NCBI GenBank assembly: GCA_001899445.1
Contig: MPOA01000006.1
Coordinates: 558,001-622,000 of the forward strand
Direction: 5' to 3'
DNA from: Candidatus Desulfopertinax cowenii
Lineage (GTDB): Bacteria; Bacillota; Desulfotomaculia; Desulfotomaculales; Desulforudaceae
Length of the DNA stretch: 64,000 nt
The notes beneath the pieces are model-generated. The model did no database searches, was not told where the DNA came from, and was given only the letters and a program-made list of their open reading frames with translations. Positions 1 to 64,000 of this stretch are shown one piece after another; positions within the stretch are counted from its first letter, which is position 1, and every line of letters begins with the position of its first letter. A program made the position numbers and the translations under genes.

Positions 1-1550
1 AGATCTCGCCCCGCAGCTGGTTCCCGGCCGGTCCCGCACTGTCATTTTCCAGGTACGCCAGGGCCCGCTGCGCATGTTCGGCGCCCTGTGCTCCCTGCCC
101 GCAGTCGTTAGCTACCGAAGCCAGGGCCAAGGCACTTCGCGCCGCGCCCGGCCGGTCTCCCTGCCGGGAAAATCCGGCTTCAGCCCGCACCAGGCTGTCG
201 ATGGCGGCCGGCCGGAAACCGGCGGCGGCCTCGGCCCAGGCCGCGGTAAAAGAGCAACTGGGGTGAGGCCTGAACCACCTTTTCCGGCAGCTTTTGCAGC
301 CACCGGCGCAAGACAGCGTAGTTCCCACCCTCGAGGAGGACCGGGGCCAACTCGAGGAGCAAGGAAACCAGCCGGGGAACGTCGCCGGCCTGGAAAAGGT
401 GGGCTACCGCCTGCGCGCGGTCGCCCCGCCGGAGGTAGGCCGAAGCCGCCCGCGCGTGTAATTCCCGCAGGCCATCATCCCCCAAGCGGGTCTTTAAACA
501 CCGGTGCAGATAGTCGCGCAACAGTTGATGGTAGCGATAAGCCCGGCCACCCCCGAGGGCCGATACGAACAGGTTATTCTCCGCCAACGCCGCGAGGTGC
601 CGGGCGGCCTCCCTACCCCCGGTCAAGGCCTCACAGATCTCCGGCTCCGGAAAATCAAGAATACAGGTCTTTTCCAGGAAGGCCTGCTGCTCAGCCGGCA
701 GCCCACGCATTACCTCCTCTTTCAGGTATTCGTCGATGTAGGCGACAAAGCCGGCCGCCGGCGCCTCCGAAAATAGACTCTCACCTTCATCCTGCGCCGG
801 ACCGCTGCCCAGCGGCCGGGGAGACTCCCCGGTTGGCGGCAGCACCCCGCTAAGAGCGGCGTAACGGAACAGGGCCAGGCCCGCCGCCCATCCTTCGGTT
901 CGTTGCAGTACGCGGTCCAGGGCTTCCTCGCCCAGCGCCAGCTCCCGCAAGAAGTCGGCCGCTTCGGACCGCGTGAAGCGGAGATCCTCGGCCGTGATTT
1001 CGGCCAGCCAGCCGCGGGCCCGGTAGCGGGCGAGCGGTAAGGGAGGTGGGGTCCGCGAAGTAATAAACAAGCGCACCTTCGGGGGCAGGTAAGGCACCAG
1101 GCGCTCGATTAAGCGGTTAACAAACTCGCTATGTTGGACCAGGTGATAATCTTCAAAAATTAGGAGCACCCGTTCTGGTAAAAGGTTGACTGCCTTAACA
1201 AACGCGGCGAGAAAGTCCTGGATGCTCTCGCCGCCGAAACCGGCAGAAACCAACCGGCTCGCCAAGGGTTCCACCGGCCACCTGGCGCCCAAACCGCGCC
1301 ACCCCTCTTCAAGGTGCCGGATGAAGGTCACCGGCTCGGCGTCCTCACCATCGAGCTGGTACCACAGATAAGGCAGGCGGGCGACTTGGACGTAGGAACT
1401 GACCAGACTGGTTTTGCCGTAGCCAGCGCCCGCTTGAACCAGGATCAGCCGTGCCCCGCCAGCGGCTTCGATCTTTGCCAAGAGCCGCCGCCGCAACATG
1501 CTTAGCGACACCTGCGGCGCCATTAACTTAGTCAGGATGACGCTGGCCAT
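1..1550 (-). pseudogene. MalT/LuxR-type ATP-dependent transcriptional regulator, frameshifted and cut by window edge
   Basis: N-terminal part of a large STAND-type regulator: Walker A GAGYGKTSL at residues 41-49, a Walker B-like stretch LLIFEDYHLV near 129-138, then helical repeats such as FLPxEQQAFL-like and HARAASAYLRRGD. The frame starting at 1550 ends at 180, but its last residues are arginine-rich nonsense. Near 235-250 the alternative frame continues with a clear TPR-like sequence (WAEAAAGFRPAAIDSLVRAE) open to base 1. This implies a small indel there, or a sequencing error. The missing C-terminus would carry the LuxR-type HTH. Family members sense small ligands through TPR repeats; the inducer is unknown. 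The start codon is ATG with a weak ribosome site. Confidence 0.72.
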
Positions 1551-1582
1551 CGGAGATCACCACGCCCAACCAGCAAAATTTA

Positions 1583-1597
1583 GGCTTTATTAAAGCC
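1583..1597 (-). terminator. Weak hairpin downstream of comEC
   Basis: Short inverted repeat GGCTTT-att-AAAGCC between the comEC stop and the regulator start. On the minus strand it is followed by the AT-rich TAAATTTT. The 6-bp stem is weak, so termination here is only possible. Confidence 0.35.
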
Positions 1598-1613
1598 CCA
1601 ATTTATAAATTTA

Positions 1614-4067
1614 TTAAGCGGCCGGGTCAAGGGTTTCGCGCTCGCGGCCGGTTTCGAGGTGCAAACGGCGGCCGTCGGTCCGGATGATCACCGCGCCGTC
1701 CAGGTCGGTCCGATAGATCTTGGCGCCCACTTCCCGGAGAATCGCCAGCGTATCCGGGTGGGGGTGCCCGAACCGGTTGTTATGGCCGGCCGAAATCACC
1801 GCCACCTTGGGCCGGACGGCGCGGAAAAAGTCGGGGACGAAGGCGGCGCTGCCGTGATGCGGCACTTTCAGCACGTCCACCTGCAGGTTCTCCCGCAGCA
1901 CCAGGCGCGCCTGGGCCTCCTGCGCGACATCACCGGCGAACAAGAAGCTCCGCGCGCCGTAATCCAGCCGCAGCACCACCGAGTTGTTGTTCAGGTCGCT
2001 GCGGGTGCCCGCCAGCAAGGGGAAAGATGGCCCGAGCACCCGGAGGGTGACCTCCCCGTCCACCTGAATCCGGTCGCCGGCCCAAACGCCGTCCGCCGGC
2101 ACCCCGGTCGCTTCAAACTCCGCCAGCAGGTCCGCATACCCGGGAGGCGGCTTCTCCCGCCCCCCGGGGGGCGCCACCACCACCCGTTTGACCTCCAGCC
2201 GGGCGGCAAGCGCCCTGGCCCCGCCCACGTGATCTTCGTGCGGATGAGTAAGCACCAGGAGGTCGATCTGCTCGATCCCAAGGCCCCGCAGGTAAGGCAC
2301 AACCACCCTTTCCCCCGCGCCGGGTTCCCCGGCCAGTTCGCCGCGCCAGCCCCCGGCGTCGATCATTATTGTGCTTCCCGCCTTGGTCCGGATCAAAGTG
2401 CAGTCCCCCTGGCCAACGTCCACGAAATGCACCTCCAGCATCTGGGGACCGGGAGCGCCCGCAGGCCAGGCCAGAAAGGCGACCACCAGGAAGAGCCCCC
2501 CCGCCATGAACCCGACCACCCGGCGTCCCGGCCCGTCCAAACCAGTGGTGAACCCGGACAGCCGTTCCCGCCACGACTCCGGCCCGGCGAAAACCCCCAC
2601 GCCGTAACAAACCAGGTACCAAGCCCCCACCAGCAGCGGGGACGGCGTGGCCACGTAGAAGAAGGCCCCGGGGAGCCCGGCGAAAAACCGGACCAGGGCC
2701 AGGAAAACGTCCACCAGCGCTCCGGTGGCCGGGCCGGCCAGCCAAGCGGCCGCTGGCACGAAGGCACCCAGAACCGCCGTGGCCAGCCCCAACCCAAAAA
2801 TCAGGCCCACCAGGGGCACGACCACCAGGTTGGCCGGCAGGGACACCAGGGACACCAGGTTGTAGTAATAGGCCACCAGGGGCAGAGTGCCCAATTGCGC
2901 CGCCAGGGGCACCGCGATGAACCAGCTGTAAGCGGTCTTCCACCGGAGGCCCGCCCGGCCGGCCAGTCCGTCCAGCCCACGGACCAGCAGGGGGCCCAGG
3001 TAAAAGATGCCCCAGGTGGCGGCGAAGGAGAGTTGGAAGCCCGGATCGAACAGGGCCAGCGGATTGCCAAGCAGGATGACCAGGGCGGCTAGGCCCAAGG
3101 CGGTGGGCCAGTCCCGTAACCGTCCCAGCTGGTGGGCGACCAGCAGGAGTACGGCCATCACCGCCGCGCGGATCACCGAGGGCTTGAACCCCACCATCAC
3201 CGCGTAAAAGGCGAGTATTCCCACCACCAGCATCACGGTCCAGGTGGGCTTTAGCCGCGCCAGCCGGGTGAGCAACAGGGTCAGCCCCAGCAGGAAACCA
3301 ACGTGCAGTCCGCTGACGCTGAGGATGTGCACCACCCCGGTAACCGTAAAGGTTTCCCGGGTTGTGGGGTCAATACCGCCCCGCACCCCCATGGTAATCC
3401 CTTGCACCAGGGCGGCCTGCGCCGGCTCCAGGCTCTCGGCCAGCCCCGCCTGCAACCGCTCTTTCAGCGTCAGCGCCCAGTAAACAAAGGGATTGCCGCG
3501 GTCCAGACCAGTCTTTGCCACCGCCCCGGCGCCGCGGACCGTGATCAGGTGGCTGATCCCCTGTCGCTCCAGGTAGGCGCGGTAGTCGAATTCTCCGGGA
3601 TTGCCGGGGGGCCGGGGGCTCCGCAGCACCCCCCGTACCGCTAGCACGTCGCCGTAACCGTAAACCGCAGCGGGTTCGTAGTGGCTGACCAGTACCCGTC
3701 CACCCGGGTAAAGGCACTCGTCCCCCCGCCGGGCCTCCCGCACTTCCAGGACGTAGAGCACCCGGTCGGGGCGGACGTCCGCGTCTCGGGCCACCACGCC
3801 TTCCAGGATGACCGTCTTGTTCTCCCAGGCGGCCAGCGGCGTCGCCGTTTTTTCCACCGTCAGGCCGGTGACCGCCATCCCCAAAAGCACAAAAAGCGCC
3901 AGGATAAACCAGCGCCCCGTTTTCCGCGCCGCGAAGTAGGCAATGGCCGCCACTACCAGGGCCGCTCCGGCGGAGAGCAAAAGCCCCCCGCCCGCCAAAT
4001 CAAAGTGGCGGGCCAGCACCACGCCCAGTCCGTACAAAAAAGCCAGCAGCACCACTGGTCTGTGCAT
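1614..4067 (-). CDS. comEC: ComEC/Rec2 DNA-uptake channel protein
   Basis: Membrane protein of 817 aa that in competent bacteria carries single-stranded DNA across the cytoplasmic membrane. The N-terminal third has two or three membrane segments and the DUF4131-type soluble domain; the middle (about 220-500) is the polytopic Competence domain, including VHILSVSGLHVGF; the C-terminal part (about 540-790) is a metallo-beta-lactamase fold with the metal motif THPHEDHVGG near residue 605. Length is normal for the full three-domain form. It starts at ATG preceded by GGGGAAAG and lies 13 nt after comEA, so the two form an operon. Confidence 0.96.
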   Translation of the reverse strand: MHRPVVLLAFLYGLGVVLARHFDLAGGGLLLSAGAALVVAAIAYFAARKTGRWFILALFVLLGMAVTGLTVEKTATPLAAWENKTVILEGVVARDADVRPDRVLYVLEVREARRGDECLYPGGRVLVSHYEPAAVYGYGDVLAVRGVLRSPRPPGNPGEFDYRAYLERQGISHLITVRGAGAVAKTGLDRGNPFVYWALTLKERLQAGLAESLEPAQAALVQGITMGVRGGIDPTTRETFTVTGVVHILSVSGLHVGFLLGLTLLLTRLARLKPTWTVMLVVGILAFYAVMVGFKPSVIRAAVMAVLLLVAHQLGRLRDWPTALGLAALVILLGNPLALFDPGFQLSFAATWGIFYLGPLLVRGLDGLAGRAGLRWKTAYSWFIAVPLAAQLGTLPLVAYYYNLVSLVSLPANLVVVPLVGLIFGLGLATAVLGAFVPAAAWLAGPATGALVDVFLALVRFFAGLPGAFFYVATPSPLLVGAWYLVCYGVGVFAGPESWRERLSGFTTGLDGPGRRVVGFMAGGLFLVVAFLAWPAGAPGPQMLEVHFVDVGQGDCTLIRTKAGSTIMIDAGGWRGELAGEPGAGERVVVPYLRGLGIEQIDLLVLTHPHEDHVGGARALAARLEVKRVVVAPPGGREKPPPGYADLLAEFEATGVPADGVWAGDRIQVDGEVTLRVLGPSFPLLAGTRSDLNNNSVVLRLDYGARSFLFAGDVAQEAQARLVLRENLQVDVLKVPHHGSAAFVPDFFRAVRPKVAVISAGHNNRFGHPHPDTLAILREVGAKIYRTDLDGAVIIRTDGRRLHLETGRERETLDPAA

Positions 4068-4080
4068 AACTTTCCCCGCC

Positions 4081-4671
4081 TCAGTAAACAGTCACCTTGT
4101 CCCGCAGCTCCGCCAGCCGTTTCTCGCCGATGCCGGACACGTTTACCAGGTCATCCACCGCGGTGAAAGGACCATGCTGCTCACGGTACCTGATAATCCG
4201 TTCGGCCAGCGCCGGGCCGACGCCGGGCAGTTTCTCCAGCTCCGCCCGGTCGGCGGTGTTGATGTTGATCCGGGGATCGGCCCGCCCGGCCGCGCCTCCC
4301 GGCAAAGTGCCGGGGGGTGCTGCCCCGGGCTCCGGCGCGCGTCTCCTGGGCACCAGCACCCGCTGGCCGTCCTGCAACGGCGCGGCCAGATTCAGCGCGT
4401 GCAGGTCCGCCAACGGCAGGGGCCGGGCCAACTCCACCGCCTCCTGCACCCGGGCACCCAGCGCCACCCGGTACACCCCGGGCGCGCTCACCTCCCCGGC
4501 CACGTGCACCTGGATTTCCGCCCGTTCGGTCTCCGCCGCCCGCTGGATGACCGGCGGTTCCGGCGGCTGGACCCGCAACGTGGCGTACTTGTACCCCAAA
4601 CCGAAGATGATCGCCGCCGCCACCACCAGCGCGGCCAACTGTTCCCGCGGTCCGAACAAAGTGCTCACCAC
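4081..4671 (-). CDS. comEA: ComEA-like competence DNA receptor
   Basis: Membrane-anchored DNA-binding protein that delivers DNA to ComEC. After a single N-terminal membrane segment (LVVAAAIIFGLGYKY) there is a SLBB domain (VHVAGEVSAPGVYRV) and a C-terminal helix-hairpin-helix pair (ININTADRAELEKLPGVG and VSGIGEKRLAEL). The start is uncertain. The open frame reaches a TTG at 4761, but that TTG lies inside the terminator hairpin of the upstream gene, so I place the start at one of two adjacent GTG codons (4671 or 4668), with AAAGAG upstream. Cotranscribed with comEC. Confidence 0.9.
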   Translation of the reverse strand: MVSTLFGPREQLAALVVAAAIIFGLGYKYATLRVQPPEPPVIQRAAETERAEIQVHVAGEVSAPGVYRVALGARVQEAVELARPLPLADLHALNLAAPLQDGQRVLVPRRRAPEPGAAPPGTLPGGAAGRADPRININTADRAELEKLPGVGPALAERIIRYREQHGPFTAVDDLVNVSGIGEKRLAELRDKVTVY

Positions 4672-4743
4672 ACCGGTCGGTTTTATCTCTTTATTCTTCT
4701 TTTTCCACCAAATTCCTGCCAACGGGGGAAGCAGGTGGGCGGC

Positions 4744-4774
4744 AAAAAACCACACCCCCAATTGGGGGTGTGGT
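4744..4774 (-). terminator. Intrinsic terminator after the zinc-ribbon gene
   Basis: Perfect 11-bp inverted repeat (ACCACACCCCC, loop AATT) followed by a U run on the minus strand. It separates the 53-aa zinc-ribbon gene from comEA and argues against the longest possible comEA start. Confidence 0.85.
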
Positions 4775-4814
4775 CAAGGTTTTACGGACCCAGCCGGCGT
4801 AAATTCCCGCCCGG

Positions 4815-4976
4815 CTAATCGGTCCCGCCGATGCTGAAGTCCAGCAGACAGTCCAGGCACACCTTTTCCCCGGGATTTACGCGACAGGCGCAAAAGGGAC
4901 AAAAACCGTCCTGTTCCAGCCGTTCCTGGTCGGACTCTTCAACATCCCGGACTCGCTCCAGAAGCGTTAAAGTCAT
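4815..4976 (-). CDS. Small zinc-ribbon protein, 53 aa
   Basis: Reading from ATG at 4976 gives a 53-residue protein with two cysteine knuckles, CPFC (residues 26-29) and CLDC (40-43), plus another Cys at 31. The knuckles are typical of a treble-clef or zinc-ribbon fold. The first half is acidic and helical. A good ribosome site (GGGGAGG, about 10 nt upstream) and a strong terminator after the stop support a real, separately transcribed gene. It faces the same way as comEA. Function is unknown; similar tiny ribbons are often protein-interaction or nucleic-acid adaptors, but nothing here decides which. Confidence 0.72.
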   Translation of the reverse strand: MTLTLLERVRDVEESDQERLEQDGFCPFCACRVNPGEKVCLDCLLDFSIGGTD

Positions 4977-5133
4977 AAAATTAAGGCCTCCCCGTTAGAA
5001 TAACAGATTAGTTGACCACAAAACTCTGTTATTCTTTCTGCGGTAAAGTGCGATCTCCTGCCGGTATGGCGTGATTTTCAGGCAGTAAACGGGTTTTTCC
5101 GACAAAACAGTTGCTTATGGGGTGATTGATATA

Positions 5134-5148
5134 CCGTACATTGTACGG
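5134..5148. other. Perfect palindrome CCGTACA-t-TGTACGG
   Basis: A 7+7 bp inverted repeat lies in the 217-bp gap between korD and the zinc-ribbon gene, upstream of the latter's promoter region. It could be an operator half-site pair. There is no U run, so it is not an obvious terminator. Confidence 0.3.
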
Positions 5149-5193
5149 GGAAGGCTCGGATTTTGACACCCTGATCAACAAGGCCCGACCGAA

Positions 5194-5457
5194 TCAGGCG
5201 TCCGCCTTTTTCTCCTCCGGTTTCTTAGTGATTACGATTGCACAGTCCGGGCAGACCTGGGAACAAATCCCGCAGGAAATGCAGGCCCCGTTGTCGGGAA
5301 TCACCGTCGGCGTTCCGTAAAGCCCCAGCGTTTTGGACCAGGTCAGGCACCGTTTGGGACATTTATGAAGGCACAGGCCGCACCCCTTGCAAAGACCCGG
5401 GAAGATCGTGAAGTGGCCTTTCTGGACCTCCCTAGTTATGGGCTCGAAGCTCGCCAC
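5194..5457 (-). CDS. korD: 2-oxoacid:ferredoxin oxidoreductase, delta (ferredoxin) subunit
   Basis: An 87-residue 2[4Fe-4S] ferredoxin with two complete cluster motifs, CKGCGLCLHKCP (about 23-34) and CISCGICSQVCPDC (about 59-72). It would carry electrons from the TPP site of the Kor complex to free ferredoxin. It is the last gene of the korA-B-C-D operon and its first 26 nt overlap the end of korC, indicating translational coupling. The ATG start gives the normal delta-subunit length. The exact 2-oxoacid used (2-oxoglutarate or branched-chain acids) cannot be read from this subunit. Confidence 0.93.
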   Translation of the reverse strand: MASFEPITREVQKGHFTIFPGLCKGCGLCLHKCPKRCLTWSKTLGLYGTPTVIPDNGACISCGICSQVCPDCAIVITKKPEEKKADA

Positions 5458-6049
5458 TTTGTTCCTTACCCCCTTGTATTACCTGGCCCAGCAATTCCAC
5501 GCCGCGCTCCAGGGCGCGGTGATTCAGTTCCCGCAGCTTCGGATCATGTTCGAACTTGTAACCCAGCCTCTTTTCCAAGGCTTTCTTTGTGTTGTCCAGA
5601 GTCACCACGCCGGTGGCGCCGATCACCGCTCCCAGGATCAGCACGTTGAAAACGCGGGGATGCAGTTCCCTCTTGGCCGTTTCCAGCGCCGGAATGCTCA
5701 GGATCCGCGCCGCCTGCCGGGGCAGGTCCTCGCCCTTTACCTCGGCCAGGTTGTCGTAAACCAGGATGGTCTGCCGCCCGGCGTACTGCCGCGTTCTCAG
5801 GACCGCGCGCGCGTTCAGGGCCACCACAATGTCCGCCGTTTCGAACTTGGGCGCCCCGATGGGCTGATCACCGATCTGCAGGAAGGCGATACTCACGCCG
5901 CCCCGCTGTTCCACGCCGAAGTTCGGAATATACAGCGCCTGGCGCCCCTCCTCGTAGGCCGCCTCGGCCAGGATTTCGGCGATCGCCTGGACCCCCTGTC
6001 CCCCTTCACCAGCGACCACGATCTTCAGCGGTTTTTTTTTGGTTTTCAT
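5432..6049 (-). CDS. korC: 2-oxoacid:ferredoxin oxidoreductase, gamma subunit
   Basis: A 205-residue gamma subunit of the OFOR family. It opens with the typical GEGGQGV motif (residues 14-20), followed by the YIPNFGVEQRGG segment and the ADIVVALN turn. In the family this domain binds coenzyme A and assembles with the alpha, beta and delta chains in the cytoplasm. It overlaps korB by 4 nt and korD by 26 nt. The order alpha-beta-gamma-delta is read leftwards on the minus strand. Confidence 0.94.
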   Translation of the reverse strand: MKTKKKPLKIVVAGEGGQGVQAIAEILAEAAYEEGRQALYIPNFGVEQRGGVSIAFLQIGDQPIGAPKFETADIVVALNARAVLRTRQYAGRQTILVYDNLAEVKGEDLPRQAARILSIPALETAKRELHPRVFNVLILGAVIGATGVVTLDNTKKALEKRLGYKFEHDPKLRELNHRALERGVELLGQVIQGGKEQSGELRAHN

Positions 6050-6867
6050 TCTTCCTCGCCCCGCCTTGACGCTTTGCGCAAGACTTCCGGCCTTCTCCGG
6101 GAATCAGCCGATTTCAAGGTCTCTTCGGTCGTCACCGGCACCTTCAATTCCCCAACCCGGAAATACTCCGGCATTTGCTTTTCTAAAAACGCCCAGGTTT
6201 TCTCGGCGTTGGTCCGCCAGTTCGTCGGGCAGGTAGCAAGCGTCTCCACGAAGGAAAAGCCCCGGCCCTCGATCTGGTTTAAAAGCGCCCGGACGTACAT
6301 CTTCTGCAACTGGCGAACCTTGCTTACCGTTCCCCGCGCCACGTAGGCACCTTCGGGGGCAATGGCGGCCACCATTTCCGGTCCCTGGGCGGGCAAGCCC
6401 GTCCATTCCACGTCACGACCATAGGGGGTGGTTTCGGTTTTCTGACCCGGCAGGGTAGTGGGGGCCATCTGCCCTCCCGTCATCGCGTACTGGGTGTTGT
6501 TGGCCAGGATTACGGTGATCTTTTCGTTCCGTCCGGCCGCGTTCACCAAGTGCTGCGACCCGATCGCGTAGCCCCCACCGTCTCCCATGTAGGCGATACA
6601 GATCAGGTCCGGGTTCGCCCGCTTGATTCCGGTCATCACCGGTGTAGTGCGGCCGTGGTGGGTCTGCACCGTATCCACGTTGAAAAAGTCCCAGGCCAGC
6701 AGAGAACAGCCGATGTCACACCCGAACACTGTCCGGTCCTGGATCCCCAGTTCGTCAATAGCCTGCCCCAAGGCCCTCAAGGCTATCCCGTGGCCGCAGC
6801 CGGGACAGAACTTGTGCGGCTTTGTTTCCAAACGCCAACTCCGCGGTATTGCCGGTTGAATTGCCAA
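6046..6867 (-). CDS. korB: 2-oxoacid:ferredoxin oxidoreductase, beta (TPP-binding) subunit
   Basis: A 273-residue beta chain that holds thiamine pyrophosphate and the proximal cluster. The N-terminal CPGCGH (residues 21-26), a later Cys in GCDIGCS, and the TPP/Mg motif GDGGGYAIG with its downstream NN pair (LANNTQYAMTGGQ) are all intact, as expected for a catalytically active Kor/Vor-type enzyme. It lies 13 nt after korA and overlaps korC by 4 nt. The enzyme converts a 2-oxoacid, CoA and oxidised ferredoxin to acyl-CoA, CO2 and reduced ferredoxin, or runs the reverse fixation reaction. Confidence 0.95.
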   Translation of the reverse strand: MAIQPAIPRSWRLETKPHKFCPGCGHGIALRALGQAIDELGIQDRTVFGCDIGCSLLAWDFFNVDTVQTHHGRTTPVMTGIKRANPDLICIAYMGDGGGYAIGSQHLVNAAGRNEKITVILANNTQYAMTGGQMAPTTLPGQKTETTPYGRDVEWTGLPAQGPEMVAAIAPEGAYVARGTVSKVRQLQKMYVRALLNQIEGRGFSFVETLATCPTNWRTNAEKTWAFLEKQMPEYFRVGELKVPVTTEETLKSADSRRRPEVLRKASRRGEEE

Positions 6868-6880
6868 CTACGGCTCCCCC

Positions 6881-7930
6881 CTAGGCGATAAGTTCCTTGG
6901 AACGGATCACGACCTCTTCCGGAGTCACGCCCACGCCTGGTTTGTACAGCGAGAACATCTCCACGACCAGCCCGCAAAGGGCGTCCCGCACCAGCTTGCC
7001 CAGCTGGCCGTAAGCCGACTCCACCACCAGGATCCGCTTCGCCCGGGACACGGCGTCCCGAAGCGCACCCGCCGACAGCGGGCGAAGCGTCACCGGCCGG
7101 AAGCAACCCACCTTCAAACCTTCTTCCCGGAGCTGCTCCACGGCTTGCTTGGCCGCCCGGCCAACCACACCGTGGGCGATGATCAACAGGTCGGCGTCTT
7201 CGGTTTCCAGACTCTCGTGCTCCATGATCTCGGGCGCCACCCGCTCGTATTCTTGGACGTGCCCCTGGAGTATCTCGTAGAGTTCCTCCTCCGTATTGTA
7301 AGTGTTCCGGTAGTGTCCGGGTGGCCGGTCCACGCCCGGCATCCCCGGTCGCCCGACGTACTGCTCCGGCGGCACCAGTTCCATGCCGCGCGCAAGCGGA
7401 TCGTAAATGGTCAGCGGCTCGCGCATCTTCGCCTGGTAACCATCGGCCAGCACGAACACCGGGAAACGGTAGCGCCAGGCCGTGTTGAATGCTTTGATGG
7501 TGTAATCGTACAGTTCCTGGAGCCCGCTGGTCGAGTACACGATTCGGAAACCCTCGCCGTTGCCGCCGAAAGTGGTCAGGATGACCTCCTGCTGGGAGTA
7601 AATCACCGTCGCCGTCGACGGACCGCCGCGCTGCATGATGACCACCACCACGGGCAGGCGCATCATCTCGGCCATGGACGCCGGCTCCTGCATCAGGATA
7701 TTGCCGGGTCCGGCCGTGGCCGTAAAGGCCTTCTTCCCCGCGAGTACCCCGCCGATGGTGGTGAAACCCGCCGCGAGTTCGTCTTCGGTCTGCAAAAACT
7801 CTTTCCCGAACTTCGGCGCCAGCCGCGTCCAGTAGTGCATCACCTCGTTCTGGGGCGTGATGGGGTAGCCGTACATGATGTCGGCCCTGGCGGCAATCGC
7901 CGCCCAAGCCACCACCTCGTTGCCCGTCAT
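6881..7930 (-). CDS. korA: 2-oxoacid:ferredoxin oxidoreductase, alpha subunit
   Basis: A 349-residue alpha chain with the family landmarks YGYPITPQNEV, ATAGPG and VVVVIMQRGGPST, then the domain II/III region ending in a Rossmann-like segment (LLIIAHGVVGRAAKQAV). I start it at the ATG of MTGNEVVAW, the conserved N-terminus of KorA/VorB chains, with GGGAG about 12 nt upstream. A longer frame reaches 8026, but its extra 32 residues are mostly the out-of-frame reading of a decayed copy of the neighbouring P-loop gene (7962-8021), so I reject them. Upstream partner: the P-loop gene at 8121-8789. Confidence 0.93.
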   Translation of the reverse strand: MTGNEVVAWAAIAARADIMYGYPITPQNEVMHYWTRLAPKFGKEFLQTEDELAAGFTTIGGVLAGKKAFTATAGPGNILMQEPASMAEMMRLPVVVVIMQRGGPSTATVIYSQQEVILTTFGGNGEGFRIVYSTSGLQELYDYTIKAFNTAWRYRFPVFVLADGYQAKMREPLTIYDPLARGMELVPPEQYVGRPGMPGVDRPPGHYRNTYNTEEELYEILQGHVQEYERVAPEIMEHESLETEDADLLIIAHGVVGRAAKQAVEQLREEGLKVGCFRPVTLRPLSAGALRDAVSRAKRILVVESAYGQLGKLVRDALCGLVVEMFSLYKPGVGVTPEEVVIRSKELIA

Positions 7931-7961
7931 GAAAACCCGCTTTTCTCCCGGGACCGGAATA

Positions 7962-8021
7962 GTTGCTGACGACCCCGCTCTTGCCGCTGGCCTATTTGCC
8001 GACGTAGACTCCGACAATCCG
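7962..8021 (-). pseudogene. Decayed partial copy of the 5' end of the P-loop gene
   Basis: These 60 bases align without gaps to 8718-8777, the 5' end of the intact P-loop gene, with 50 of 60 positions identical by eye. In the matching frame they read RIVGVYVGK, stop, ASGKSGVVSN, against RIVEAYVGEYASGKSEVAIN in the intact gene. The P-loop ASGKS is kept but a TAG interrupts it. It is a leftover of a gene duplication that once placed a second copy directly before korA. Confidence 0.8.
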
Positions 8022-8120
8022 GTCATCTTTCTACCTAACCTCCCGATCTCAATCTTTTGCGGCCTAGCCCCCGGTTTTCGCTCTTAAGCCAATCTCAAAT
8101 CTGATAATCCCTTTCCCTCT

Positions 8121-8789
8121 TTACCAGAAAGCGCGGGGCATATACCGCCTGAGCACCCGGACCGGATTGTGCTCGCAGTCCACGGGGCCGATACTATCCG
8201 CCACCTCCGCCACCACCGTGGTAGCGACCACCGGAATCCCCAGCCGGCGCCCGGCCTCAGAAACCGTGCGCGCACCTTCCTGCACGGCATCTGCCGGAGT
8301 CTCGTCGCCGAGATGGGTGTTGTTGATCAGGCCGTGCACCGGAGCTAGGTTGCGCACGTATTCCACAATATCCGCCACCGTCCCGGTCATGGGCCGGCGC
8401 GTGTTGATCACGGCCAAAACCTGAAACGAGGGTTCCCGGTCAATCCCGGCCACGAGCTCAAGAGTCCTGGCGCCCCCGACCCCGTATCCCACGTCAAAAA
8501 CAATGTGACCCGGCCGTTTCAAGGCCCACGGGATTTCGGCCCGGAGAATATTTCCGGTCTCGCCGAACCCCACCGTGCCCCGCGTTTCCCAGGCGAGGAC
8601 CTTGATGCCCTGCGCCATAAGTTCTTTCTTGATCGGACGGAGGGTATAACAAGGTTCGACCAGATCCAGATCTACCAGGGTGACCGGTTTACCGGTCCGG
8701 ACCAGTTCCAAAGCCCTGTTGATGGCGACCTCGCTCTTGCCACTGGCATATTCGCCAACGTAGGCTTCGACAATGCGGATGACCCTCAC
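8121..8789 (-). CDS. P-loop NTPase-like protein associated with the kor operon
   Basis: A 222-residue protein with an N-terminal P-loop variant GEYASGKSE (residues 12-20), then VTLVDLDLVEP and VFDVGYGVGGART, which resemble the switch regions of MinD/SIMIBI-type GTPases and ATPases. The C-terminal half carries LINNTHLGDETPADA. I know of similar proteins near 2-oxoacid oxidoreductase operons but no established function; maturation or cofactor insertion is speculation. The start is GTG at 8789. The ribosome-site region is duplicated in tandem, and an ATT codon 12 nt downstream of GTG is a less likely alternative. It is upstream of korA in the same direction, probably in the same transcript. Confidence 0.7.
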   Translation of the reverse strand: MRVIRIVEAYVGEYASGKSEVAINRALELVRTGKPVTLVDLDLVEPCYTLRPIKKELMAQGIKVLAWETRGTVGFGETGNILRAEIPWALKRPGHIVFDVGYGVGGARTLELVAGIDREPSFQVLAVINTRRPMTGTVADIVEYVRNLAPVHGLINNTHLGDETPADAVQEGARTVSEAGRRLGIPVVATTVVAEVADSIGPVDCEHNPVRVLRRYMPRAFW

Positions 8790-8818
8790 CTCAAAGGGAT
8801 GATCCTCACCTCAAAGTA
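8779..8818. repeat. Tandem duplication of the ribosome-binding region of the P-loop gene
   Basis: Two adjacent 20-bp units (8779-8798 and 8799-8818) differ at only a few positions. Each contains the strong SD-like GAGGTGAGG on the minus strand, so the transcript carries two ribosome sites in a row before the GTG start. Confidence 0.8.
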
Positions 8819-9105
8819 TTTGAAAATTTGCGGACAAGTAACCGGGATACACGAAATTCCCGCAAGAATAATCAAACAGATGGAAGTGGACGGCTGGTGG
8901 GTGTACCTTTAAGGGCGGAGTTGGAAGCGGGGCGGCTCTTAAGGGCGATCGATGAGCGGATTGATGAGCGGATTGAAGATCCGTTTTGAAAGACGTTTGT
9001 TTGGCCAGGGCCACTTGAATAGAGGATCAGGAGGCCCGGATTGACTCCGGGCCGTCGGAGCAAAGCACCCCAACACTCAAGGTGCTAAGTACTTTAAAGC
9101 CCCGG
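8819..9105. other. Intergenic region between hdrB and the P-loop gene
   Basis: I find no gene here. It holds a GC-rich hairpin GGCCCGGA-ttgac-TCCGGGCC (9033-9053) without a U run on either strand, which may mark the 3' end of the hdr transcript. There is also a tandem GATGAGCGGATT repeat near 8950-8980. The promoter of the P-loop/kor operon must lie in this stretch but is not distinct. Confidence 0.4.
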
Positions 9106-9963
9106 TCAGCCAACCAGGGACAACCTGCGCAGCAGGGACACCGGTTCAATCCAGTGCCGGCTCAGCCAGGAAAGGGTTTCGGGCAAGTCGAAAGCCAGCG
9201 CGACCAGTTCGGTGAAATAGAAGCACGGTGGTCCCCCGGCCCGCCTGGGCCGTCTCATTTCCAGGTTCGTGTGGCACAGCGGGCAGGCGGTGACCAGCGC
9301 GTCCGCCCCGGCCTCCTGGGCCATCCGCAGCAGGCGGGCGACCAACGCCTCCGTCAGGCCGGGATTAATCACGGAATGCATCGCCCCGCAGCACTCGGTC
9401 TTGTACGACCACGGCCGGACCTCGGCCCCCAAGCGGGTCATCAGTTCATCCATGCTCGTGGGATTCTCCGGATTGTCAAAGCCGGTGATGCTCGGCGGCC
9501 GCACCAGGAGACAGCCGTAATAGCAGACCACCCGCAAGCCCGTAAGCGGGCGCTTCACCCGGACTTTGAACTCCCGCGCCTCAACCTTCTGGGATAGGAC
9601 CTCCAGGAGCGAGTAAACCTTGATCGCCTTGTTAAAAGAAAATCCCACCAGGTTCTCGATCATTCTCGCCTGCTTCGGCCCCTGCCGCAGGGCGTACTCG
9701 GCTGAACGCAGCCGGTTGTAGCAGGCGGCGCAGGTCACCAGCACGTCCAGCCCCGCGTTTTGCGCCCGGGCCAGGTTGCGGGCGGGCAGGGCCAGGCCCA
9801 GGGTCGGATCAACCTTGTTGGCCGAAAGCCCCCCGCAGCAGTTCCAGTCCTCCACCTCGGTCAATTTGAATCCAAACGCCTTGCAGACGGAAAGCGCCGA
9901 CAGGGCGTATTCCTTGCCCGTCCCTTCCAGGGAACACCCGGGATAGTATGACATCCGCATCAT
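9106..9963 (-). CDS. hdrB: Heterodisulfide reductase subunit B-like protein
   Basis: A 285-residue protein with two CCG cysteine-rich domains. The first has NCCGGLSANKVDP followed by TCAACYNRL; the second has CYYGC, ECCGAMHSVINPG and CPLCHTN. In HdrB this cysteine set holds the noncubane 4Fe-4S clusters that split disulfides. The start is ATG at 9963, where ATGA overlaps the hdrC stop, with GGAGGT 11 nt upstream. A longer open frame to 10317 merely shadows hdrC. With hdrC it forms the HdrBC half of a thiol/disulfide or electron-bifurcating module; no HdrA is adjacent. Confidence 0.93.
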   Translation of the reverse strand: MMRMSYYPGCSLEGTGKEYALSALSVCKAFGFKLTEVEDWNCCGGLSANKVDPTLGLALPARNLARAQNAGLDVLVTCAACYNRLRSAEYALRQGPKQARMIENLVGFSFNKAIKVYSLLEVLSQKVEAREFKVRVKRPLTGLRVVCYYGCLLVRPPSITGFDNPENPTSMDELMTRLGAEVRPWSYKTECCGAMHSVINPGLTEALVARLLRMAQEAGADALVTACPLCHTNLEMRRPRRAGGPPCFYFTELVALAFDLPETLSWLSRHWIEPVSLLRRLSLVG

Positions 9964-10538
9964 CTTATTATGTACCTCCGCTTCGTTTCCTCCAGGCGCC
10001 GGAAAATCCGGCGCACTTCCTTCCGGTCTTTCACCCGGCTGGGAACCAGGGGCAGCTTGCCTTTCCGGAGCAGGATCATCCCTTCCTTCAGGTCGGCCAG
10101 GAGCTGGCGGGTCCTCATCTTGTACCAGGCCAGGAGCAGCGCTTCGTTTACCCGCCCCCGGCGCCGGATATCGCCGACAAAAAGACCGTGGAACAGGCGC
10201 GCGTTGCCGGCCACGGGCCCCTTGGCGGCCACGGCCATGTTCCGGAGCACGTCCATTACCTCGGGAATGCTGATCCCGTTCGGGCACCGCACCGCACAGG
10301 TCTGGCAGGCTGCGCACAGCCAGATGCTGGCGCTTTTCAGCACCTGCTCCCGCAGTCCGAACTGCACCAGCCGGATCACCTGGTTGGGCGCGTAGTCAAA
10401 ATACTCAGACAGGTAACATCCCGAGGTGCATTTTTGGCAGTGAAAGCACCTTTCAATCGGCTGCAGGCACTGTTCGCGCACCTCGGCCAGAAAACCCAGG
10501 TCCATTTCCACGGCGCCCTCCTCGGCAAGCACCCGCAT
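9960..10538 (-). CDS. hdrC: Heterodisulfide reductase subunit C-like iron-sulfur protein
   Basis: A 192-residue protein with two cubane cluster motifs, CFHCQKCTSGCYLSE and CAACQTCAVRCPNG, the layout of HdrC, which passes electrons to HdrB. The C-terminal third is basic and helical. I choose ATG at 10538 because GGGGGAT precedes it by about 7 nt; an in-frame start at 10625 would add 29 unconserved residues. The stop overlaps the hdrB start. The natural partner (HdrA, Qmo- or DsrMK-like, or a flavin subunit) is not in the window. Confidence 0.9.
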   Translation of the reverse strand: MRVLAEEGAVEMDLGFLAEVREQCLQPIERCFHCQKCTSGCYLSEYFDYAPNQVIRLVQFGLREQVLKSASIWLCAACQTCAVRCPNGISIPEVMDVLRNMAVAAKGPVAGNARLFHGLFVGDIRRRGRVNEALLLAWYKMRTRQLLADLKEGMILLRKGKLPLVPSRVKDRKEVRRIFRRLEETKRRYIIR

Positions 10539-10907
10539 AAGCGATCCCCCTTCGTGTATCTGAAATTTATCTGAAAGACATAAAGGCCGACTAGCGTCGG
10601 TAAACGTCCAGCGGCCGTCTGGCAAAAATCCAGAGCGCTCCCCGGGTGTTTCCCTGTAAAATTCTCCCAGGTAGCAGCTAAAAGTCAGCAGCTGGCCCCT
10701 GGAAGTCCGGATGCCTTCCCCAGCGCGGGGTACAAGGCCTTAATCGACAGGGCATGATGTTACGGATACGGGATATGGATACGGATAAAGTAGCACGTAC
10801 CAGCGGCGAAAATCAACAAATCGGCGCCACTGGTCTTTATTGGCCCCCCAACGGTCACAACAGGCCGCGAAAGGTTCCCGGGCCAAACGGTATACATTAT
10901 ACGTGCT
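10539..10907. other. Intergenic region between hdrC and the transketolase C-subunit gene
   Basis: No gene is recognised in 369 bp. On the hdrC side there is a 9-bp direct repeat TTTCAGATA (twice, minus strand) within 30 nt of the ribosome site, and a small CCGAC-GTCGG hairpin. In the middle there is a GGATACGG-rich stretch. A 10-bp stem with one GU pair (10799-10808 with 10825-10834) and the palindrome GTATA-cat-TATAC (10890-10902) lie downstream of the transketolase stop. None has a proper U run. Confidence 0.4.
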
Positions 10908-11834
10908 TTAGAGCAGGCTCTGGACGGCGTCGACAATCGCGTCCGCGGTGAGGCCGTATTTCTGCAGCAGTTCGTCGGGCCTGCCGGACTCGCCGAAAAC
11001 GTCGCGCAGGCCCACCCGGAGCATCGGCACCGGGTAGTGCTCGGCCAGCGTCTCGGCCACCGCGCTGCCCAACCCGCCGATGATGCTGTGTTCCTCAGCG
11101 GTGACGATTGCCCCCGTCCGCTGAGCCGCGTCCACGATCGCTTGGACGTCCAGGGGTTTCAGGGTGTGGACGTTCAGCACGCCCACTTCGATCCCCTCGG
11201 CCGCTAGCTGCTCGACGGCCTCCAGCGCCTGGGCAACCATCAGCCCGCAGGCGATGATGGTGGCGTCCAGCCCCCGGCGCATCTCCACCGCCCGCCCGGG
11301 GACGAACTCGAAATCATCCCCGTGGAGGACCGGAACCCCGGACCGGCCCAGGCGGATGTACACCGGACCGCCAGCTTCCGCCGCCGCCCGCACCGCGCCA
11401 GCCGTTTCTACGGCGTCTGCCGGCACAAAAACGGTCATGTTCGGCAGCACCCGCATCAGCGCCATGTCCTCCACCGCCTGGTGAGACGCGCCGTCCTCAC
11501 CGACGGTGATCCCGGCGTGGCTGGCCGCAATGGTTACGGGCAGGCCGGGGTAAGCCACGCTCTGCCGGATCTGGTCGTAACACCGACCGGTGGCAAACAC
11601 GGCGAAGGTGCTGCAGAAGGGAATCTTGCCGGCCGTCGCCAGCCCAGCGGCGGTGCCGATCATGTTCGCCTCGGCGACCCCGAGGTCGAAAAACCGGTGC
11701 GGGAAACGTTTCTTGAATTCGATGGTCTTGGTGGACTTGGCCAGGTCGGCGTCCAGCACGACAACGTCAGGGTTTTCCTCGCCCAGCGCCACCAGGGCCT
11801 TACCGTAAGCCTCCCGAGTCGCAATCTTTGGCAT
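10908..11834 (-). CDS. tktB: Transketolase, C-terminal subunit (split form)
   Basis: A 308-residue protein covering the pyrimidine-binding and C-terminal domains of transketolase. It contains VVLDADLAKSTKT, RFFDLGVAEANMIGTAAGLA, SHAGITVGEDGASHQAVEDMA, and a C-terminal domain with TAEEHSIIGGLGSAVAE. Many Clostridia and archaea carry transketolase as two chains. The start is the ATG of MPKIATREAY with GGGAG 9 nt before it; an open extension to 12086 overlaps the N-subunit gene and looks spurious. It follows the N-subunit by 29 nt, so they are one operon. The pair transfers ketol units between pentose, tetrose and hexose phosphates. Confidence 0.95.
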   Translation of the reverse strand: MPKIATREAYGKALVALGEENPDVVVLDADLAKSTKTIEFKKRFPHRFFDLGVAEANMIGTAAGLATAGKIPFCSTFAVFATGRCYDQIRQSVAYPGLPVTIAASHAGITVGEDGASHQAVEDMALMRVLPNMTVFVPADAVETAGAVRAAAEAGGPVYIRLGRSGVPVLHGDDFEFVPGRAVEMRRGLDATIIACGLMVAQALEAVEQLAAEGIEVGVLNVHTLKPLDVQAIVDAAQRTGAIVTAEEHSIIGGLGSAVAETLAEHYPVPMLRVGLRDVFGESGRPDELLQKYGLTADAIVDAVQSLL

Positions 11835-11863
11835 AGCCTGTAACTCCCATCTATAACGGTCTC

Positions 11864-12685
11864 CTAGGCAAGCTCCTTCAGAGCTTGGACGATTTGGTCC
11901 CCTTTGGGCGCCACCCCGTGCCAGTCCACCCTGTTTTCCATAAAGGACACGCCTTTGCCCTTCACGGTCCGGGCAACAATGGCCGTCGGCTGCCCGCGGG
12001 TGTGCCGCCCCTCGGCCAGCGCGGCCAGGATCTGCCGGAAATCGTGACCGTCGATCTCCACCACGTGCCAGCCGAAGGCCCGCCACTTTTCGGGCACCGG
12101 CTCGGGCGCCAGCACCTCGTTCACCGGGCCGTCGATCTGCAGCCCGTTGTAGTCGATAAACACGGCCAGGTTTTCCAGGGCGTAGTACGCCGCCGCCATG
12201 GCGGCCTCCCAGACCTGCCCCTCCTGGATCTCGCCGTCGCCCAGCAGGGCGTACACCCGGTAGTCCCGGCCGTCCAGCCTGGCGGCCAGGGCCATGCCGT
12301 TGGCCACGGAGAGTCCCTGCCCCAGTGAACCGGTCGAAATCTCGACGCCCGGAAGCTTCTTCATGTCCGGGTGCCCTTGCAGGCGGCTGCCCAGCTTGCG
12401 CAGGGTGGCCAGTTCCTCCGTCGGGAAGTAGCCCCGCTCGGCCAGGGCCGCGTACAGCACCGGCGCCGCGTGCCCCTTGGAAAGAACGAACCGATCCCGG
12501 TCCGGCCAGTCGGGCCGGGTCGGGTCCAGGCGCATCTCCTTAAAATACAGGGCGGTAACGATATCGGCGGCCGACAGGGACCCGCCCGGGTGACCGGAGC
12601 CGGCTTCGCCAAGCATTTCGATGATGTGCCGGCGGATCACCCTGGCCTTTTCGGCGAGTTCGGCCACCACTCCTTCCGTGTCCAA
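11864..12685 (-). CDS. tktA: Transketolase, N-terminal (TPP-binding) subunit (split form)
   Basis: A 273-residue chain with the TPP domain of transketolase: SGHPGGSLSAADI, RDRFVLSKGHAAPVLYAAL, and the Mg/TPP motif LLGDGEIQEGQVWEA followed by FIDYNGLQIDG. The ending VDWHGVAPKGDQ is typical of split N-subunits. The ATG start has an AGGAGG-type site just upstream. It pairs with the downstream C-subunit gene. An obvious promoter is not visible in the short gap to prfB, which has its own terminator. Confidence 0.95.
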   Translation of the reverse strand: MDTEGVVAELAEKARVIRRHIIEMLGEAGSGHPGGSLSAADIVTALYFKEMRLDPTRPDWPDRDRFVLSKGHAAPVLYAALAERGYFPTEELATLRKLGSRLQGHPDMKKLPGVEISTGSLGQGLSVANGMALAARLDGRDYRVYALLGDGEIQEGQVWEAAMAAAYYALENLAVFIDYNGLQIDGPVNEVLAPEPVPEKWRAFGWHVVEIDGHDFRQILAALAEGRHTRGQPTAIVARTVKGKGVSFMENRVDWHGVAPKGDQIVQALKELA

Positions 12686-12823
12686 TGGTCTACCTCCTCC
12701 TGAATCAATCGTCTAGTGGTCGGTTCAACAGTTCTGCTTAGTGCGCTCCCGCCGGGTATTATTCATTTTTTTCGACCCCGATTCCTGCAAACCGACAAAC
12801 AAAAACCAGCTCCTCCAGGCCCC

Positions 12824-12849
12824 AAAAAAAGCGGATTTTTTAAATCCGC
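12824..12849 (-). terminator. Intrinsic terminator of prfB
   Basis: Stem GCGGATTT (12842-12849 with 12831-12838) followed on the minus strand by seven U. It lies 18 nt past the prfB stop, so it separates prfB from the transketolase operon. Confidence 0.88.
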
Positions 12850-12866
12850 ATCAGGTTCGGTTTCAT

Positions 12867-13980
12867 TTATTCCTCTTGACCCTGCCGGGCTTTCCAGATT
12901 AGGTAGGCCTGGACGAAGTCGTCGATCTCGCCGTCCAGCACCGCTTCCACGTTGCCCTTTTCCACCTTGGTCCGGTGGTCCTTCACCAGCGTGTAGGGGT
13001 GGAACACATAGGACCGGATCTGGCTGCCCCAGGCGATTTCCAGTTGTTCGCCCCGCAGGGCGGCAATCTCCTCCTCTCGCCGCCGCAGCTCCAGGCCCAG
13101 GAGTCTTGCCTTCAGGAGCTTCATGGCAGCGTTCCGGTTGGCCTGCTGCGAACGCTCGTTCTGGCAGCTGACCACAATCCCGGTGGGCAGGTGGGTGATA
13201 CGCACCGCCGAGTCCGTCTTGTTCACGTGCTGGCCGCCAGCACCCCCGGACCGGAAGGTATCCACCCGCAGGTCCTCCGGGTTGATCTCCACCTCCGCGC
13301 TCTCCTCCACCTCGGGCAGCACGTCCACCGACGCGAACGAAGTGTGGCGCCGCCCCCCGGCGTCGAACGGCGAAATCCGCACCAGGCGGTGCACGCCCTT
13401 CTCGGCCCGCAGGTACCCGTAAGCCAGCGGCCCGGAAACCTGAAAAGTGACGCTTTTCAGCCCGGCCTCATCGTCGGGCAGTATATCGAGGACCTCGGTC
13501 GCATAGCCCCGTTTTTCGGCCCAGCGGACGTACATCCGGAACAGCATCTCCACCCAGTCCTGGGCCTCGAGGCCCCCGGCCCCGGCGTGGAGGCTGACAA
13601 TCGCGTTCCGGTGGTCGTAAGGGCCGGAGAGCAAAAGCTCCGTCTCGCGCGCCGTCACCCGCTGCTCCAGGTTCTTCAGTTGTCGTTCCACCTCAACGGC
13701 CGTCTCGGCATCCTCGTCGTCCTTCCCCAGTTCCAGCAACACCGCCGCGTCCTCGAAGTCGCCGCGCAGGGTTTCAAACTCCTCCACCTGTCTCCGGAGT
13801 CCGGCCAGGAGCCGGGTCACCCTCTGGGCCTGCTCCTGGTCCTGCCAGAAGCCGGGGGCTTCCATCTGCTTTTCCAGTTTCGCGATCTCGGCCTTTTTCC
13901 CGGCCAGGTCAAAGGGAGTGCTCCAGGGATTCAATCCGCCGGCGCAAGTTCACGCAAGTCTTGTTCAGTTCCACGTACAT
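12867..13980 (-). CDS. prfB: Peptide chain release factor 2, expressed by programmed +1 frameshift
   Basis: RF2 reads UGA and UAA stops. The main frame carries the GGQ loop (RSGGAGGQHVNKTDSAVRI) and the RF2-type N-terminal helices; it is open from 13934. The true start is ATG at 13980 in another frame: 23 codons lead to CTT-TGA-C at 13908-13914, the conserved autoregulatory slip site. A +1 shift there joins it to LAGKKAEIAK and gives a 370-residue protein, normal for RF2. A GGAG lies just before the site, as in other bacteria, and would stimulate slippage. prfB follows secA by 66 nt, the usual secA-prfB order. Confidence 0.96.
13908..13914 (-). promoter_or_regulatory. prfB programmed +1 frameshift site (CTTTGAC)
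   Basis: The codon CTT is followed by an in-frame UGA and C, with CTGGAG a few bases before. Low RF2 makes ribosomes pause at UGA and slip forward, restoring RF2 synthesis. The sequence matches the site known across bacteria. Confidence 0.95.
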
Positions 13981-14046
13981 GGATTAACACCGCCTCCTTG
14001 CATAATAAGCCCCAAAGATGCTGAAACTTATATTATAATAAAGGTC

Positions 14047-16773
14047 CTACCCGGCCACCTGTTTGCTCTCCTTCCGGGCGCAGCACCGCTTATACTTCTT
14101 GCCACTGCCGCACGGGCAGGGGTCATTCCGGCCGACCTTTTTCTCCCGCCGCACCGGCTGCCTGGGACCGGCCTCCGCGACCCCGGGCTGGTTTTCCTGC
14201 ACCTGCCGGCGCTGCAGCTGCTCCCGCTGGGCCACGCGCACCCGGAACAGGTGGCGTACCGTTTCCTCTTGGATGCTGGCGATCATGTTCTGGAACATGT
14301 CGTAGCTCTCGAACTTGTATTCCACCAGCGGGTCTTTCTGCCCGTAGGCCCTCAAGCCCACTCCCTCGCGGAGCTGGTCCATGGCGTCCAGGTGGTCCAT
14401 CCACTTCTCGTCCACGATGCGCAGCATGACCACGCGTTCAATTTCCCGCAAGACCTCGCTGCCCAGTTCGGCCTCCCGGGCTTCATACCTCCGCTCCAAC
14501 TCACCCAGGAAGAACTGCTTCAGGTCCTCCCGGCGGAAGTCGTCCCGCTTCTTGCCCAGGCGGGTTTCCAATTCCTCGACCGTGAGTTTTTCGCCCCCGG
14601 GCAGGATTTGAGCGATATACTCGAACAGGCCGTCGTAGTTCCACTCTTCCGGGTAAACCCCCTCCGGCGCGTAGGTGGCCACGGCTTGGCCGGCCACTTC
14701 CGCCATCATCTGCCGCACCACCGGGGCCAGGTTCTCTTCCACCAGCACCTGGCGCCGCTGCCGGTAGATCAGCTCCCGCTGCTGGTTGATCACGTCGTCG
14801 TAGTTCAGCACGTGTTTGCGGATGCTGAAGTTCCGGTTCTCCACCCGCCGCTGGGCAGTCTCCAGGGACTTAGAGATCAGCGAGTGCTCCAGGGGTACAT
14901 CCTCGTCCATCTTCAGCCGGTTCATCAGCCCGGCGATGTTGTCCCCGCCGAACAGGCGCAAAAGGTCATCCTCCAGGGCGACGTAGAACTGGGTCTGGCC
15001 CGGGTCGCCCTGGCGGCCGCAGCGCCCGCGCAGCTGGTTATCAATGCGGCGCGCCTCGTGGCGCTCGGTACCGATGATGAAAAGCCCGCCCAGCTTCACC
15101 ACCTGGTCGTGCTCGGCGTCGGTGACCTTTTTGAACTGCGCGTACAATTCGCGGTACACGCGCCGGGCCTCCGCCACCTCCTCCGTGCACGGCCCGTATT
15201 CCCCGGCCTCGGCGATGACCTCCGGCGGGTAACCCCGCTTGCGCATCTCTTGCAGCGCCAGGAAGGACGGGTTGCCGCCCAGCAGGATATCGGTGCCGCG
15301 CCCGGCCATGTTGGTGGCGATGGTCACCGCCCCGATCCGCCCGGCCTGGGCCACGATCTCAGCCTCTTTCTCATGGTACTTGGCATTCAACACCTGGTGC
15401 GGGATCTTCCGCCGGGTCAGCATCCGGCTCAGGATCTCCGACTTTTCGATGGAGATGGTGCCCACCAGCACCGGTTGGCCGGTGGCGTGCCGGCGGGCAA
15501 TTTCCTCCACCACCGCCCGGAACTTGGCCTCTTCGGTCTTAAACACCACGTCCGGCAGGTCTTCCCGGATCATCGGCTTGTGGGTCGGGATCACCACCAC
15601 GTCCAGCCCGTAGATCTTCTTGAATTCTTCGGCCTCGGTATCCGCCGTACCGGTCATGCCGGCTAGCTTGTCGTACATCCGGAAGTAATTCTGGAACGTG
15701 ATGGTCGCCAGGGTCTGCGACTCACGCTCGATCTTCACGCCTTCCTTGGCCTCGATGGCCTGGTGCAGGCCCTCGCTGTACCGGCGCCCGAACATCAGCC
15801 GGCCGGTAAACTCGTCGACGATGATCACCCGGCCGTCCTTCACCACGTAGTCCCGGTCCCGCTTGAACAGCGTGTGGGCTTTCAGCGCCTGGTTCAGGTA
15901 GTGCACCGTTTCCTCGTGTTCCGGGTCGGCCAGGTTCGGGGTTTTCAGCAGTTCCTCGCACCTGGCGAAACCTTCTTCGGTCAGACTGACGGTGCGCGCC
16001 TTTTCCTCGACCGTGTAGTGCACCTCCGGCTTCAGCTTGGACACCAGGCGGGCCATGGTGTAATACCGGTCCGTGGGCTTCCCCGACGGTCCGGAGATGA
16101 TCAGCGGCGTCCGGGCCTCGTCGATCAGAATGCTGTCCACCTCGTCGACGATGGCGTAGTGGAGCTCCCGCTGCACCAGGTCCCGGGGATAAATGGCCAT
16201 GTTGTCGCGCAGGTAATCGAAACCAAACTCGTTGTTGGTTCCGTAGGTGATGTCCGCCGCGTAGGCCTCCCGGCGCTGCCGCGCGTCCAGCCCGTACACG
16301 ATCAGGCCGACGTTTAGTCCCAGAAAACGGTATATCTGGCCCATCCACTCGCTGTCGCGCTTCGCCAGGTAATCGTTCACGGTTACGATGTGGACGCCCC
16401 GCCCGGTCAGGGCGTTCAGGTAGGCCGGCAAGGTGGCCACCAGGGTCTTGCCCTCACCGGTTTTCATCTCGGCGATCCGGCCCTGATGCAGCACCACGCC
16501 GCCCATGATCTGCACGTCGAAGTGCCGCATCCCCAGTACCCGCCGGGAAGCCTCGCGCACCACGGCGAAAGCCTCGGGCAAAAGATCGCCCAGTGTCGCC
16601 CCGGCCGCCAGGCGCTCCCTGAATTCGGGTGTCTTGGCCTGGAGTTCGGCGTCCGAAAGTTGCCCAATTTGCGGCTCTAAGTCGTTCACGACCGCCACCA
16701 CCTGCGAAAGCTTCTTCACTTCGCGGGCGTTATCGTCGAGAATGTTCTTCAAAAATCCGAGCAGGGTGCACAC
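14047..16773 (-). CDS. secA: Protein translocase ATPase SecA
   Basis: A 908-residue preprotein translocase motor. Visible parts are the Walker A region [20 protein letters not shown], the DEAD-like [17 protein letters not shown], the [11 protein letters not shown] motif of helicase domain 2, [19 protein letters not shown], and a C-terminal zinc SEC-C tail [17 protein letters not shown]. It drives SecYEG export of signal-peptide proteins, including the S-layer proteins here. The annotated GTG at 16773 abuts the SD GGGAGGGG. A CTG at 16764 (giving LGFLKNILD, the usual SecA N-terminus) has ideal spacing and may be the real start. A promoter lies upstream at 16823-16851. Confidence 0.97.
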
Positions 16774-16822
16774 CCCCTCCCAAATTGCCGGTTATTTTAA
16801 CCCAACTCAAATAGTGGTGTTT

Positions 16823-16851
16823 ATTTTAGCATTTTAACTAAAAACTTTCAA
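16823..16851 (-). promoter_or_regulatory. SigA-type promoter for secA
   Basis: On the minus strand TTGAAA (16846-16851), a 17-bp spacer and TAAAAT (16823-16828) form a good housekeeping promoter in an AT-rich stretch 50 nt before the secA start. Confidence 0.75.
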
Positions 16852-16870
16852 GCCACACATACATATACTG

Positions 16871-16895
16871 GAAAAGGGCCGGTATAACCCGGCCC
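16871..16895 (-). terminator. Hairpin terminator of hpf
   Basis: Stem GGGCCGG paired with CCGGCCC, followed by UUUU on the minus strand, lies about 85 nt past the hpf stop. The U run is short, so strength is moderate. Confidence 0.6.
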
Positions 16896-16978
16896 CGCTG
16901 CTCTTGTCTTCCCCTGTTTCCTGGCGGGCGCTTTCCAAAAACCCGCCGACCGCGCAAAAACGGGACTTTTACCGCTTC

Positions 16979-17500
16979 CTAGCCGAAGTCCGGCTCGATC
17001 AGGCCGTAGTTACCGTCCTTGCGCTTGTAAATCACGTTGACCTGCTGGTTCTCGGCGTTGGTAAACACGAAAAAGTTGTGCCCCAAAAGGTTCATCTGCA
17101 TGACGGCTTCCTCCACCGCCATCGGCTTGAGCGCAAACCGCTTGGTCCGCACAATCCGAAAATCCTCTTCTTCGGGCGGCTCATCAGGGTAGGGCTGCCC
17201 CTCAGCCACCACCCGCCGGCGCAGCAACTTTCCCTTGTACTTCTCCAACTGCTTTTCAAGTTTCTCCACCACCAGGTCCACCGAGGCGTACATGTCCCCG
17301 GTGGTTTCCTCGCCCCGCAGAATCATCCCGTCGATCGGGACGGTGACCTCCACGCGGTGGGAATCCTTTTCGACGGTCAGAGTCACCTGAACCTCCCCGA
17401 AATGCTGTTCAAATTTCTCGAGCTTACGGAGCCTTTTCTCCACGTATCCCCGGAGCGCAGGCGTCACCTCGATGTTTTTTCCGCGAATGTTGATTTGCAC
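16979..17500 (-). CDS. hpf: Long-form ribosome hibernation promoting factor
   Basis: Long HPF that dimerises 70S ribosomes into inactive 100S particles in stationary phase. The N-terminal domain (INIRGKNIEVTPALRGYVEKR) has the YfiA-type fold. An acidic linker PDEPPEEED leads to the C-terminal dimerisation domain (VRTKRFALKPMAVEEAVMQM, HNFFVFTNAENQQVNVIYKRKDG, split here only for length). I prefer GTG at 17500, with AAGGGG about 9 nt upstream, because HPF proteins start near this point. An alternative GTG at 17530 adds ten residues. It lies upstream of secA, an order common in Firmicutes. Confidence 0.95.
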   Translation of the reverse strand: MQINIRGKNIEVTPALRGYVEKRLRKLEKFEQHFGEVQVTLTVEKDSHRVEVTVPIDGMILRGEETTGDMYASVDLVVEKLEKQLEKYKGKLLRRRVVAEGQPYPDEPPEEEDFRIVRTKRFALKPMAVEEAVMQMNLLGHNFFVFTNAENQQVNVIYKRKDGNYGLIEPDFG

Positions 17501-17647
17501 CCGTTTCAACCCCTTTCCCTGGAGTTTCACGATGCCCCCTCAGGATAATTATATTCCCACTCCAGCAAGGAAAATCCTGCAGATACCAGCAAAAAGCAGG
17601 ATTGTCGAAAACAGGATTTGTAGAATCGCTAATTGGGAACAATTTCT

Positions 17648-17708
17648 TGTGGATAAGGTGGATAAATTTGTGCATAAGCCGATTCTGAAGCCTTGAGGTT
17701 GTGGATAG
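17648..17708. promoter_or_regulatory. Cluster of four DnaA-box-like 9-mers
   Basis: In the hpf-comFC gap there are four same-direction 9-mers: TGTGGATAA (17648-17656, exact consensus), GGTGGATAA (17657-17665, directly abutting), TGTGCATAA (17669-17677) and TGTGGATAG (17700-17708). Each differs from the TTATCCACA consensus complement by at most one base. The surrounding DNA is AT-rich for this genome. No dnaA or dnaN is near, so it is not a normal oriC; DnaA titration or DnaA control of hpf are possible. Confidence 0.7.
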
Positions 17709-17759
17709 GCCGCTGATCGATGTTGGCTTCTGTCGGATTTACTTATTCTGGAGTCGGAA

Positions 17760-18491
17760 TCAATTCCTTCCGGCGACAAAAACCGCCCCCAGCACCCGCG
17801 CGGCGCCCGCGGCCCGCAGCACCCGGGCCGCCTCGGAGAGCGTACTCCCGGTAGTGAACACGTCGTCCACCACCACCAGCGTGCGGCCCCGGATTCCCCC
17901 GGCTTCGTCGAGCACCGCGAAGGCCCCGGACAGATTGGCCAGGCGCTCCGCCCGCGAGAGCCCCGCCTGGGCCGGGGTTTGGCGCACCTTGGCCAGAACG
18001 GTACGCACCGGAATCCCTAGTTCCCGGCTCACGGAGTTGGCCAGGAGCACCGCCTGGTTGAAACCGCGCCGCGTAAAGGTCTCCTCGGTAAGCGGGACCG
18101 GCACCAGGAGATCGGCGGTGTAGTAGGCCTGGTGCTGACGGACCGCCCGGGCCATCAGTTCGCCCAGCGGGCCGGCCAGTTCCCGGGCCCCGCCGTATTT
18201 CAGGCGGTGCAGCGCGTCCCGCAACACACCCTCGTACGGTCCGTAGGCCCGGCAGCGGTCAAAGGGCCACCGGGTCACGCGGCACTCCGGGCAGTAGGTG
18301 GAAACGAAGGCCGGACTACGGCTGAAACGCCCGCAACAGTTGCAGTACGGCTGCCCGGACAGAGCCCGCATGCCTTCCCGGCAGACCAGGCAAATTTCCG
18401 GCTCCTCCCCGGCCCCGCAGACCGGGCAGCCCGGCGCCCCGGGGAACACCAGGTTCACCAGCCCGTTCCAAACGTCGCGCAGGCTAAACAC
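17760..18491 (-). CDS. comFC: ComF family phosphoribosyltransferase-like protein
   Basis: A 243-residue ComFC/GntX protein. It has an N-terminal zinc finger (CPVCGAGEEPEICLVC, then CNCCGRF and YCPECR), then a type I PRT domain ending in the PRPP loop VVVDDVFTTGSTLSEAA. In competent bacteria it helps process incoming DNA in the cytoplasm. The start is the GTG at 18491, with GAGGAGG about 8 nt upstream. It overlaps the stop of the GGDEF gene by 8 nt, implying coupling. A longer open frame to 18755 runs inside the GGDEF gene and is not used. comEA/comEC are 13 kb away, so the competence genes are scattered. Confidence 0.92.
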   Translation of the reverse strand: MFSLRDVWNGLVNLVFPGAPGCPVCGAGEEPEICLVCREGMRALSGQPYCNCCGRFSRSPAFVSTYCPECRVTRWPFDRCRAYGPYEGVLRDALHRLKYGGARELAGPLGELMARAVRQHQAYYTADLLVPVPLTEETFTRRGFNQAVLLANSVSRELGIPVRTVLAKVRQTPAQAGLSRAERLANLSGAFAVLDEAGGIRGRTLVVVDDVFTTGSTLSEAARVLRAAGAARVLGAVFVAGRN

Positions 18492-20190
18492 GGATCCGGC
18501 CTCCTCCAGCGCCCAGAACCCCGGTCCCAGCCCCGACCGGCTCCGCCAACCAGTGCAGTTCACTTTCGGCCTTGCGGAGCAGTTCGTCCGCCGTCGCCCC
18601 GTCGAGCGGCGACACAGCCAGGCTGAAACGCACCGCCAGCCGGAGGCGTTCCTCCCGGCCCTCGACCCCGAAGGAGATCTGCTCCACTGCCCGCTGCAGC
18701 CGCTCGGCCGTTTCGGCCGCCCGGATTTCCCCGGTGTTGGGCAGGAGCAATCCAAATTCGTCGCCCCCCCAACGAGCGACCATGCCCGTGGGCGGTACCC
18801 TTTCCGCCAGCAGCCGTGCGATTTGGGTCAGGGCGTGGTCCCCGACCTTGAACCCGTACCGGTCATTCAAAACCCGCAGGCCCTCAACGTCGAAAAGCAC
18901 CACCGCCAGCGGCAGATCTTGGTTCCGGGTCCGGGTTAGTTCGGCCTGCAGCTGCCGCCAGAAGCGATACCGGTTGGGCAGCCCGGTCAGGGGGTCGTGA
19001 CCGGCCAGCTTGTTCAGGCGGTGGTGCAGCCGGGCGTTGTCCACCGCCACCGCCAACAGCCCCCCGACGATGGTCAAAATGTGGAGGTTTGGCGCGTGAT
19101 AGACGCCCGGACGCCGTTCGCCGATCACGAACACCCCCAGCACCTCGTCTTGATGCACCAGGGGAATGACGATCAACGACCGTAAAAACCGGGCCAACCC
19201 GGGCTCCCCCACCAGCAGCGGGTCGCTCCGGGCATCCGCGACCAGGCAGGGTTCCCTGGTTTGAGCCACCCAGCCGATGAGGCCCTCGTCGCCGTCGTGG
19301 ACGATGTCCTGCAGTTTGGCGGCGTAAGGGCTTTCCACCACCGCCGGGACAAACAGCCCGTGTTCCTCGGACCAGAGGTAGATCACCGCGGTATGATAGG
19401 GGACTATCCGCCTGGTTTCCCGCAGGATCAGGCCGAGCAGGTCGTCCGGACTGGAGCTAGTGCCCAGCCGGCGAGCCACCTCGTACAGAACGCCCAGTTC
19501 CCGGTTGTTCAGTTCGACCTGGACGTACCGCCGCAGGAAAAACTGGCCCACCAGGCTCAGGAGCAGCACCAGGAAGGCGCTGGCGAACCCGGCGCCGTGA
19601 TATACCAAGGCCACCAGGAAGCCGAGCGGCACCAGGAACAGGTAGGTGGACGCGTCCCAGACGAGCGCCTGGCGCCACCCGACCGGACCGATCCGGTGCT
19701 TGGGCAGCACGTAAACGTAGACCAGCAGATGGTTAAGCAGGAAGCAGGTGCCCGAGAAAACCAGCAGCGGGAGCACGTTGGCCAAGGTGAGCAATTCCCC
19801 GGGGTACGCGGCCCCGCCGCCTAACCGGTAGACCCAGTAGGCGCCGCACACGGCCAACACGCTCTGGGCGCTGTTGAACAGGGTGGTGCGCACCGGGTTG
19901 CCGCGGTTGGCGATCCCCTGGCCGAACATGGTACCCATGGCGGTCACCCAAGCGGCGGCCGCCGGCCCGAAAAGCAGGAAGGTGGCGAAGGTCACCGCAT
20001 AACCGCTGGAAAGCTGCCCGTGCGGGAAGCACACCACCAGCCACTCGGCGGCCATGGCCACCAGGATCAGCACGGCCAGCTCCATGCTGAAGTCCAGGTC
20101 AACCTGGGGGAAAAGCCGGGCCAGCAGTACCGTGCCCCCGATAACCACGACCCAAAGGTAAAGTATGTGCAACACCTTACCGGCACGCAC
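18484..20190 (-). CDS. Membrane-bound GAF-GGDEF diguanylate cyclase
   Basis: Predicted c-di-GMP synthase of about 568 aa. About six to eight membrane segments fill the first 200 residues (for example HILYLWVVVIGGTVLLARLF). A GAF domain follows (ELGVLYEVARRLG through VPLVHQDEVLGVFVIGER), then a GGDEF domain with HDPLTGLPNRYRF and the intact active-site loop ARWGGDEFGLLL. No RxxD inhibitory site is visible just before the loop. I choose GTG at 20190 with AAGGTGG 9 nt upstream; a TTG at 20295 is open but has no ribosome site. It is translationally coupled to comFC. Confidence 0.85.
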   Translation of the reverse strand: MRAGKVLHILYLWVVVIGGTVLLARLFPQVDLDFSMELAVLILVAMAAEWLVVCFPHGQLSSGYAVTFATFLLFGPAAAAWVTAMGTMFGQGIANRGNPVRTTLFNSAQSVLAVCGAYWVYRLGGGAAYPGELLTLANVLPLLVFSGTCFLLNHLLVYVYVLPKHRIGPVGWRQALVWDASTYLFLVPLGFLVALVYHGAGFASAFLVLLLSLVGQFFLRRYVQVELNNRELGVLYEVARRLGTSSSPDDLLGLILRETRRIVPYHTAVIYLWSEEHGLFVPAVVESPYAAKLQDIVHDGDEGLIGWVAQTREPCLVADARSDPLLVGEPGLARFLRSLIVIPLVHQDEVLGVFVIGERRPGVYHAPNLHILTIVGGLLAVAVDNARLHHRLNKLAGHDPLTGLPNRYRFWRQLQAELTRTRNQDLPLAVVLFDVEGLRVLNDRYGFKVGDHALTQIARLLAERVPPTGMVARWGGDEFGLLLPNTGEIRAAETAERLQRAVEQISFGVEGREERLRLAVRFSLAVSPLDGATADELLRKAESELHWLAEPVGAGTGVLGAGGGRIRV

Positions 20191-20302
20191 CCGGACCCAC
20201 CACCTTAAATTACCAGATTCGACAAAAGGGTCCGTTTTCCTCCAGGAGGAGGCGGCATATTCCCGGGTGTGGTTTCGGTTCCCTGAAACCGCCAAGGGGC
20301 TG

Positions 20303-20336
20303 GAAAAGCGGGAGGCGGGAACGCCCCCCCCGCCTC
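20303..20336 (-). terminator. Terminator of metK
   Basis: Stem GAGGCGGG/CCCGCCTC (20312-20319 with 20329-20336) followed by CCGCUUUUCC on the minus strand. It is 36 nt beyond the metK stop. The U run is short. Confidence 0.55.
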
Positions 20337-20371
20337 ATCCGGTCACATCCCGTGCTTGATCTTTAGTTTCT

Positions 20372-21559
20372 TCACTGGGCGGCCGCCCGGAGCGCCTCGG
20401 CCTTGTCTGTCCGCTCCCAGGGTAGGTCTAAGTCGCTGCGCCCGAAATGGCCGTAGGCGGCCACCTGCTTGTAGATCGGCCGGCGCAGGCCCAGGTGGTG
20501 GATAATCGCCGCCGGGCGCAGGTCGAAGTGTTTCAGGACCAGCTTCTCCAGCCGCTGTTCGTCGATTTGGCCGGTGCCAAAGGTATCCACCCGCACGGCC
20601 ACCGGCCGGGCCACCCCGATGGCGTAAGCCACGTGCACTTCGCATTTGGACGCCAGCCCGGCGGCCACGATATTCTTAGCCACGTAGCGGGCGGCGTAGG
20701 AAGCCGAACGGTCGACCTTGGTGGGGTCTTTGCCCGAAAAGGCGCCGCCCCCGTGCCGGGCGATGCTGCCGTAGGTGTCCACCACGATTTTGCGGCCCGT
20801 AAGCCCGGTGTCGGCCTGCGGCCCGCCGATGACGAACCGGCCTGTCGGGTTGATCAGGTAACAGGTAGAATTGGTGACCAGGTTCACCGGTACGATCGGC
20901 TGGATCACCTTCTCAATCAGGTCGGCCCGGATGCTCCCCAGGTCCACGGCCGGGTGGTGCTGGGCCGAAATCACCACCGTGTCGATTTTCACCGGGCGGC
21001 CGTTTTCGTACTGTACGGTGACCTGGGTCTTGCCGTCGGGTCGCAGGTAGGGCAGCGTGCCGTTCTTGCGCACCGCCGCCAGCCGGCGCGCCAGGCGGTG
21101 CGCAAGGGAAATCGGCATGGGCATCAGTTCGGGCGTCTCGTCCGTGGCGTAGCCCACCATCAGACCCTGGTCCCCGGCGCCCAACCGGTCGAACAGGTCA
21201 TCCAACGCTTGTCCTTCCCGGGCCTCCAGCGCCTCGTCCACCCCGAGCGAGATGTCCGGCGATTGTTCGTCGATACTGGTCAGCACCGCGCAGGTGTCGC
21301 AGTCAAAGCCGTATTTCGCCCGCGTGTAGCCGATTTCCCGCACCGTTTCCCGCACAATGTGCGGGATGTCCACGTAGCACTGGCAGGTGATTTCCCCCGA
21401 AATCAGCACCAACCCCGTGGTCACCAGCGTCTCGCAGGCCACCCGGGCCATGGGGTCCCGGGTGAGGATGTTATCCAGGATGGCGTCGGAAATCTGGTCG
21501 GCCACTTTGTCCGGATGGCCCTCGGTAACCGACTCGGACGTGAACAGATGTTTCGCCAA
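20372..21559 (-). CDS. metK: S-adenosylmethionine synthetase
   Basis: A 395-residue enzyme making SAM from methionine and ATP. Motifs seen are [22 protein letters not shown] (given here in part: SVTEGHPDK), [12 protein letters not shown], the P-loop-like [17 protein letters not shown] and [20 protein letters not shown] start at TTG (21559), which gives the family-standard AKHLFTSES beginning with GGGAG 10 nt before; a TTG at 21598 would add 13 odd residues. A strong promoter is directly upstream. No SAM riboswitch fits in the roughly 45-nt leader. Confidence 0.97.
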
Positions 21560-21609
21560 TTTGAATTCGCTCCCAGCCTTTTGTTTTTTGCCAAACAAAT
21601 TACGAAATA

Positions 21610-21638
21610 ATTTTAGCAGTCGGCCTAAAACATGTCAA
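21610..21638 (-). promoter_or_regulatory. SigA-type promoter for metK
   Basis: TTGACA (21633-21638), 17-bp spacer, TAAAAT (21610-21615) on the minus strand. This near-consensus promoter leaves a leader of roughly 45 nt before the metK TTG. Confidence 0.85.
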
Positions 21639-21700
21639 AGGATCGGAAAATTCTAAAGGGCAGGCCGTGGGAACGTGACGGGCGCTGGATTCGGCAGACG

Positions 21701-21955
21701 TCAGGAGCGGAAAGTCTCGGTGGGCGGCAGTTCCACCAGAATGGCGTCGACCCCGATCTTCTTGATGTGCGTCCAGGGCACGACCACGTCCCGGCCCCGG
21801 CGGAACATCTTCAGGTATCTTTCCCGGCTTTGGAGCACCAGCGCCTGCACCATCCCCGTCTCGTAGTCGATTTCCAGATCCTTGAGCGGTCCCAGGCGCC
21901 GGCCGTCCACCACGTTGATCACGTCTCGGGACGCCAGGTCGGTGGCTTTAAACAT
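21701..21955 (-). CDS. PRC-barrel domain protein (YlmC/YmxH type)
   Basis: An 84-residue single PRC-barrel protein. The start MFKATDLASRDVINVVDGRR and the turn GRRLGPLKDLEIDYETGMV match the YlmC/YmxH group of sporulating Firmicutes. In B. subtilis a relative is expressed during sporulation, but the molecular role is unknown. ATG at 21955 has GGGAGGTG about 7 nt upstream, better than the ATG 24 nt earlier. It lies between murJ and metK, downstream of murJ by 48 nt. Confidence 0.88.
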   Translation of the reverse strand: MFKATDLASRDVINVVDGRRLGPLKDLEIDYETGMVQALVLQSRERYLKMFRRGRDVVVPWTHIKKIGVDAILVELPPTETFRS

Positions 21956-22003
21956 CCTTCGACACCTCCCCGGGAGCATGGTATGCCGCCCGGGAACGGA
22001 CGG

Positions 22004-23692
22004 TTACCGGCCGCACCTGGTAATGTTGCGCAGGAACCCGCTGCCGAGGTCGCGCGCCACCTGGAACAAGAAGCCGATCTCTTCCAGGCGCAATAGCAGG
22101 CAGGCCGCCGTATAGACGGCGACCCCCGCCGTGATCGCCCCGCCCACCCGCAAGGCGAGGCCGGCCGTCCCGGGCGAGACTAGCCCGGCCAGCGCGGCGT
22201 CGGCCGCATACGCCGCCACCGCCATTAGCCCCGAGGCCGTCAGCACCCCGGCCCCGAACCGGAACCATTCCGCCGGCCGCCACAAGCCCGGCAGCCGCCG
22301 CTCTAAGAAACGGACCAGGAGTACCGTGTTCACCAGCGCCGCCAGCGAGCTGGCCAGCGCCAAACCCCCGAGCTGGAGCGGCCCCATCAGGGCCAGGCTT
22401 AAGACCAAATTGAGCACCACGTTTACCACCAGGAGCTTCACCGGCGTCCGGGTGTCCTGGAAGGCGTAGAATGCCCGGGTGAGCAGGATGTTGGCCGCCA
22501 GGCCGACCAGGCCAACGGAGTAGAACAGCACCGCGAAGGCGGTCATGGCGGTGGCCCGCTCGTCGAACGCCCCCCGTTCAAACAGCAGCTGCACCACCGG
22601 GTGGCGCAACACCATCAGCCCGACCGCCGCCGGCACCGTACTCAGCACGATGATCCGCAGGGCGCGCCGCATGGTGCTCAGCACCTCCTGCTCCCGGCCT
22701 TCGGCCGCCCAGGTGGTCAACGTCGGGAACACGGCGGTGCTCAGCGCCAGCACGAACAGGCTGACCGGAAGTTGAATCAGCCGATTACCGAAGTTCAGGG
22801 CGGCAATGCTGCCCTCCACCAGGAGGGAAGCCAGCACCCGGTCGATCAGGATGTACAGCTGGCTGATGGCGATCCCGACCGTAATGGGCAGCATCAGGTG
22901 AAACACCTTGCGCACCCCGGGGTGGCGCCAGTTCAAAACCGGCCGGAACCGGAAGCCGGTCCGGTACAGGCTGGGCAGCTGCACTAGGCCAGCGGCCACC
23001 ATACCCAGGACGGTACCGTAAGCCAGGCCCTGGATGCCGTACAGGCTGCCCAGGGTCAGCGCGCCGGCGATGATCACCAGGTTGTTCACCGCGCCGCTGA
23101 AGGCCGGGATGCCAAAGATGTTGTTGGCGTTCAGGAAACCGTTGAACACCGTGGCCAACCCGGAAAAGACCAGCAGCGGAAACATGATCCGGGTTAGCGT
23201 CACGGCCAAGTCGGTGGCGGGGACGTCGAAACCGGGAGCGATCAGCCGGACCAGCATGGGCGCGGCCAGGATGCCGAGCGCAGTGACCGCCGCCAGCGCC
23301 AACAGCAGCAGATTCGCCACGTTGGCGGACACCCGCCAGGCCTCGGCGACCTCATTCCGGGCCTTGTACTCGGTGAACACCGGCACGACCACGGTGGCCA
23401 GCGCCTGGGAAAAAACCATGAATAAAAGACTGGGAATGGTCAGGGCTACCAGGTAAGCATCGGTAACAAAGGTGGCGCCGAACTGGTGGGCAATCACGAT
23501 CTCCCGGCCCAGTCCCAGGAACCGGGAGAGGAGGTTCAGGACCGCAATCAAAAGCGTGGCTTGAAAAAACAGGCGCCAGACCAAACAAGTGTCACCTCGC
23601 CAATTATCTAACTCATTCCCGTTGTTTCGCCCTCCGGCACCGTCTTCCCTGCCCGCCCGGACCTCCCCGCTCAATTTCGCCGTTACCCCCAT
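22004..23692 (-). CDS. murJ: MurJ/MviN-type lipid II flippase
   Basis: A polytopic MOP-superfamily protein of up to 562 aa with about 14 membrane segments and family marks SRFLGLGREIVIAHQFG, AYLVALTIPSLLFMVFSQAL and YSVGLVGLAANILLTRAFYA. It should flip undecaprenyl-linked peptidoglycan precursor, or a related envelope lipid, to the outer face. The start is doubtful: ATG at 23692 has a poor ribosome site and the first ~38 residues are unconserved. A later TTG near residue 37, just before VWRLFFQATLL, is plausible. Upstream lies the first copy of the dispersed repeat, so it needs its own promoter or read-through. Confidence 0.92.
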   Translation of the reverse strand: MGVTAKLSGEVRAGREDGAGGRNNGNELDNWRGDTCLVWRLFFQATLLIAVLNLLSRFLGLGREIVIAHQFGATFVTDAYLVALTIPSLLFMVFSQALATVVVPVFTEYKARNEVAEAWRVSANVANLLLLALAAVTALGILAAPMLVRLIAPGFDVPATDLAVTLTRIMFPLLVFSGLATVFNGFLNANNIFGIPAFSGAVNNLVIIAGALTLGSLYGIQGLAYGTVLGMVAAGLVQLPSLYRTGFRFRPVLNWRHPGVRKVFHLMLPITVGIAISQLYILIDRVLASLLVEGSIAALNFGNRLIQLPVSLFVLALSTAVFPTLTTWAAEGREQEVLSTMRRALRIIVLSTVPAAVGLMVLRHPVVQLLFERGAFDERATAMTAFAVLFYSVGLVGLAANILLTRAFYAFQDTRTPVKLLVVNVVLNLVLSLALMGPLQLGGLALASSLAALVNTVLLVRFLERRLPGLWRPAEWFRFGAGVLTASGLMAVAAYAADAALAGLVSPGTAGLALRVGGAITAGVAVYTAACLLLRLEEIGFLFQVARDLGSGFLRNITRCGR

Positions 23693-23717
23693 TTTTACCC
23701 ACTTTCACCCCCCCTAA

Positions 23718-23898
23718 CCAGAAAAGGTAACCAGAAAAGGGGACAGGCTACTTTTTTAGCAGACTCCCCCTTAGACTGCCAAAAAAGGGGACAGGCTACT
23801 TTTCTGGCAGTCTACCTTTTAGAGTGCTAAAAAAGTAGCCTGTCCCCTTTTTTAGCACTTGGGGTGTCAGCCTGCTAAAAAGGTGCCTGTCCTGTCCA
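23718..23898. repeat. Dispersed GGGGACAGGCTAC repeat module, copy 1
   Basis: Four related boxes of about 28-33 bp: forward at 23735-23761 and 23777-23809, inverted at 23825-23857, and a degenerate inverted box at 23872-23897. The core is GGGGACAGGCTACTTTT flanked by TGCC or TGCT and by GGCA or AGCA. It begins about 25 bp past the pgm stop on the minus strand and ends before murJ. Inverted boxes can form a stem of more than 25 bp with U runs, so it probably terminates pgm transcripts. Confidence 0.9.
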
Positions 23899-23922
23899 CC
23901 GCTTTGAGTTCCTTTTTAACTC

Positions 23923-25326
23923 CTACAGGCCGGCAAGCTGGCGGATGGCGGACTGGATGCGGGCCACCTGTTCCGGGGAATAGGCTTCGGTGTAGATCCG
24001 GAAAACCGGTTCGGTACCCGAGGCGCGGACCAGCACCCAGGCGCCGTCAGCCAGCACCAGCTTGGTTCCGTCGACGGTAAACCTGCCGGCCACCGGCTGG
24101 CCGGCCAACTGGTCGGGCGCCAGCTGGCGTAGCTTCTCCAGAATCACGGATTTCTTGTCCGCGGCGGTACGAATATCCAGGCGCGCGCTGAAAAGGTGCC
24201 CGTAGGCATTCCCCACCTCCTGAAGCAGCGCCTTCAGGGGTTTCCCGTGCGCCGCGACCATCTCGGCGGCCAGCATGCCCGCCAAGATGCCGTCCTTTTC
24301 CGGCACGTGTCCCCGGATGGAAAGCCCCCCGCTCTCCTCGCCGCCCACGACGCAGTCCCGCTCCAACAGCGCCTGGCCGATGAACTTGAATCCCACCGGG
24401 GTTTCGATCACCTCTTGGCCACGGTCCCGGGCGATGCGGTCCACCAGGTGGGTGGTGGCCACGGTACGGGCAACCGGCCCGTCCCAGCGGCGGCGGGTGA
24501 CCAGGTGGTAGTATACCAGCGCCAGGAGCTGGTTCGGCGAGATATAGGTGCCGTCGGCGTCGATGACGCCCAGCCGGTCCGCGTCGCCGTCCAGCCCAAG
24601 ACCCAGGTGCGCGCCTTCCCGCAGGACCGTCTCCCGCAGCCTTCCGAGCTTGGCTGCGCTGGGGTCCGGCAACGATCCTCCAAACAACGGGTCCCGGCGG
24701 TTGTGCAACGCACTGACCTGCGCGCCGAGCCCACCCAGCAGTTCCTCCAGGTAGCCGATGCCGGCACCGTAAAGGGGGTCCACCACCACGCTCAAGCCCG
24801 CCCTCCGGATGGTTTCGGTGTCCAGCAGGTCCAGCAGGTGCTGGGAGTAGGCCGCCTGCGGGTCAATCAGTTCCCGGCTGGGACCGTTGCCCGCCCGGGT
24901 CGGGGCGGTGCCGCCGCGTTGGCGGCGTCCGATGTGTTCTTCGATCTCGCTGGTGATCTCCGGCAGTGCCGGGCCGGCGTATTCCGGGATGAACTTGATC
25001 CCGTTGTACTCGGGGGGGTTATGGCTGGCCGTCAGCATCACCGCCCCGCCGGCGTTGTAATACTTCACCGCGAAAGCAACCACCGGCGTCGGCACAACCT
25101 TCCGGGCCAGGTAAACCCGGATTCCCCGGCCGCCCAGCACCTCGGCTACCGCGCCGGCAAACCGTTCGGAAAGAAAGCGGTTGTCGTAACCAACCACCAC
25201 CCCGCGGCCGGCCAGGTTATGGGCTATCACGAAGTCGGCAATCGCCCCGGCCACCAACACCACGTTGGCAAAAGTAAAGTCGGCGGCTATCACGCCCCGC
25301 CAACCGTCAGTGCCGAATTTGATCAT
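23923..25326 (-). CDS. Phosphoglucomutase/phosphomannomutase family enzyme
   Basis: A 467-residue alpha-D-phosphohexomutase. All four signature loops are present: the phosphoserine loop LTASHNPPEYNGIK, the metal loop LGLDGDADRLGVID, the sugar loop GGEESGG and the phosphate loop VRASGTEPVFRIY. It interconverts hexose 1- and 6-phosphates, giving glucose-1-P for the GalU enzyme downstream. The ATG begins MIKFGTDGWRGVIA, the normal N-terminus. The substrate (glucose, mannose or glucosamine) is not certain. The repeat module follows its stop directly. Confidence 0.94.
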   Translation of the reverse strand: MIKFGTDGWRGVIAADFTFANVVLVAGAIADFVIAHNLAGRGVVVGYDNRFLSERFAGAVAEVLGGRGIRVYLARKVVPTPVVAFAVKYYNAGGAVMLTASHNPPEYNGIKFIPEYAGPALPEITSEIEEHIGRRQRGGTAPTRAGNGPSRELIDPQAAYSQHLLDLLDTETIRRAGLSVVVDPLYGAGIGYLEELLGGLGAQVSALHNRRDPLFGGSLPDPSAAKLGRLRETVLREGAHLGLGLDGDADRLGVIDADGTYISPNQLLALVYYHLVTRRRWDGPVARTVATTHLVDRIARDRGQEVIETPVGFKFIGQALLERDCVVGGEESGGLSIRGHVPEKDGILAGMLAAEMVAAHGKPLKALLQEVGNAYGHLFSARLDIRTAADKKSVILEKLRQLAPDQLAGQPVAGRFTVDGTKLVLADGAWVLVRASGTEPVFRIYTEAYSPEQVARIQSAIRQLAGL

Positions 25327-25394
25327 CTATAATCTGCCTCCCGTGCCATTTCCTTCACCAGGAAATTATTCGTCCCGCTGCCAGCCAAATCCTG

Positions 25395-26132
25395 CTATTG
25401 GGGGATTTTTCCGGGCATCCGGTCGGTGGGGTCGGTGTAGTGGTCGATTTTATCCTCGCGCAAATCGACATACAGGTTCCCCTCGCTGTCCAGGCTGGCA
25501 TACAGCACGTCCTGGGCCGAGCGCACGCCTCTTTTTTCCAACTCCCGGTATAGCCACTCCTCGTCCAGGTTGTTCTGCACCAGGTTCTGCTCGATCACCG
25601 TGCCGTCCACGATCAGTTCGGACGGCATACCCTCGTAGCGGGTGGGGACATTCAGGTCCGCGGGGGTTACCGGACGCTTCTGGGACTTCAACTGCACGCT
25701 TAGTTCCCCGTTCGGTTCCAGCACCGCGAACTCCACGTCGGCGATGTTGAACACGCCCTTGGCGCGAAGCTGCATCATCAGGTCGTCCATGTGGTAGCGC
25801 ATTCTGTGCATCTTGCCCTCCAACACCTTGCCGTTGTGGATGACGACGGTGGGTTCGTCCTCCAGGACTTTGCGTAAGGGGCGGCTTTTCATGGTCAGCC
25901 ACTCCAGGGTCAGGGTCAGGCTGCTGAACACGGCCAGACCCGTGAAGTAATACAGCACCGGAGTGCGCACGTCGATTGCCAGGGCGGCTGCCAGCGACCC
26001 GATAACGATCCCGCTTACGAAGTCGGTCACGGTCAACTGGCCGATCTGCGACTTGCCGATGAGGCGGGTAATCAGCAACACGGCCAGAAACGCGCCCAGG
26101 GCCCGGAGAATGATCTCCAGAAAGGGGTTCAT
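25395..26132 (-). CDS. DUF421/YetF-family membrane protein
   Basis: A 245-residue protein. Three N-terminal membrane segments (residues about 5-85, including GKSQIGQLTVTDFVSGIVIGS, quoted in part: QLTVTDFVSGIVIGS) precede two small alpha/beta domains with LEDEPTVVIHNGKV, MDDLMMQLRAKGVFNIADV and FAVLEPNGELSV. Members such as YetF occur widely in spore formers and some are linked to germination or spore envelope, but the mechanism is unknown. The start is ATG with GGAGGAAT upstream. It is divergent from a 42-aa gene at 26282. Confidence 0.9.
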   Translation of the reverse strand: MNPFLEIILRALGAFLAVLLITRLIGKSQIGQLTVTDFVSGIVIGSLAAALAIDVRTPVLYYFTGLAVFSSLTLTLEWLTMKSRPLRKVLEDEPTVVIHNGKVLEGKMHRMRYHMDDLMMQLRAKGVFNIADVEFAVLEPNGELSVQLKSQKRPVTPADLNVPTRYEGMPSELIVDGTVIEQNLVQNNLDEEWLYRELEKRGVRSAQDVLYASLDSEGNLYVDLREDKIDHYTDPTDRMPGKIPQ

Positions 26133-26281
26133 CTGGATATTCCTCCCGGTCGTCGGAGTTTGCGTGCTTAGACTTCCCCGCCCAGAACCAAAAAATGCGG
26201 CCCCGGTAACGTTTACCTAAGCCACCACGCGTTTGGCGCAGCCTCCTGCTGGTAATAATTGAGAACAGGAGGGATTCCCAA

Positions 26282-26410
26282 ATGCGCAAACGCCAACTAC
26301 TCAAACTTCTGAATGACCGGAAGGAAATGTTTGAAAAGTACCTGCAGAACCTGAAACCCGCGGACGGGAAGAAACGACCGCAAAAGCCGAAAGCCGGGCG
26401 CGCCGGCTGA
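26282..26410 (+). CDS. Small basic helical protein, 42 aa
   Basis: A plus-strand ATG with an excellent ribosome site (AGGAGGG at 26267-26273, 8-nt spacing) starts a 42-residue protein, MRKRQLLKLLNDRKEMFEKY and onward. It is amphipathic and helical in the first 25 residues and Lys/Pro-rich at the end (KKRPQKPK). It has no signal peptide or cysteines. It is divergent from the DUF421 gene and ends 24 nt before the 3' end of galU, which comes from the other side. I do not recognise it; its strong ribosome site is the best evidence that it is real. Confidence 0.6.
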   Translation: MRKRQLLKLLNDRKEMFEKYLQNLKPADGKKRPQKPKAGRAG

Positions 26411-26434
26411 CAGTTTAGCTAACAGTTCATTTTA

Positions 26435-27304
26435 TTATAATAATTTCCGGCGCAGGTAATCCAGGAACGGCTCCCGCACTCCTTCCCGCTCCAGGGCGAA
26501 ATCGACGGTGGCCTTGAGGTAACCCAGGCAGTACCCGACATCGTAGCGCTGGCCTTCAAAGCGGTAGCCGTACAGCGCCTGCTCCCGGACCAGCTTGCGC
26601 AAAGCGTCGGTGAGCTGGATCTCTCCGCCGGCACCCGGTTCGGTCTCCTCGATCAGGTCGAAAATCCGCGGGTCGAGAAGGTAGCGCCCCATCACCGCCA
26701 GCCGGGAAGGCGCCTGGTCCACCGGCGGCTTTTCTACCAGATCGTTCACCCGGTAGACCTGCGGCCCGACCTCCTCGCCCCTGATCACCCCGTACTTGCT
26801 GACCTCTTCGCGGGGCACCTCCTCAATGGCCACCATACTGCCGCCCAGCTCCGCGTGCCGCTCCAGCATCTGTTTCAGGCAGGGCACCGCACTGCGGACG
26901 ATATCGTCCCCCAGGAGCACGGCGAACGGCTCGTTCCCCACGAACGCCCGGGCACACCCCACGGCGTGCCCCAGCCCCAACGGCCGCCGCTGCCGGACGT
27001 AGTGGATGTTGCCCATCTCGCTGATCCGGCGCACCGCGGTCAGGGCGGCCTCCTTGCCCTTGGCGGCCAGGTGCGCCTCCAGCTCCGGCGCGTGGTCGAA
27101 GTGGTCCTCGATGGCCCGCTTGCCGCGGCCCGAGATGATCAGGATATCTTCAATTCCAGATTCCAGGGCCTCCTCGATCACGTACTGAATGGTGGGCTTG
27201 TCGATGATCGGAATCATTTCCTTCGGTTGGGCCTTGGTGGCCGGCAGGAACCGGACCCCCATCCCGGCCGCCGGGATAACCGCTTTCCTCACCTTTACCT
27301 TCAT
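26435..27304 (-). CDS. galU: UTP-glucose-1-phosphate uridylyltransferase
   Basis: A 289-residue nucleotidyltransferase making UDP-glucose for wall polymers and glycolipids. The N-terminal VRKAVIPAAGMGVRFLPATK, then PKEMIPIIDKPTIQYVIEEA, LPLGLGHAV-like RPLGLGHAV and VLLGDDIV are the GalU hallmarks. It starts at ATG 27304 with TAGGGGG upstream; an open extension to 27394 is rejected as unconserved. A TATAAT is visible about 80 nt upstream, so a separate promoter is likely. It works with the phosphohexomutase at 23.9-25.3 kb. Confidence 0.95.
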   Translation of the reverse strand: MKVKVRKAVIPAAGMGVRFLPATKAQPKEMIPIIDKPTIQYVIEEALESGIEDILIISGRGKRAIEDHFDHAPELEAHLAAKGKEAALTAVRRISEMGNIHYVRQRRPLGLGHAVGCARAFVGNEPFAVLLGDDIVRSAVPCLKQMLERHAELGGSMVAIEEVPREEVSKYGVIRGEEVGPQVYRVNDLVEKPPVDQAPSRLAVMGRYLLDPRIFDLIEETEPGAGGEIQLTDALRKLVREQALYGYRFEGQRYDVGYCLGYLKATVDFALEREGVREPFLDYLRRKLL

Positions 27305-27405
27305 TACGTCACACCCCCTAGGCTGCTGCGCTAAAGAAAAGAAAGGAATGCCCCGGCTAGACGCGGGTCCATGCCATCCGAAATTATAAAACATATTTAG
27401 GTAAT

Positions 27406-28467
27406 TTAATCTAGATCTTGAAGTGCTTGCTTCCCAGGGCGCCCCGGACTTCGCTGCCAGGCGCCCCCGAACACCCCCGCCCGGTTAGCGGCCGTCAACA
27501 GCAGCGTGGCGACGATGAACAGGAGCAGCACGGCCTGCTCGGTGCTTAGAATGGTCAGCAGCACCGCGCTGCCGCCCAGCACCAGGTTTACCCCGTACAG
27601 GACCAACACCGTGCCCCGGTGCGTCAACCCCGCCCCCAACAGGCGGTGATGCAGATGCTCCTTGTCCGGGTAAAAGATCGGCTTTTTGTTCCGGTAGCGG
27701 CGCAGAATCGCAAAGACGGTATCGGTCAACGGAATCCCCAGGATCATGATCGGGATGATCACCGACAGGGCGGTGGCGCCCTTGGTCAGGCCCATAATCG
27801 CCAGGGTGGCCAGCGCAAACCCCAGGAACATGGATCCGGTGTCCCCCAGGAACACCCGGGCGGGGTGGAAATTATACCGCAGAAAGCCCAGGATTGCTCC
27901 CGCCAGGATCAGGGTGACCGCCACCACCGGGACGTTGCCCAGGGTGAAGGCCACGACCGCCAGGGTCAGGGAAGCGATCAGCGCCGTACCGGCCGCCAGG
28001 CCGTCCAACCCATCGATCAGGTTTACGGCGTTGGTTACGGCGACCACCCAGAAGACGGTCAGGGGAATCCCCCAAAGGCCCAAGTAGATGATCCCGCCGA
28101 ACGGGTTGGTCAGGAACTCCACGTGGATTCCGAACGGGATCAGCGTGGCGGCGGCCAGGATCTGACCGGCCAGCTTCAACCGGGGTGAGATCCTCCGGAC
28201 GTCATCCCACACCCCGAGCAGAACGATCAGGGTCGCCCCCAGCACCAGACCCAGTAGCGGTAGAGTCAACGGCTGGGTGATCAGCACAGTGGCCACAAAG
28301 CCCAGGTAAACCGCCAGGCCGCCCAACCGGGGCATCGGCAGGGCATGCACTTTTCTCTGGTCCGGCTCATCCACCGCACCCAGTCTTTGCGCCAGCCGGA
28401 TCACCCAGGGCGTGATCACCAGGCAAAGAACAAAGGCAAAGACCAGGAGCAGGGCCAACTCTTTCAA
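27406..28467 (-). CDS. Undecaprenyl-phosphate N-acetylhexosamine-1-phosphate transferase (WecA/TagO-like)
   Basis: A polytopic glycosyl-1-phosphate transferase of the MraY/WecA family with about ten membrane segments. It shows LGVWDDVRRIS, NLIDGLDGLAAGTAL, ARVFLGDTGSMFLGF and the His motif DKEHLHHRLL, all catalytic or substrate-binding loops. It should attach the first GlcNAc-phosphate to undecaprenyl phosphate and so start the secondary wall polymer. I place the start at a TTG (28467) a few bases after GGGAGGGG; a GTG at 28497 lacks a ribosome site. Neighbours galU, tagA-like and LCP genes agree with this role. Confidence 0.92.
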   Translation of the reverse strand: MKELALLLVFAFVLCLVITPWVIRLAQRLGAVDEPDQRKVHALPMPRLGGLAVYLGFVATVLITQPLTLPLLGLVLGATLIVLLGVWDDVRRISPRLKLAGQILAAATLIPFGIHVEFLTNPFGGIIYLGLWGIPLTVFWVVAVTNAVNLIDGLDGLAAGTALIASLTLAVVAFTLGNVPVVAVTLILAGAILGFLRYNFHPARVFLGDTGSMFLGFALATLAIMGLTKGATALSVIIPIMILGIPLTDTVFAILRRYRNKKPIFYPDKEHLHHRLLGAGLTHRGTVLVLYGVNLVLGGSAVLLTILSTEQAVLLLFIVATLLLTAANRAGVFGGAWQRSPGRPGKQALQDLD

Positions 28468-28613
28468 CAAAACCCCTCCCCCAGATTGGACAAGCACAGC
28501 TAAAGACAGACTACCTTATTCTTGCTAAAATGACAATGACTGAATGAATAAGCAATTGGCTAAAAAGGGCTAAATCGATTGCTAATAACGCCCTATTCCG
28601 GCAGAAACGGGAG

Positions 28614-29036
28614 TTATCCGGCGGCGAAGAGCAGCTCGCCTTCGGCGGCCTTTTCTTCACCCACATAGGCGACACCCCGGCACTTGCCCACCTTGCCCCG
28701 CAGGCGCAAGATCTCCACCTCCAGGCGCAGCACGTCACCCGGCACCACCTGCCGCCGGAAACGCGCCCCGTCGATCCCCGCGAACAGCGGCCGCTTGCCG
28801 CGGTACTCCTCCAGGCTCAATACGGTCACCGCCGCCACCTGGGCCAGCGCCTCGATGATCAACACGCCGGGCATCACCGGGTAACCCGGAAAGTGGCCGG
28901 CGAAAAACGGTTCGTTCACGGTGACGTTTTTCAGGCCGACCGCCCGCCGGCCGGGCTCCAGTTCAACCACGCGGTCCACCAGCAAAAACGGGTACCGGTG
29001 GGGCAACAGCTCCTTGATCTGGTTCACGTCCAACAT
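28614..29036 (-). CDS. fabZ: (3R)-hydroxyacyl-ACP dehydratase
   Basis: A 140-residue hot-dog-fold dehydratase of fatty-acid elongation. The active-site His is in [14 protein letters not shown] and the catalytic Glu in [14 protein letters not shown], with [13 protein letters not shown] between. It starts at the ATG of [11 protein letters not shown], after AAGGGGGG; the open frame extends 11 codons further without support. The 116 bp to the wecA-like gene show no clear terminator. It sits among envelope genes, away from any other fab gene in this window. Confidence 0.95.
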
Positions 29037-29102
29037 CTCCCGCCCCCCCTTGTTGATAGCCATTTCCATTATTCCCTGGGTATTTCCGGAACTTTCCCGG
29101 GG

Positions 29103-31055
29103 TTATTCCCGGAGTGCCTCCGGTCCAGTCCGGCGCTCGGCCGCCGCCAACTTGCGCTCGCAGACCCACCAGGTAGCGATCAGCACAAGCCCTAGGACCA
29201 CGCCCAGCCACAGCCCGTTGAAGGTCCGGAACACCGAAACCAAAAGCGGCGTGTGCAGGTGGGCAAAGGTGTTTACCAGCGAAATCTGGCCGATGACCCC
29301 CAGGGCCACCAGCGGCAGGTACCGGGCGCTGCGGTAGCCCGTGAACAGCACCAGGAGCAGCCCCGGGTGCCCCAGGAGAAACTCCTTGAGCCGCGGACGC
29401 ACGCCCAGGGTTTGTTCCAGGGCGGTCCGCAGTTTCAGTTCGAAGGACGAAACCAGCAGCGCGGGTTCGTTTCCGGTGCGCAGCAGGTACACCGCCGCCG
29501 CCGCGGCGAGCACGGCGGCGGCCGCGGCGTATTTCACCAGCACCGGCCGCGCCAGGAAGTCGCGGACCCCGGTGATCCAGCCGGCCGCACCATCCCGGGG
29601 CCGGAAAGCAAAGTAGCCCATCACCAGCAGGAGCGGCACCGCGTGGGCCAATTTAACCCCGGCAAACTGGTCCAGCTTGAGCATAAAACCGGTGTCAGAC
29701 AACAGCCCGACCAGGAAGGCCGCCCCGACCAGGGAAATCCCGGCGGCCTGCAGGAAGGCGAGGAGGCTTTGGCCCACCCGCCGGCCTCGTTCCCGTACCA
29801 CGCTCACGACGGCCAGGGTGGGGAAGATGATCGCCCCGGCCAGGGCCATTAATTTGGCGGCCTGGTTGAGGTCCAGCGCCAGCAGCAGCACCGCCCAGCC
29901 CGCGACCGCCAGCGCGCCCAGGGCCGGACCCAGCCCCAACCGCAGCCGCTCCCAGAGCAACAGTCCCCCGGCGATGACGCCGAGACCGATCAGCGCCACC
30001 AGCGCTCGGGGCGGCTGCCACGGGAGTGGGGCCGCGGGAGCGCCGGGCGTCAGTCCGGCGGCCTCCAGGCGCTGGGAAATGTCCCGGAGATAGGCGGAGT
30101 TCACCGCCCACACGTCCTCTGCGTTTTGGGGGTCGAAGAAAAACCGCACTAGCAGGACCCGCGCGTTACGCTCGGCCGCGGCCAAGACCATCCGGTCGGC
30201 GGCCTGCGCCGGCGTGTAGCGCGGCATCTCGCGGGCGGGGATGGCATGCAGCATCACCTGGCGCGTCGGCAGCTTCCGGCCAATACTCTGGACCCCAGCC
30301 TGGTGATAGAACTCGACGGCGGTCACCGGGACGTCAAGCGCCGCCATTTCCCGGGCCAGGACGTGGGTCAGCCCCGGATACCCGGGCACGGTGGGGTCGT
30401 TGAAGGCCACGGCCGACAGGTTGGGCATCTCCCCCAGGGTTTGGGCCAGTTCGGCCAGGCCCCGGGTGGTAACCCCCGGCCAGGTACGCACCTGCGGAAT
30501 CACGTTCAAGCCGGCGGCCGCCGCCAGCTCCAACCCGGGCGCCGGGAACCCGGCCCCGATGACGTCCAGGTAGGACGGCGGCACCGGCAGCGCAATCACG
30601 TAACGTCCTTCCGGAAAAACAAAGGTCTCGACCGGGCCCAGTTTCAGCCGCAGCTGGCGGTGGAGGCGGTCGTACGTCTGCTCCGCCCCGGTCACCAGAT
30701 ACAGGCATTCCGGACGCAGCTCAATCCCGGCTTTGGGAAACCAGGGCTCCCTGCGGAGTTCGCCATCCGTCAAGATTGCAAATTCTCCCGCCTGCGCCGC
30801 CTGGCTCAGGGTCGGTTCCCGAAAGAACACGGCGGTGGCCCCGTGCTCCCGCAGCCGTTCCAAGACCGCGACCGGATCACGGTGCATCAACCCGGAAAGG
30901 AGCAACACCTCGTCGTAGATTACGGCGATCTCCACCTGGCGGAATTCGCTTTCCACCTGCACCCGGTGCCCCGCCAGCGCGAGGCACGCCACCAGGGCCG
31001 CGACAATCACGAACCGCAGGGTCCAGCGATATGCTTTTCCGATCACGTGCCCCAC
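29103..31055 (-). CDS. DUF5693 family membrane protein
   Basis: A 650-residue membrane protein. An N-terminal anchor (RFVIVAALVACLALAG) precedes a soluble region of about 310 residues with EIAVIYDEVLLLSGL, PEGRYVIALPVPPSYLDVIG and LNVIPQVRTWPG, which has the look of a polysaccharide-deacetylase or TIM-barrel-like ectodomain. About nine more membrane segments follow from residue 345. The family is typical of clostridial envelope gene clusters and has no proven function. It lies between the LCP gene and fabZ, consistent with a role in surface-polymer export or assembly. Confidence 0.8.
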   Translation of the reverse strand: MGHVIGKAYRWTLRFVIVAALVACLALAGHRVQVESEFRQVEIAVIYDEVLLLSGLMHRDPVAVLERLREHGATAVFFREPTLSQAAQAGEFAILTDGELRREPWFPKAGIELRPECLYLVTGAEQTYDRLHRQLRLKLGPVETFVFPEGRYVIALPVPPSYLDVIGAGFPAPGLELAAAAGLNVIPQVRTWPGVTTRGLAELAQTLGEMPNLSAVAFNDPTVPGYPGLTHVLAREMAALDVPVTAVEFYHQAGVQSIGRKLPTRQVMLHAIPAREMPRYTPAQAADRMVLAAAERNARVLLVRFFFDPQNAEDVWAVNSAYLRDISQRLEAAGLTPGAPAAPLPWQPPRALVALIGLGVIAGGLLLWERLRLGLGPALGALAVAGWAVLLLALDLNQAAKLMALAGAIIFPTLAVVSVVRERGRRVGQSLLAFLQAAGISLVGAAFLVGLLSDTGFMLKLDQFAGVKLAHAVPLLLVMGYFAFRPRDGAAGWITGVRDFLARPVLVKYAAAAAVLAAAAAVYLLRTGNEPALLVSSFELKLRTALEQTLGVRPRLKEFLLGHPGLLLVLFTGYRSARYLPLVALGVIGQISLVNTFAHLHTPLLVSVFRTFNGLWLGVVLGLVLIATWWVCERKLAAAERRTGPEALRE

Positions 31056-31112
31056 CCGACCTCACATCCCAAAATGTAACTATGAGCGGCTATGAGCGGC
31101 CGAGCTTGCGCT

Positions 31113-32339
31113 TCATTCCGGCCCTTGCCCGAACCCTTCCGGATACCCCGTCCAACGGGGCCAATCGGCTACGTCCAGCGGATCTCGCTGCTCAGCGGAC
31201 TGGCCGGGCGGTTCGGTCGGTTCACTGCGCGGCGCTTCCGCTTCGGACCCGGGGATATCCCCGCCTTCCCCACCGCCCTGGTCGCGGTCGCTCTCGCCCT
31301 GGCCAGCGGGCGGCGTTTGCGGCCGATCCAGATCGGCCGCCGGCGGCGTATTCGCCGGGGGCGGAGCCGGCTGATAGGCCACCCCCTGGACCGGGGCCAC
31401 CCGCTCGTCCACGGGATCGCCGATTTCCTCGCCGTTGATCAGCTTAACCGCTACTTCCTTGGCCCGGGCCGGATCAACACTCCAGTAGCTCAGACCATTG
31501 TAATCCAAGAAGTTACCCGGCAGCGTAGCCGATACCACCTCCACCCCGTCGAGTTTCCGGGCGACACCAGCCCAGCGGAGCATGTCCCGCAGCGCCAGGT
31601 TGGTAGCAACGCAGTCGTTGAGCTCGGGCACCAGCTTGGGCAGCTTTACAATATTCCCGGGTTTCATCATCTCGTTGGCCAGCGCCGCCAGAAACTTCTG
31701 CTGGCGCTGCGTCCGGGTAATGTCGCCCAGGCCGTCACACCGGTAGCGCACGTACTGCAGCGCCTTATCCCCGTCCAGCCGCTGCTCCCCGGGCTGGAGA
31801 TCGATCACCAGCGGCGGGGTGGCTCTGAGATCCCGGTAGTACATCCGCTGCTCCACCTCGAGCGTCACGCCGCCGAGCAGGTCCACAAGCTCCCGGAACC
31901 CGTCGTAACCGACCATGACGTAGTGTTCCACCGGCAGGCCCAGTAAACCGGAAACCACCTGGCAGGTCAGTTCCGGCCCCCCGTACACCGTGGTGGCGTT
32001 GATCTTGTCCCAGCCGTGTCCGGGAATGTTTACCCACGTGTCTCGGGGGATGGAAAGGATGGCCACCCGTTGTTCTTTCGGATCGGCGCTCACAAACAGG
32101 ACGGAATCCGCCCGCGACATCTCCGCCGGGTCGATGGCGTCCAGCCCCAGCAGCACCAGGTGCAGGCGCTCGGCCGGCAGCTCTTGGTCTTCCGAATCCT
32201 GGTAGGACGGTTCGGGAAAGACCACGGCCAGCAGGTACTTGGTGCCGGCGTAACCGGCGCAAATAGCCAGAACCAGAATCAAAACGAAGGTCGCCAAGGC
32301 TTTGAGGTTTAATCTGCGTTTCTTTCGCTTTCGCCGCAA
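31113..32339 (-). CDS. LytR-CpsA-Psr family wall-polymer ligase
   Basis: A 408-residue LCP protein with a basic N-terminus, one membrane segment (ATFVLILVLAICAGYAG) and an external catalytic domain. That domain includes SRADSVLFVSADP, VAILSIPRDTWVNIPGHGWDKINA (quoted in part: ILSIPRDTWVNIPG), YVMVGYDGFRELVDLLGGV and ALQYVRYR. LCP enzymes move lipid-linked glycopolymers onto peptidoglycan. The last about 100 residues are Pro/Glu/Gly-rich low complexity (PAPPPANTPPAADL), an unusual long tail. It is near the wecA-like, tagA-like and csaB genes, which make the likely substrate. Confidence 0.92.
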   Translation of the reverse strand: MRRKRKKRRLNLKALATFVLILVLAICAGYAGTKYLLAVVFPEPSYQDSEDQELPAERLHLVLLGLDAIDPAEMSRADSVLFVSADPKEQRVAILSIPRDTWVNIPGHGWDKINATTVYGGPELTCQVVSGLLGLPVEHYVMVGYDGFRELVDLLGGVTLEVEQRMYYRDLRATPPLVIDLQPGEQRLDGDKALQYVRYRCDGLGDITRTQRQQKFLAALANEMMKPGNIVKLPKLVPELNDCVATNLALRDMLRWAGVARKLDGVEVVSATLPGNFLDYNGLSYWSVDPARAKEVAVKLINGEEIGDPVDERVAPVQGVAYQPAPPPANTPPAADLDRPQTPPAGQGESDRDQGGGEGGDIPGSEAEAPRSEPTEPPGQSAEQRDPLDVADWPRWTGYPEGFGQGPE

Positions 32340-32413
32340 GCAAATCGCCTCTTCGATTGCGAGATTAATTCCAAGCGCGCAAACTTGACGCGCAAAAGTT
32401 AAACTCCAAGCGT

Positions 32414-32866
32414 TTAATTCGGACCTGCCTGCCGGAGGTCAAAACCGCCGCGGTGCATGATGATCACCGTGGTCAAAGCCTTCAGTCCGCGCCCGTCGGC
32501 CCGCGGTACCAGGCAAAGGTGGTTGGCCGGCACCGCGCCACCGTTGGCCAGGTTGGTGCCATTGGTCAGGTTGGGAATGCCGGACCCGGTGGGGTCGACC
32601 ACGGTCGCCCGGCCGCTGCGCAGGATGAACTCGGTCCCGGCGTGTCCGGCAAGCACCTGGCCTGGTTCCAGGGTCGCGATCTCCCAGTTTATTCCGGGCC
32701 CGGCGTGTTCGTGCACGTATTCTTCAACGAAGCTCTTGGTGACCAGCGGGTCAGCCGCCGAACCCGGTTCGCCCCGGTCGGCCGCCGCTCCGCTGTAAGC
32801 CATAAAAAACAACATCCCGCCGCCCAGCACGGCTACCACGGCGCCCAGGGCAACTTTCCAATTCAT
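32414..32866 (-). CDS. Conserved exported protein of unknown function
   Basis: A 150-residue protein with an N-terminal signal anchor (WKVALGAVVAVLGGGMLFFM) and a small external domain containing TKSFVEEYV, LEPGQVLAGHAGTEFILRSG and VPANHLCLVPRADGRGL. The GAGTEFILRSG-like and LVPRADGRG segments suggest a beta-rich fold seen in uncharacterised Firmicutes proteins beside LCP genes. ATG at 32866 has GGAGGTC about 5 nt upstream; five more codons upstream are open but unlikely. It is probably cotranscribed with csaB and the LCP gene. No function can be assigned. Confidence 0.75.
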   Translation of the reverse strand: MNWKVALGAVVAVLGGGMLFFMAYSGAAADRGEPGSAADPLVTKSFVEEYVHEHAGPGINWEIATLEPGQVLAGHAGTEFILRSGRATVVDPTGSGIPNLTNGTNLANGGAVPANHLCLVPRADGRGLKALTTVIIMHRGGFDLRQAGPN

Positions 32867-32908
32867 GGCGGACCTCCTCAAAACATGTTTCCCGCTCTCT
32901 TCGACATT

Positions 32909-34039
32909 TCACGCCCGTTTCCTGCCCCCGGCCACAATTTGCAGGGCCAGGGCGGGCGTGCGCTCCGCCGCGGCGCGCAAAGCGGCCACCCGCTCGCCCA
33001 AGAGGACGGAAAGACTCTCCCGCTGCGCCCGGGCCGCGGCAGTCGCCCGGCGCAGTTCCCCGGGCGTTACCCGGTCGACCCGCAGTTCTGCCGGTAGTCC
33101 CAGCCGTTCCAGGAACAACCGGACCTTGGGATCGTACGGCAGGCCCACGAGCGGTATCCCGGAGAGGGCCGCGAACACCAGGAAATGCAGCCGCATCCCG
33201 ACCGCCAGGTCCAGGTGGGCCGAGATGCCCAACAGTTCGGAGAAATCAAGGCGGTCCGCCAGCACCACCGCCGGCGCCCGCATCCGGTCCGCCACCGCGC
33301 GGCAGGCCTCCAGGTCCTCCGGGTGATGAAACGGGAGGAACACCGCCTGGTAGCCAGCGGCCGCCAGTTCGTCGGCCGCCCCGGCGACCGCCCCGAGGTA
33401 GTCCTCCGGCCCGGGCCAGGGTCGCACCGCATAACCGGCCACCGGCCGCCCCTCCCGGATCCCGGCTTTCGCCAGCAGGGCCCGGCCCCGGGCCCGCCAG
33501 GCGGGTTCCGGAACCAGCCCCAGCACGGGGTCGGCGGTGACCTCCACCGGGGGCCGGTGCACCCCCAGCGCCCGCAAAAGCGCCCAAGATTCTTCGTCCC
33601 GCACGGTCACGGCCTGCACCCGGTTCAATACCGCCCGCGCCAGGAACCGCCCCGCGCCGGTCCGCAGCGGACCGACGCCCTGGGCGTAAATGAACACCGG
33701 CCGGTTGAGCGCCCGGGCCAGCGCCATCAGGCCCAAGTAATACTTCAGGCTGGCCAGGCTGGTCACGTCCTGCAAAAGTCCCCCGCCACCGCTGATGAAC
33801 AGATCGGCCGCCCGCAACTCCCGCGCGATCGCGCGCGGGTCGCTCCGGGAAACCGCCCGCACCTCGTAGCGCAAGGCGGTGTGTCCGGGATCGGCCGAGA
33901 GCACGGTGAGGTCGAGGTCCGGACAGCGGGCCCGAAGCCCCCGGACCAGGGCGTACAGGATCGCCTCGTCGCCCGCGTTCTGAAAACCGTAATAGCCCGA
34001 AATCAGCACCCGCAAGCCGCGGGCTCCTGCCGCATTCAA
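32909..34039 (-). CDS. csaB: Polysaccharide pyruvyl transferase CsaB
   Basis: A 376-residue CsaB homologue, which adds ketal pyruvate to the secondary wall polymer so that SLH domains can bind. It begins VLISGYYGFQNAGDEAILYA and carries FISGGGGLLQDVTS, VFIYAQGVGPL and AVTVRDEESW, then a second domain ending in VGMRLHFLVFAALSGIPLVGLPYDPKV (quoted in part: GMRLHFLVFA). Its presence fits the SLH subtilase at 48.8-52.8 kb. It starts at ATG 34039, after a 127-bp gap from the tagA-like gene. Confidence 0.93.
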   Translation of the reverse strand: MNAAGARGLRVLISGYYGFQNAGDEAILYALVRGLRARCPDLDLTVLSADPGHTALRYEVRAVSRSDPRAIARELRAADLFISGGGGLLQDVTSLASLKYYLGLMALARALNRPVFIYAQGVGPLRTGAGRFLARAVLNRVQAVTVRDEESWALLRALGVHRPPVEVTADPVLGLVPEPAWRARGRALLAKAGIREGRPVAGYAVRPWPGPEDYLGAVAGAADELAAAGYQAVFLPFHHPEDLEACRAVADRMRAPAVVLADRLDFSELLGISAHLDLAVGMRLHFLVFAALSGIPLVGLPYDPKVRLFLERLGLPAELRVDRVTPGELRRATAAARAQRESLSVLLGERVAALRAAAERTPALALQIVAGGRKRA

Positions 34040-34166
34040 ATGATCAGCGTCCCCTTTACCGGTCCTTAAAATTAAGACGGTCGAAAATACGCTCCGGTTT
34101 CGTCAAATTTGCCGAAATCCGGCCCCACCCCGTCCGTTCTCCCCGTCTAGGTTATAAAAAACGGCC

Positions 34167-34889
34167 CTAACGGTAACGGCGGATAACTAAAAGGGCGAAT
34201 TTCGGCAACACCAGCTGCCGCCGCCAGCGTTTCGGGTCCATTAACAGCCGCCCCAGCCACTCCAGGTGCAGCCGCCGCAGCCAGGCGGGCGCCCGGCGCA
34301 CCCGGCCCGCCAGCACATCCAGGCTGCCGCCGACCCCCATCACCACCGGCACGTTAAGGGCCTCCAGGTGGCGGGCCGCCCAGATTTCCTGCCGGGGCGC
34401 GCCCAGGGCCACGAACAGCAGGTCCGCCCGGCTTTGCCGCACCTTGGCGATCACCGCCAACTCCTCTTCCGGCCGGAAGTAGCCGTGGTGCGTCCCGGCC
34501 ACCGTCAGGCCCGGGTACCGCGCCGCCAACTCCCGTCCCGCCGCCTCGGCCACCCCCGGCGCCGCGCCCAGCAGAAACACGCGCCACCGGTGCATCCCGG
34601 CTTCGGCCGCCAGGCGCAGCAAGAGATCGATCCCGGCCACCCGCTCCGGCACGGGGTTGCCGGCCCGCCGCGCCGCCCAGACGATCCCCACGCCGTCGGC
34701 GGTCACCAGGTCCGCCCGGTGCAGGATCTCCATCAGCTCCGGCTCGGACTGCGCCCGGTAGAGGTACTCCGGGTTCAGGGTGATCACCTGCCGCGGCCGC
34801 CCCTCCCGCACGAAGCCGGCCACCGTCCGGGCCGCCTCCGCCAGCGTGAGGCACGCCACCGGCGCGCCCAAAACGTCAACCGTTTCCAC
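34167..34889 (-). CDS. WecG/TagA/CpsF family glycosyltransferase
   Basis: A 240-residue GT26 enzyme that adds the second sugar, often N-acetylmannosamine, to lipid-linked GlcNAc. Seen are QVITLNPEYLYRAQSEPEL, ADLVTADGVGIVWAAR, VFLLGAAPGVAEAA, LLFVALGAPRQEIW and VVMGVGGSLDVLAG. The start is GTG at 34889, after AAAAGGGG; a longer frame to 34982 overlaps the RND gene and is rejected. The 31-nt gap to the RND gene hints at read-through, although the function belongs with the wecA-like/LCP/csaB set. Confidence 0.93.
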   Translation of the reverse strand: METVDVLGAPVACLTLAEAARTVAGFVREGRPRQVITLNPEYLYRAQSEPELMEILHRADLVTADGVGIVWAARRAGNPVPERVAGIDLLLRLAAEAGMHRWRVFLLGAAPGVAEAAGRELAARYPGLTVAGTHHGYFRPEEELAVIAKVRQSRADLLFVALGAPRQEIWAARHLEALNVPVVMGVGGSLDVLAGRVRRAPAWLRRLHLEWLGRLLMDPKRWRRQLVLPKFALLVIRRYR

Positions 34890-34920
34890 GTTTTCGTTCC
34901 CCTTTTCTTCCGCCCGGTTC

Positions 34921-37900
34921 TCAGGCGGAAACGCCCGCGTCCCGGCTGAAACGGCGCATGACCGCCCGGCCCCAGTCGTCAAGGATGCTGTAAATCACCG
35001 GCACCAGCAGCAGGCTGATGGCGGTAGAGAAGATCAGCCCGCCGATGATCACCGTGGCCAGCGGCGCCTGCATCTCGGCACCCTCACCCAGGCCCAGGGC
35101 AATGGGGAACATGGCGAACACCGTGGTGCCGGCGGTCATCAGAATGGGTCGCAACCGGATGGGGCCGGCCTTCCGAAGGGCCTCGTCCCGCTCCAGCCCC
35201 CGGCGGCGCAGCTGGTTGACGTAATCGACCAGCACGATCCCGTTCTTGGCCACAACGCCCACGGCCACGATCGCCCCGATGAAAGCCGGCAGGCTGAACG
35301 AACGGCCGGTCACCAGCAGGCCCAGCACCATGCCGGTCAGGGAAACCGGCACGGTGAACATGATTACGAGCGGGAAGAACAGAGACTCGAACAGCACCGC
35401 CAGGATGAGGTACACCAGGATCATGGCCAGCAGCAGGGCAAAGGCCAGTTCGCCGAAAGCTTCCACCATTTCCTCGGCCTCGCCGCCCAGCTCAAAGGAG
35501 TACCCTGAGGGCAGGGCCATCCCTTCCAGGGCGGCCCGCACGTCCCGGTTCACACTGCCCAGATCCCGCCCCGCGATCTGCGCGGTGATCGAAACGGTCC
35601 GCGACTGGTCCTCGCGGGTGATGGCGGTGGGGCCCTCTCCAACGGCCAGGTGGGCCACGTCGCGCAGCAGCACCTGGGCCCCGGTGGGCGCCGTCAGCAC
35701 CAGGTTTTCCAGGTCGGCCAGGTGCCGGCGGGATTCCTCGGCCAGCCGCACCCGGACCTCAATCTCGTCCCCGCCCACCCGGTAGCGGGTGGCCACCTCC
35801 CCGTGCAGCGCCGCGCGCACGGTGGAGGCCACCTGGGAGACGCTCAACCCGTACAGCGCCGCCCGGTCCCGGTCCACCAGGATCTGCACCTCGGGACGTC
35901 CTTCCTCCAGGCTGGAGGTGACCTCCCGGGTGCCGGGCACGGCGGCCACCAGCGCCGCCGCCTCGTCCCCCAGCCGGGCCAGGGTGTCCAGGTCGTCACC
36001 CTTGAGGTGCACGGCCACGGGGGCCTCCTCACCCATCGTCATGCCCTCGGCGAGGCTCACCCGGAAAGTGGCCCCGGGAACCTTGGCCAACTCCCGCCGC
36101 AGGGCCTCCACCACTTCCGCGGTGCTGCGCTGGCGCTCCCCGAGAGGCACCAGCAGCAGGTCGAGCATGGCCCGGTCTGGACTGGTCCCCCCCAGTCCGG
36201 CCTGCTCCATATAGTCGCCCACCCCGGTGGTCACGAACACCGTTTCCACCTCGGGCACCCCGGCGGCTATTTCCTCCACCCGGGCGACCATCCGGTCGGT
36301 CTCTTCCACCGCCGTTCCCCGGGGCATCTCCACCACGATGCTGATGGCGCCCTGGTCCATGGTCGGTAGGAACTCGGTGCCCACCAACGGCACCAGGGCC
36401 AGGCTGGCCACAAAAAGAACTGCGGCCAGGCAGACGACCCGGCGGCGGTTCTCAAGCGCCCAGGACAGGACCCCCCCGTACCAGTTTTTCAGCCCCTCCA
36501 TCCAGGCCCCCGCCAGGAATAACAGGCGTTCCAGGCGGGAACCGTCCGCCCGCACCTCACCGAGGCTCTTGGCCAGCAGGCGCGATCCCAGCATGGGCAC
36601 CACCGTCAGGGCCATGGTCAGCGAGGCCAACAGCGCGAAGACCACCGTCATGGCCAGGGAAGAAAACAGCTCCGAAGCCAGGCCGCCCACGAAGGCGATC
36701 GGCGCGAACACGGCCATGGAGGTCAGCGAGGCCCCGATTACCGCCCCGGTGACCTCGGAAGCCCCGGTCCGGGCCGCGTCCAGCGGCGGCAGCCCTTCCT
36801 GGCGGTGCCGAAAGATGTTCTCCAGGACCACGATGGCGTCGTCCACAATGACCCCGACCCCCAGGGCGAGCCCGCCCAGGGTGAGGAGGTTCAGCGTCTC
36901 CCCGCTGAAGTAGATCAGGTTGCAGGCCCCGATAATCGCCAGCGGAATGGTAGTACAAATGATCGCGGTGGTCCGGAAGTTGCGCAGGAAGATGAAGATC
37001 ACCAGGGCGGCCAGGGCACATCCGATCAAGAGGTTGTTCCGGAGGTTGGTGATGGAATGCTCGATGAATTCCGCCTGGTCGAAGGCCGCCTCGAAGCGGA
37101 TGTTGCCCGGCGTATCCCGCTGAATATCGGCTAGGGCCGCCCGCACGCGCTGGACTACCTGGACGGTATTCGCCTGCGGTTGCTTCTGGACGACCAGGGC
37201 CAAGCTGGGCTGCCCGTTCAGGCGGCTGATCACGTCCAGGTCCCGGTAGCCGTCCCGGATGTCGGCAATGTCCACCAGGCGCACCGGCGCGCCCTCCGGA
37301 GTGGGCACCACCACGCCCTCCACGTCGCGCAAGGTGATAAACTCCCCGGGGACCCGCACCACGAACTCCCGGGCGCCCTCCCGCACGGTACCGCCGGCCA
37401 GGTTCAGGTTGCCGGCCCGGATCGCCTGGGTCACTTGGCCCAGGGAAACTCCGTAGCCCTGCATGGCCACCGGGTCCAGGTGCACCTGGATCTCCCGGGT
37501 CTTTCCCCCGTGCACGGCCACCGAGGCCACGCCCTCCAGACGTTCCAGGCGCGGCTTCACCGCGTTGTCGGCAAAGCGGTGCATGTCGGCCAGGCTCTGG
37601 TCGCCGGTCAGGCCCACCACCAGCACCGGCATCAGCGCCGGGTCGAACTTGAAGATCAGGGGACGCTCCGCGTCGGGCGGCAGGGCGGGCTGCACCCGGT
37701 CCACCACATCCCGGACGTCGTTCATAATCGCGTTTATGTCCGTACCCCATTCAAACTGGGCTACGACCGTGGAAGTACCGGACCGCGAAACCGAGGACAG
37801 GTGTTTCAGGTTTTCGACGGTGGCCACCGCCTCCTCGATCGGCCGGGTGACCAGTTGCTCGACCTCTTGCGGCCCGGCCCCCTGGTATCCGGTGACAATG

Positions 37901-38037
37901 GAAACCACCGGGATATCCATTTCGGGGAGCAGGTCGATGGCCAGGCGGCTTAAGGAAACCATCCCCAGCAAGATCACCGCCAAAGCCAACATCAGCACGC
38001 CGACCGGGCGCCGCACCGCCACCTCGGCCAACTTCAT
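34921..38037 (-). CDS. RND efflux pump, HAE1/AcrB family
   Basis: A 1038-residue inner-membrane transporter with 12 membrane helices and two large external loops. TM4 holds the proton-relay pair in GVGVIVDDAIVVLENIF, and the N-terminal PEMDIPVVSIVTGYQGAGPQEVE and FLPTMDQGAISIVVEMP are typical. It should export drugs, metals or lipids with the adaptor encoded just upstream (ATGA overlap). The operon reads marR, adaptor, pump. A TolC-like gene is 7 kb away. Substrate is unknown. Confidence 0.95.
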   Translation of the reverse strand: MKLAEVAVRRPVGVLMLALAVILLGMVSLSRLAIDLLPEMDIPVVSIVTGYQGAGPQEVEQLVTRPIEEAVATVENLKHLSSVSRSGTSTVVAQFEWGTDINAIMNDVRDVVDRVQPALPPDAERPLIFKFDPALMPVLVVGLTGDQSLADMHRFADNAVKPRLERLEGVASVAVHGGKTREIQVHLDPVAMQGYGVSLGQVTQAIRAGNLNLAGGTVREGAREFVVRVPGEFITLRDVEGVVVPTPEGAPVRLVDIADIRDGYRDLDVISRLNGQPSLALVVQKQPQANTVQVVQRVRAALADIQRDTPGNIRFEAAFDQAEFIEHSITNLRNNLLIGCALAALVIFIFLRNFRTTAIICTTIPLAIIGACNLIYFSGETLNLLTLGGLALGVGVIVDDAIVVLENIFRHRQEGLPPLDAARTGASEVTGAVIGASLTSMAVFAPIAFVGGLASELFSSLAMTVVFALLASLTMALTVVPMLGSRLLAKSLGEVRADGSRLERLLFLAGAWMEGLKNWYGGVLSWALENRRRVVCLAAVLFVASLALVPLVGTEFLPTMDQGAISIVVEMPRGTAVEETDRMVARVEEIAAGVPEVETVFVTTGVGDYMEQAGLGGTSPDRAMLDLLLVPLGERQRSTAEVVEALRRELAKVPGATFRVSLAEGMTMGEEAPVAVHLKGDDLDTLARLGDEAAALVAAVPGTREVTSSLEEGRPEVQILVDRDRAALYGLSVSQVASTVRAALHGEVATRYRVGGDEIEVRVRLAEESRRHLADLENLVLTAPTGAQVLLRDVAHLAVGEGPTAITREDQSRTVSITAQIAGRDLGSVNRDVRAALEGMALPSGYSFELGGEAEEMVEAFGELAFALLLAMILVYLILAVLFESLFFPLVIMFTVPVSLTGMVLGLLVTGRSFSLPAFIGAIVAVGVVAKNGIVLVDYVNQLRRRGLERDEALRKAGPIRLRPILMTAGTTVFAMFPIALGLGEGAEMQAPLATVIIGGLIFSTAISLLLVPVIYSILDDWGRAVMRRFSRDAGVSA

Positions 38038-39176
38038 TGTTCTTCACCCTCCAGTTCGATGGCCTCGACTTCCATCCCGTCCTCCAGGACGTCCGGCCCG
38101 GAAACCACCACCATCTCCCCGGCCTCCAATCCTTCCAGCACCGCGAGCATGCGCCCGTCGGACGGTCCGGGCACCACCTCGCGGAACTCAACCCGGCCCG
38201 CGGCGCAAACAAACACCGCGTCCACTCCCGCCCGCTGGAACACGGCGTCCCGCGGCACCAGGACGTTCTCGTCCGCCGCGGTGCCAAAGTCGACCTCGGC
38301 GAACATTCCGGGCTTCAGCAGGTGCTCCGGGTTAGGCAGTTCGATCTTCACCGGGTAACTCCGGGTCCGCGGGTCGGCCGCCGGCGCAATGCTGACCACC
38401 TTCCCGGCCAGCGGCTCCGCCGACACCGCCCCGACCCGCACCGCGACCTCCTGCCCGGTCCGGATCCGGTTCACCAGTCTCTCCGGGGCACTTACCTCCA
38501 CCCGCACGTGATCAATATTCACAATGGTCAGGACCGGCTGGGCTTGCGAAGCCAACTCCCCGGGATCCACGTTCCGGGCGGCCACCAGACCGGCAATGGG
38601 GGAAGTAACCAGCGCGTTGTCGAGGTTGGCCTGCACCAACTCCAGCTGCGCCTTGGCCTGCCGCAGCTGAGCTGGCGCCTGGTTCTCCGCCCGGTCCCGG
38701 GCCAACTGGTAGTCTAGCTCCACCTTTTCGAATTCGGCCGCCGGGATGGCTCCCTGGTCGAACAGGATCTTCATCCGTTCGTAATGGTCTTGCGCCTGCT
38801 TCAGGGCCAGTTCGGCCTGCGTTAGATTCGACTCGGCCGCCGCCACGCCGGCCTCAGCCTGCCGGAGCTGCGCCTCCAGTTCGGGCACGTCGAAACGCAG
38901 CAGCACCTGCCCGGCGCGCACCCGGTCCCCCACTTTCACCGCCACCGCGGCCACCTTACCGGCCATCTTGGGCACCACGTTGATCTCCGCCCGGGGCGCC
39001 ACCTTGCCGGTCAACACGTCCCCCCGGCTCAGCCGCCCCATCTCGGCCCGGGCCACGTACACCGGAACGGCCGCTTCCTTCTCCTGTTCCCCGTTTTCGG
39101 CGCCGCCGCGGCAGCCGACAAGCGTAAACAAAATTCCCAGGATCACCGCCAGCACCAAGAACCTGCGCCCGAACAA
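38034..39176 (-). CDS. RND efflux adaptor (membrane fusion) lipoprotein
   Basis: A 380-residue periplasmic-adaptor-type protein with a lipoprotein signal (VLAVILGILFTLVGCRGG, lipobox LVGC). It has a lipoyl/barrel-sandwich half (VVPKMAGKVAAVAVKVGDRV), a coiled-coil hairpin (about 105-190, QLRQAEAGVAAAESNLTQAE), a second lipoyl half (SPIAGLVAARNVDPGELAS) and beta-barrel and membrane-proximal domains. It bridges the pump to an outer channel in diderms. It overlaps the pump gene by 4 nt and follows marR closely. Confidence 0.94.
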   Translation of the reverse strand: MFGRRFLVLAVILGILFTLVGCRGGAENGEQEKEAAVPVYVARAEMGRLSRGDVLTGKVAPRAEINVVPKMAGKVAAVAVKVGDRVRAGQVLLRFDVPELEAQLRQAEAGVAAAESNLTQAELALKQAQDHYERMKILFDQGAIPAAEFEKVELDYQLARDRAENQAPAQLRQAKAQLELVQANLDNALVTSPIAGLVAARNVDPGELASQAQPVLTIVNIDHVRVEVSAPERLVNRIRTGQEVAVRVGAVSAEPLAGKVVSIAPAADPRTRSYPVKIELPNPEHLLKPGMFAEVDFGTAADENVLVPRDAVFQRAGVDAVFVCAAGRVEFREVVPGPSDGRMLAVLEGLEAGEMVVVSGPDVLEDGMEVEAIELEGEEQ

Positions 39177-39179
39177 GAT

Positions 39180-39650
39180 CTACCCCTCCCCCTGAATCTC
39201 AAACCGTTCTTCTTCCGCCCGTACGATGGCCAACAGCTTTTCGCAGATCTCGACCAACCGCTTTACGTCCCCGGCGGGCAGACGGACGAAATAACTTTTC
39301 ACTGTCCGGTGCCAGACCTCCAGGATCTCGGAGATCATCCGGTCCCCCTCCGCGGTCAGCGCCAGCCAGACCACCCGCCGGTCGTTCTTGTCCGGCCGGC
39401 GTTCCAAAAACCCGGACCGGCACAGCTTGTCGGCCGTTACCGTCACCGCGCTGAGGGAAACCCCCAGGGCCTCGGCCAGTTCGGAAACGGTCATGCACCC
39501 GTGCCGCTTTACCAGTTTGCAGAGGCCGAACTGGCTCTCGGTGATTTCCACCGCTACACTCCGCCAGACTTTTCGGTACAGGCTGCGCAGTATTTGTTGC
39601 ATCAGTTCATCGAGCCTGTATAGGGACTCGTCCAGAAACGATTGGCTCAA
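39180..39650 (-). CDS. MarR family transcriptional regulator
   Basis: A 156-residue winged-helix repressor: ESQFGLCKLVKRHGCMTVSE, LAEALGVSLSAVTVTADKL as recognition helix, RPDKNDRRVVWLALT as the wing, and a C-terminal dimer helix. It starts at TTG with AAGGAG 10 nt before. First gene of the efflux operon, so it likely controls its own operon. An inverted repeat, TAGTTaaccaattaAACTA, lies just upstream (39675-39693) and could be its operator. Confidence 0.93.
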   Translation of the reverse strand: MSQSFLDESLYRLDELMQQILRSLYRKVWRSVAVEITESQFGLCKLVKRHGCMTVSELAEALGVSLSAVTVTADKLCRSGFLERRPDKNDRRVVWLALTAEGDRMISEILEVWHRTVKSYFVRLPAGDVKRLVEICEKLLAIVRAEEERFEIQGEG

Positions 39651-39674
39651 ACCCGAAACACTCCTTTTCCGGCT

Positions 39675-39693
39675 TAGTTAACCAATTAAACTA
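39675..39693. promoter_or_regulatory. Candidate MarR operator
   Basis: A 19-bp imperfect palindrome TAGTTAACC-a-ATTAAACTA, 25 nt upstream of the marR TTG and overlapping its probable promoter. Size and symmetry match MarR sites. Confidence 0.5.
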
Positions 39694-39756
39694 TTTACCT
39701 CCTCAATCTTAATGCGCTCCCCCAGAACCCGTCAAGATGTTGCCGCAACAAAAAAC

Positions 39757-39876
39757 AAAAAAGGGGACAGGCTACTTTTTTAGCACTCTAAAGAGCAGTC
39801 TGCCAGAAAAGTAGCCTGTCCCCTTTTTTGGCACTCTAAGTAAGGGTCTGCTAAAAAAGTAGCCTGTCCCCTTTTC
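39757..39876. repeat. Dispersed GGGGACAGGCTAC repeat module, copy 2
   Basis: Three boxes: forward 39757-39785, inverted 39801-39833, inverted 39847-39875. It is nearly identical to copy 3 over about 115 bp (only about two changes in the box spacer). It begins 5 bp from the ctaB stop. Read on the minus strand, the second and third boxes encountered form a roughly 20-bp stem ending in a U run, an effective terminator for ctaB and, in the other orientation, a barrier before the marR operon. Confidence 0.92.
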
Positions 39877-39880
39877 TCGA

Positions 39881-40831
39881 TCAGCGGAGCCAGGTGTCGA
39901 GCATCATGCTCAGGAAGAGCACCGCGAGATAGGGGCTCGAGAACTTGAACAGCACCCAGGCCTTTTTGCGTTCCGGGTAGCGGTAGATGTGCACGGAGAG
40001 CGCTAGGGCGACCGCGCCCAGCACCAGGGCGGTGCCCAGGTAAACCGGACCCCAGTCGCCGGCGAAGTAAATCAGCACCGAGAGCACGACCATCAGAATT
40101 ACGGTCAGCAAGAGCCAGTATAGCGCCCGCCGGATATCATACACCACCGGGAGCATGGGTACCCGCACGCGAGCGTACTCGTCCCGGTAAAAGATGGCCA
40201 GGCTCCAGATGTGGTTCGGAATCCACAGGACCACCAGCGCCGCGATCAGGACCGGCAAAAGCGCCAGCTCTCCGGCGACCGCGGCCCACCCGAACAGCGC
40301 CGGCATCCCGCCGGCCATCCCCCCGACGATGATGTTCCACACGCTGCGGCGCTTCAGCCAGAGGCTGTACACCACGACGTAGCCCAGCATTCCGCCCCAC
40401 AGGGTCGCCCAGGCGATGGGGTTTAAGTCCCAGGCTAAAAGCAGCGAAAGCACGAAGAGAAACAGACCCCAGTACAGCGCCCGCGCCGGCGGGCTGATCC
40501 GCCCCGCAGGCACCGGGCGGCGTCGGGTACGCCCCATCACCGCGTCCAGGTCGCGGTCCACGTAGCAACTCACCGCGTTCGCCCCGGCGCAGGCCAGGGT
40601 CACGGCCAGCACGGCCTGAAGCACCAGCCCCCCGGAAAGCGGATGGGCCGCCCCGGCCACCACCATCACGGCTACGGCGGTGAACACCAGGAGGGCCACC
40701 GAAACGGGCTTGGTCACCTCCAGGTACGCCTTTGCCGTATCCCCAAGACCGCCCCGGGACACCGCGGCCTGTTCGGCCAGGGGCGCCACCGCTTCGGACG
40801 GTGCGGACAACCCGGTCAGCTTGTCTCCCAC
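39881..40831 (-). CDS. ctaB: Protoheme IX farnesyltransferase (heme O synthase), UbiA family
   Basis: A 316-residue UbiA-family prenyltransferase with about nine membrane segments. The polyprenyl-PP site is NAVSCYVDRDLDAVMGRTRRRP (key Asn and Asp residues), and IPNHIWSLAIFYRDEYARVRVPMLPVV is the CyoE/CtaB-type second loop (quoted in part: YRDEYARVRVPMLPVV). The enzyme turns heme B into heme O for terminal oxidases. No oxidase gene is near, which is odd for an anaerobe. GTG at 40831 has GGAGGAGG 10 nt upstream; a longer frame to 40930 covers the promoter and is rejected. Confidence 0.9.
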   Translation of the reverse strand: MGDKLTGLSAPSEAVAPLAEQAAVSRGGLGDTAKAYLEVTKPVSVALLVFTAVAVMVVAGAAHPLSGGLVLQAVLAVTLACAGANAVSCYVDRDLDAVMGRTRRRPVPAGRISPPARALYWGLFLFVLSLLLAWDLNPIAWATLWGGMLGYVVVYSLWLKRRSVWNIIVGGMAGGMPALFGWAAVAGELALLPVLIAALVVLWIPNHIWSLAIFYRDEYARVRVPMLPVVYDIRRALYWLLLTVILMVVLSVLIYFAGDWGPVYLGTALVLGAVALALSVHIYRYPERKKAWVLFKFSSPYLAVLFLSMMLDTWLR

Positions 40832-40870
40832 GGTCCCGCATCCTCCTCCCAGGTCCCTAATTATATTATA

Positions 40871-40899
40871 ATTATACAACCTTTTCGGCCATTTTTCAG
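40871..40899 (-). promoter_or_regulatory. Promoter for ctaB
   Basis: CTGAAA (40894-40899), 17-bp spacer, TATAAT (40871-40876) on the minus strand, about 40 nt before the GTG start. Confidence 0.7.
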
Positions 40900-40959
40900 G
40901 CCCGGTTACTCCCTCAGGATCAAACCTCAATGTGAACTTACGGATCAGATAGCAGCGGC

Positions 40960-40999
40960 AAAAAAAATCCGGTCGGCCGAGAACACCTCGAAGCCGACC
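40960..40999 (-). terminator. Terminator of the Cys-rich repeat-protein gene
   Basis: Stem GGTCGGC/GCCGACC (40971-40977 with 40993-40999) followed by GGA and eight U on the minus strand, 24 nt past the stop. Confidence 0.85.
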
Positions 41000-41023
41000 T
41001 AGATGAGAGGGGCCTTATCCGCT

Positions 41024-42502
41024 TTACTCCTTGTCCGTTAAAGTTTTGGAGTTTTTGAGGTCTGACCCGATCTCTATGGCCGCCGGGGCAGACGCCGCCG
41101 CCAAAGCGCACGGCTTCAGGCACTCCATGGATCCCGTAACGGCGACCGAGGCCGACACCGGTACCGGCGCAATCCCCAGGAAAATCTGTTCGTCGCCATT
41201 TAAGAAGTCGACCTCCACCAGCGTGTTCACAATCGCCTCCGTGGGCTGAATCACCGTCGTCACCGCCAGGAACCGGATGTTCTTCTGGGCGCTGCCGCCC
41301 GCGGGTACGGTCAGCGACGGGCACCAGACGTTGACGATAGTGTTGGTGAGGTTGGTGTTCAAAGGCACCGGCGAACCGTCGGGAAAGGTCGCCACACAAC
41401 CGTCGAAGTCCGTGAACTGCACCGTGACCCCTGCGGGAACGAAGACCGATTCCAGGAAGGCCACCTCGGTTTGGGGCGAGGCTCCGACGCTGGCGATCGT
41501 GATCCTGAAGACACCCCGGTTGCCGTCCACCGCACAACACTTGTCGGCGGTCAGCTGCACGGCATCAAGATTAAGAACGCAGCTGGCCATGGCTTCCGTT
41601 TCCGGGGCCGTCGCCACGGTGTTGCTGGTGATTAGGTAAAAACCGGGCACCGCGAAGGTCAAAATGGGTACCTGGTAAGTCACCCGCACCAGTCCGCCGG
41701 GATCGATCGCCCCCAGGTTCCCCGAAATGATGATTCTACCCGGAGTGGTGTCCACGGAGAGGGTCGGCGGGTCGACCGTAACCGGGCCGATGGTCAGGTT
41801 GGCCGGGTCGTAGATCACCTGCTCGTTGTAGGACACGGCGGACAGCGGCGCATTGCCGATATTGGTCACATCCACGGAATAGAACAGGGTAACTTTGTTG
41901 TCAACGATGACCTCGCTGCACTCCTTGACCACCAGGAGCTTCCCCACCGCTGGACAGGCCGGCACCAGGTAGCAGTCCTCTTCGCAGTCGAAAGTGAGCA
42001 CCTTAGGCCCGGCCTTCACCTTGACCGGCTGGCTGGTCACCGGAAAGTTCCCCTTTATTTGGACCCGGTAAACAACGGTAACGCCTACGTCAAAACGGTC
42101 GGCCGTCTCCACCTTCAGAATCTGAAACCCGGCGGGCGCCGTGCCGTAAATCGGATCGGTCTTGGACAGGGTAAAAGGTACCACAGAGAAGGTATCGCAC
42201 CCGTCAATCAGCTCCTCCACCACAACGTGCTCCGCCAGAATGGTTTCGCATACCAGAATCGCGATGCTGCTGATACCCTTAGTATTCTGTTCGCAGTCGG
42301 TGGTGAACTTGTAGGTCCAGTAGGACTGCCCGGCAAGCTCGCAGAAGCACGGATTAGCGGCCACCACGGTTTTACCCGCCACCTGGGGGTCCGGGATTAC
42401 CTGGCACGCGGGTTGAATAACGGTAATCCCGTTCTTCGGCGGACAACAGCAAATGTTTTCATGCGGAACACACGCACAGGGCCGTGAACATAAATCCGCC
42501 AT
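41024..42502 (-). CDS. Cys-rich protein with DUF11-like repeats, possible spore-surface protein
   Basis: A 492-residue protein with no signal peptide. The N-terminus is Cys-rich (CSRPCACVPHENICCCPP). Several beta-sandwich-like segments follow, of which VVKECSEVIVDNKVTLFYSV and VTNIGNAPLSAVSYNE resemble DUF11 adhesion repeats and FRITIASVGASPQTEVAFLE a second copy. Similar Cys-rich, leaderless proteins occur in spore coats or exosporia; that role is inference. ATG at 42502 has AGGAGGG about 10 nt before. A separate promoter is expected in the 42.5-42.6 kb leader, where a terminator-like hairpin also sits. Confidence 0.72.
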   Translation of the reverse strand: MADLCSRPCACVPHENICCCPPKNGITVIQPACQVIPDPQVAGKTVVAANPCFCELAGQSYWTYKFTTDCEQNTKGISSIAILVCETILAEHVVVEELIDGCDTFSVVPFTLSKTDPIYGTAPAGFQILKVETADRFDVGVTVVYRVQIKGNFPVTSQPVKVKAGPKVLTFDCEEDCYLVPACPAVGKLLVVKECSEVIVDNKVTLFYSVDVTNIGNAPLSAVSYNEQVIYDPANLTIGPVTVDPPTLSVDTTPGRIIISGNLGAIDPGGLVRVTYQVPILTFAVPGFYLITSNTVATAPETEAMASCVLNLDAVQLTADKCCAVDGNRGVFRITIASVGASPQTEVAFLESVFVPAGVTVQFTDFDGCVATFPDGSPVPLNTNLTNTIVNVWCPSLTVPAGGSAQKNIRFLAVTTVIQPTEAIVNTLVEVDFLNGDEQIFLGIAPVPVSASVAVTGSMECLKPCALAAASAPAAIEIGSDLKNSKTLTDKE

Positions 42503-42604
42503 GAATAAAACCCTCCTAGAATAAGTTTTGCTTAGTCTGTGCTTTGCAGGATTTTTTTGCCACACTTGTTAATATATGACGTGCAACCCCGATGGGTGCC
42601 TAAT

Positions 42605-42637
42605 AAAAAAGCAAACCCCTCGTTGGCGGAGGTTTGC
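42605..42637 (-). terminator. Terminator or attenuator upstream of the Cys-rich gene
   Basis: Stem GCAAACC/GGTTTGC (42611-42617 with 42631-42637) followed by six U on the minus strand. It lies 103 nt before the Cys-rich gene's ATG and 380 nt after the vapC stop, so it either ends the vapBC transcript or attenuates a longer leader. Confidence 0.7.
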
Positions 42638-42664
42638 CCATCTTTAATCGAGTTCTGACCCGAA

Positions 42665-42948
42665 ATGGTCCGGGCCGGAATAGCCCGGAACGGCACGCAG
42701 TACGCCCAGCTGCTGGCGCAAATGGCCCGGCTGACGGGCCTGCAGGACAGCCTGAACCAGTTCAGCCCCAGGGCACTCGTGCAACCCGTGCCTTCCGAGG
42801 CCCCGGTGGCCCCCGGAAGGCCCTCAACATGACCCTGGCCGCAATCCTGGCCGGCTTCGTGGGTGTCTTCGCCGCGTTTTTCCTGGAGTTCTGGCGCGGT
42901 GGGGGCTGGCAGGGGCAAGACCCCCAAAGCGGCAACCAGGAACGGTAA
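42665..42948 (+). pseudogene. Remnant of a Wzz/GumC-like chain-length regulator, C-terminal end, frameshifted
   Basis: One frame reads NGTQYAQLLAQMARL and then SPRALVQPVPSEAPVAP; the next frame continues RKALNMTLAAILAGFVGVFA, AFFLEFWRGGG. Joined, this is the usual C-terminus of Wzz-type polysaccharide co-polymerases: a Pro-rich stretch, RKALN, a second membrane helix and a short tail. A run of five C near 42815 is one short of restoring the frame, so a single deletion broke it. The N-terminal two thirds are missing. No kinase or capsule genes are adjacent. Confidence 0.7.
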
Positions 42949-43016
42949 ACCGCGCCGCCGCGAAGTTTTTGGGGACTGACTCCCGCCGGCGCCTTGACAA
43001 GGCGCACCGCCCTAAG

Positions 43017-43427
43017 TCATCGGTTCGCGGGCAACCAGAAAACGGGGACCTTCCCTTCCGCCGGTTTAAACTCTGGATCCCCGGTCACAACCCGACCGCC
43101 CGTTTCCTCAGCCAGGGCCAGGGCAAAGCAGTCAGCATAAGCTATCGACAACGACGCCTTATAATGTGCGGCCCATAACGCCCGGTGACGGTTAACCTCA
43201 ACTAGGTCGATGGGTAGTTGATCAATAATGCCGAGCGTGGCCTGCGCCTTTGCGAGTCCCGCCGCCCGTTCCACGATATAGGCGATTTCCCCCAAATTAA
43301 CTACCGAAAGCACGAGCTTTACCTCACCGGCCCGCGCGGAGCTTATCAGGCTGTCTACTTCGTCGGCACCCGCCTCATCCTGAAGATAGGTCAGCAGCGC
43401 ATAACTATCGAGCACGTACGTCTTCAC
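43017..43427 (-). CDS. PIN-domain toxin, VapC family
   Basis: A 136-residue PIN nuclease. The acidic residues are placed as expected: YVLDSYALLTYL at the start, NLGEIAYIVE, YADCFALALAEETGGRVVTGDPEF near the end (quoted in part: YADCFALALAE). VapC toxins cut specific RNA, commonly tRNA or rRNA. It overlaps the AbrB-type gene at 43405-43653 by 23 nt, so the pair is a complete toxin-antitoxin module with the antitoxin first. The surrounding area is an accessory island with other PIN genes. Confidence 0.9.
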   Translation of the reverse strand: MKTYVLDSYALLTYLQDEAGADEVDSLISSARAGEVKLVLSVVNLGEIAYIVERAAGLAKAQATLGIIDQLPIDLVEVNRHRALWAAHYKASLSIAYADCFALALAEETGGRVVTGDPEFKPAEGKVPVFWLPANR

Positions 43428-43653
43428 GAGCTCGTTCCTCCCGGCGCGCGGCCAGTAAATCGCCTACTACGGAGTATTCCTTCAGAAACCCCCGGGCCAC
43501 CTGTTCCGGTTTTTCCGGTACCGGTACCAAGGCCAATACGCCTCCGTAATCTACAAAGGTTACGGAGGTGCCGGGTTTAATCCCGTATTTTTTCCGCAAT
43601 TCGGCGGGTATAACGAGCCAGCCTTTTTGGGATACTTTTACGACACTAGTCAT
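43405..43653 (-). CDS. AbrB/MazE-type antitoxin
   Basis: An 82-residue protein with a swapped-hairpin AbrB DNA-binding domain: VVKVSQKGWLVIPAELRKKY, then GIKPGTSVTFVDYGG. The C-terminal half is charged (AARREERAREDV) and should wrap the toxin. It binds its own promoter in known systems. First gene of the vapBC pair with 23-nt overlap to the toxin. ATG start with GGAGGG upstream. Confidence 0.9.
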   Translation of the reverse strand: MTSVVKVSQKGWLVIPAELRKKYGIKPGTSVTFVDYGGVLALVPVPEKPEQVARGFLKEYSVVGDLLAARREERAREDVRAR

Positions 43654-43862
43654 GCCATGCTCCCTCCAGTGTATTACCGGCTAGCAATATTATACCCAAT
43701 ATAAAGCAAATGTTAACCCCTGCAAATTTGGGACATTCCACCTCGGCGGGCGCGGCACCGAGGATTGACAGCCGGGCCCAAGACGAGTTATATTTACCAA
43801 AAAGCCGCCGTTTCCGGCGAGGTTTGAGTTTACAGCTCGGCGGCGGGAGGAGGTGTTTTGGC

Positions 43863-44033
43863 GTGGTTCTCCTGGTGGTCAGCGTAGCGATAATGATTGC
43901 GGCTTTATTCTTACTCTCCGGGCAAGATGTGTATAGTGCCCTTGGTCTTCTTGGTCTTTTGGGATTTTTAGTCGGCTTTACCGGTTTCGCAGCCTGGCTG
44001 GCCAATACCCTGGGCGAAGAGCAGAAAGCGTAA
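43863..44033 (+). CDS. Small two-helix membrane protein, 56 aa
   Basis: A plus-strand GTG after AGGAGGTG (7-nt spacing) starts a 56-residue protein with two membrane helices (VVSVAIMIAALFLL and ALGLLGLLGFLVGFTGFAAWL) and a short acidic tail GEEQKA. A longer open frame begins at 43710 but its first part is unhydrophobic and lacks a ribosome site. It lies between toxin modules facing the other way. Function unknown; some tiny membrane proteins in such islands are type I toxins, but nothing here proves that. Confidence 0.5.
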   Translation: MVLLVVSVAIMIAALFLLSGQDVYSALGLLGLLGFLVGFTGFAAWLANTLGEEQKA

Positions 44034-44189
44034 GGTAAGCAAAGGCGCTCCGGGCGAGGCCGAAGGCTCCCCTGGCAACCACTACCAAGCGCGGCACACG
44101 GGGGGGCAGCGCGCGGCCGCGGCGGGCGCGGGTACAGGTGCGGCAAGCCGGACCCGCGCCCGTCCTTTTTACGCCCATTTAGCGGTGGA

Positions 44190-44500
44190 CTACTTGTCGA
44201 TCCAAAGAACCGGGGCCTCCTCCACCTTCCGAAGCTCGGGATCACCGGTGATAAGCGCGCCGCCCACAGTTACAGCAGTAGCCAGGGCAAAGCCGTCTGC
44301 GTAGGCCAGCGGATATCTTAGTTTGAATAAAGCCGCTTTAAAGATCAGCTCCTCTGAAACGGGGACCGCCCTGATCACACTACCCTTGATCTCCTCGATG
44401 GTTTCCCTAGCCTCCCGCTCTCCCTTTTTCCGGCCCAAGATATAAAAAACCTCGCCCAGGTTGATCAGGTTAAAGGCCCCCTTGACCGGGGGACTTGGGG
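44190..44500 (-). pseudogene. N-terminally truncated PIN-domain toxin
   Basis: The readable part covers FNLINLGEVFYILGRKKGER, SEELIFKAALFKLRYPLAYA, DGFALATAVTVGGALITGDP and VEEAPVLWIDK, i.e. the C-terminal two thirds of a VapC like the one at 43017. The N-terminal strand with the first catalytic Asp is gone and an in-frame TAA closes the frame near 44506. No antitoxin gene is attached. The possible ATG at 44438 would give an 82-aa fragment lacking an active site. Confidence 0.75.
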
Positions 44501-44535
44501 CTTATTCTGATCCCATTTCTCCGGGATTAGTCCCT

Positions 44536-44922
44536 TCAAGTTCTTGGGTCAAGCGTTGCTACCTCCGGAAAATCCTTAACATTGCCGGCCACTACCACCA
44601 GGTTACGTACCTTCGCCGTAGCCGCAATCAACGAATCCGCCATACCGATAGTCCGGCCCCTCTCCCGCCAGCGGCGGCGTATCTCGGCCCCTTCAGCAGC
44701 TATCACAGCATCAACCGGTATGATATCCCAGGCCTCAAGCAGCTGTTCCACCGTCTTGCGGGCTTTGGCAGTCGTCGCTCCGGTGAGCAGTTCGTGATAA
44801 ACAACGGCACTGGTGCACACCCCGGCCGTTGCCAACAGCCGTTCCAATTTTTCTTGCGCTTTAGCCGGAAGCCTTCCGGTAAGGTGGTCGATCAGCACGC
44901 AGGTATCTACGAGGTAGGCCAT
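44536..44922 (-). CDS. PIN-domain toxin, VapC family
   Basis: A 128-residue PIN protein with YLVDTCVLIDHLTG, VVYHELLTGA, IGMADSLIAATAKVRNLVVV and AGNVKDFPEV, giving all four acidic residues of the nuclease site. It overlaps the upstream antitoxin gene by 16 nt. It is unlike the 43017 toxin outside the PIN core, so the modules arrived separately rather than by local duplication. Confidence 0.9.
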   Translation of the reverse strand: MAYLVDTCVLIDHLTGRLPAKAQEKLERLLATAGVCTSAVVYHELLTGATTAKARKTVEQLLEAWDIIPVDAVIAAEGAEIRRRWRERGRTIGMADSLIAATAKVRNLVVVAGNVKDFPEVATLDPRT

Positions 44923-45128
44923 ACCCGCACCTCTCGTTCTTTACCCCGCAACCCCCGTACCCATTCGCTGCCGGATTTGGCGGCCCACTCCGGAACATCC
45001 TCTGCCGTAAGTACACCCTGCAGGGCACGGAACCTCTCCAGGGCCGCCTCACGCCGGAGCCGCTCCGCAACGGCCCGGACAATAAAATCCGTTTTCGTTT
45101 CGTTGCGCTTTTTTAGATATCCATCCAA
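44907..45128 (-). CDS. Ribbon-helix-helix-like antitoxin for the adjacent VapC
   Basis: A 73-residue basic protein: GYLKKRNETKTDFIVRAVAE fits the helix-turn-helix part of an RHH repressor; the C-terminal VPEWAAKSGSEWVRGLRGK would contact the toxin. The expected N-terminal beta strand (RIIRL, in frame just upstream) lies before the ATG, so the true start may be an unusual codon upstream or the gene is slightly truncated. Its promoter is squeezed into about 40 bp after the tolC-like gene's terminator. Confidence 0.7.
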   Translation of the reverse strand: MDGYLKKRNETKTDFIVRAVAERLRREAALERFRALQGVLTAEDVPEWAAKSGSEWVRGLRGKEREVRVWPTS

Positions 45129-45167
45129 ACGAATAATCCTATAAGCGACCCTGGCTGACGCTCATAC

Positions 45168-45193
45168 AAAAAGCCCCCTCTCGATGAGGGGGC
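45168..45193 (-). terminator. Terminator of the TolC-like gene
   Basis: Stem GCCCCCTC/GAGGGGGC with loop TCGAT (plus strand) and five U on the minus strand, 37 nt past the tolC-like stop and 40 nt before the antitoxin start. Confidence 0.88.
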
Positions 45194-45229
45194 CTCATAC
45201 TGTTTTAGTTCCTTGGCGTCCATTCGAGG

Positions 45230-46327
45230 CTACTGTTCTGCGGAGGCGTTCACCGTCCCCAGGTAGGCCCAGGGCTTATCCAGGGCCTGCTTCATGTAGG
45301 CATGCTGGGCGGCCAGGTCGAAGAGGCGCTGCCGGGCGGCGGCGACCTCGGCCTCGGCCTCCAGCACCGCGGTTCGGGTGACCATGCCGACCTCGTGCTT
45401 CAGCCGGGTGACGCGCAGGGTTTCCGCGGCAATGGCCAGGCCCATCTCCGCCGCGGCGTAGGTATCCTCCAGCGTCTTGACCCCGCGGTACAGGTGGTGA
45501 ACCAGCTCCCGCACCCCGTCCTGGGCCGCGCGGACATCCAGTTCGGCCGCTTTTACGTCGGTCGAAGTCACCTGGATTTCCCCCTGGACCGCATAGTTCT
45601 CCACCCTTTGCATGTAGTCCGCCGCGGCGCGCGCCAGCTCCAGGGACGGGTTGGCCCTGAAAGCCCGGGCCTCGTAAGCGCTCAGTTCCAGTTCCACGGG
45701 TTCGAAAGGCGGTACCGGGTCCACCAGCACGGGCCGTTCCTGCCCGTCGAACCGCACCAGCTGGTTCAGGGCCAGGTAAGCGTTGTCAAGCTGGCCTTGC
45801 GCCTCGGCCAACTCCGCCCCGGCCCCCTCCAGGCGCGCTTCCGCCCCGTCCAGCGCCAGGCGGCTGAGCAGCCCGACGTTGAACATGGCCCGGGCGGCGG
45901 CGACCTCAGCCTCGGCGTGCGCGTAGGCCGCCTGCTTCGCCGCCAATTTCTCCAGGGCCCGCAGCACGTCGTAATACTTTTTGGTCACGTCCAGGATCAG
46001 CGCGTCCCGCTGGAGGTCGTAAGCCCGCTTGGCCTGCTCGTAGGCAAACTTACTGCTTTCCGCCCCGAATATCCCGGCCTCGGCTTCCGGGGACCACTCG
46101 GTGTAGTACGTGGCCGGAACGGACACCCGGGCGTCGTCGGCCTCTTCCACCTCCAGCATTTTCTTCTCCAGGGCCGGGTTGAAGGCCAGAGCCCGCTGCA
46201 CCGCCCGGTCCAGGGTCAGTTCCACGGCTGCGCGCGCGGACGTGTTCGCCTCCTGGGCGGCGCCCACCGGGGCAAAGACCAAACCGACCAGAACCAACAT
46301 CATTACCAACGCCAAGAGTTTTCGCAC
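45230..46327 (-). CDS. TolC/OprM-like outer-membrane efflux family protein
   Basis: A 365-residue exported protein. Signal peptide LALVMMLVLVGLVFAPVGAAQA-like (cleavage near residue 24), then LTLDRAVQRALAFNPALEKK, long heptad-like helices (about 75-170 and 230-340, e.g. AALEKLAAKQAAYAHAEAEV in part) and a mid segment with LVRFDGQERPVLVDPVPPFE. The layout is two helical-hairpin repeats as in TolC. It starts at GTG after GGAGG. Finding it in an apparently monoderm genome is odd; it may act at the S-layer or be a remnant of a diderm past. Confidence 0.78.
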   Translation of the reverse strand: MRKLLALVMMLVLVGLVFAPVGAAQEANTSARAAVELTLDRAVQRALAFNPALEKKMLEVEEADDARVSVPATYYTEWSPEAEAGIFGAESSKFAYEQAKRAYDLQRDALILDVTKKYYDVLRALEKLAAKQAAYAHAEAEVAAARAMFNVGLLSRLALDGAEARLEGAGAELAEAQGQLDNAYLALNQLVRFDGQERPVLVDPVPPFEPVELELSAYEARAFRANPSLELARAAADYMQRVENYAVQGEIQVTSTDVKAAELDVRAAQDGVRELVHHLYRGVKTLEDTYAAAEMGLAIAAETLRVTRLKHEVGMVTRTAVLEAEAEVAAARQRLFDLAAQHAYMKQALDKPWAYLGTVNASAEQ

Positions 46328-46373
46328 GGGCCCTCCAGCTCCTTTAAACCTAAGTTAACTATTTGCCATGTAA

Positions 46374-46402
46374 AGGATAACGTGCCAGTCGCGGAACGTC
46401 AA
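46374..46402 (-). promoter_or_regulatory. Promoter for the TolC-like gene
   Basis: TTGACG (46397-46402), 17-bp spacer, TATCCT (46374-46379) on the minus strand, just after the S-layer gene terminator. Confidence 0.6.
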
Positions 46403-46414
46403 TCGCGTTTAGGG

Positions 46415-46448
46415 AAAAAGTGAAGCCCGGGGTGAACCCGGGCTTCAC
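46415..46448 (-). terminator. Terminator of the S-layer-like gene
   Basis: Perfect 12-bp stem GTGAAGCCCGGG/CCCGGGCTTCAC followed by five U on the minus strand, about 20 nt past the stop. Confidence 0.92.
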
Positions 46449-46466
46449 GGACCGCCTAGCCGCCGG

Positions 46467-48437
46467 CTACTTGGTGAAGTTGAAGGTCGCCGTCTTGGTG
46501 GCGCCGTCCCACTCCAGCTCGCCGCCGAAGGCCATCTGGAGGCCGCGCAGGGTGGCGTAAGTGTAGTCGTTGATGATCATGCCGCCCTGGTCGACCGGCA
46601 CCTTGACGCCGTTGATGTAGATGGCGTTCTCGCCCATCGGGAAGGCCACGACCTTGCCGTCCTTCACGAAGTAGGCGGTCTTGGTCGCGGAATCCCAGCT
46701 CTTGGCCAGGCCGAGGACGTCAACCAGCAGGTTGACCTGCACCAGGGTGCGGCCGTTGACAACGGTCACGCCTTCGTCCCCGAGGGTGAAGGAGGTGGTG
46801 ACCACGGCCTCGTCGACCACGGTGGCGATGGCAACATTGGCCACAGCTTCCTCTGCGTTCTCAACGTTGACGGCATCGCCCAAGAGCCCGATTTCCAGGT
46901 CGCCGAGGTTCACACGGGCGTCCAGGTCGATCTCAACATCGGTAATCACGACAGTATCGATTCTGGTAGTCCGGCAGTTCGAAAGAGTAATGTCCAAAAC
47001 GCTGTCGTCATCCGTATTAATGGTGACATCGTCAATCTCAGTACCGTTCACTTCAACTGTCGGTTCGCTTGCCCACACGGCACCGTTCGACAACTCGAGA
47101 GACAAGGTACCGTTGTTGGTAGCGAAAGCATTCTTAGCAGTTTCAACGATGGTGATGTCGCCAGCGGCACGCGCCAAACCAACCGTAATCTCAGGCTTAT
47201 CCGCGGTTACACTGACTCTGTCCTTGATTTCGGCCAGTACGGCAGTCGCATCTGCATCTCCGCCAACCGTGACCTCAAGGTCACCGGCAACAGCATCGGC
47301 GGTAATGTTAACCGCGAGGGTGAGCTCAGCCTCTTCTACTCCATCGTCAAGGGCCACCCAAACGCTCTGCCCGTCATTGAACGTGTCAATTACACGTACA
47401 GCATCAGAACGACCGCCAACAACATTGTCGAACTCAACACCATCCGGCAGGTAGACAATCACGTCATTACCGGAGAACTCCGAATCACTTTCGAACTTTA
47501 TAGTATTCAACTCTACATTGGTGGCTCCAACATAAGCATCGTCTGCTTCGCTGTTTTCCTCTACCGAGACAGCGATATCAGCTTCGCCAACGTAAGCGAC
47601 TGTAATGGTGGTGTCGCCCATCAGATCGCCGTCAGTGCACCAAGCGTTAACCTCGAGTGCACCTTCCGGAGCATTCGGGAAAAGTGTGATCGGTAGGTTC
47701 TCAATGGTCACTTCCCCTGCAAAAGGAGAAGATTCGTCGAACGGACCCACTACCAAGGTCTCGTTGTCGTCGATCCGAGTAAGCGTAACGGTATCATCGA
47801 GACCGTACTTACCGCTCGGCGTTATACCGCTGGGATTTTCCCACTTTGCATAGCTACCCGGCAGTTCGAGGTAAACATACGCGCCTACGGCTGCGCCCGC
47901 GATGTTTTCCTCAAACGTAATATCGGCGATTTCCTTACCCTCGCCTGCGCTCAAGGTGGGGATGTTGTCGGTGCTAACGGTCAAAGAACCGTCACCCTTA
48001 GTCGCAACCAGAACGGAACCTTCCCACTTGTCAATCAGGTTGTTAGCACCATCAAGCCACCTTACGGTCACGTCTACATAGATGTCATCGTCTGCACCAC
48101 TACCAACAGTGACACTGTTGTCACCGGAGAAATTAATGGTATAGGCGGTGGAGGCATCTACAGGACCAAAGCTACGGCTGCTCTCCTCATCTTTGGTAAA
48201 CTTCACATCAGTGGGCAGATCAACGTCGACATAAAGACTTCCACCGCTGTATACTTCGTCGTCAACTGATACTCTGATCCAACCCAGATCAGTATCCTGA
48301 TCTTCAGGTACGTTCTGCTTAGCAGCGCTGGTTACGGTAATGGAATCTGCCGCAAACGCCGCCATCGGCAGCATGATGCTCAGCGCGAACACCACGGCGA
48401 TGATCAGCGCGATACGCTTGTTGCGTACTTTATACAA
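46467..48437 (-). CDS. Probable S-layer protein with C-terminal stalk (copper amine oxidase-like) domain
   Basis: A 656-residue acidic exported protein. Signal peptide IALIIAVVFALSIMLPMAAF ending AFA-AD; a long beta-rich, Asp/Val/Thr-rich body; and a C-terminal copper amine oxidase N-like repeat (VTVVNGRTLVQVNLLVDVLG, TYATLRGLQMAFGGELEWDG). The base composition is more AT-rich and the codon choice more even than neighbours, as for a highly expressed surface protein. No SLH domain, so anchoring would use another contact. Strong SD AAGGAGGGAAT and a leader of nearly 400 nt precede it. Confidence 0.8.
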   Translation of the reverse strand: MYKVRNKRIALIIAVVFALSIMLPMAAFAADSITVTSAAKQNVPEDQDTDLGWIRVSVDDEVYSGGSLYVDVDLPTDVKFTKDEESSRSFGPVDASTAYTINFSGDNSVTVGSGADDDIYVDVTVRWLDGANNLIDKWEGSVLVATKGDGSLTVSTDNIPTLSAGEGKEIADITFEENIAGAAVGAYVYLELPGSYAKWENPSGITPSGKYGLDDTVTLTRIDDNETLVVGPFDESSPFAGEVTIENLPITLFPNAPEGALEVNAWCTDGDLMGDTTITVAYVGEADIAVSVEENSEADDAYVGATNVELNTIKFESDSEFSGNDVIVYLPDGVEFDNVVGGRSDAVRVIDTFNDGQSVWVALDDGVEEAELTLAVNITADAVAGDLEVTVGGDADATAVLAEIKDRVSVTADKPEITVGLARAAGDITIVETAKNAFATNNGTLSLELSNGAVWASEPTVEVNGTEIDDVTINTDDDSVLDITLSNCRTTRIDTVVITDVEIDLDARVNLGDLEIGLLGDAVNVENAEEAVANVAIATVVDEAVVTTSFTLGDEGVTVVNGRTLVQVNLLVDVLGLAKSWDSATKTAYFVKDGKVVAFPMGENAIYINGVKVPVDQGGMIINDYTYATLRGLQMAFGGELEWDGATKTATFNFTK

Positions 48438-48835
48438 CCTAAATTCCCTCCTTGAATTGTGGTTTTAAACCCAATGTGCTCCGGTTTCCCGAGTGGGTCG
48501 GTTGCTGCGTAGAGGCTGCGATCGTTGGTTGACTGGTGTGCGTTTTCCCCGGTTCCGGCATCACCCCTTTCGTAAGGCTTGAATGTGTGCGCAGCGAATA
48601 AGGTGCTGCGGGATCTTCTATTGCACGGGCGGGAACCGGTCCCGACCCGTTACAATCGGTGTCCTTTAGGCATACAACTATACCAACTTCTGCATCATTT
48701 CCGGGATTCCTGCCGGGAATGGTGCATTTTTTCTTGGTTTTATGGTGCTTGGGTCAATTGGTTTGTCTTTCCCTGATTACCTGGTAAGTTAGACAGCGGC
48801 GGGCTGGCAAAAGTTCCGCGGGATGAGAAAATTTT
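48438..48835. other. Long intergenic leader before the S-layer gene
   Basis: 398 bp without a convincing gene. It holds a bulged GC stem near 48625-48650 (CGGGCGGGA / TCCCGACCCG), a strong stem-loop at 48692-48725, and the ribosome site AAGGAGGG just before the S-layer ATG. Probably most of it is a long stable 5' leader of the S-layer mRNA. A weak plus-strand frame near 48579 lacks any homology signal. Confidence 0.55.
48692..48732 (+). terminator. Plus-strand intrinsic terminator inside the S-layer leader
   Basis: A 13-bp stem with two GU pairs (GCATCATTTCCGG / CCGGGAATGGTGC) is followed by six U only on the plus strand. No plus-strand gene precedes it, suggesting an antisense or small RNA ending here. 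Confidence 0.6.
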
Positions 48836-51800
48836 TTACTCCAGCTTCTGCAGAAGGCGGTTCAACACGGCGGCCGTTTCGGCGCGCGTGAGGTCGGCGG
48901 CGGGGGCAAACCGGTCCGCGGGGCGGCCGCGCATGAGCCCGGCGGCGCAGGCCCGGACGACGGCGTCGCGGGACCAGGCGGGGATCAGCGGCCAGTCGGT
49001 GTACGGGGCGGTTTGGGCGGCGGCGGGGGCGGGCAGTTCCAGGCCGAGGGCGGCGGCCGCGCGGGCGAGGATCGTAGCGGCCTCGGCCCGGCTGATCCGG
49101 GCGGCGGGACGGAAGGTGCCGTCCGCGTAGCCGTTGATGATCCCGCGCTGGTGGGCCAGCGCGATCCGCGGCGCGGCCCAGGGGGGAATGGCCGCGGCGT
49201 CGGCGAAGGGCAGGGCGGGCGGTTTGGCGCCGGGCAGGCCCAGGAGGCGGGCGAGGAGCACGGTGAACTCGGCGCGGGTGACCGGGCGGTCTGGCCGGAA
49301 GGTGCCGTCGGGGTAACCGCGGACCAGGCCCCGGGCCAGCAAGCGCTCGATGTCGGCGCGCGCCCAGGAGCCGGCGAGGTCGGTCAGGGCGGCTTCGGGA
49401 CCGGCCGGGAAGTGGACCTCGCGGCCGGCCACGCCGCCGGTGGGGCCGTTTACCGCCACCAGCTGGCCGCGGGTACCGGCCCCAAAGGGCACCACCCAGT
49501 AGAAGGAGCCGTCGGAACCCAGTTCCAACCGGTTGAAGGCGGGTTCGCCCACCCAGGCGTACAGCCGGTCGGCGGTGGTCCGCCCGGAAACCACGTAGCG
49601 GTCCGACAGGGGCACGATGGCTTCCACGTGGAGCGCCGGTTCGGCTACCCCCGGTTTCGGGCGGGCACTCCCCCGGACCGCCACCGGGCCGCTGGGGCCG
49701 GTGAGGACGGTCAAGGTGACGGTCTCGCCGGGCACGAGGTCGCGGGGCGGCACCGGGAGGCCGTTCTTGGTGAAGGCGGCGTTGGCCGCCACCGGGTAGG
49801 ACTCACCGGCGGCGGTGCGCAGCACACCCTGCCCCCGGTCATAGGACCCGACCTGAATTTCGCGGCGGGCGGATTCGGCCACGTCGATCCGCCCGGCCTC
49901 CCGGGTGCCCGGCGCCAGGGTGACGCGCACCATCAGGCCGGGGGAGAGCAGGGCGGCGTCCCCGGCCAGGTCCCAGCGGTAGACCCGGGACCGCGCGGTG
50001 AGACTTAAGACGTGCAAGTGCCCCCGGTAGTCGGAGAGGTAGAGGGTGTCGGCGCCCGCGTAGACCAGCTGGCCGTAAAGGACCTTGGAATAGGCGGTGA
50101 TCCCGAGCACCCGTTCGGCGCCGGGCACCACCACGGCGAACACCAGGTCGCCGGGCTGGAGGGCGCCGAGGCCGGCGGCGCGGCCGTCCCGCTCCACCGT
50201 GATTCCGGGCAGGGCGGTGAGGCGCCGGCCGCCGGTGAACGTGAGGGCCCCGTCCGCGCCGGGTGCCTGGCGGAGGGTGCCCACCACCACGTGCTGTTTG
50301 AGCACCAGGTAGTTTACCTGGTTGGTATGCGGCGACAGCACCAGGCGGACGTCCACCCCCGGGAACAGGTACCGGGGCTCGGCCGCGGAGGCGGCGCCGA
50401 AAGGCAGGTCCACCCGGTCCCCGCCGACGACGGTCCGGGTCAGGCCGAGGGCGGCTTCCGGGCCCAGGACGTACTCCCGGTCGCGGTTTAACAGCCGGAG
50501 GCGGCCGGTACCGGGGGCGAAGGAGGCGAGCACGCCCCGCACCTCCCGGTAGTCGGCCTCCAGGCGCCAGAGGACCTGGGTGGACGGGTTCAAGTGCGCC
50601 CGCACGCCGGCCCCGGCCGGGATGCCCGCCGGGTCGCCGACCGGCTGCCCGTTGAGCAGTACCGGCTGGCCGGAGAGGAAATAGTACCCGCCGGTGCGCA
50701 AAGCCGGGTTGATCCGCACCAGGAGGGGCTGGTCCGGATGCGCGGGCAGGCATTTGGCCCCGTCCACCGGGACCTCCCGGGCCACCAGGAAGACCGCGGC
50801 GGGGTCGGCCTTCGGGCCGAGGAGGTAAGCGTCGGCCCCGGCCACGGCCCGGGGAAATGCAAGTTCCTCGTTCACGACGCTGGTGACGGTCCGGCCGGAA
50901 AGGCCCAGGACGGTGCCGTCCGCCAGGACCAGCTGGTTTTCGTCCCCGGCCGCCGCGACGTGCCGGGCCGGGGGCTGGCCGAACACCAGGGCGAAGTCCT
51001 GCACCGGGCGGGCGGTGCCGTCCCGCACCGCCCGGCGCACCGCCGCGCCCGCAACGATCACTTTGTACTCGCCCGGCACGGGGTCGGTGACGAGCACCTG
51101 TTCCACGTTGTTAACACCGTCCCGGACGCCGCGGCCCGCAAAGTCGTTGCCCAGGTATTCCGCGCCGTCCGGGGCGATCACCCGGAGGTCCAGGTCGTTC
51201 ACCAGGGCGCCGGCCGCCCCGGGGGCGGCCGGCGGGTCGGTCCAGGCCAGGGTGACCCTAAAAGGCGCGTCGGCGTGGGTCACCCGGAAGGTGTACGGGC
51301 GCTGTTCCCCCGTGGCCACGGCGTCCCCCTGCTTCCAATGGAAGGTTCCCTCCCGCAGGGCCAGCAGGGTGCCGGTGAGGTCCAGGAGGCCGAAGCCGCT
51401 CTCCGGGGACGGGAACGGCCCGTTCAGGGAGCGGGCCCCGTTGATCAGGAGCGCCTTGACGAGGGCGGCGGTGGGGACCGGGGTGTTTTGGTGTTTCTGC
51501 AGGTACTCCCGGACCAGGGCGGCCGCGCCGCCGGCCAGGGCCGCCGCCATGCTGGTGCCCTGCATCCGGGTGTATTCCGGGTGGGCGGCGAAGTTGCCCT
51601 CGACGAGGCTGGATTTGGCGGAAACGACGGCGCTGGCCGGCACCACCAGGTCGGGCTTCAGCCGGCCGTCGCCGGTGGGGCCGCGGCTGGAGAAGGAAGC
51701 CAGGGCGGCGGCGTCGCGGCTGTCCGGGCCGAAGGCGGGGCGGGGGGTTTGGCTCGCGCCCACCACCAGGGCGTTCTTGCTGTTGGCCTCCGGCGTGAGG

Positions 51801-52798
51801 GAGCTGGGGCCGGGGCCGTTGTTCCCGGCCCCGAACACCACCAGGAAATCGGGATAGTAGCGCACGAAGCGGTCCACCTGGGAGGCGGCGCCCAGGTAGG
51901 CGTTGGTGCGCCCACCCCAGCCGTTGACGTGGATGCGGGCGCCGGCCTCGTAGGCCGGGCGGAAGAGGGCGACCAGGTCCGCGGGCGGGTCGAGTTTCCC
52001 CTGCCGGTTGAGGAGGGACTGGATGAACAGGCTGGCCTCGGGGGCCACGCCCCGGTACTGTCCGCCGGAGGCCGCGCCGGTGCCGGCGATGCTGGCCGCC
52101 ATGTGGGTACCGTGCCCGATGGGGTCGGACGGGTCGCCCCCGGCGAAGGAGTTGAGGTACACGATCTTGGGCCTTTGGCCGGGGGTGCTGGCCAGGTCCG
52201 GGTGCACGTCGCTTAGCGAACCCCGGTCCAGGCCGCTGTCGGCCAGGGCGACGATCTGCCCGGCGCCGGCCAGGCCCGCCGGGGTGAGAAAGCCGGGCAC
52301 GTGCACCGGGGCGGCGGTGATCACGTCCCGGGCCCGGTCGTTCAGCGGCGCGGGCGGGGCGTAGGGCTCGATGTAGACGACCTCCGGGGCGGCGGCCAGC
52401 TCCGGCAGGCGGCCGGCGGGCAGGCGCACGCGCAAAGCCCGCCCCTCCCGCTCGTCCAGGCCCCGGAGGACCGTGCCGCCTAGGGCGCGCACCTCTGCCG
52501 CCACCGCGGTTTTGGCCGCGGGGGCGGAGAGGGACACGGTGACGGTGACCGGGCCGGCGGCCGCAGGGTCCAGGCCGGCGGCGAGCTTGTCCGCCCCGGC
52601 CCCGGGTTTTGCCCCTTTGCCGGCAACCGCGGGCCCGGCTTGCGGGGCGGGGGCCTCCGGAACGGCGGCCGGAGGAAAAGGCCGGCCGTCAGGGAGCAGG
52701 AGCCCGGCCAGGATAAGCAAGGCCAGGCCGACACCGGCCAAGGTAAAAATGACGCCTCTCCGGGACATTTGGGGCCAGATAATCCATCTTCGGCGCAT
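48836..52798 (-). CDS. SLH-anchored subtilisin-like serine protease
   Basis: A 1320-residue surface protease. A signal anchor (VIFTLAGVGLALLILAGLL) and a proregion with CVTVSLSAPA-like segment precede an S8 domain with catalytic Asp (IVALADSGLDRG), His (GHGTHMAASIAGT) and Ser (MQGTSMAAALAGGAAAL), plus oxyanion GAGNNGPGPSS. A PPC-like beta domain and several beta-rich repeats follow; three SLH domains end the protein (ARGLVRGYPDGTFRPDRPVT, QRGIINGYADGTFRPAARIS and a third with GLMRGRPADRFAP). It should bind pyruvylated wall polymer made by CsaB. Start ATG at 52798 with AAGGAAC upstream. Confidence 0.93.
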   Translation of the reverse strand: MRRRWIIWPQMSRRGVIFTLAGVGLALLILAGLLLPDGRPFPPAAVPEAPAPQAGPAVAGKGAKPGAGADKLAAGLDPAAAGPVTVTVSLSAPAAKTAVAAEVRALGGTVLRGLDEREGRALRVRLPAGRLPELAAAPEVVYIEPYAPPAPLNDRARDVITAAPVHVPGFLTPAGLAGAGQIVALADSGLDRGSLSDVHPDLASTPGQRPKIVYLNSFAGGDPSDPIGHGTHMAASIAGTGAASGGQYRGVAPEASLFIQSLLNRQGKLDPPADLVALFRPAYEAGARIHVNGWGGRTNAYLGAASQVDRFVRYYPDFLVVFGAGNNGPGPSSLTPEANSKNALVVGASQTPRPAFGPDSRDAAALASFSSRGPTGDGRLKPDLVVPASAVVSAKSSLVEGNFAAHPEYTRMQGTSMAAALAGGAAALVREYLQKHQNTPVPTAALVKALLINGARSLNGPFPSPESGFGLLDLTGTLLALREGTFHWKQGDAVATGEQRPYTFRVTHADAPFRVTLAWTDPPAAPGAAGALVNDLDLRVIAPDGAEYLGNDFAGRGVRDGVNNVEQVLVTDPVPGEYKVIVAGAAVRRAVRDGTARPVQDFALVFGQPPARHVAAAGDENQLVLADGTVLGLSGRTVTSVVNEELAFPRAVAGADAYLLGPKADPAAVFLVAREVPVDGAKCLPAHPDQPLLVRINPALRTGGYYFLSGQPVLLNGQPVGDPAGIPAGAGVRAHLNPSTQVLWRLEADYREVRGVLASFAPGTGRLRLLNRDREYVLGPEAALGLTRTVVGGDRVDLPFGAASAAEPRYLFPGVDVRLVLSPHTNQVNYLVLKQHVVVGTLRQAPGADGALTFTGGRRLTALPGITVERDGRAAGLGALQPGDLVFAVVVPGAERVLGITAYSKVLYGQLVYAGADTLYLSDYRGHLHVLSLTARSRVYRWDLAGDAALLSPGLMVRVTLAPGTREAGRIDVAESARREIQVGSYDRGQGVLRTAAGESYPVAANAAFTKNGLPVPPRDLVPGETVTLTVLTGPSGPVAVRGSARPKPGVAEPALHVEAIVPLSDRYVVSGRTTADRLYAWVGEPAFNRLELGSDGSFYWVVPFGAGTRGQLVAVNGPTGGVAGREVHFPAGPEAALTDLAGSWARADIERLLARGLVRGYPDGTFRPDRPVTRAEFTVLLARLLGLPGAKPPALPFADAAAIPPWAAPRIALAHQRGIINGYADGTFRPAARISRAEAATILARAAAALGLELPAPAAAQTAPYTDWPLIPAWSRDAVVRACAAGLMRGRPADRFAPAADLTRAETAAVLNRLLQKLE

Positions 52799-52991
52799 CG
52801 GGTCGTTCCTTAAAGTCGCTCCTTAGGCGATTTTGGGAACATTTTATCACAGCGCCCGGAAGCTTGTCGCCCCCGCCCGGCGCTGGAAATAATTAAACCC
52901 TTTCCAATTGGAAGGAAATGTACTAGATTATTAACCAGGTAAAGCATCCGGAAATATTGCAGAAATAAATAGCAGAAATGTTAACTGGGCC

Positions 52992-53020
52992 GGAACTTTT
53001 TCCCTTGGGGAACCATCTAA
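52992..53020 (+). promoter_or_regulatory. ECF-type autoregulatory promoter for the sigma factor gene
   Basis: GGAACTT (52992-52998), 17-bp spacer and TCTAA (53016-53020) match RpoE/SigW-like ECF promoters (GAACTT and TCTAA type). It lies about 50 nt before the sigma gene start. Confidence 0.6.
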
Positions 53021-53068
53021 AGAGTTGACGGGAAGAGTTTCCGTCCGCCCAGGGGAGTGATTCCTCCT

Positions 53069-53683
53069 TTGGACGACGTAAAGAAGCTGGTCCGGCTGGC
53101 GCAGCGGGGTGATACAGCCGCCTTCGGGCAGCTGGTCCGACAGTACCAGGATAAGATCTATGCGCTTTGCGTCCGCCTGTCCGGCAACCAGGCGGACGCG
53201 GAGGACCTGGCACAGGAAGCTTTCGTGAAGGCGTTTTACGCTTTGCGCGGCTTCCGCAACGAGGCGGATTTCGGTACCTGGATGCACCGGATCACGGTGA
53301 ACCTGTGGATCAACGCGCGGCGGCGGGAGAAACCGACGGTTTCCCTCGACGAGCCGGTGCGCACCGACGAGGGCGAGGTGCAGCGGGAGCTGGCCGCGGC
53401 GTCCGAGGAGCCGCAGGAGGTGCTGGAGCAAAAGGCGCTTCAGCACCTCCTGCAAAGGGCGCTGGCAGAACTGTCCCGGAAACACCGGGCGGTACTGGTG
53501 CTGCGCGAAATGCAAGGATACAGCTACGAGGAGATTGCCCGGGTTCTGAATTGTTCCCAGGGCACGGTGAAGTCCCGCCTTAACCGGGCGCGGGCGGCGC
53601 TGAAGGAAAAGGTGCGCGCGCTGGCCGGTGAGGCAGGAGTGGCGCTTCCCGGGGAGCGGAAGCGCCGGGGTGGTGCTGACTAG
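53069..53683 (+). CDS. ECF RNA polymerase sigma factor, SigW/RpoE type
   Basis: A 204-residue ECF sigma factor. Region 2 (AAFGQLVRQYQDKIYALCVR, DAEDLAQEAFVKAFYALRGF, FGTWMHRITVNLWINARRRE) binds the -10 element and core enzyme. Region 4 (KHRAVLVLREMQGYSYEEIA, SQGTVKSRLNRARAALKEK) binds the -35. TTG at 53069 has AGGGGAG at a workable distance; GTG at 53057 overlaps that site. Its stop overlaps the GTG of the anti-sigma gene. Typical signals for this class are envelope stress or antimicrobial peptides. Confidence 0.93.
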   Translation: MDDVKKLVRLAQRGDTAAFGQLVRQYQDKIYALCVRLSGNQADAEDLAQEAFVKAFYALRGFRNEADFGTWMHRITVNLWINARRREKPTVSLDEPVRTDEGEVQRELAAASEEPQEVLEQKALQHLLQRALAELSRKHRAVLVLREMQGYSYEEIARVLNCSQGTVKSRLNRARAALKEKVRALAGEAGVALPGERKRRGGAD

Positions 53684-54750
53684 TGAAGTGTCCAGAGGCC
53701 AGACAACTTTTTTCGGTCCACCTGGACGGGGAACTGGCCCCGGCCGAGGCGGAAGTGTTGGGCGCCCACCTGGCGGAATGTAAGCCGTGCGCGGCCGAAC
53801 TGGAACTGGAGCGCGCGCTGACCAAGGCGCTGCGGGGTTTCGCGGCGCCGAGGCCGGCGCCGCCCGGGTTCGCCGGGGGCGTGATTGCGGCGCTCGAGGC
53901 GCGGCGGCAGGGCCGGTTGGCGCGGTTGGCGGCTGCCGCCGGCCGGTGGCGGCGCGGCCTGGCGGTGGCCGCGGCTTTCCTGTTGATCGTGACCGCTTCC
54001 CTGGGTTATGGGGTGCCGCAGTGGCTGGGCCGGACCCCCTTGGTGGCCGTGGACCCGCCGGACAAAACGGGGGCGCAGGTGGCGCCGCCGGGACCGGGAG
54101 CGGGACCGGGAGCGGACGTGAAGCCGGAGAGTGGTGCTCCGGCAACCGGGGGATCGAGCGGAAAACCCGGCCCGGGCGAACCGGAAGCGGAATCCGGCCC
54201 GGCTCCGGGGTCCGGCGAAGCCGGGAAAACGGCGGCCCCGGTGGAAAACGGAACGGACCGGGAACCGGAGCGGGTGATGATCGCCGACGGGCCAGACCCG
54301 GAACCGAAGGTGTTCCTGAACCAGCCGCGGCGTATTTCCAGTACCTTCTTGAAGTTGAACGTGGCTGACCTGGAACAGGCGCGGGATAAGGCCGTTGCCC
54401 TGGCCAAGGAGCACGGTACGCCCTACCAGGCGCAGGGCGCAGGTGACGGTACTTCCACCGCGGTGCTGCGGTTCGATGTGGACCCGGCCCGGGCGGAAGG
54501 GTTTGTGAATCACTTGAGCAAGCTGGGCCTGGTGGCCCACCGGCAGAGCGACCAGTGGGAGATCACGGGGCAGTTCTCGGCCGCGCTGGCGGAGTACCAG
54601 GCCCTGCTGACCCGGCGGGAGCGGACGTTCGACCCTGACCAGCGGGCGGTACTGGATAACGAGATCGCCGCCCTGGAGCGGCAGCTGGCCGAGTGGGACC
54701 AGGACGCCCGGCACCACATCGTAGTGCTGATGCTGCAGCAGGAAAACTAA
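53683..54750 (+). CDS. Membrane anti-sigma factor with zinc-finger and DUF4349-like sensor
   Basis: A 355-residue regulator. The zf-HC2 anti-sigma domain shows HLDGELAPAEAEVLGAHLAE then CKPCAAE (H-x3-C-x2-C type). One membrane helix (GLAVAAAFLLIVTASLGYG, residues about 92-110) follows. The outside part has a Pro/Gly-rich linker (about 120-200) and a coiled or alpha/beta domain (STFLKLNVADLEQARDKAVA, VLDNEIAALERQLAEWDQ) resembling DUF4349. It should hold the sigma factor until stress. GTG start overlaps the sigma stop (TAGTG). A terminator hairpin follows. Confidence 0.85.
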   Translation: MKCPEARQLFSVHLDGELAPAEAEVLGAHLAECKPCAAELELERALTKALRGFAAPRPAPPGFAGGVIAALEARRQGRLARLAAAAGRWRRGLAVAAAFLLIVTASLGYGVPQWLGRTPLVAVDPPDKTGAQVAPPGPGAGPGADVKPESGAPATGGSSGKPGPGEPEAESGPAPGSGEAGKTAAPVENGTDREPERVMIADGPDPEPKVFLNQPRRISSTFLKLNVADLEQARDKAVALAKEHGTPYQAQGAGDGTSTAVLRFDVDPARAEGFVNHLSKLGLVAHRQSDQWEITGQFSAALAEYQALLTRRERTFDPDQRAVLDNEIAALERQLAEWDQDARHHIVVLMLQQEN

Positions 54751-54813
54751 AGTTTTCCCGGCCGGGAAACCGGAAGCGATAGCGGTACCAAGACGGCGGT
54801 ACCAAAGCGCGTT

Positions 54814-54839
54814 GCGCCCTGGGGTATACCCCAGGGCGC
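54814..54839 (+). terminator. Hairpin after the anti-sigma gene
   Basis: Perfect 11-bp stem GCGCCCTGGGG/CCCCAGGGCGC, loop TATA, followed by GTTTAG. Strong stem but weak U run, 63 nt past the stop. Works on both strands. Confidence 0.65.
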
Positions 54840-54964
54840 GTTTAGTGAAACCGGCTGACTTTTAATTCCTTTCATGTAGGTCCTGCGCACCAAGAGACGG
54901 TAACCCGTCTTGAGTGCGGGCGGCGGCGGGCGGCGGCCGGTAAGTAAGAGCGTCAGAGTTGATG

Positions 54965-54993
54965 AAACCCCGGGGTTAGAAATCCCGGGGTTT
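54965..54993 (-). terminator. Hairpin overlapping the stop codon of the pyruvate-kinase-like gene
   Basis: A perfect 10-bp stem AAACCCCGGG/CCCGGGGTTT with the TAA stop (54976-54978) in its loop. Only three U follow on the minus strand, so it may slow or protect rather than stop the transcript. Confidence 0.5.
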
Positions 54994-55551
54994 GCAAATG
55001 ATCTCGCGGATTTTCAGGTCGAAGAAGTGCTGGGAGTGGGCCGGACTGATGACGCAGGCGGTGTCGGCGCCGGTGGCGCTGCCGGCGATGCAGACCACGT
55101 CCTCCCCGGGCGGGGTGAGCCCGGCGTCGGCGGCCATTCCGGCAATTTCGGCACAGACCTTCACCCCCTGGCCCAGCAGCCGCAAGGTGGCCGCCACGAT
55201 CTCGGACGGATAGATACCCTGGAACTTGAAGCGCAGGGCACGGTCGATCCCGGCCAGGAGGTGGGTGGTGGTTAAAAGCTTCACCCCGGCGGCGGTAAGT
55301 TTCGCCCGCATCTCGGGGGACATCTCGTCCTCCCCGGGCTTCGCGAAGCCCGCCTGGTGGGTGACGCAAACAATCTCCAGGTCGGCCAAGCCGGCGTCGC
55401 CAGCGGCATGGGCGGCGAGTTTCTCGGCGGTGTGCCCCCGGTGCGAGGCGACGATGACCCGCTTGATACCCAGTTCGCGGGCGCGGGCGAGCGCGGCCTG
55501 GATGGTGGCGTCAGTGTTGGCGGGGCCTTTAGCGGGCCAGTGCATGGACAT
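54976..55551 (-). CDS. Stand-alone pyruvate kinase alpha/beta (C-terminal) domain protein
   Basis: A 191-residue protein corresponding to the C-terminal alpha/beta domain of pyruvate kinase, without the catalytic barrel. It contains NTDATIQAALARARELGIKR, VIVASHRGHTAEKLAAHAAG and VVCIAGSATGADTACVI. Such free domains are common in Clostridia next to unrelated genes; in full enzymes this domain binds effectors. ATG at 55551 has GGGAGGTG upstream. It follows mbl at a distance of 62 nt, so it may be cotranscribed. Function unknown. Confidence 0.88.
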   Translation of the reverse strand: MSMHWPAKGPANTDATIQAALARARELGIKRVIVASHRGHTAEKLAAHAAGDAGLADLEIVCVTHQAGFAKPGEDEMSPEMRAKLTAAGVKLLTTTHLLAGIDRALRFKFQGIYPSEIVAATLRLLGQGVKVCAEIAGMAADAGLTPPGEDVVCIAGSATGADTACVISPAHSQHFFDLKIREIICKPRDF

Positions 55552-55613
55552 GTTTTCACCTCCCAAGTCACCATACTTTAATTTCAAATCTGTTTCTCAC
55601 CTGACGCGGCTCC

Positions 55614-56645
55614 CTACATTACGCGGCGGAAGAGTTTATTATTACTGGACTGGGGCAGGTAGTTCAGCATGGTGAGGGCGCGGCCGGTGCCGAGGGCCAC
55701 GCAGGAAATGGGGTCGTCGGCCAGGACGGCCGGGATTCTGGTCTCCTGGCTGATCAGGAGGTCCATGCCGTGCAGCAGCGCCCCGCCGCCGGTGAGAATG
55801 ATGCCCTTGTCCACCAGGTCGGCGGCCAGTTCCGCCGGGGTGCGCTCCAGGACATCCTTCACCACGTCCACCACCGCCTGCAGCGGCTCCTGGATGGCTT
55901 CCCAAACCTGGACGGTGGACAGCTCCACCGCCTTGGGCAGACCGGTCATCACGTCGCGACCGCGGATGGAAATCGACCGCGCCTCGGCCCGGCGCGGATA
56001 GGCGGTGCCGGCCTCCAACTTCAATTCCTCGGCGGTCCGCTCCCCGATCAGCAGGTTGAACTCGCGGCGGGCGTAACGGGCGATGGCCTCGTCGAACTTG
56101 TCCCCGCCCACCTTGACGGAGCTGGCGCAGACGATGCCTCCCAGCGAAAGCACGGCCACGTCGGTGGTGCCGCCGCCGATGTCCACCACCATGGAGCCGG
56201 AGGCCTGGGAGATATCCATGCCTGCGCCCAGGGCGGCGGCCAAGGGCTCCTCGATCACGTGCGCCTGGCGGGCGCCCGCCTGGATGGCGGCCTGCCGCAC
56301 CGCTCGCTCCTCCACCCCGGTCACCTCGGCGGGGATGCAGATCATGATCCGGGGGCGGAATAAGTAGCGGCGCGCGCCCACCTTGGCGATGAAGTAACGA
56401 AGCATCTTTTCGGTAACGTCGAAATCGGCGATCACGCCCTCCTTTATGGGGCGCATGGCCACGATGTTGCCGGGGGTGCGCCCCAGCATGCGCCGCGCCT
56501 CCGTGCCGACCGCGAGGATCTGGCCGGTGTCCTTGTTGATGGCCACTACCGAGGGCTCACGGAGAACAATGCCTCTGCCCTTCACGTAAACCAGGACGGA
56601 GGCCGTGCCCAGGTCGATGCCAATGTCGGGTGCGAAGTTAAACAC
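55614..56645 (-). CDS. mbl: MreB/Mbl-family rod-shape protein
   Basis: A 343-residue bacterial actin. Phosphate loops IGIDLGTASVLVYVKGRGIV (in part) and VVDIGGGTTDVAVLSLGGIV, adenosine loop ILTGGGALLHGMDLLI, and PRIMICIPAEVTGVEERAV are standard. It guides lateral wall synthesis at the membrane. Its place after spoIIID supports the name mbl, as in Bacillus. ATG at 56645 begins MFNFAPDIGIDLGTA. A 197-bp gap separates it from spoIIID. Confidence 0.94.
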   Translation of the reverse strand: MFNFAPDIGIDLGTASVLVYVKGRGIVLREPSVVAINKDTGQILAVGTEARRMLGRTPGNIVAMRPIKEGVIADFDVTEKMLRYFIAKVGARRYLFRPRIMICIPAEVTGVEERAVRQAAIQAGARQAHVIEEPLAAALGAGMDISQASGSMVVDIGGGTTDVAVLSLGGIVCASSVKVGGDKFDEAIARYARREFNLLIGERTAEELKLEAGTAYPRRAEARSISIRGRDVMTGLPKAVELSTVQVWEAIQEPLQAVVDVVKDVLERTPAELAADLVDKGIILTGGGALLHGMDLLISQETRIPAVLADDPISCVALGTGRALTMLNYLPQSSNNKLFRRVM

Positions 56646-56842
56646 GCTTCCCGCCTCCTGTTTTACTACTCCCCCGTTGCGGGCCTGTCCAAACCGCTAC
56701 CGAAAAAAGAAATGTGAGAATAAACCCACACCCTAGTGCGACGTTGCCGAGAATCGCGTAACCCCGGAGGTAAGGAATCGTTAGACTTGTTCTTTTTAGG
56801 TTCTACATATTTGATCCAAATCCCTCTCGTTGCGCTAACAAG

Positions 56843-57094
56843 TTATCCTATTTCTTTATATTTCTTACGGGTGGCCTCGCCGCCCCGCAGGTGCCTTTCG
56901 GCCTTGTTCAGTTCCAACACCGTACGCACCTTTTGAGCGAGTTTCTTGTCCAACGTGGGCAGCCTTTCCGTCAGGTCCTTGTGCACGGTGCTTTTGCTAA
57001 CCTTGAAGACGGTGGCCGCCCGGCGCACCGTCGCTTTAGTCTCCAGGATGTAGGCGCAGACTTCCAGCACCCGCTTCTGAATATATTCCTGCAT
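56843..57094 (-). CDS. spoIIID: Sporulation transcriptional regulator SpoIIID
   Basis: An 83-residue HTH regulator of the mother cell under SigE in Bacillus. It shows YIQKRVLEVCAYILETKATV, RRAATVFKVSKSTVHKDLTE and RLPTLDKKLAQKVRTVLEL. ATG at 57094 follows GGGAGGTAAGGTG; a GTG just before is also in frame. It precedes mbl as in B. subtilis. A repeat module and spoIID lie upstream. Confidence 0.96.
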   Translation of the reverse strand: MQEYIQKRVLEVCAYILETKATVRRAATVFKVSKSTVHKDLTERLPTLDKKLAQKVRTVLELNKAERHLRGGEATRKKYKEIG

Positions 57095-57170
57095 CACCTT
57101 ACCTCCCGGTCGGGCTCGTTAGCTGATTTATATGCGTATAAATCGCAGAAATGCTTGGCCATCAAAAAAG

Positions 57171-57293
57171 AAAAAAAGGGGACAGGCTACTTTTTTAGCA
57201 CTCTAAAGGACAGTCTGCCAGAAAAGTAGCCTGTCCCCTTTTTTGGCACTCTAAGTAAGGGTCTGCTAAAAAAGTAGCCTGTCCCCTTTTTTG
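57171..57293. repeat. Dispersed GGGGACAGGCTAC repeat module, copy 3
   Basis: Boxes at 57172-57200 (forward), 57216-57248 and 57262-57292 (inverted). It is almost identical to copy 2. It ends 4 bp before the spoIID stop and its minus-strand stem-loop plus U run would terminate spoIID. Confidence 0.92.
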
Positions 57294-57297
57294 GGCG

Positions 57298-58266
57298 CTA
57301 GAATTTCTCGACTTTGGCGCCGTAATAGTAGTGTTCCAGAATATTCCGGAAGCTGTAACCGGCTTCGGCCAGGCCCCGGGCGCCGTACTGGCACATACCC
57401 ACGCCGTGGCCGTGGCCGCTGGTCTCAAAGGTGATCCTGCCGTCCACGATTTCATAGCTGAAATTTGTCGAGCGTAAGCCCAGGAGGTCACGGACTACGG
57501 TGGCGGACAGTTCCCGCCCGTTGAAGGACAAAAGTTTCGGCCGGCCGGTGGAGGTGTACTCCAGGATCTCGACCCGGGGTTCCGGGCTCGCGCCGCCGCC
57601 CACGGCCACGGTCGCCAGCGCGACGTCCAGCGCCTGGTCCACCTCCTCCAGGGTGAAGTGCTTGCGCTCGCCCGGGTACGGGTCCTGGCAGTGCGGGCAG
57701 GTCACGCTGCGCAGGTAGGGCACCCGGAACTTCCACACGTCCTCCGAGTTCTCGGTCGCCCCGCCGCAGGACGAATGGTACAACGGGTCAATCAACCGGC
57801 CTTCGAAGGTGAGTACCAGCCCCTCGGTGGCGTCCACCGCCCGCTTGATCTTGTAGTAGTTCCGGTAGTAATCCCAGGTGCCCCAGCGTTCCCGCAGTTC
57901 CGCGCGGGACAGCCAGCCCTGGCCCCGGCGCGGGTCGTCGCAGGCGTCGGCCCCCGGGTGCGGCGTGTTGGCCACGCCTCCGGCCGCCAGGCGCTTCAGG
58001 ATGTAGGTCCGGGCGGCTACCGCCTGGGCCTTCAGGGCCTCGGGGTGGAAGTTCGCCGGCATTTCGGCGGCCACCACGCCGATCACGTAGTCTTCCAGGG
58101 AAAGGTTGATGATTTCCCCGGTCTGGTGGCGGTACATCCGGACCTCGGTCCGGATCTTCGGCTTCCCGGTCTCGAAAAGGTGCTGGACATAGTCCTGGGC
58201 GGCGTCCGGGAAAGCAGCCGTTACCGCCACGGTGAGCAGCACCAGGCCCCAGAATAGTCGTTTCAC
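57298..58266 (-). CDS. spoIID: Stage II sporulation protein D (lytic transglycosylase)
   Basis: A 322-residue SpoIID, which cleaves septal peptidoglycan to let the mother cell engulf the forespore. A signal anchor (LFWGLVLLTVAVTAAFPDA) precedes MYRHQTGEIINLSLEDYVIG, VVAAEMPANFHPEALKAQAV, VAARTYIL, DATEGLVLTF and the zinc/catalytic SSCGGATENSEDVW; the end has HGVGMCQYGARGLAEAGYSF. GTG at 58266 after GGAGGGG is preferred over a longer frame to 58383. Followed by the dispersed repeat, preceded by the atp operon. Confidence 0.96.
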   Translation of the reverse strand: MKRLFWGLVLLTVAVTAAFPDAAQDYVQHLFETGKPKIRTEVRMYRHQTGEIINLSLEDYVIGVVAAEMPANFHPEALKAQAVAARTYILKRLAAGGVANTPHPGADACDDPRRGQGWLSRAELRERWGTWDYYRNYYKIKRAVDATEGLVLTFEGRLIDPLYHSSCGGATENSEDVWKFRVPYLRSVTCPHCQDPYPGERKHFTLEEVDQALDVALATVAVGGGASPEPRVEILEYTSTGRPKLLSFNGRELSATVVRDLLGLRSTNFSYEIVDGRITFETSGHGHGVGMCQYGARGLAEAGYSFRNILEHYYYGAKVEKF

Positions 58267-58371
58267 CGCTTTGATCCCCTCCGTTTTCAAAAACGAATAA
58301 GACCAGAAATGCCAATATATGGCTTCCCATCCAAGAGGATATGCCTTTTCACCGGAATTTATACGGAGGGA

Positions 58372-58407
58372 AGAAATAAACAAGACCGAGGTGGGGTCAC
58401 CTCGGTC
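58372..58407 (-). terminator. Terminator of the ATP synthase operon
   Basis: Stem GACCGAGGT/ACCTCGGTC (58384-58392 with 58399-58407) followed by UUGUUUAUUU on the minus strand, 41 nt past the atpC stop. Confidence 0.78.
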
Positions 58408-58447
58408 CGCATATCCCGCACTTTTGAGTTTAGAATCGGTAAGCCCG

Positions 58448-58858
58448 CTAGTGTTTGCCGCCCGCCGCTTCGAGCCTGGTCAGCGCGCGCAGGAGCGCCG
58501 CTTTGGCCCGGGGCACGTCGATTTCGGGGTCCTTGGAGGCCAGGCGCTGTTCAGCCCGCTCCTTGGCCCGCTTGGCCCGCTCGACGTCTATCTCCTCGGG
58601 GCGTTCGGCCGCGTTGGCCAGGACGACCACCCGGTTGTCGCGGACCTCCAGAAATCCGCCCGAGACCGCAAATACGGTCCACTTGCCGTCCTTCTGGACG
58701 CGCAGGAGTCCGGGAGCCAGGCTGGTGATCAGTGGGGTGTGCAGGGGCAGGATGCCCAGCTCACCTTCGGTGCCCCTAGCCTGGACAAAACGGGCCTCTT
58801 CCCCGTATACCACCCGTTCAGGCGTGACGATGGCCACCTTTTGGGTTTGTTCCGCCAT
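58448..58858 (-). CDS. atpC: ATP synthase F1, epsilon subunit
   Basis: A 136-residue epsilon chain. The N-terminal beta barrel (VAIVTPERVVYGEEARFVQA, GELGILPLHTPLITSLAPG) contacts the c-ring; the C-terminal helices (ERPEEIDVERAKRAKERAEQ) can inhibit rotation. Last gene of the operon, 16 nt after atpD. Confidence 0.97.
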   Translation of the reverse strand: MAEQTQKVAIVTPERVVYGEEARFVQARGTEGELGILPLHTPLITSLAPGLLRVQKDGKWTVFAVSGGFLEVRDNRVVVLANAAERPEEIDVERAKRAKERAEQRLASKDPEIDVPRAKAALLRALTRLEAAGGKH

Positions 58859-58874
58859 TCATATGCACTTCCTT

Positions 58875-61201
<2,327 letters not shown>

Positions 61202-61224
61202 CCTAACACCTCACCTTATCAAGC

Positions 61225-62760
<1,536 letters not shown>

Positions 62761-62766
62761 TCACCC

Positions 62767-63315
62767 CTATCCAACTTTAGTTTCGCGGATGCTGTCCTTC
62801 AACCGCTCCAGTTGTCTCTTGACGCTGGCGTCGATGATGCGGTCTCCCAGCCGGACCACCAGGCCGCCGATGATGTCCGGATTTACCTGGTAGCTGATCC
62901 GGATCTCCTTGCCGGTCATCCGGGAAAGCACCTGCCCAAGGTTGACCTTGTGCACGGTCGGCAGCTCCACCGCCGAAGTCACCTCGGCCTGGATCACGTT
63001 GCGGGTCTCGTTGGCCAGGGCGACGTACTGTTCGACGATGTCTTTCAGGTAGACCTCCCGGCGGCGGTCCAGGATCACGCAAAGGAAATTCAAGGTGTTC
63101 TTGGAGACGTGCGCCCCGAAAACCTCTTTGATGATTTCCTTCTTCAGGTCAACCGGGACCTGGGGGTTGTACAGCACCTGTTGCAGCTCGCGGGACTCCT
63201 TCAGGGCTTGCAGGATGCCCCGCAGTTCGTTCTCGGTGTCGGCAATTGTGTCACTGTCCCGCGCCACGTCAAAAAGCGCCTGGGCGTAGCGCGCGGCAAC
63301 CGCTCCTTTTAGCAT
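62767..63315 (-). CDS. atpH: ATP synthase F1, delta subunit
   Basis: A 182-residue delta chain (OSCP) linking F1 to the peripheral stalk: AAVAARYAQALFDVARDSD, then the C-terminal domain VNPDIIGGLVVRLGDRIIDA. It overlaps atpF by 7 nt. Confidence 0.96.
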   Translation of the reverse strand: MLKGAVAARYAQALFDVARDSDTIADTENELRGILQALKESRELQQVLYNPQVPVDLKKEIIKEVFGAHVSKNTLNFLCVILDRRREVYLKDIVEQYVALANETRNVIQAEVTSAVELPTVHKVNLGQVLSRMTGKEIRISYQVNPDIIGGLVVRLGDRIIDASVKRQLERLKDSIRETKVG

Positions 63316-63803
63316 GGCAGCTGACCCACCTCTTTAATGGCCTCCTGGACCAGGTTGTGCTGCTCGTCGATGGCCAGGCCATCCTTCACGACCTTGGAAG
63401 CGATCAGCACCGCCAGGGACGCCACCTCGTTCCGCAACTGGGCAACTGCCTTCTCCTTCTCACGTTGAATATCGGCCAGGGCCTCCTCCTTGAGCCGCTG
63501 GGCATCGGCACGGGCCTGCTCCAGAATCTGCTGGGCCTGCTCCTCGCTGGCCCTGGTGGCCCGGTCGACAATGGCCTTGGCTTCGTCGCGCGCCTTCCGC
63601 AGGTCGGCTTCCATTTGGGCCCTGAGTTCCGCGGCCTGGGTCTTCTGGTTCTCGGCCTGTTCAATCTCGCTGGCAATGTATTCCTGCCGCTGCTCGATGA
63701 TGTTCATCAGCGGCCGGTATACAACCAGACGCAATACGATGAGCATGAGAAGGAAGTGGAACATCTGCATGAATACTGTGGCGTTAAAATCGAGCGATAC
63801 CAC
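63309..63803 (-). CDS. atpF: ATP synthase Fo, subunit b
   Basis: A 164-residue b chain: one N-terminal membrane helix (MFHFLLMLIVLRLVVYRPLM), then a long charged coiled coil (about 35-140, QAENQKTQAAELRAQMEADL) that forms the stator stalk. 136 nt separate it from atpE, with an intercistronic hairpin. Confidence 0.96.
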   Translation of the reverse strand: MVSLDFNATVFMQMFHFLLMLIVLRLVVYRPLMNIIEQRQEYIASEIEQAENQKTQAAELRAQMEADLRKARDEAKAIVDRATRASEEQAQQILEQARADAQRLKEEALADIQREKEKAVAQLRNEVASLAVLIASKVVKDGLAIDEQHNLVQEAIKEVGQLPC

Positions 63804-63856
63804 CCGGCTGTTCTCCTCCTTCCTTAAGTGGCTTTGGCAGCAAAATAAGGGTAAAA

Positions 63857-63888
63857 GCAGGTTTTAGCTTACCAGAACTAAAACCTGC
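63857..63888 (-). other. Intercistronic hairpin between atpE and atpF
   Basis: An 11-bp perfect stem GCAGGTTTTAG/CTAAAACCTGC with a 10-nt loop, followed on the minus strand by UUUUACCCUUAUUUU. It could attenuate or process the atp mRNA so that more c than b subunit is made. Confidence 0.7.
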
Positions 63889-63939
63889 CAAAGACCCTGA
63901 TTGACTAACCCACAAGCAAAACACTGGTCATTAACCGGT

Positions 63940-64000
63940 TTACAGCTGGCCCATCAGGATGAACGCGATAACGATACCGATAATGGGAATCGACTCAATC
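63940..64000 (-). CDS. atpE: ATP synthase Fo, subunit c (C-terminal end only)
   Basis: The last 19 codons are in the window: the second helix end ESIPIIGIVIAFILMGQL and stop. The Glu is the ion-binding carboxylate of Fo rotor rings; Ser follows it directly. The rest lies beyond the right edge. Confidence 0.92.
   Translation of the reverse strand, partial: IESIPIIGIVIAFILMGQL

Follow-up and report, generated by a model that had tools for sequence, protein, structure and literature searches.

A four-box DnaA array with a predicted Spo0A box upstream of hpf, conserved in Clostridia-type Bacillota

The gap between comFC and hpf in the window (the whole analysed stretch of 64,000 nucleotides from Candidatus Desulfopertinax cowenii) carries four DnaA boxes that point in one direction, whose arrangement recurs in Clostridia-type Bacillota, often together with a predicted Spo0A box at a fixed distance. 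We consider it probable (roughly two chances in three) that these boxes form an extra-oriC DnaA-box cluster of fixed architecture, which is built into a Spo0A/sigma-H regulatory region and combines DnaA titration with a regulatory role. How DnaA is controlled outside the origin has been studied in detail in E. coli and B. subtilis, and little is known of it in anaerobic spore-formers. An earlier note on this DNA had drawn attention to the boxes; the fixed geometry, the predicted Spo0A box and sigma-H promoter and a second locus are additions to it.

The array in the comFC-hpf gap

The features of the region, in the order of their coordinates in the window, are the following:

16979..17530, - strand: hpf, long-form ribosome hibernation promoting factor (PF02482 and PF16321)
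17548..17580, - strand: predicted sigma-H-type hpf promoter, GCAGGATTTT - spacer - GGGAATATAAT
17603..17609, + strand: predicted Spo0A box, perfect TGTCGAA (TTCGACA in the hpf sense), 38 bp past box 1
17614..17625, - strand: conserved TTCTACAAATCC footprint between the array and the Spo0A box, with ACAAATCC invariant in seven aligned genomes
17648..17656, - strand: DnaA box 1, TTATCCACA, perfect, of the four the closest to hpf (TGTGGATAA at 17648 on the + strand)
17657..17665, - strand: DnaA box 2, TTATCCACC, one mismatch, abutting box 1 (GGTGGATAA at 17657 on the + strand)
17669..17677, - strand: DnaA box 3, TTATGCACA, a perfect match to TTATNCACA, 12 bp from box 2 (TGTGCATAA at 17669 on the + strand)
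17700..17708, - strand: DnaA box 4, CTATCCACA, one mismatch, 31 bp from box 3 (TGTGGATAG at 17700 on the + strand)
17731..17737, + strand: degenerate Spo0A-like TGTCGGA (TCCGACA in the hpf sense), upstream of box 4, of presumed role
17760..18492 (start approximate), - strand: comFC-type phosphoribosyltransferase gene (PF00156), the 3' end of which adjoins the array gap

A SecA gene is also found among the neighbours of the array. Scored against the DnaA-box consensus TTATNCACA, the four boxes occupy 61 bp (17648-17708), all of them in the sense direction of hpf and with spacings of 31, 12 and 9 bp. The earlier description of four same-direction boxes was therefore correct in number, positions and common direction, and so was the remark that two of them (boxes 1 and 2) directly abut. 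It had distinguished one exact box and three single-mismatch variants; the exact one stands, and TGTGCATAA matches TTATNCACA perfectly as well, so that there are two perfect boxes and two with one mismatch. The host gap (235 bp) is AT-rich as claimed, with 43% GC against 64% GC for the surrounding window, and 20,000 shuffles of the gap yielded at most two same-strand boxes per 61 bp (one mismatch allowed) versus the four observed.

Across the genome (1.78 Mb on six contigs, 99.96% complete) perfect TTATNCACA boxes occur 14 times, about as often as the reversed pattern (16), and two pairs of perfect boxes lie less than 50 bp apart: one in the hpf gap and one in oriC, just upstream of dnaA. The full array is present in a single copy, and a scan of the genome for equal clusters, as proposed in the earlier note, found none elsewhere, the sole other close pair being that at oriC. 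The suggestion that chance clustering is unlikely is borne out by the shuffles, the genome counts and the conservation described below, and chance was rejected on these grounds. With up to three mismatches allowed, the three-box core was recovered at one further genomic place, G000:C6:715733 (L003:15733-15762), some 6.6 kb away from where dnaA starts. This degenerate copy, TTATCCACAGAGTTATCCTCCTGATCCACA, has three mismatches and is located apparently just past the stop codon of a + strand reading frame.

The array lies outside the origin, in keeping with the earlier note: its distance to dnaA/oriC is 134 kb (7.5% of the genome), and the GC skew does not switch sign across the site. A secondary origin was rejected on the basis of the dnaA position and the skew. 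The characteristics of a chromosomal oriC (location at dnaA/dnaN, an unwinding element and a skew switch) were not found for the array, and oriC-type boxes are located at dnaA instead. What the array does share with the extra-oriC DnaA-box clusters of the B. subtilis type is clustering outside oriC beyond chance, in an intergenic and evolutionarily maintained position. The presumed oriC (L001:1110-1145, upstream of dnaA) was seen to be consensus-poor, with two perfect TTATTCACA 12 bp apart and a few one-mismatch boxes. Along the window, the GC skew is positive at 48001-56000 (8 kb, high GC) and shows a negative trend in the remainder.

Conservation, neighbouring genes and a second array at tsaD

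The same four boxes, with spacings of 31, 12 and 9 bp, were recovered from hpf relatives in public genomes and from same-genus genomes, with Desulforudis-type genomes among those that have the array ahead of hpf or csp-hpf; conservation in relatives, by which the earlier note had wished its proposal to be judged, thus extends far beyond the genus. In an alignment of seven genomes the boxes appear as near-invariant blocks, and the changes within them fall mostly on degenerate N or end bases. Box 1 is TTATCCACA in five of the seven and has one mismatch in the remaining two, and box 2 is perfect (TTATACACA, TTATGCACA or TTATCCACA) in four of the six aligned relatives, with changes at the degenerate N or the last base. 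The 12-9 spacing of boxes 3, 2 and 1 is kept across the phylum, and a box at -31/-32, the position of box 4, was found again in most hpf-type arrays. Further conserved blocks in the alignment include: ACAAATCC, TTTCGACA, GCAGGATTT and a GGGAATAATAT-type element (the sigma-H-like promoter). In Desulfotomaculum-, Desulfovirgula-, Thermincola- and Geosporobacter-type loci, too, hpf is preceded by the 12-9 core plus a third box.

Throughout the phylum, the three-box core TTATNNACANNNTTATNCACATTATNNACA (one mismatch) was encountered in 114 of 249 genomes and the reversed control in none (0/249), where the array fractions are descriptive because the pattern was picked after viewing the family and the genomes were sampled. 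Relative to hpf, 42 of 121 arrays (79 genomes) are positioned within 10 kb upstream, 41 of these 42 co-directional with hpf, and 2 of the 121 are near dnaA. The collection of 135 distinct arrays comprises 54 of the hpf type, 43 of the tsaD type and 38 unassigned ones. For many hpf genes of other Bacillota an upstream array is absent. We regard the array as an old and probably working control point and not as a product of chance; no published description of it was found within the open-access literature searched. Several Bacillales arrays with the 12-9 core were observed at loci without a detected tsaD or hpf (L206, L208, L209, L212-L214, L217, L219-L222).

The genes upstream of the hpf-type array are usually comFC (its 3' end) and sometimes fliS-fliT or others; downstream follows hpf, or csp-hpf, or an amino-acid ABC transporter and then csp-hpf, and the next downstream gene is usually co-directional. 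At the loci where csp intervenes, hpf has a sigma-H-like promoter of its own and no array there. The slot is conserved and the adjacent gene variable, which argues against an exclusively hpf-specific role. Such a role is also disfavoured by the intervening csp, or ABC transporter plus csp, and by the sister array 3' of tsaD; a strict hpf-promoter model, which was among the candidates considered, is weakened by the intervening genes. The amino-acid ABC transporter genes between the array and csp-hpf were seen repeatedly and in distant genomes (L166, L167, L168, L171, L172, L173).

Many genomes contain two arrays: besides the one in the comFC-[csp]-hpf slot there is another close to the 3' end of tsaD (gcp). 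Of the remaining non-hpf arrays that were fetched, most follow immediately on the 3' end of tsaD within the tsaE-tsaB-rimI-tsaD operon and are oriented in antisense to tsaD, and the candidate explanation that the second array per genome represents oriC was rejected for this reason. The tsaD array is also present in Bacillales genomes, and at the gcp/tsaD site of B. subtilis DnaA binds strongly in vitro, with a preference for the ATP form (PMC4447404). In the five complete genomes that have both arrays these are located on opposite replichores, the hpf array 7-15% and the tsaD array 15-19% of the genome length away from dnaA. The six complete genomes with one array type only have it at 16-39%, and 16-39% is likewise the range for hpf-only genomes, of which there are three. 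Within 1.5 kb of tsaD no such array was found in three same-genus genomes (one of the loci ends at a contig edge), and a tsaD array in the genome studied here was accordingly rejected for the flanks examined; a two-site titration system would therefore not be intact in this genus.

The predicted Spo0A box and the sigma-H-type promoter

The core 0A box of Spo0A is TGTCGAA (PMC3485338). An exact TTCGACA was found past box 1 in 35 of the 54 hpf-type arrays, the assignment as Spo0A box being based on this seven-base core: in 32 cases it is located at 35-39 bp (+65..+69) and in three at 26-27 bp, which is a shift of about one helical turn. The same interval of the 43 tsaD arrays does not contain it once, and when these stretches were shuffled the count averaged 0.19 and never exceeded 2. 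CGACA cores recur in the hpf-type arrays at offset -58 (15/54) and at -88 to -90 (13/54), and the TTCTACAAATCC footprint could possibly be a second, degenerate Spo0A site. A Spo0A gene was detected in 69 of the 72 array-bearing genomes tested, including the genome studied here (match 1.9e-46); this co-occurrence fits and is not discriminating, because sporulation is general in these groups. The region thus combines the two properties of Spo0A-controlled regions that were considered, a TGTCGAA core at a non-random position and an organism that encodes Spo0A, and the fact that the fixed box is limited to the hpf-type array favours a regulatory role.

Scanning for sigma-70 promoters returned no hpf promoter on the - strand, and a sigma-H pattern was matched. 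A sigma-H-like site precedes hpf at 41 of 80 loci, versus a shuffled expectation of 0.28, and is wide-spread among Clostridia-type Bacillota. This predicted site is in line with the sigma-H dependence of hpf in B. subtilis, as described in passages of PMC12421865. In the lineage studied here, the array, the Spo0A box and the sigma-H promoter are stacked directly upstream of hpf.

Titration, regulation and known systems

The mechanism that we propose starts from the architecture (box4 -31- box3 -12- box2 -9- box1, in one direction), which appears to be kept at one slot in Clostridia-type Bacillota with a putative Spo0A box joined to it at fixed distance. Cooperative binding of DnaA to the array is very likely; binding as such is suggested by the box pattern and by the counterpart at gcp, which DnaA has been shown experimentally to bind. 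By analogy with the clusters of B. subtilis, the array would tie up some of the available DnaA and so restrain initiation. At the onset of stationary phase or sporulation, Spo0A~P would influence this nucleoprotein complex as well as the next downstream promoter, presumably the sigma-H-type hpf promoter here and the promoter of csp or of the ABC transporter in relatives. Titration and transcription control, the two roles proposed in the earlier note, could each or both be served by the array, and we place most weight on the combined role. Titration is the natural first function, as B. subtilis without its six clusters initiates early (according to passages in the reviews PMC5295017 and PMC13220808), and the fixed, phased Spo0A box at the hpf-type array alone argues for a regulatory complex as well. 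Points against this combined reading are that boxes 2 and 4 are one mismatch off the consensus, that the distance to the origin varies, that the strong DnaA sites listed for B. subtilis include none at hpf/comFC and that no tsaD array was found in the examined flanks of the genus. A gene-regulatory role is, in addition, made less convincing by the changing identity of the gene beside the hpf-type array. More tentatively, and at somewhat less than even odds, the array could be a composite switch of DnaA and Spo0A that is widely conserved and located outside the origin. In it, a phased complex of initiator and sporulation regulator at the comFC-[csp]-hpf slot would sense how far replication and sporulation have come and would adjust both the availability of DnaA and the stationary-phase genes, and the sister array at tsaD, on the other replichore, would work without Spo0A.

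If the array merely sequestered DnaA, the neighbouring genes and the Spo0A box would be incidental. That the neighbouring gene differs between genomes, that the sister tsaD array is a known B. subtilis cluster, that five complete genomes have the two arrays on opposite replichores and that deletion of the B. subtilis clusters advances initiation would all agree with this. Pure titration is, however, not expected to give a fixed Spo0A box, leaves its constant offset and helical phase in 35 of the 54 hpf-type arrays unexplained, and sits poorly with a footprint that extends to the hpf promoter in the seven aligned genomes; we consider it unlikely. Rather doubtful, too, is the reading that DnaA, together with Spo0A, serves specifically to control the transcription of hpf or csp-hpf and would in this way couple ribosome hibernation to the replication status. 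The stacking of array, Spo0A box and sigma-H promoter before hpf, the usually co-directional downstream gene and the known function of DnaA as a transcription factor in B. subtilis (PMC4447404) speak for it, but where csp intervenes the sigma-H-like promoter that hpf retains is not accompanied by an array, ABC transporter genes intervene in several genomes, and many hpf genes of other Bacillota lack the array.

The few loci per genome, the fixed box arrangement and the positions off oriC on both arms recall DARS1/DARS2, and an element that alters the nucleotide state of DnaA in the manner of DARS or datA, beyond merely binding it, was therefore considered. The one-directional boxes with their tandem 9/12 spacing, and the reported absence of DARS, datA loci and IHF from B. 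subtilis (PMC13220808), make this quite improbable. To a chance cluster, or a secondary or relict replication origin, we assign next to no probability: the box density is comparable to that of the genome's oriC with its two perfect boxes, but conservation and controls exclude chance, and a relict origin is contradicted by the steady sign of the GC skew, by dnaA/oriC being elsewhere and by the mere 2 of 121 arrays near dnaA.

The DARS1/DARS2 and datA loci of E. coli are like the array in being few non-coding DnaA-box loci outside oriC with conserved architecture, and probably differ from it in the arrangement of the boxes. The extra-oriC DnaA-box clusters of B. subtilis are given, in passages of PMC5295017 and PMC13220808 (citing Okumura 2012), as gcp/ydiF, ywlC, ywcI, yydA, trmE-jag and sda-yqeG. 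Like the array they consist of intergenic DnaA boxes outside oriC, and the cluster at gcp has its positional equivalent in the tsaD array, on the 3' side of the gene. What would set the array at hpf apart from them is its fixed 31-12-9 geometry and the phased Spo0A box, and the hpf/comFC slot does not figure in the list of strong sites (PMC4447404). A site of fixed geometry across much of the phylum, together with its gcp/tsaD counterpart, suggests that extra-oriC DnaA clusters are ancestral in Bacillota, and the phased Spo0A box would provide a concrete link between replication control, entry into sporulation and, in the lineage studied here, ribosome hibernation.

Passages of PMC12421865 on the sigma-H-dependent hpf promoter of B. 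subtilis, which likewise precedes hpf, mention no DnaA array or Spo0A box. The promoter of sda, a sporulation checkpoint gene that is activated by DnaA in B. subtilis, is similar in that DnaA binding in front of a gene is tied to the control of sporulation; the gene is a different one, and sda acts via kinases on the phosphorylation of Spo0A (PMC5295017), whereas here the predicted Spo0A box is part of the site itself. Spo0A and DnaA sites also share one region in the oriC of B. subtilis (PMC5295017), where they partly overlap, whereas at the non-origin locus described here they are 35-39 bp apart.
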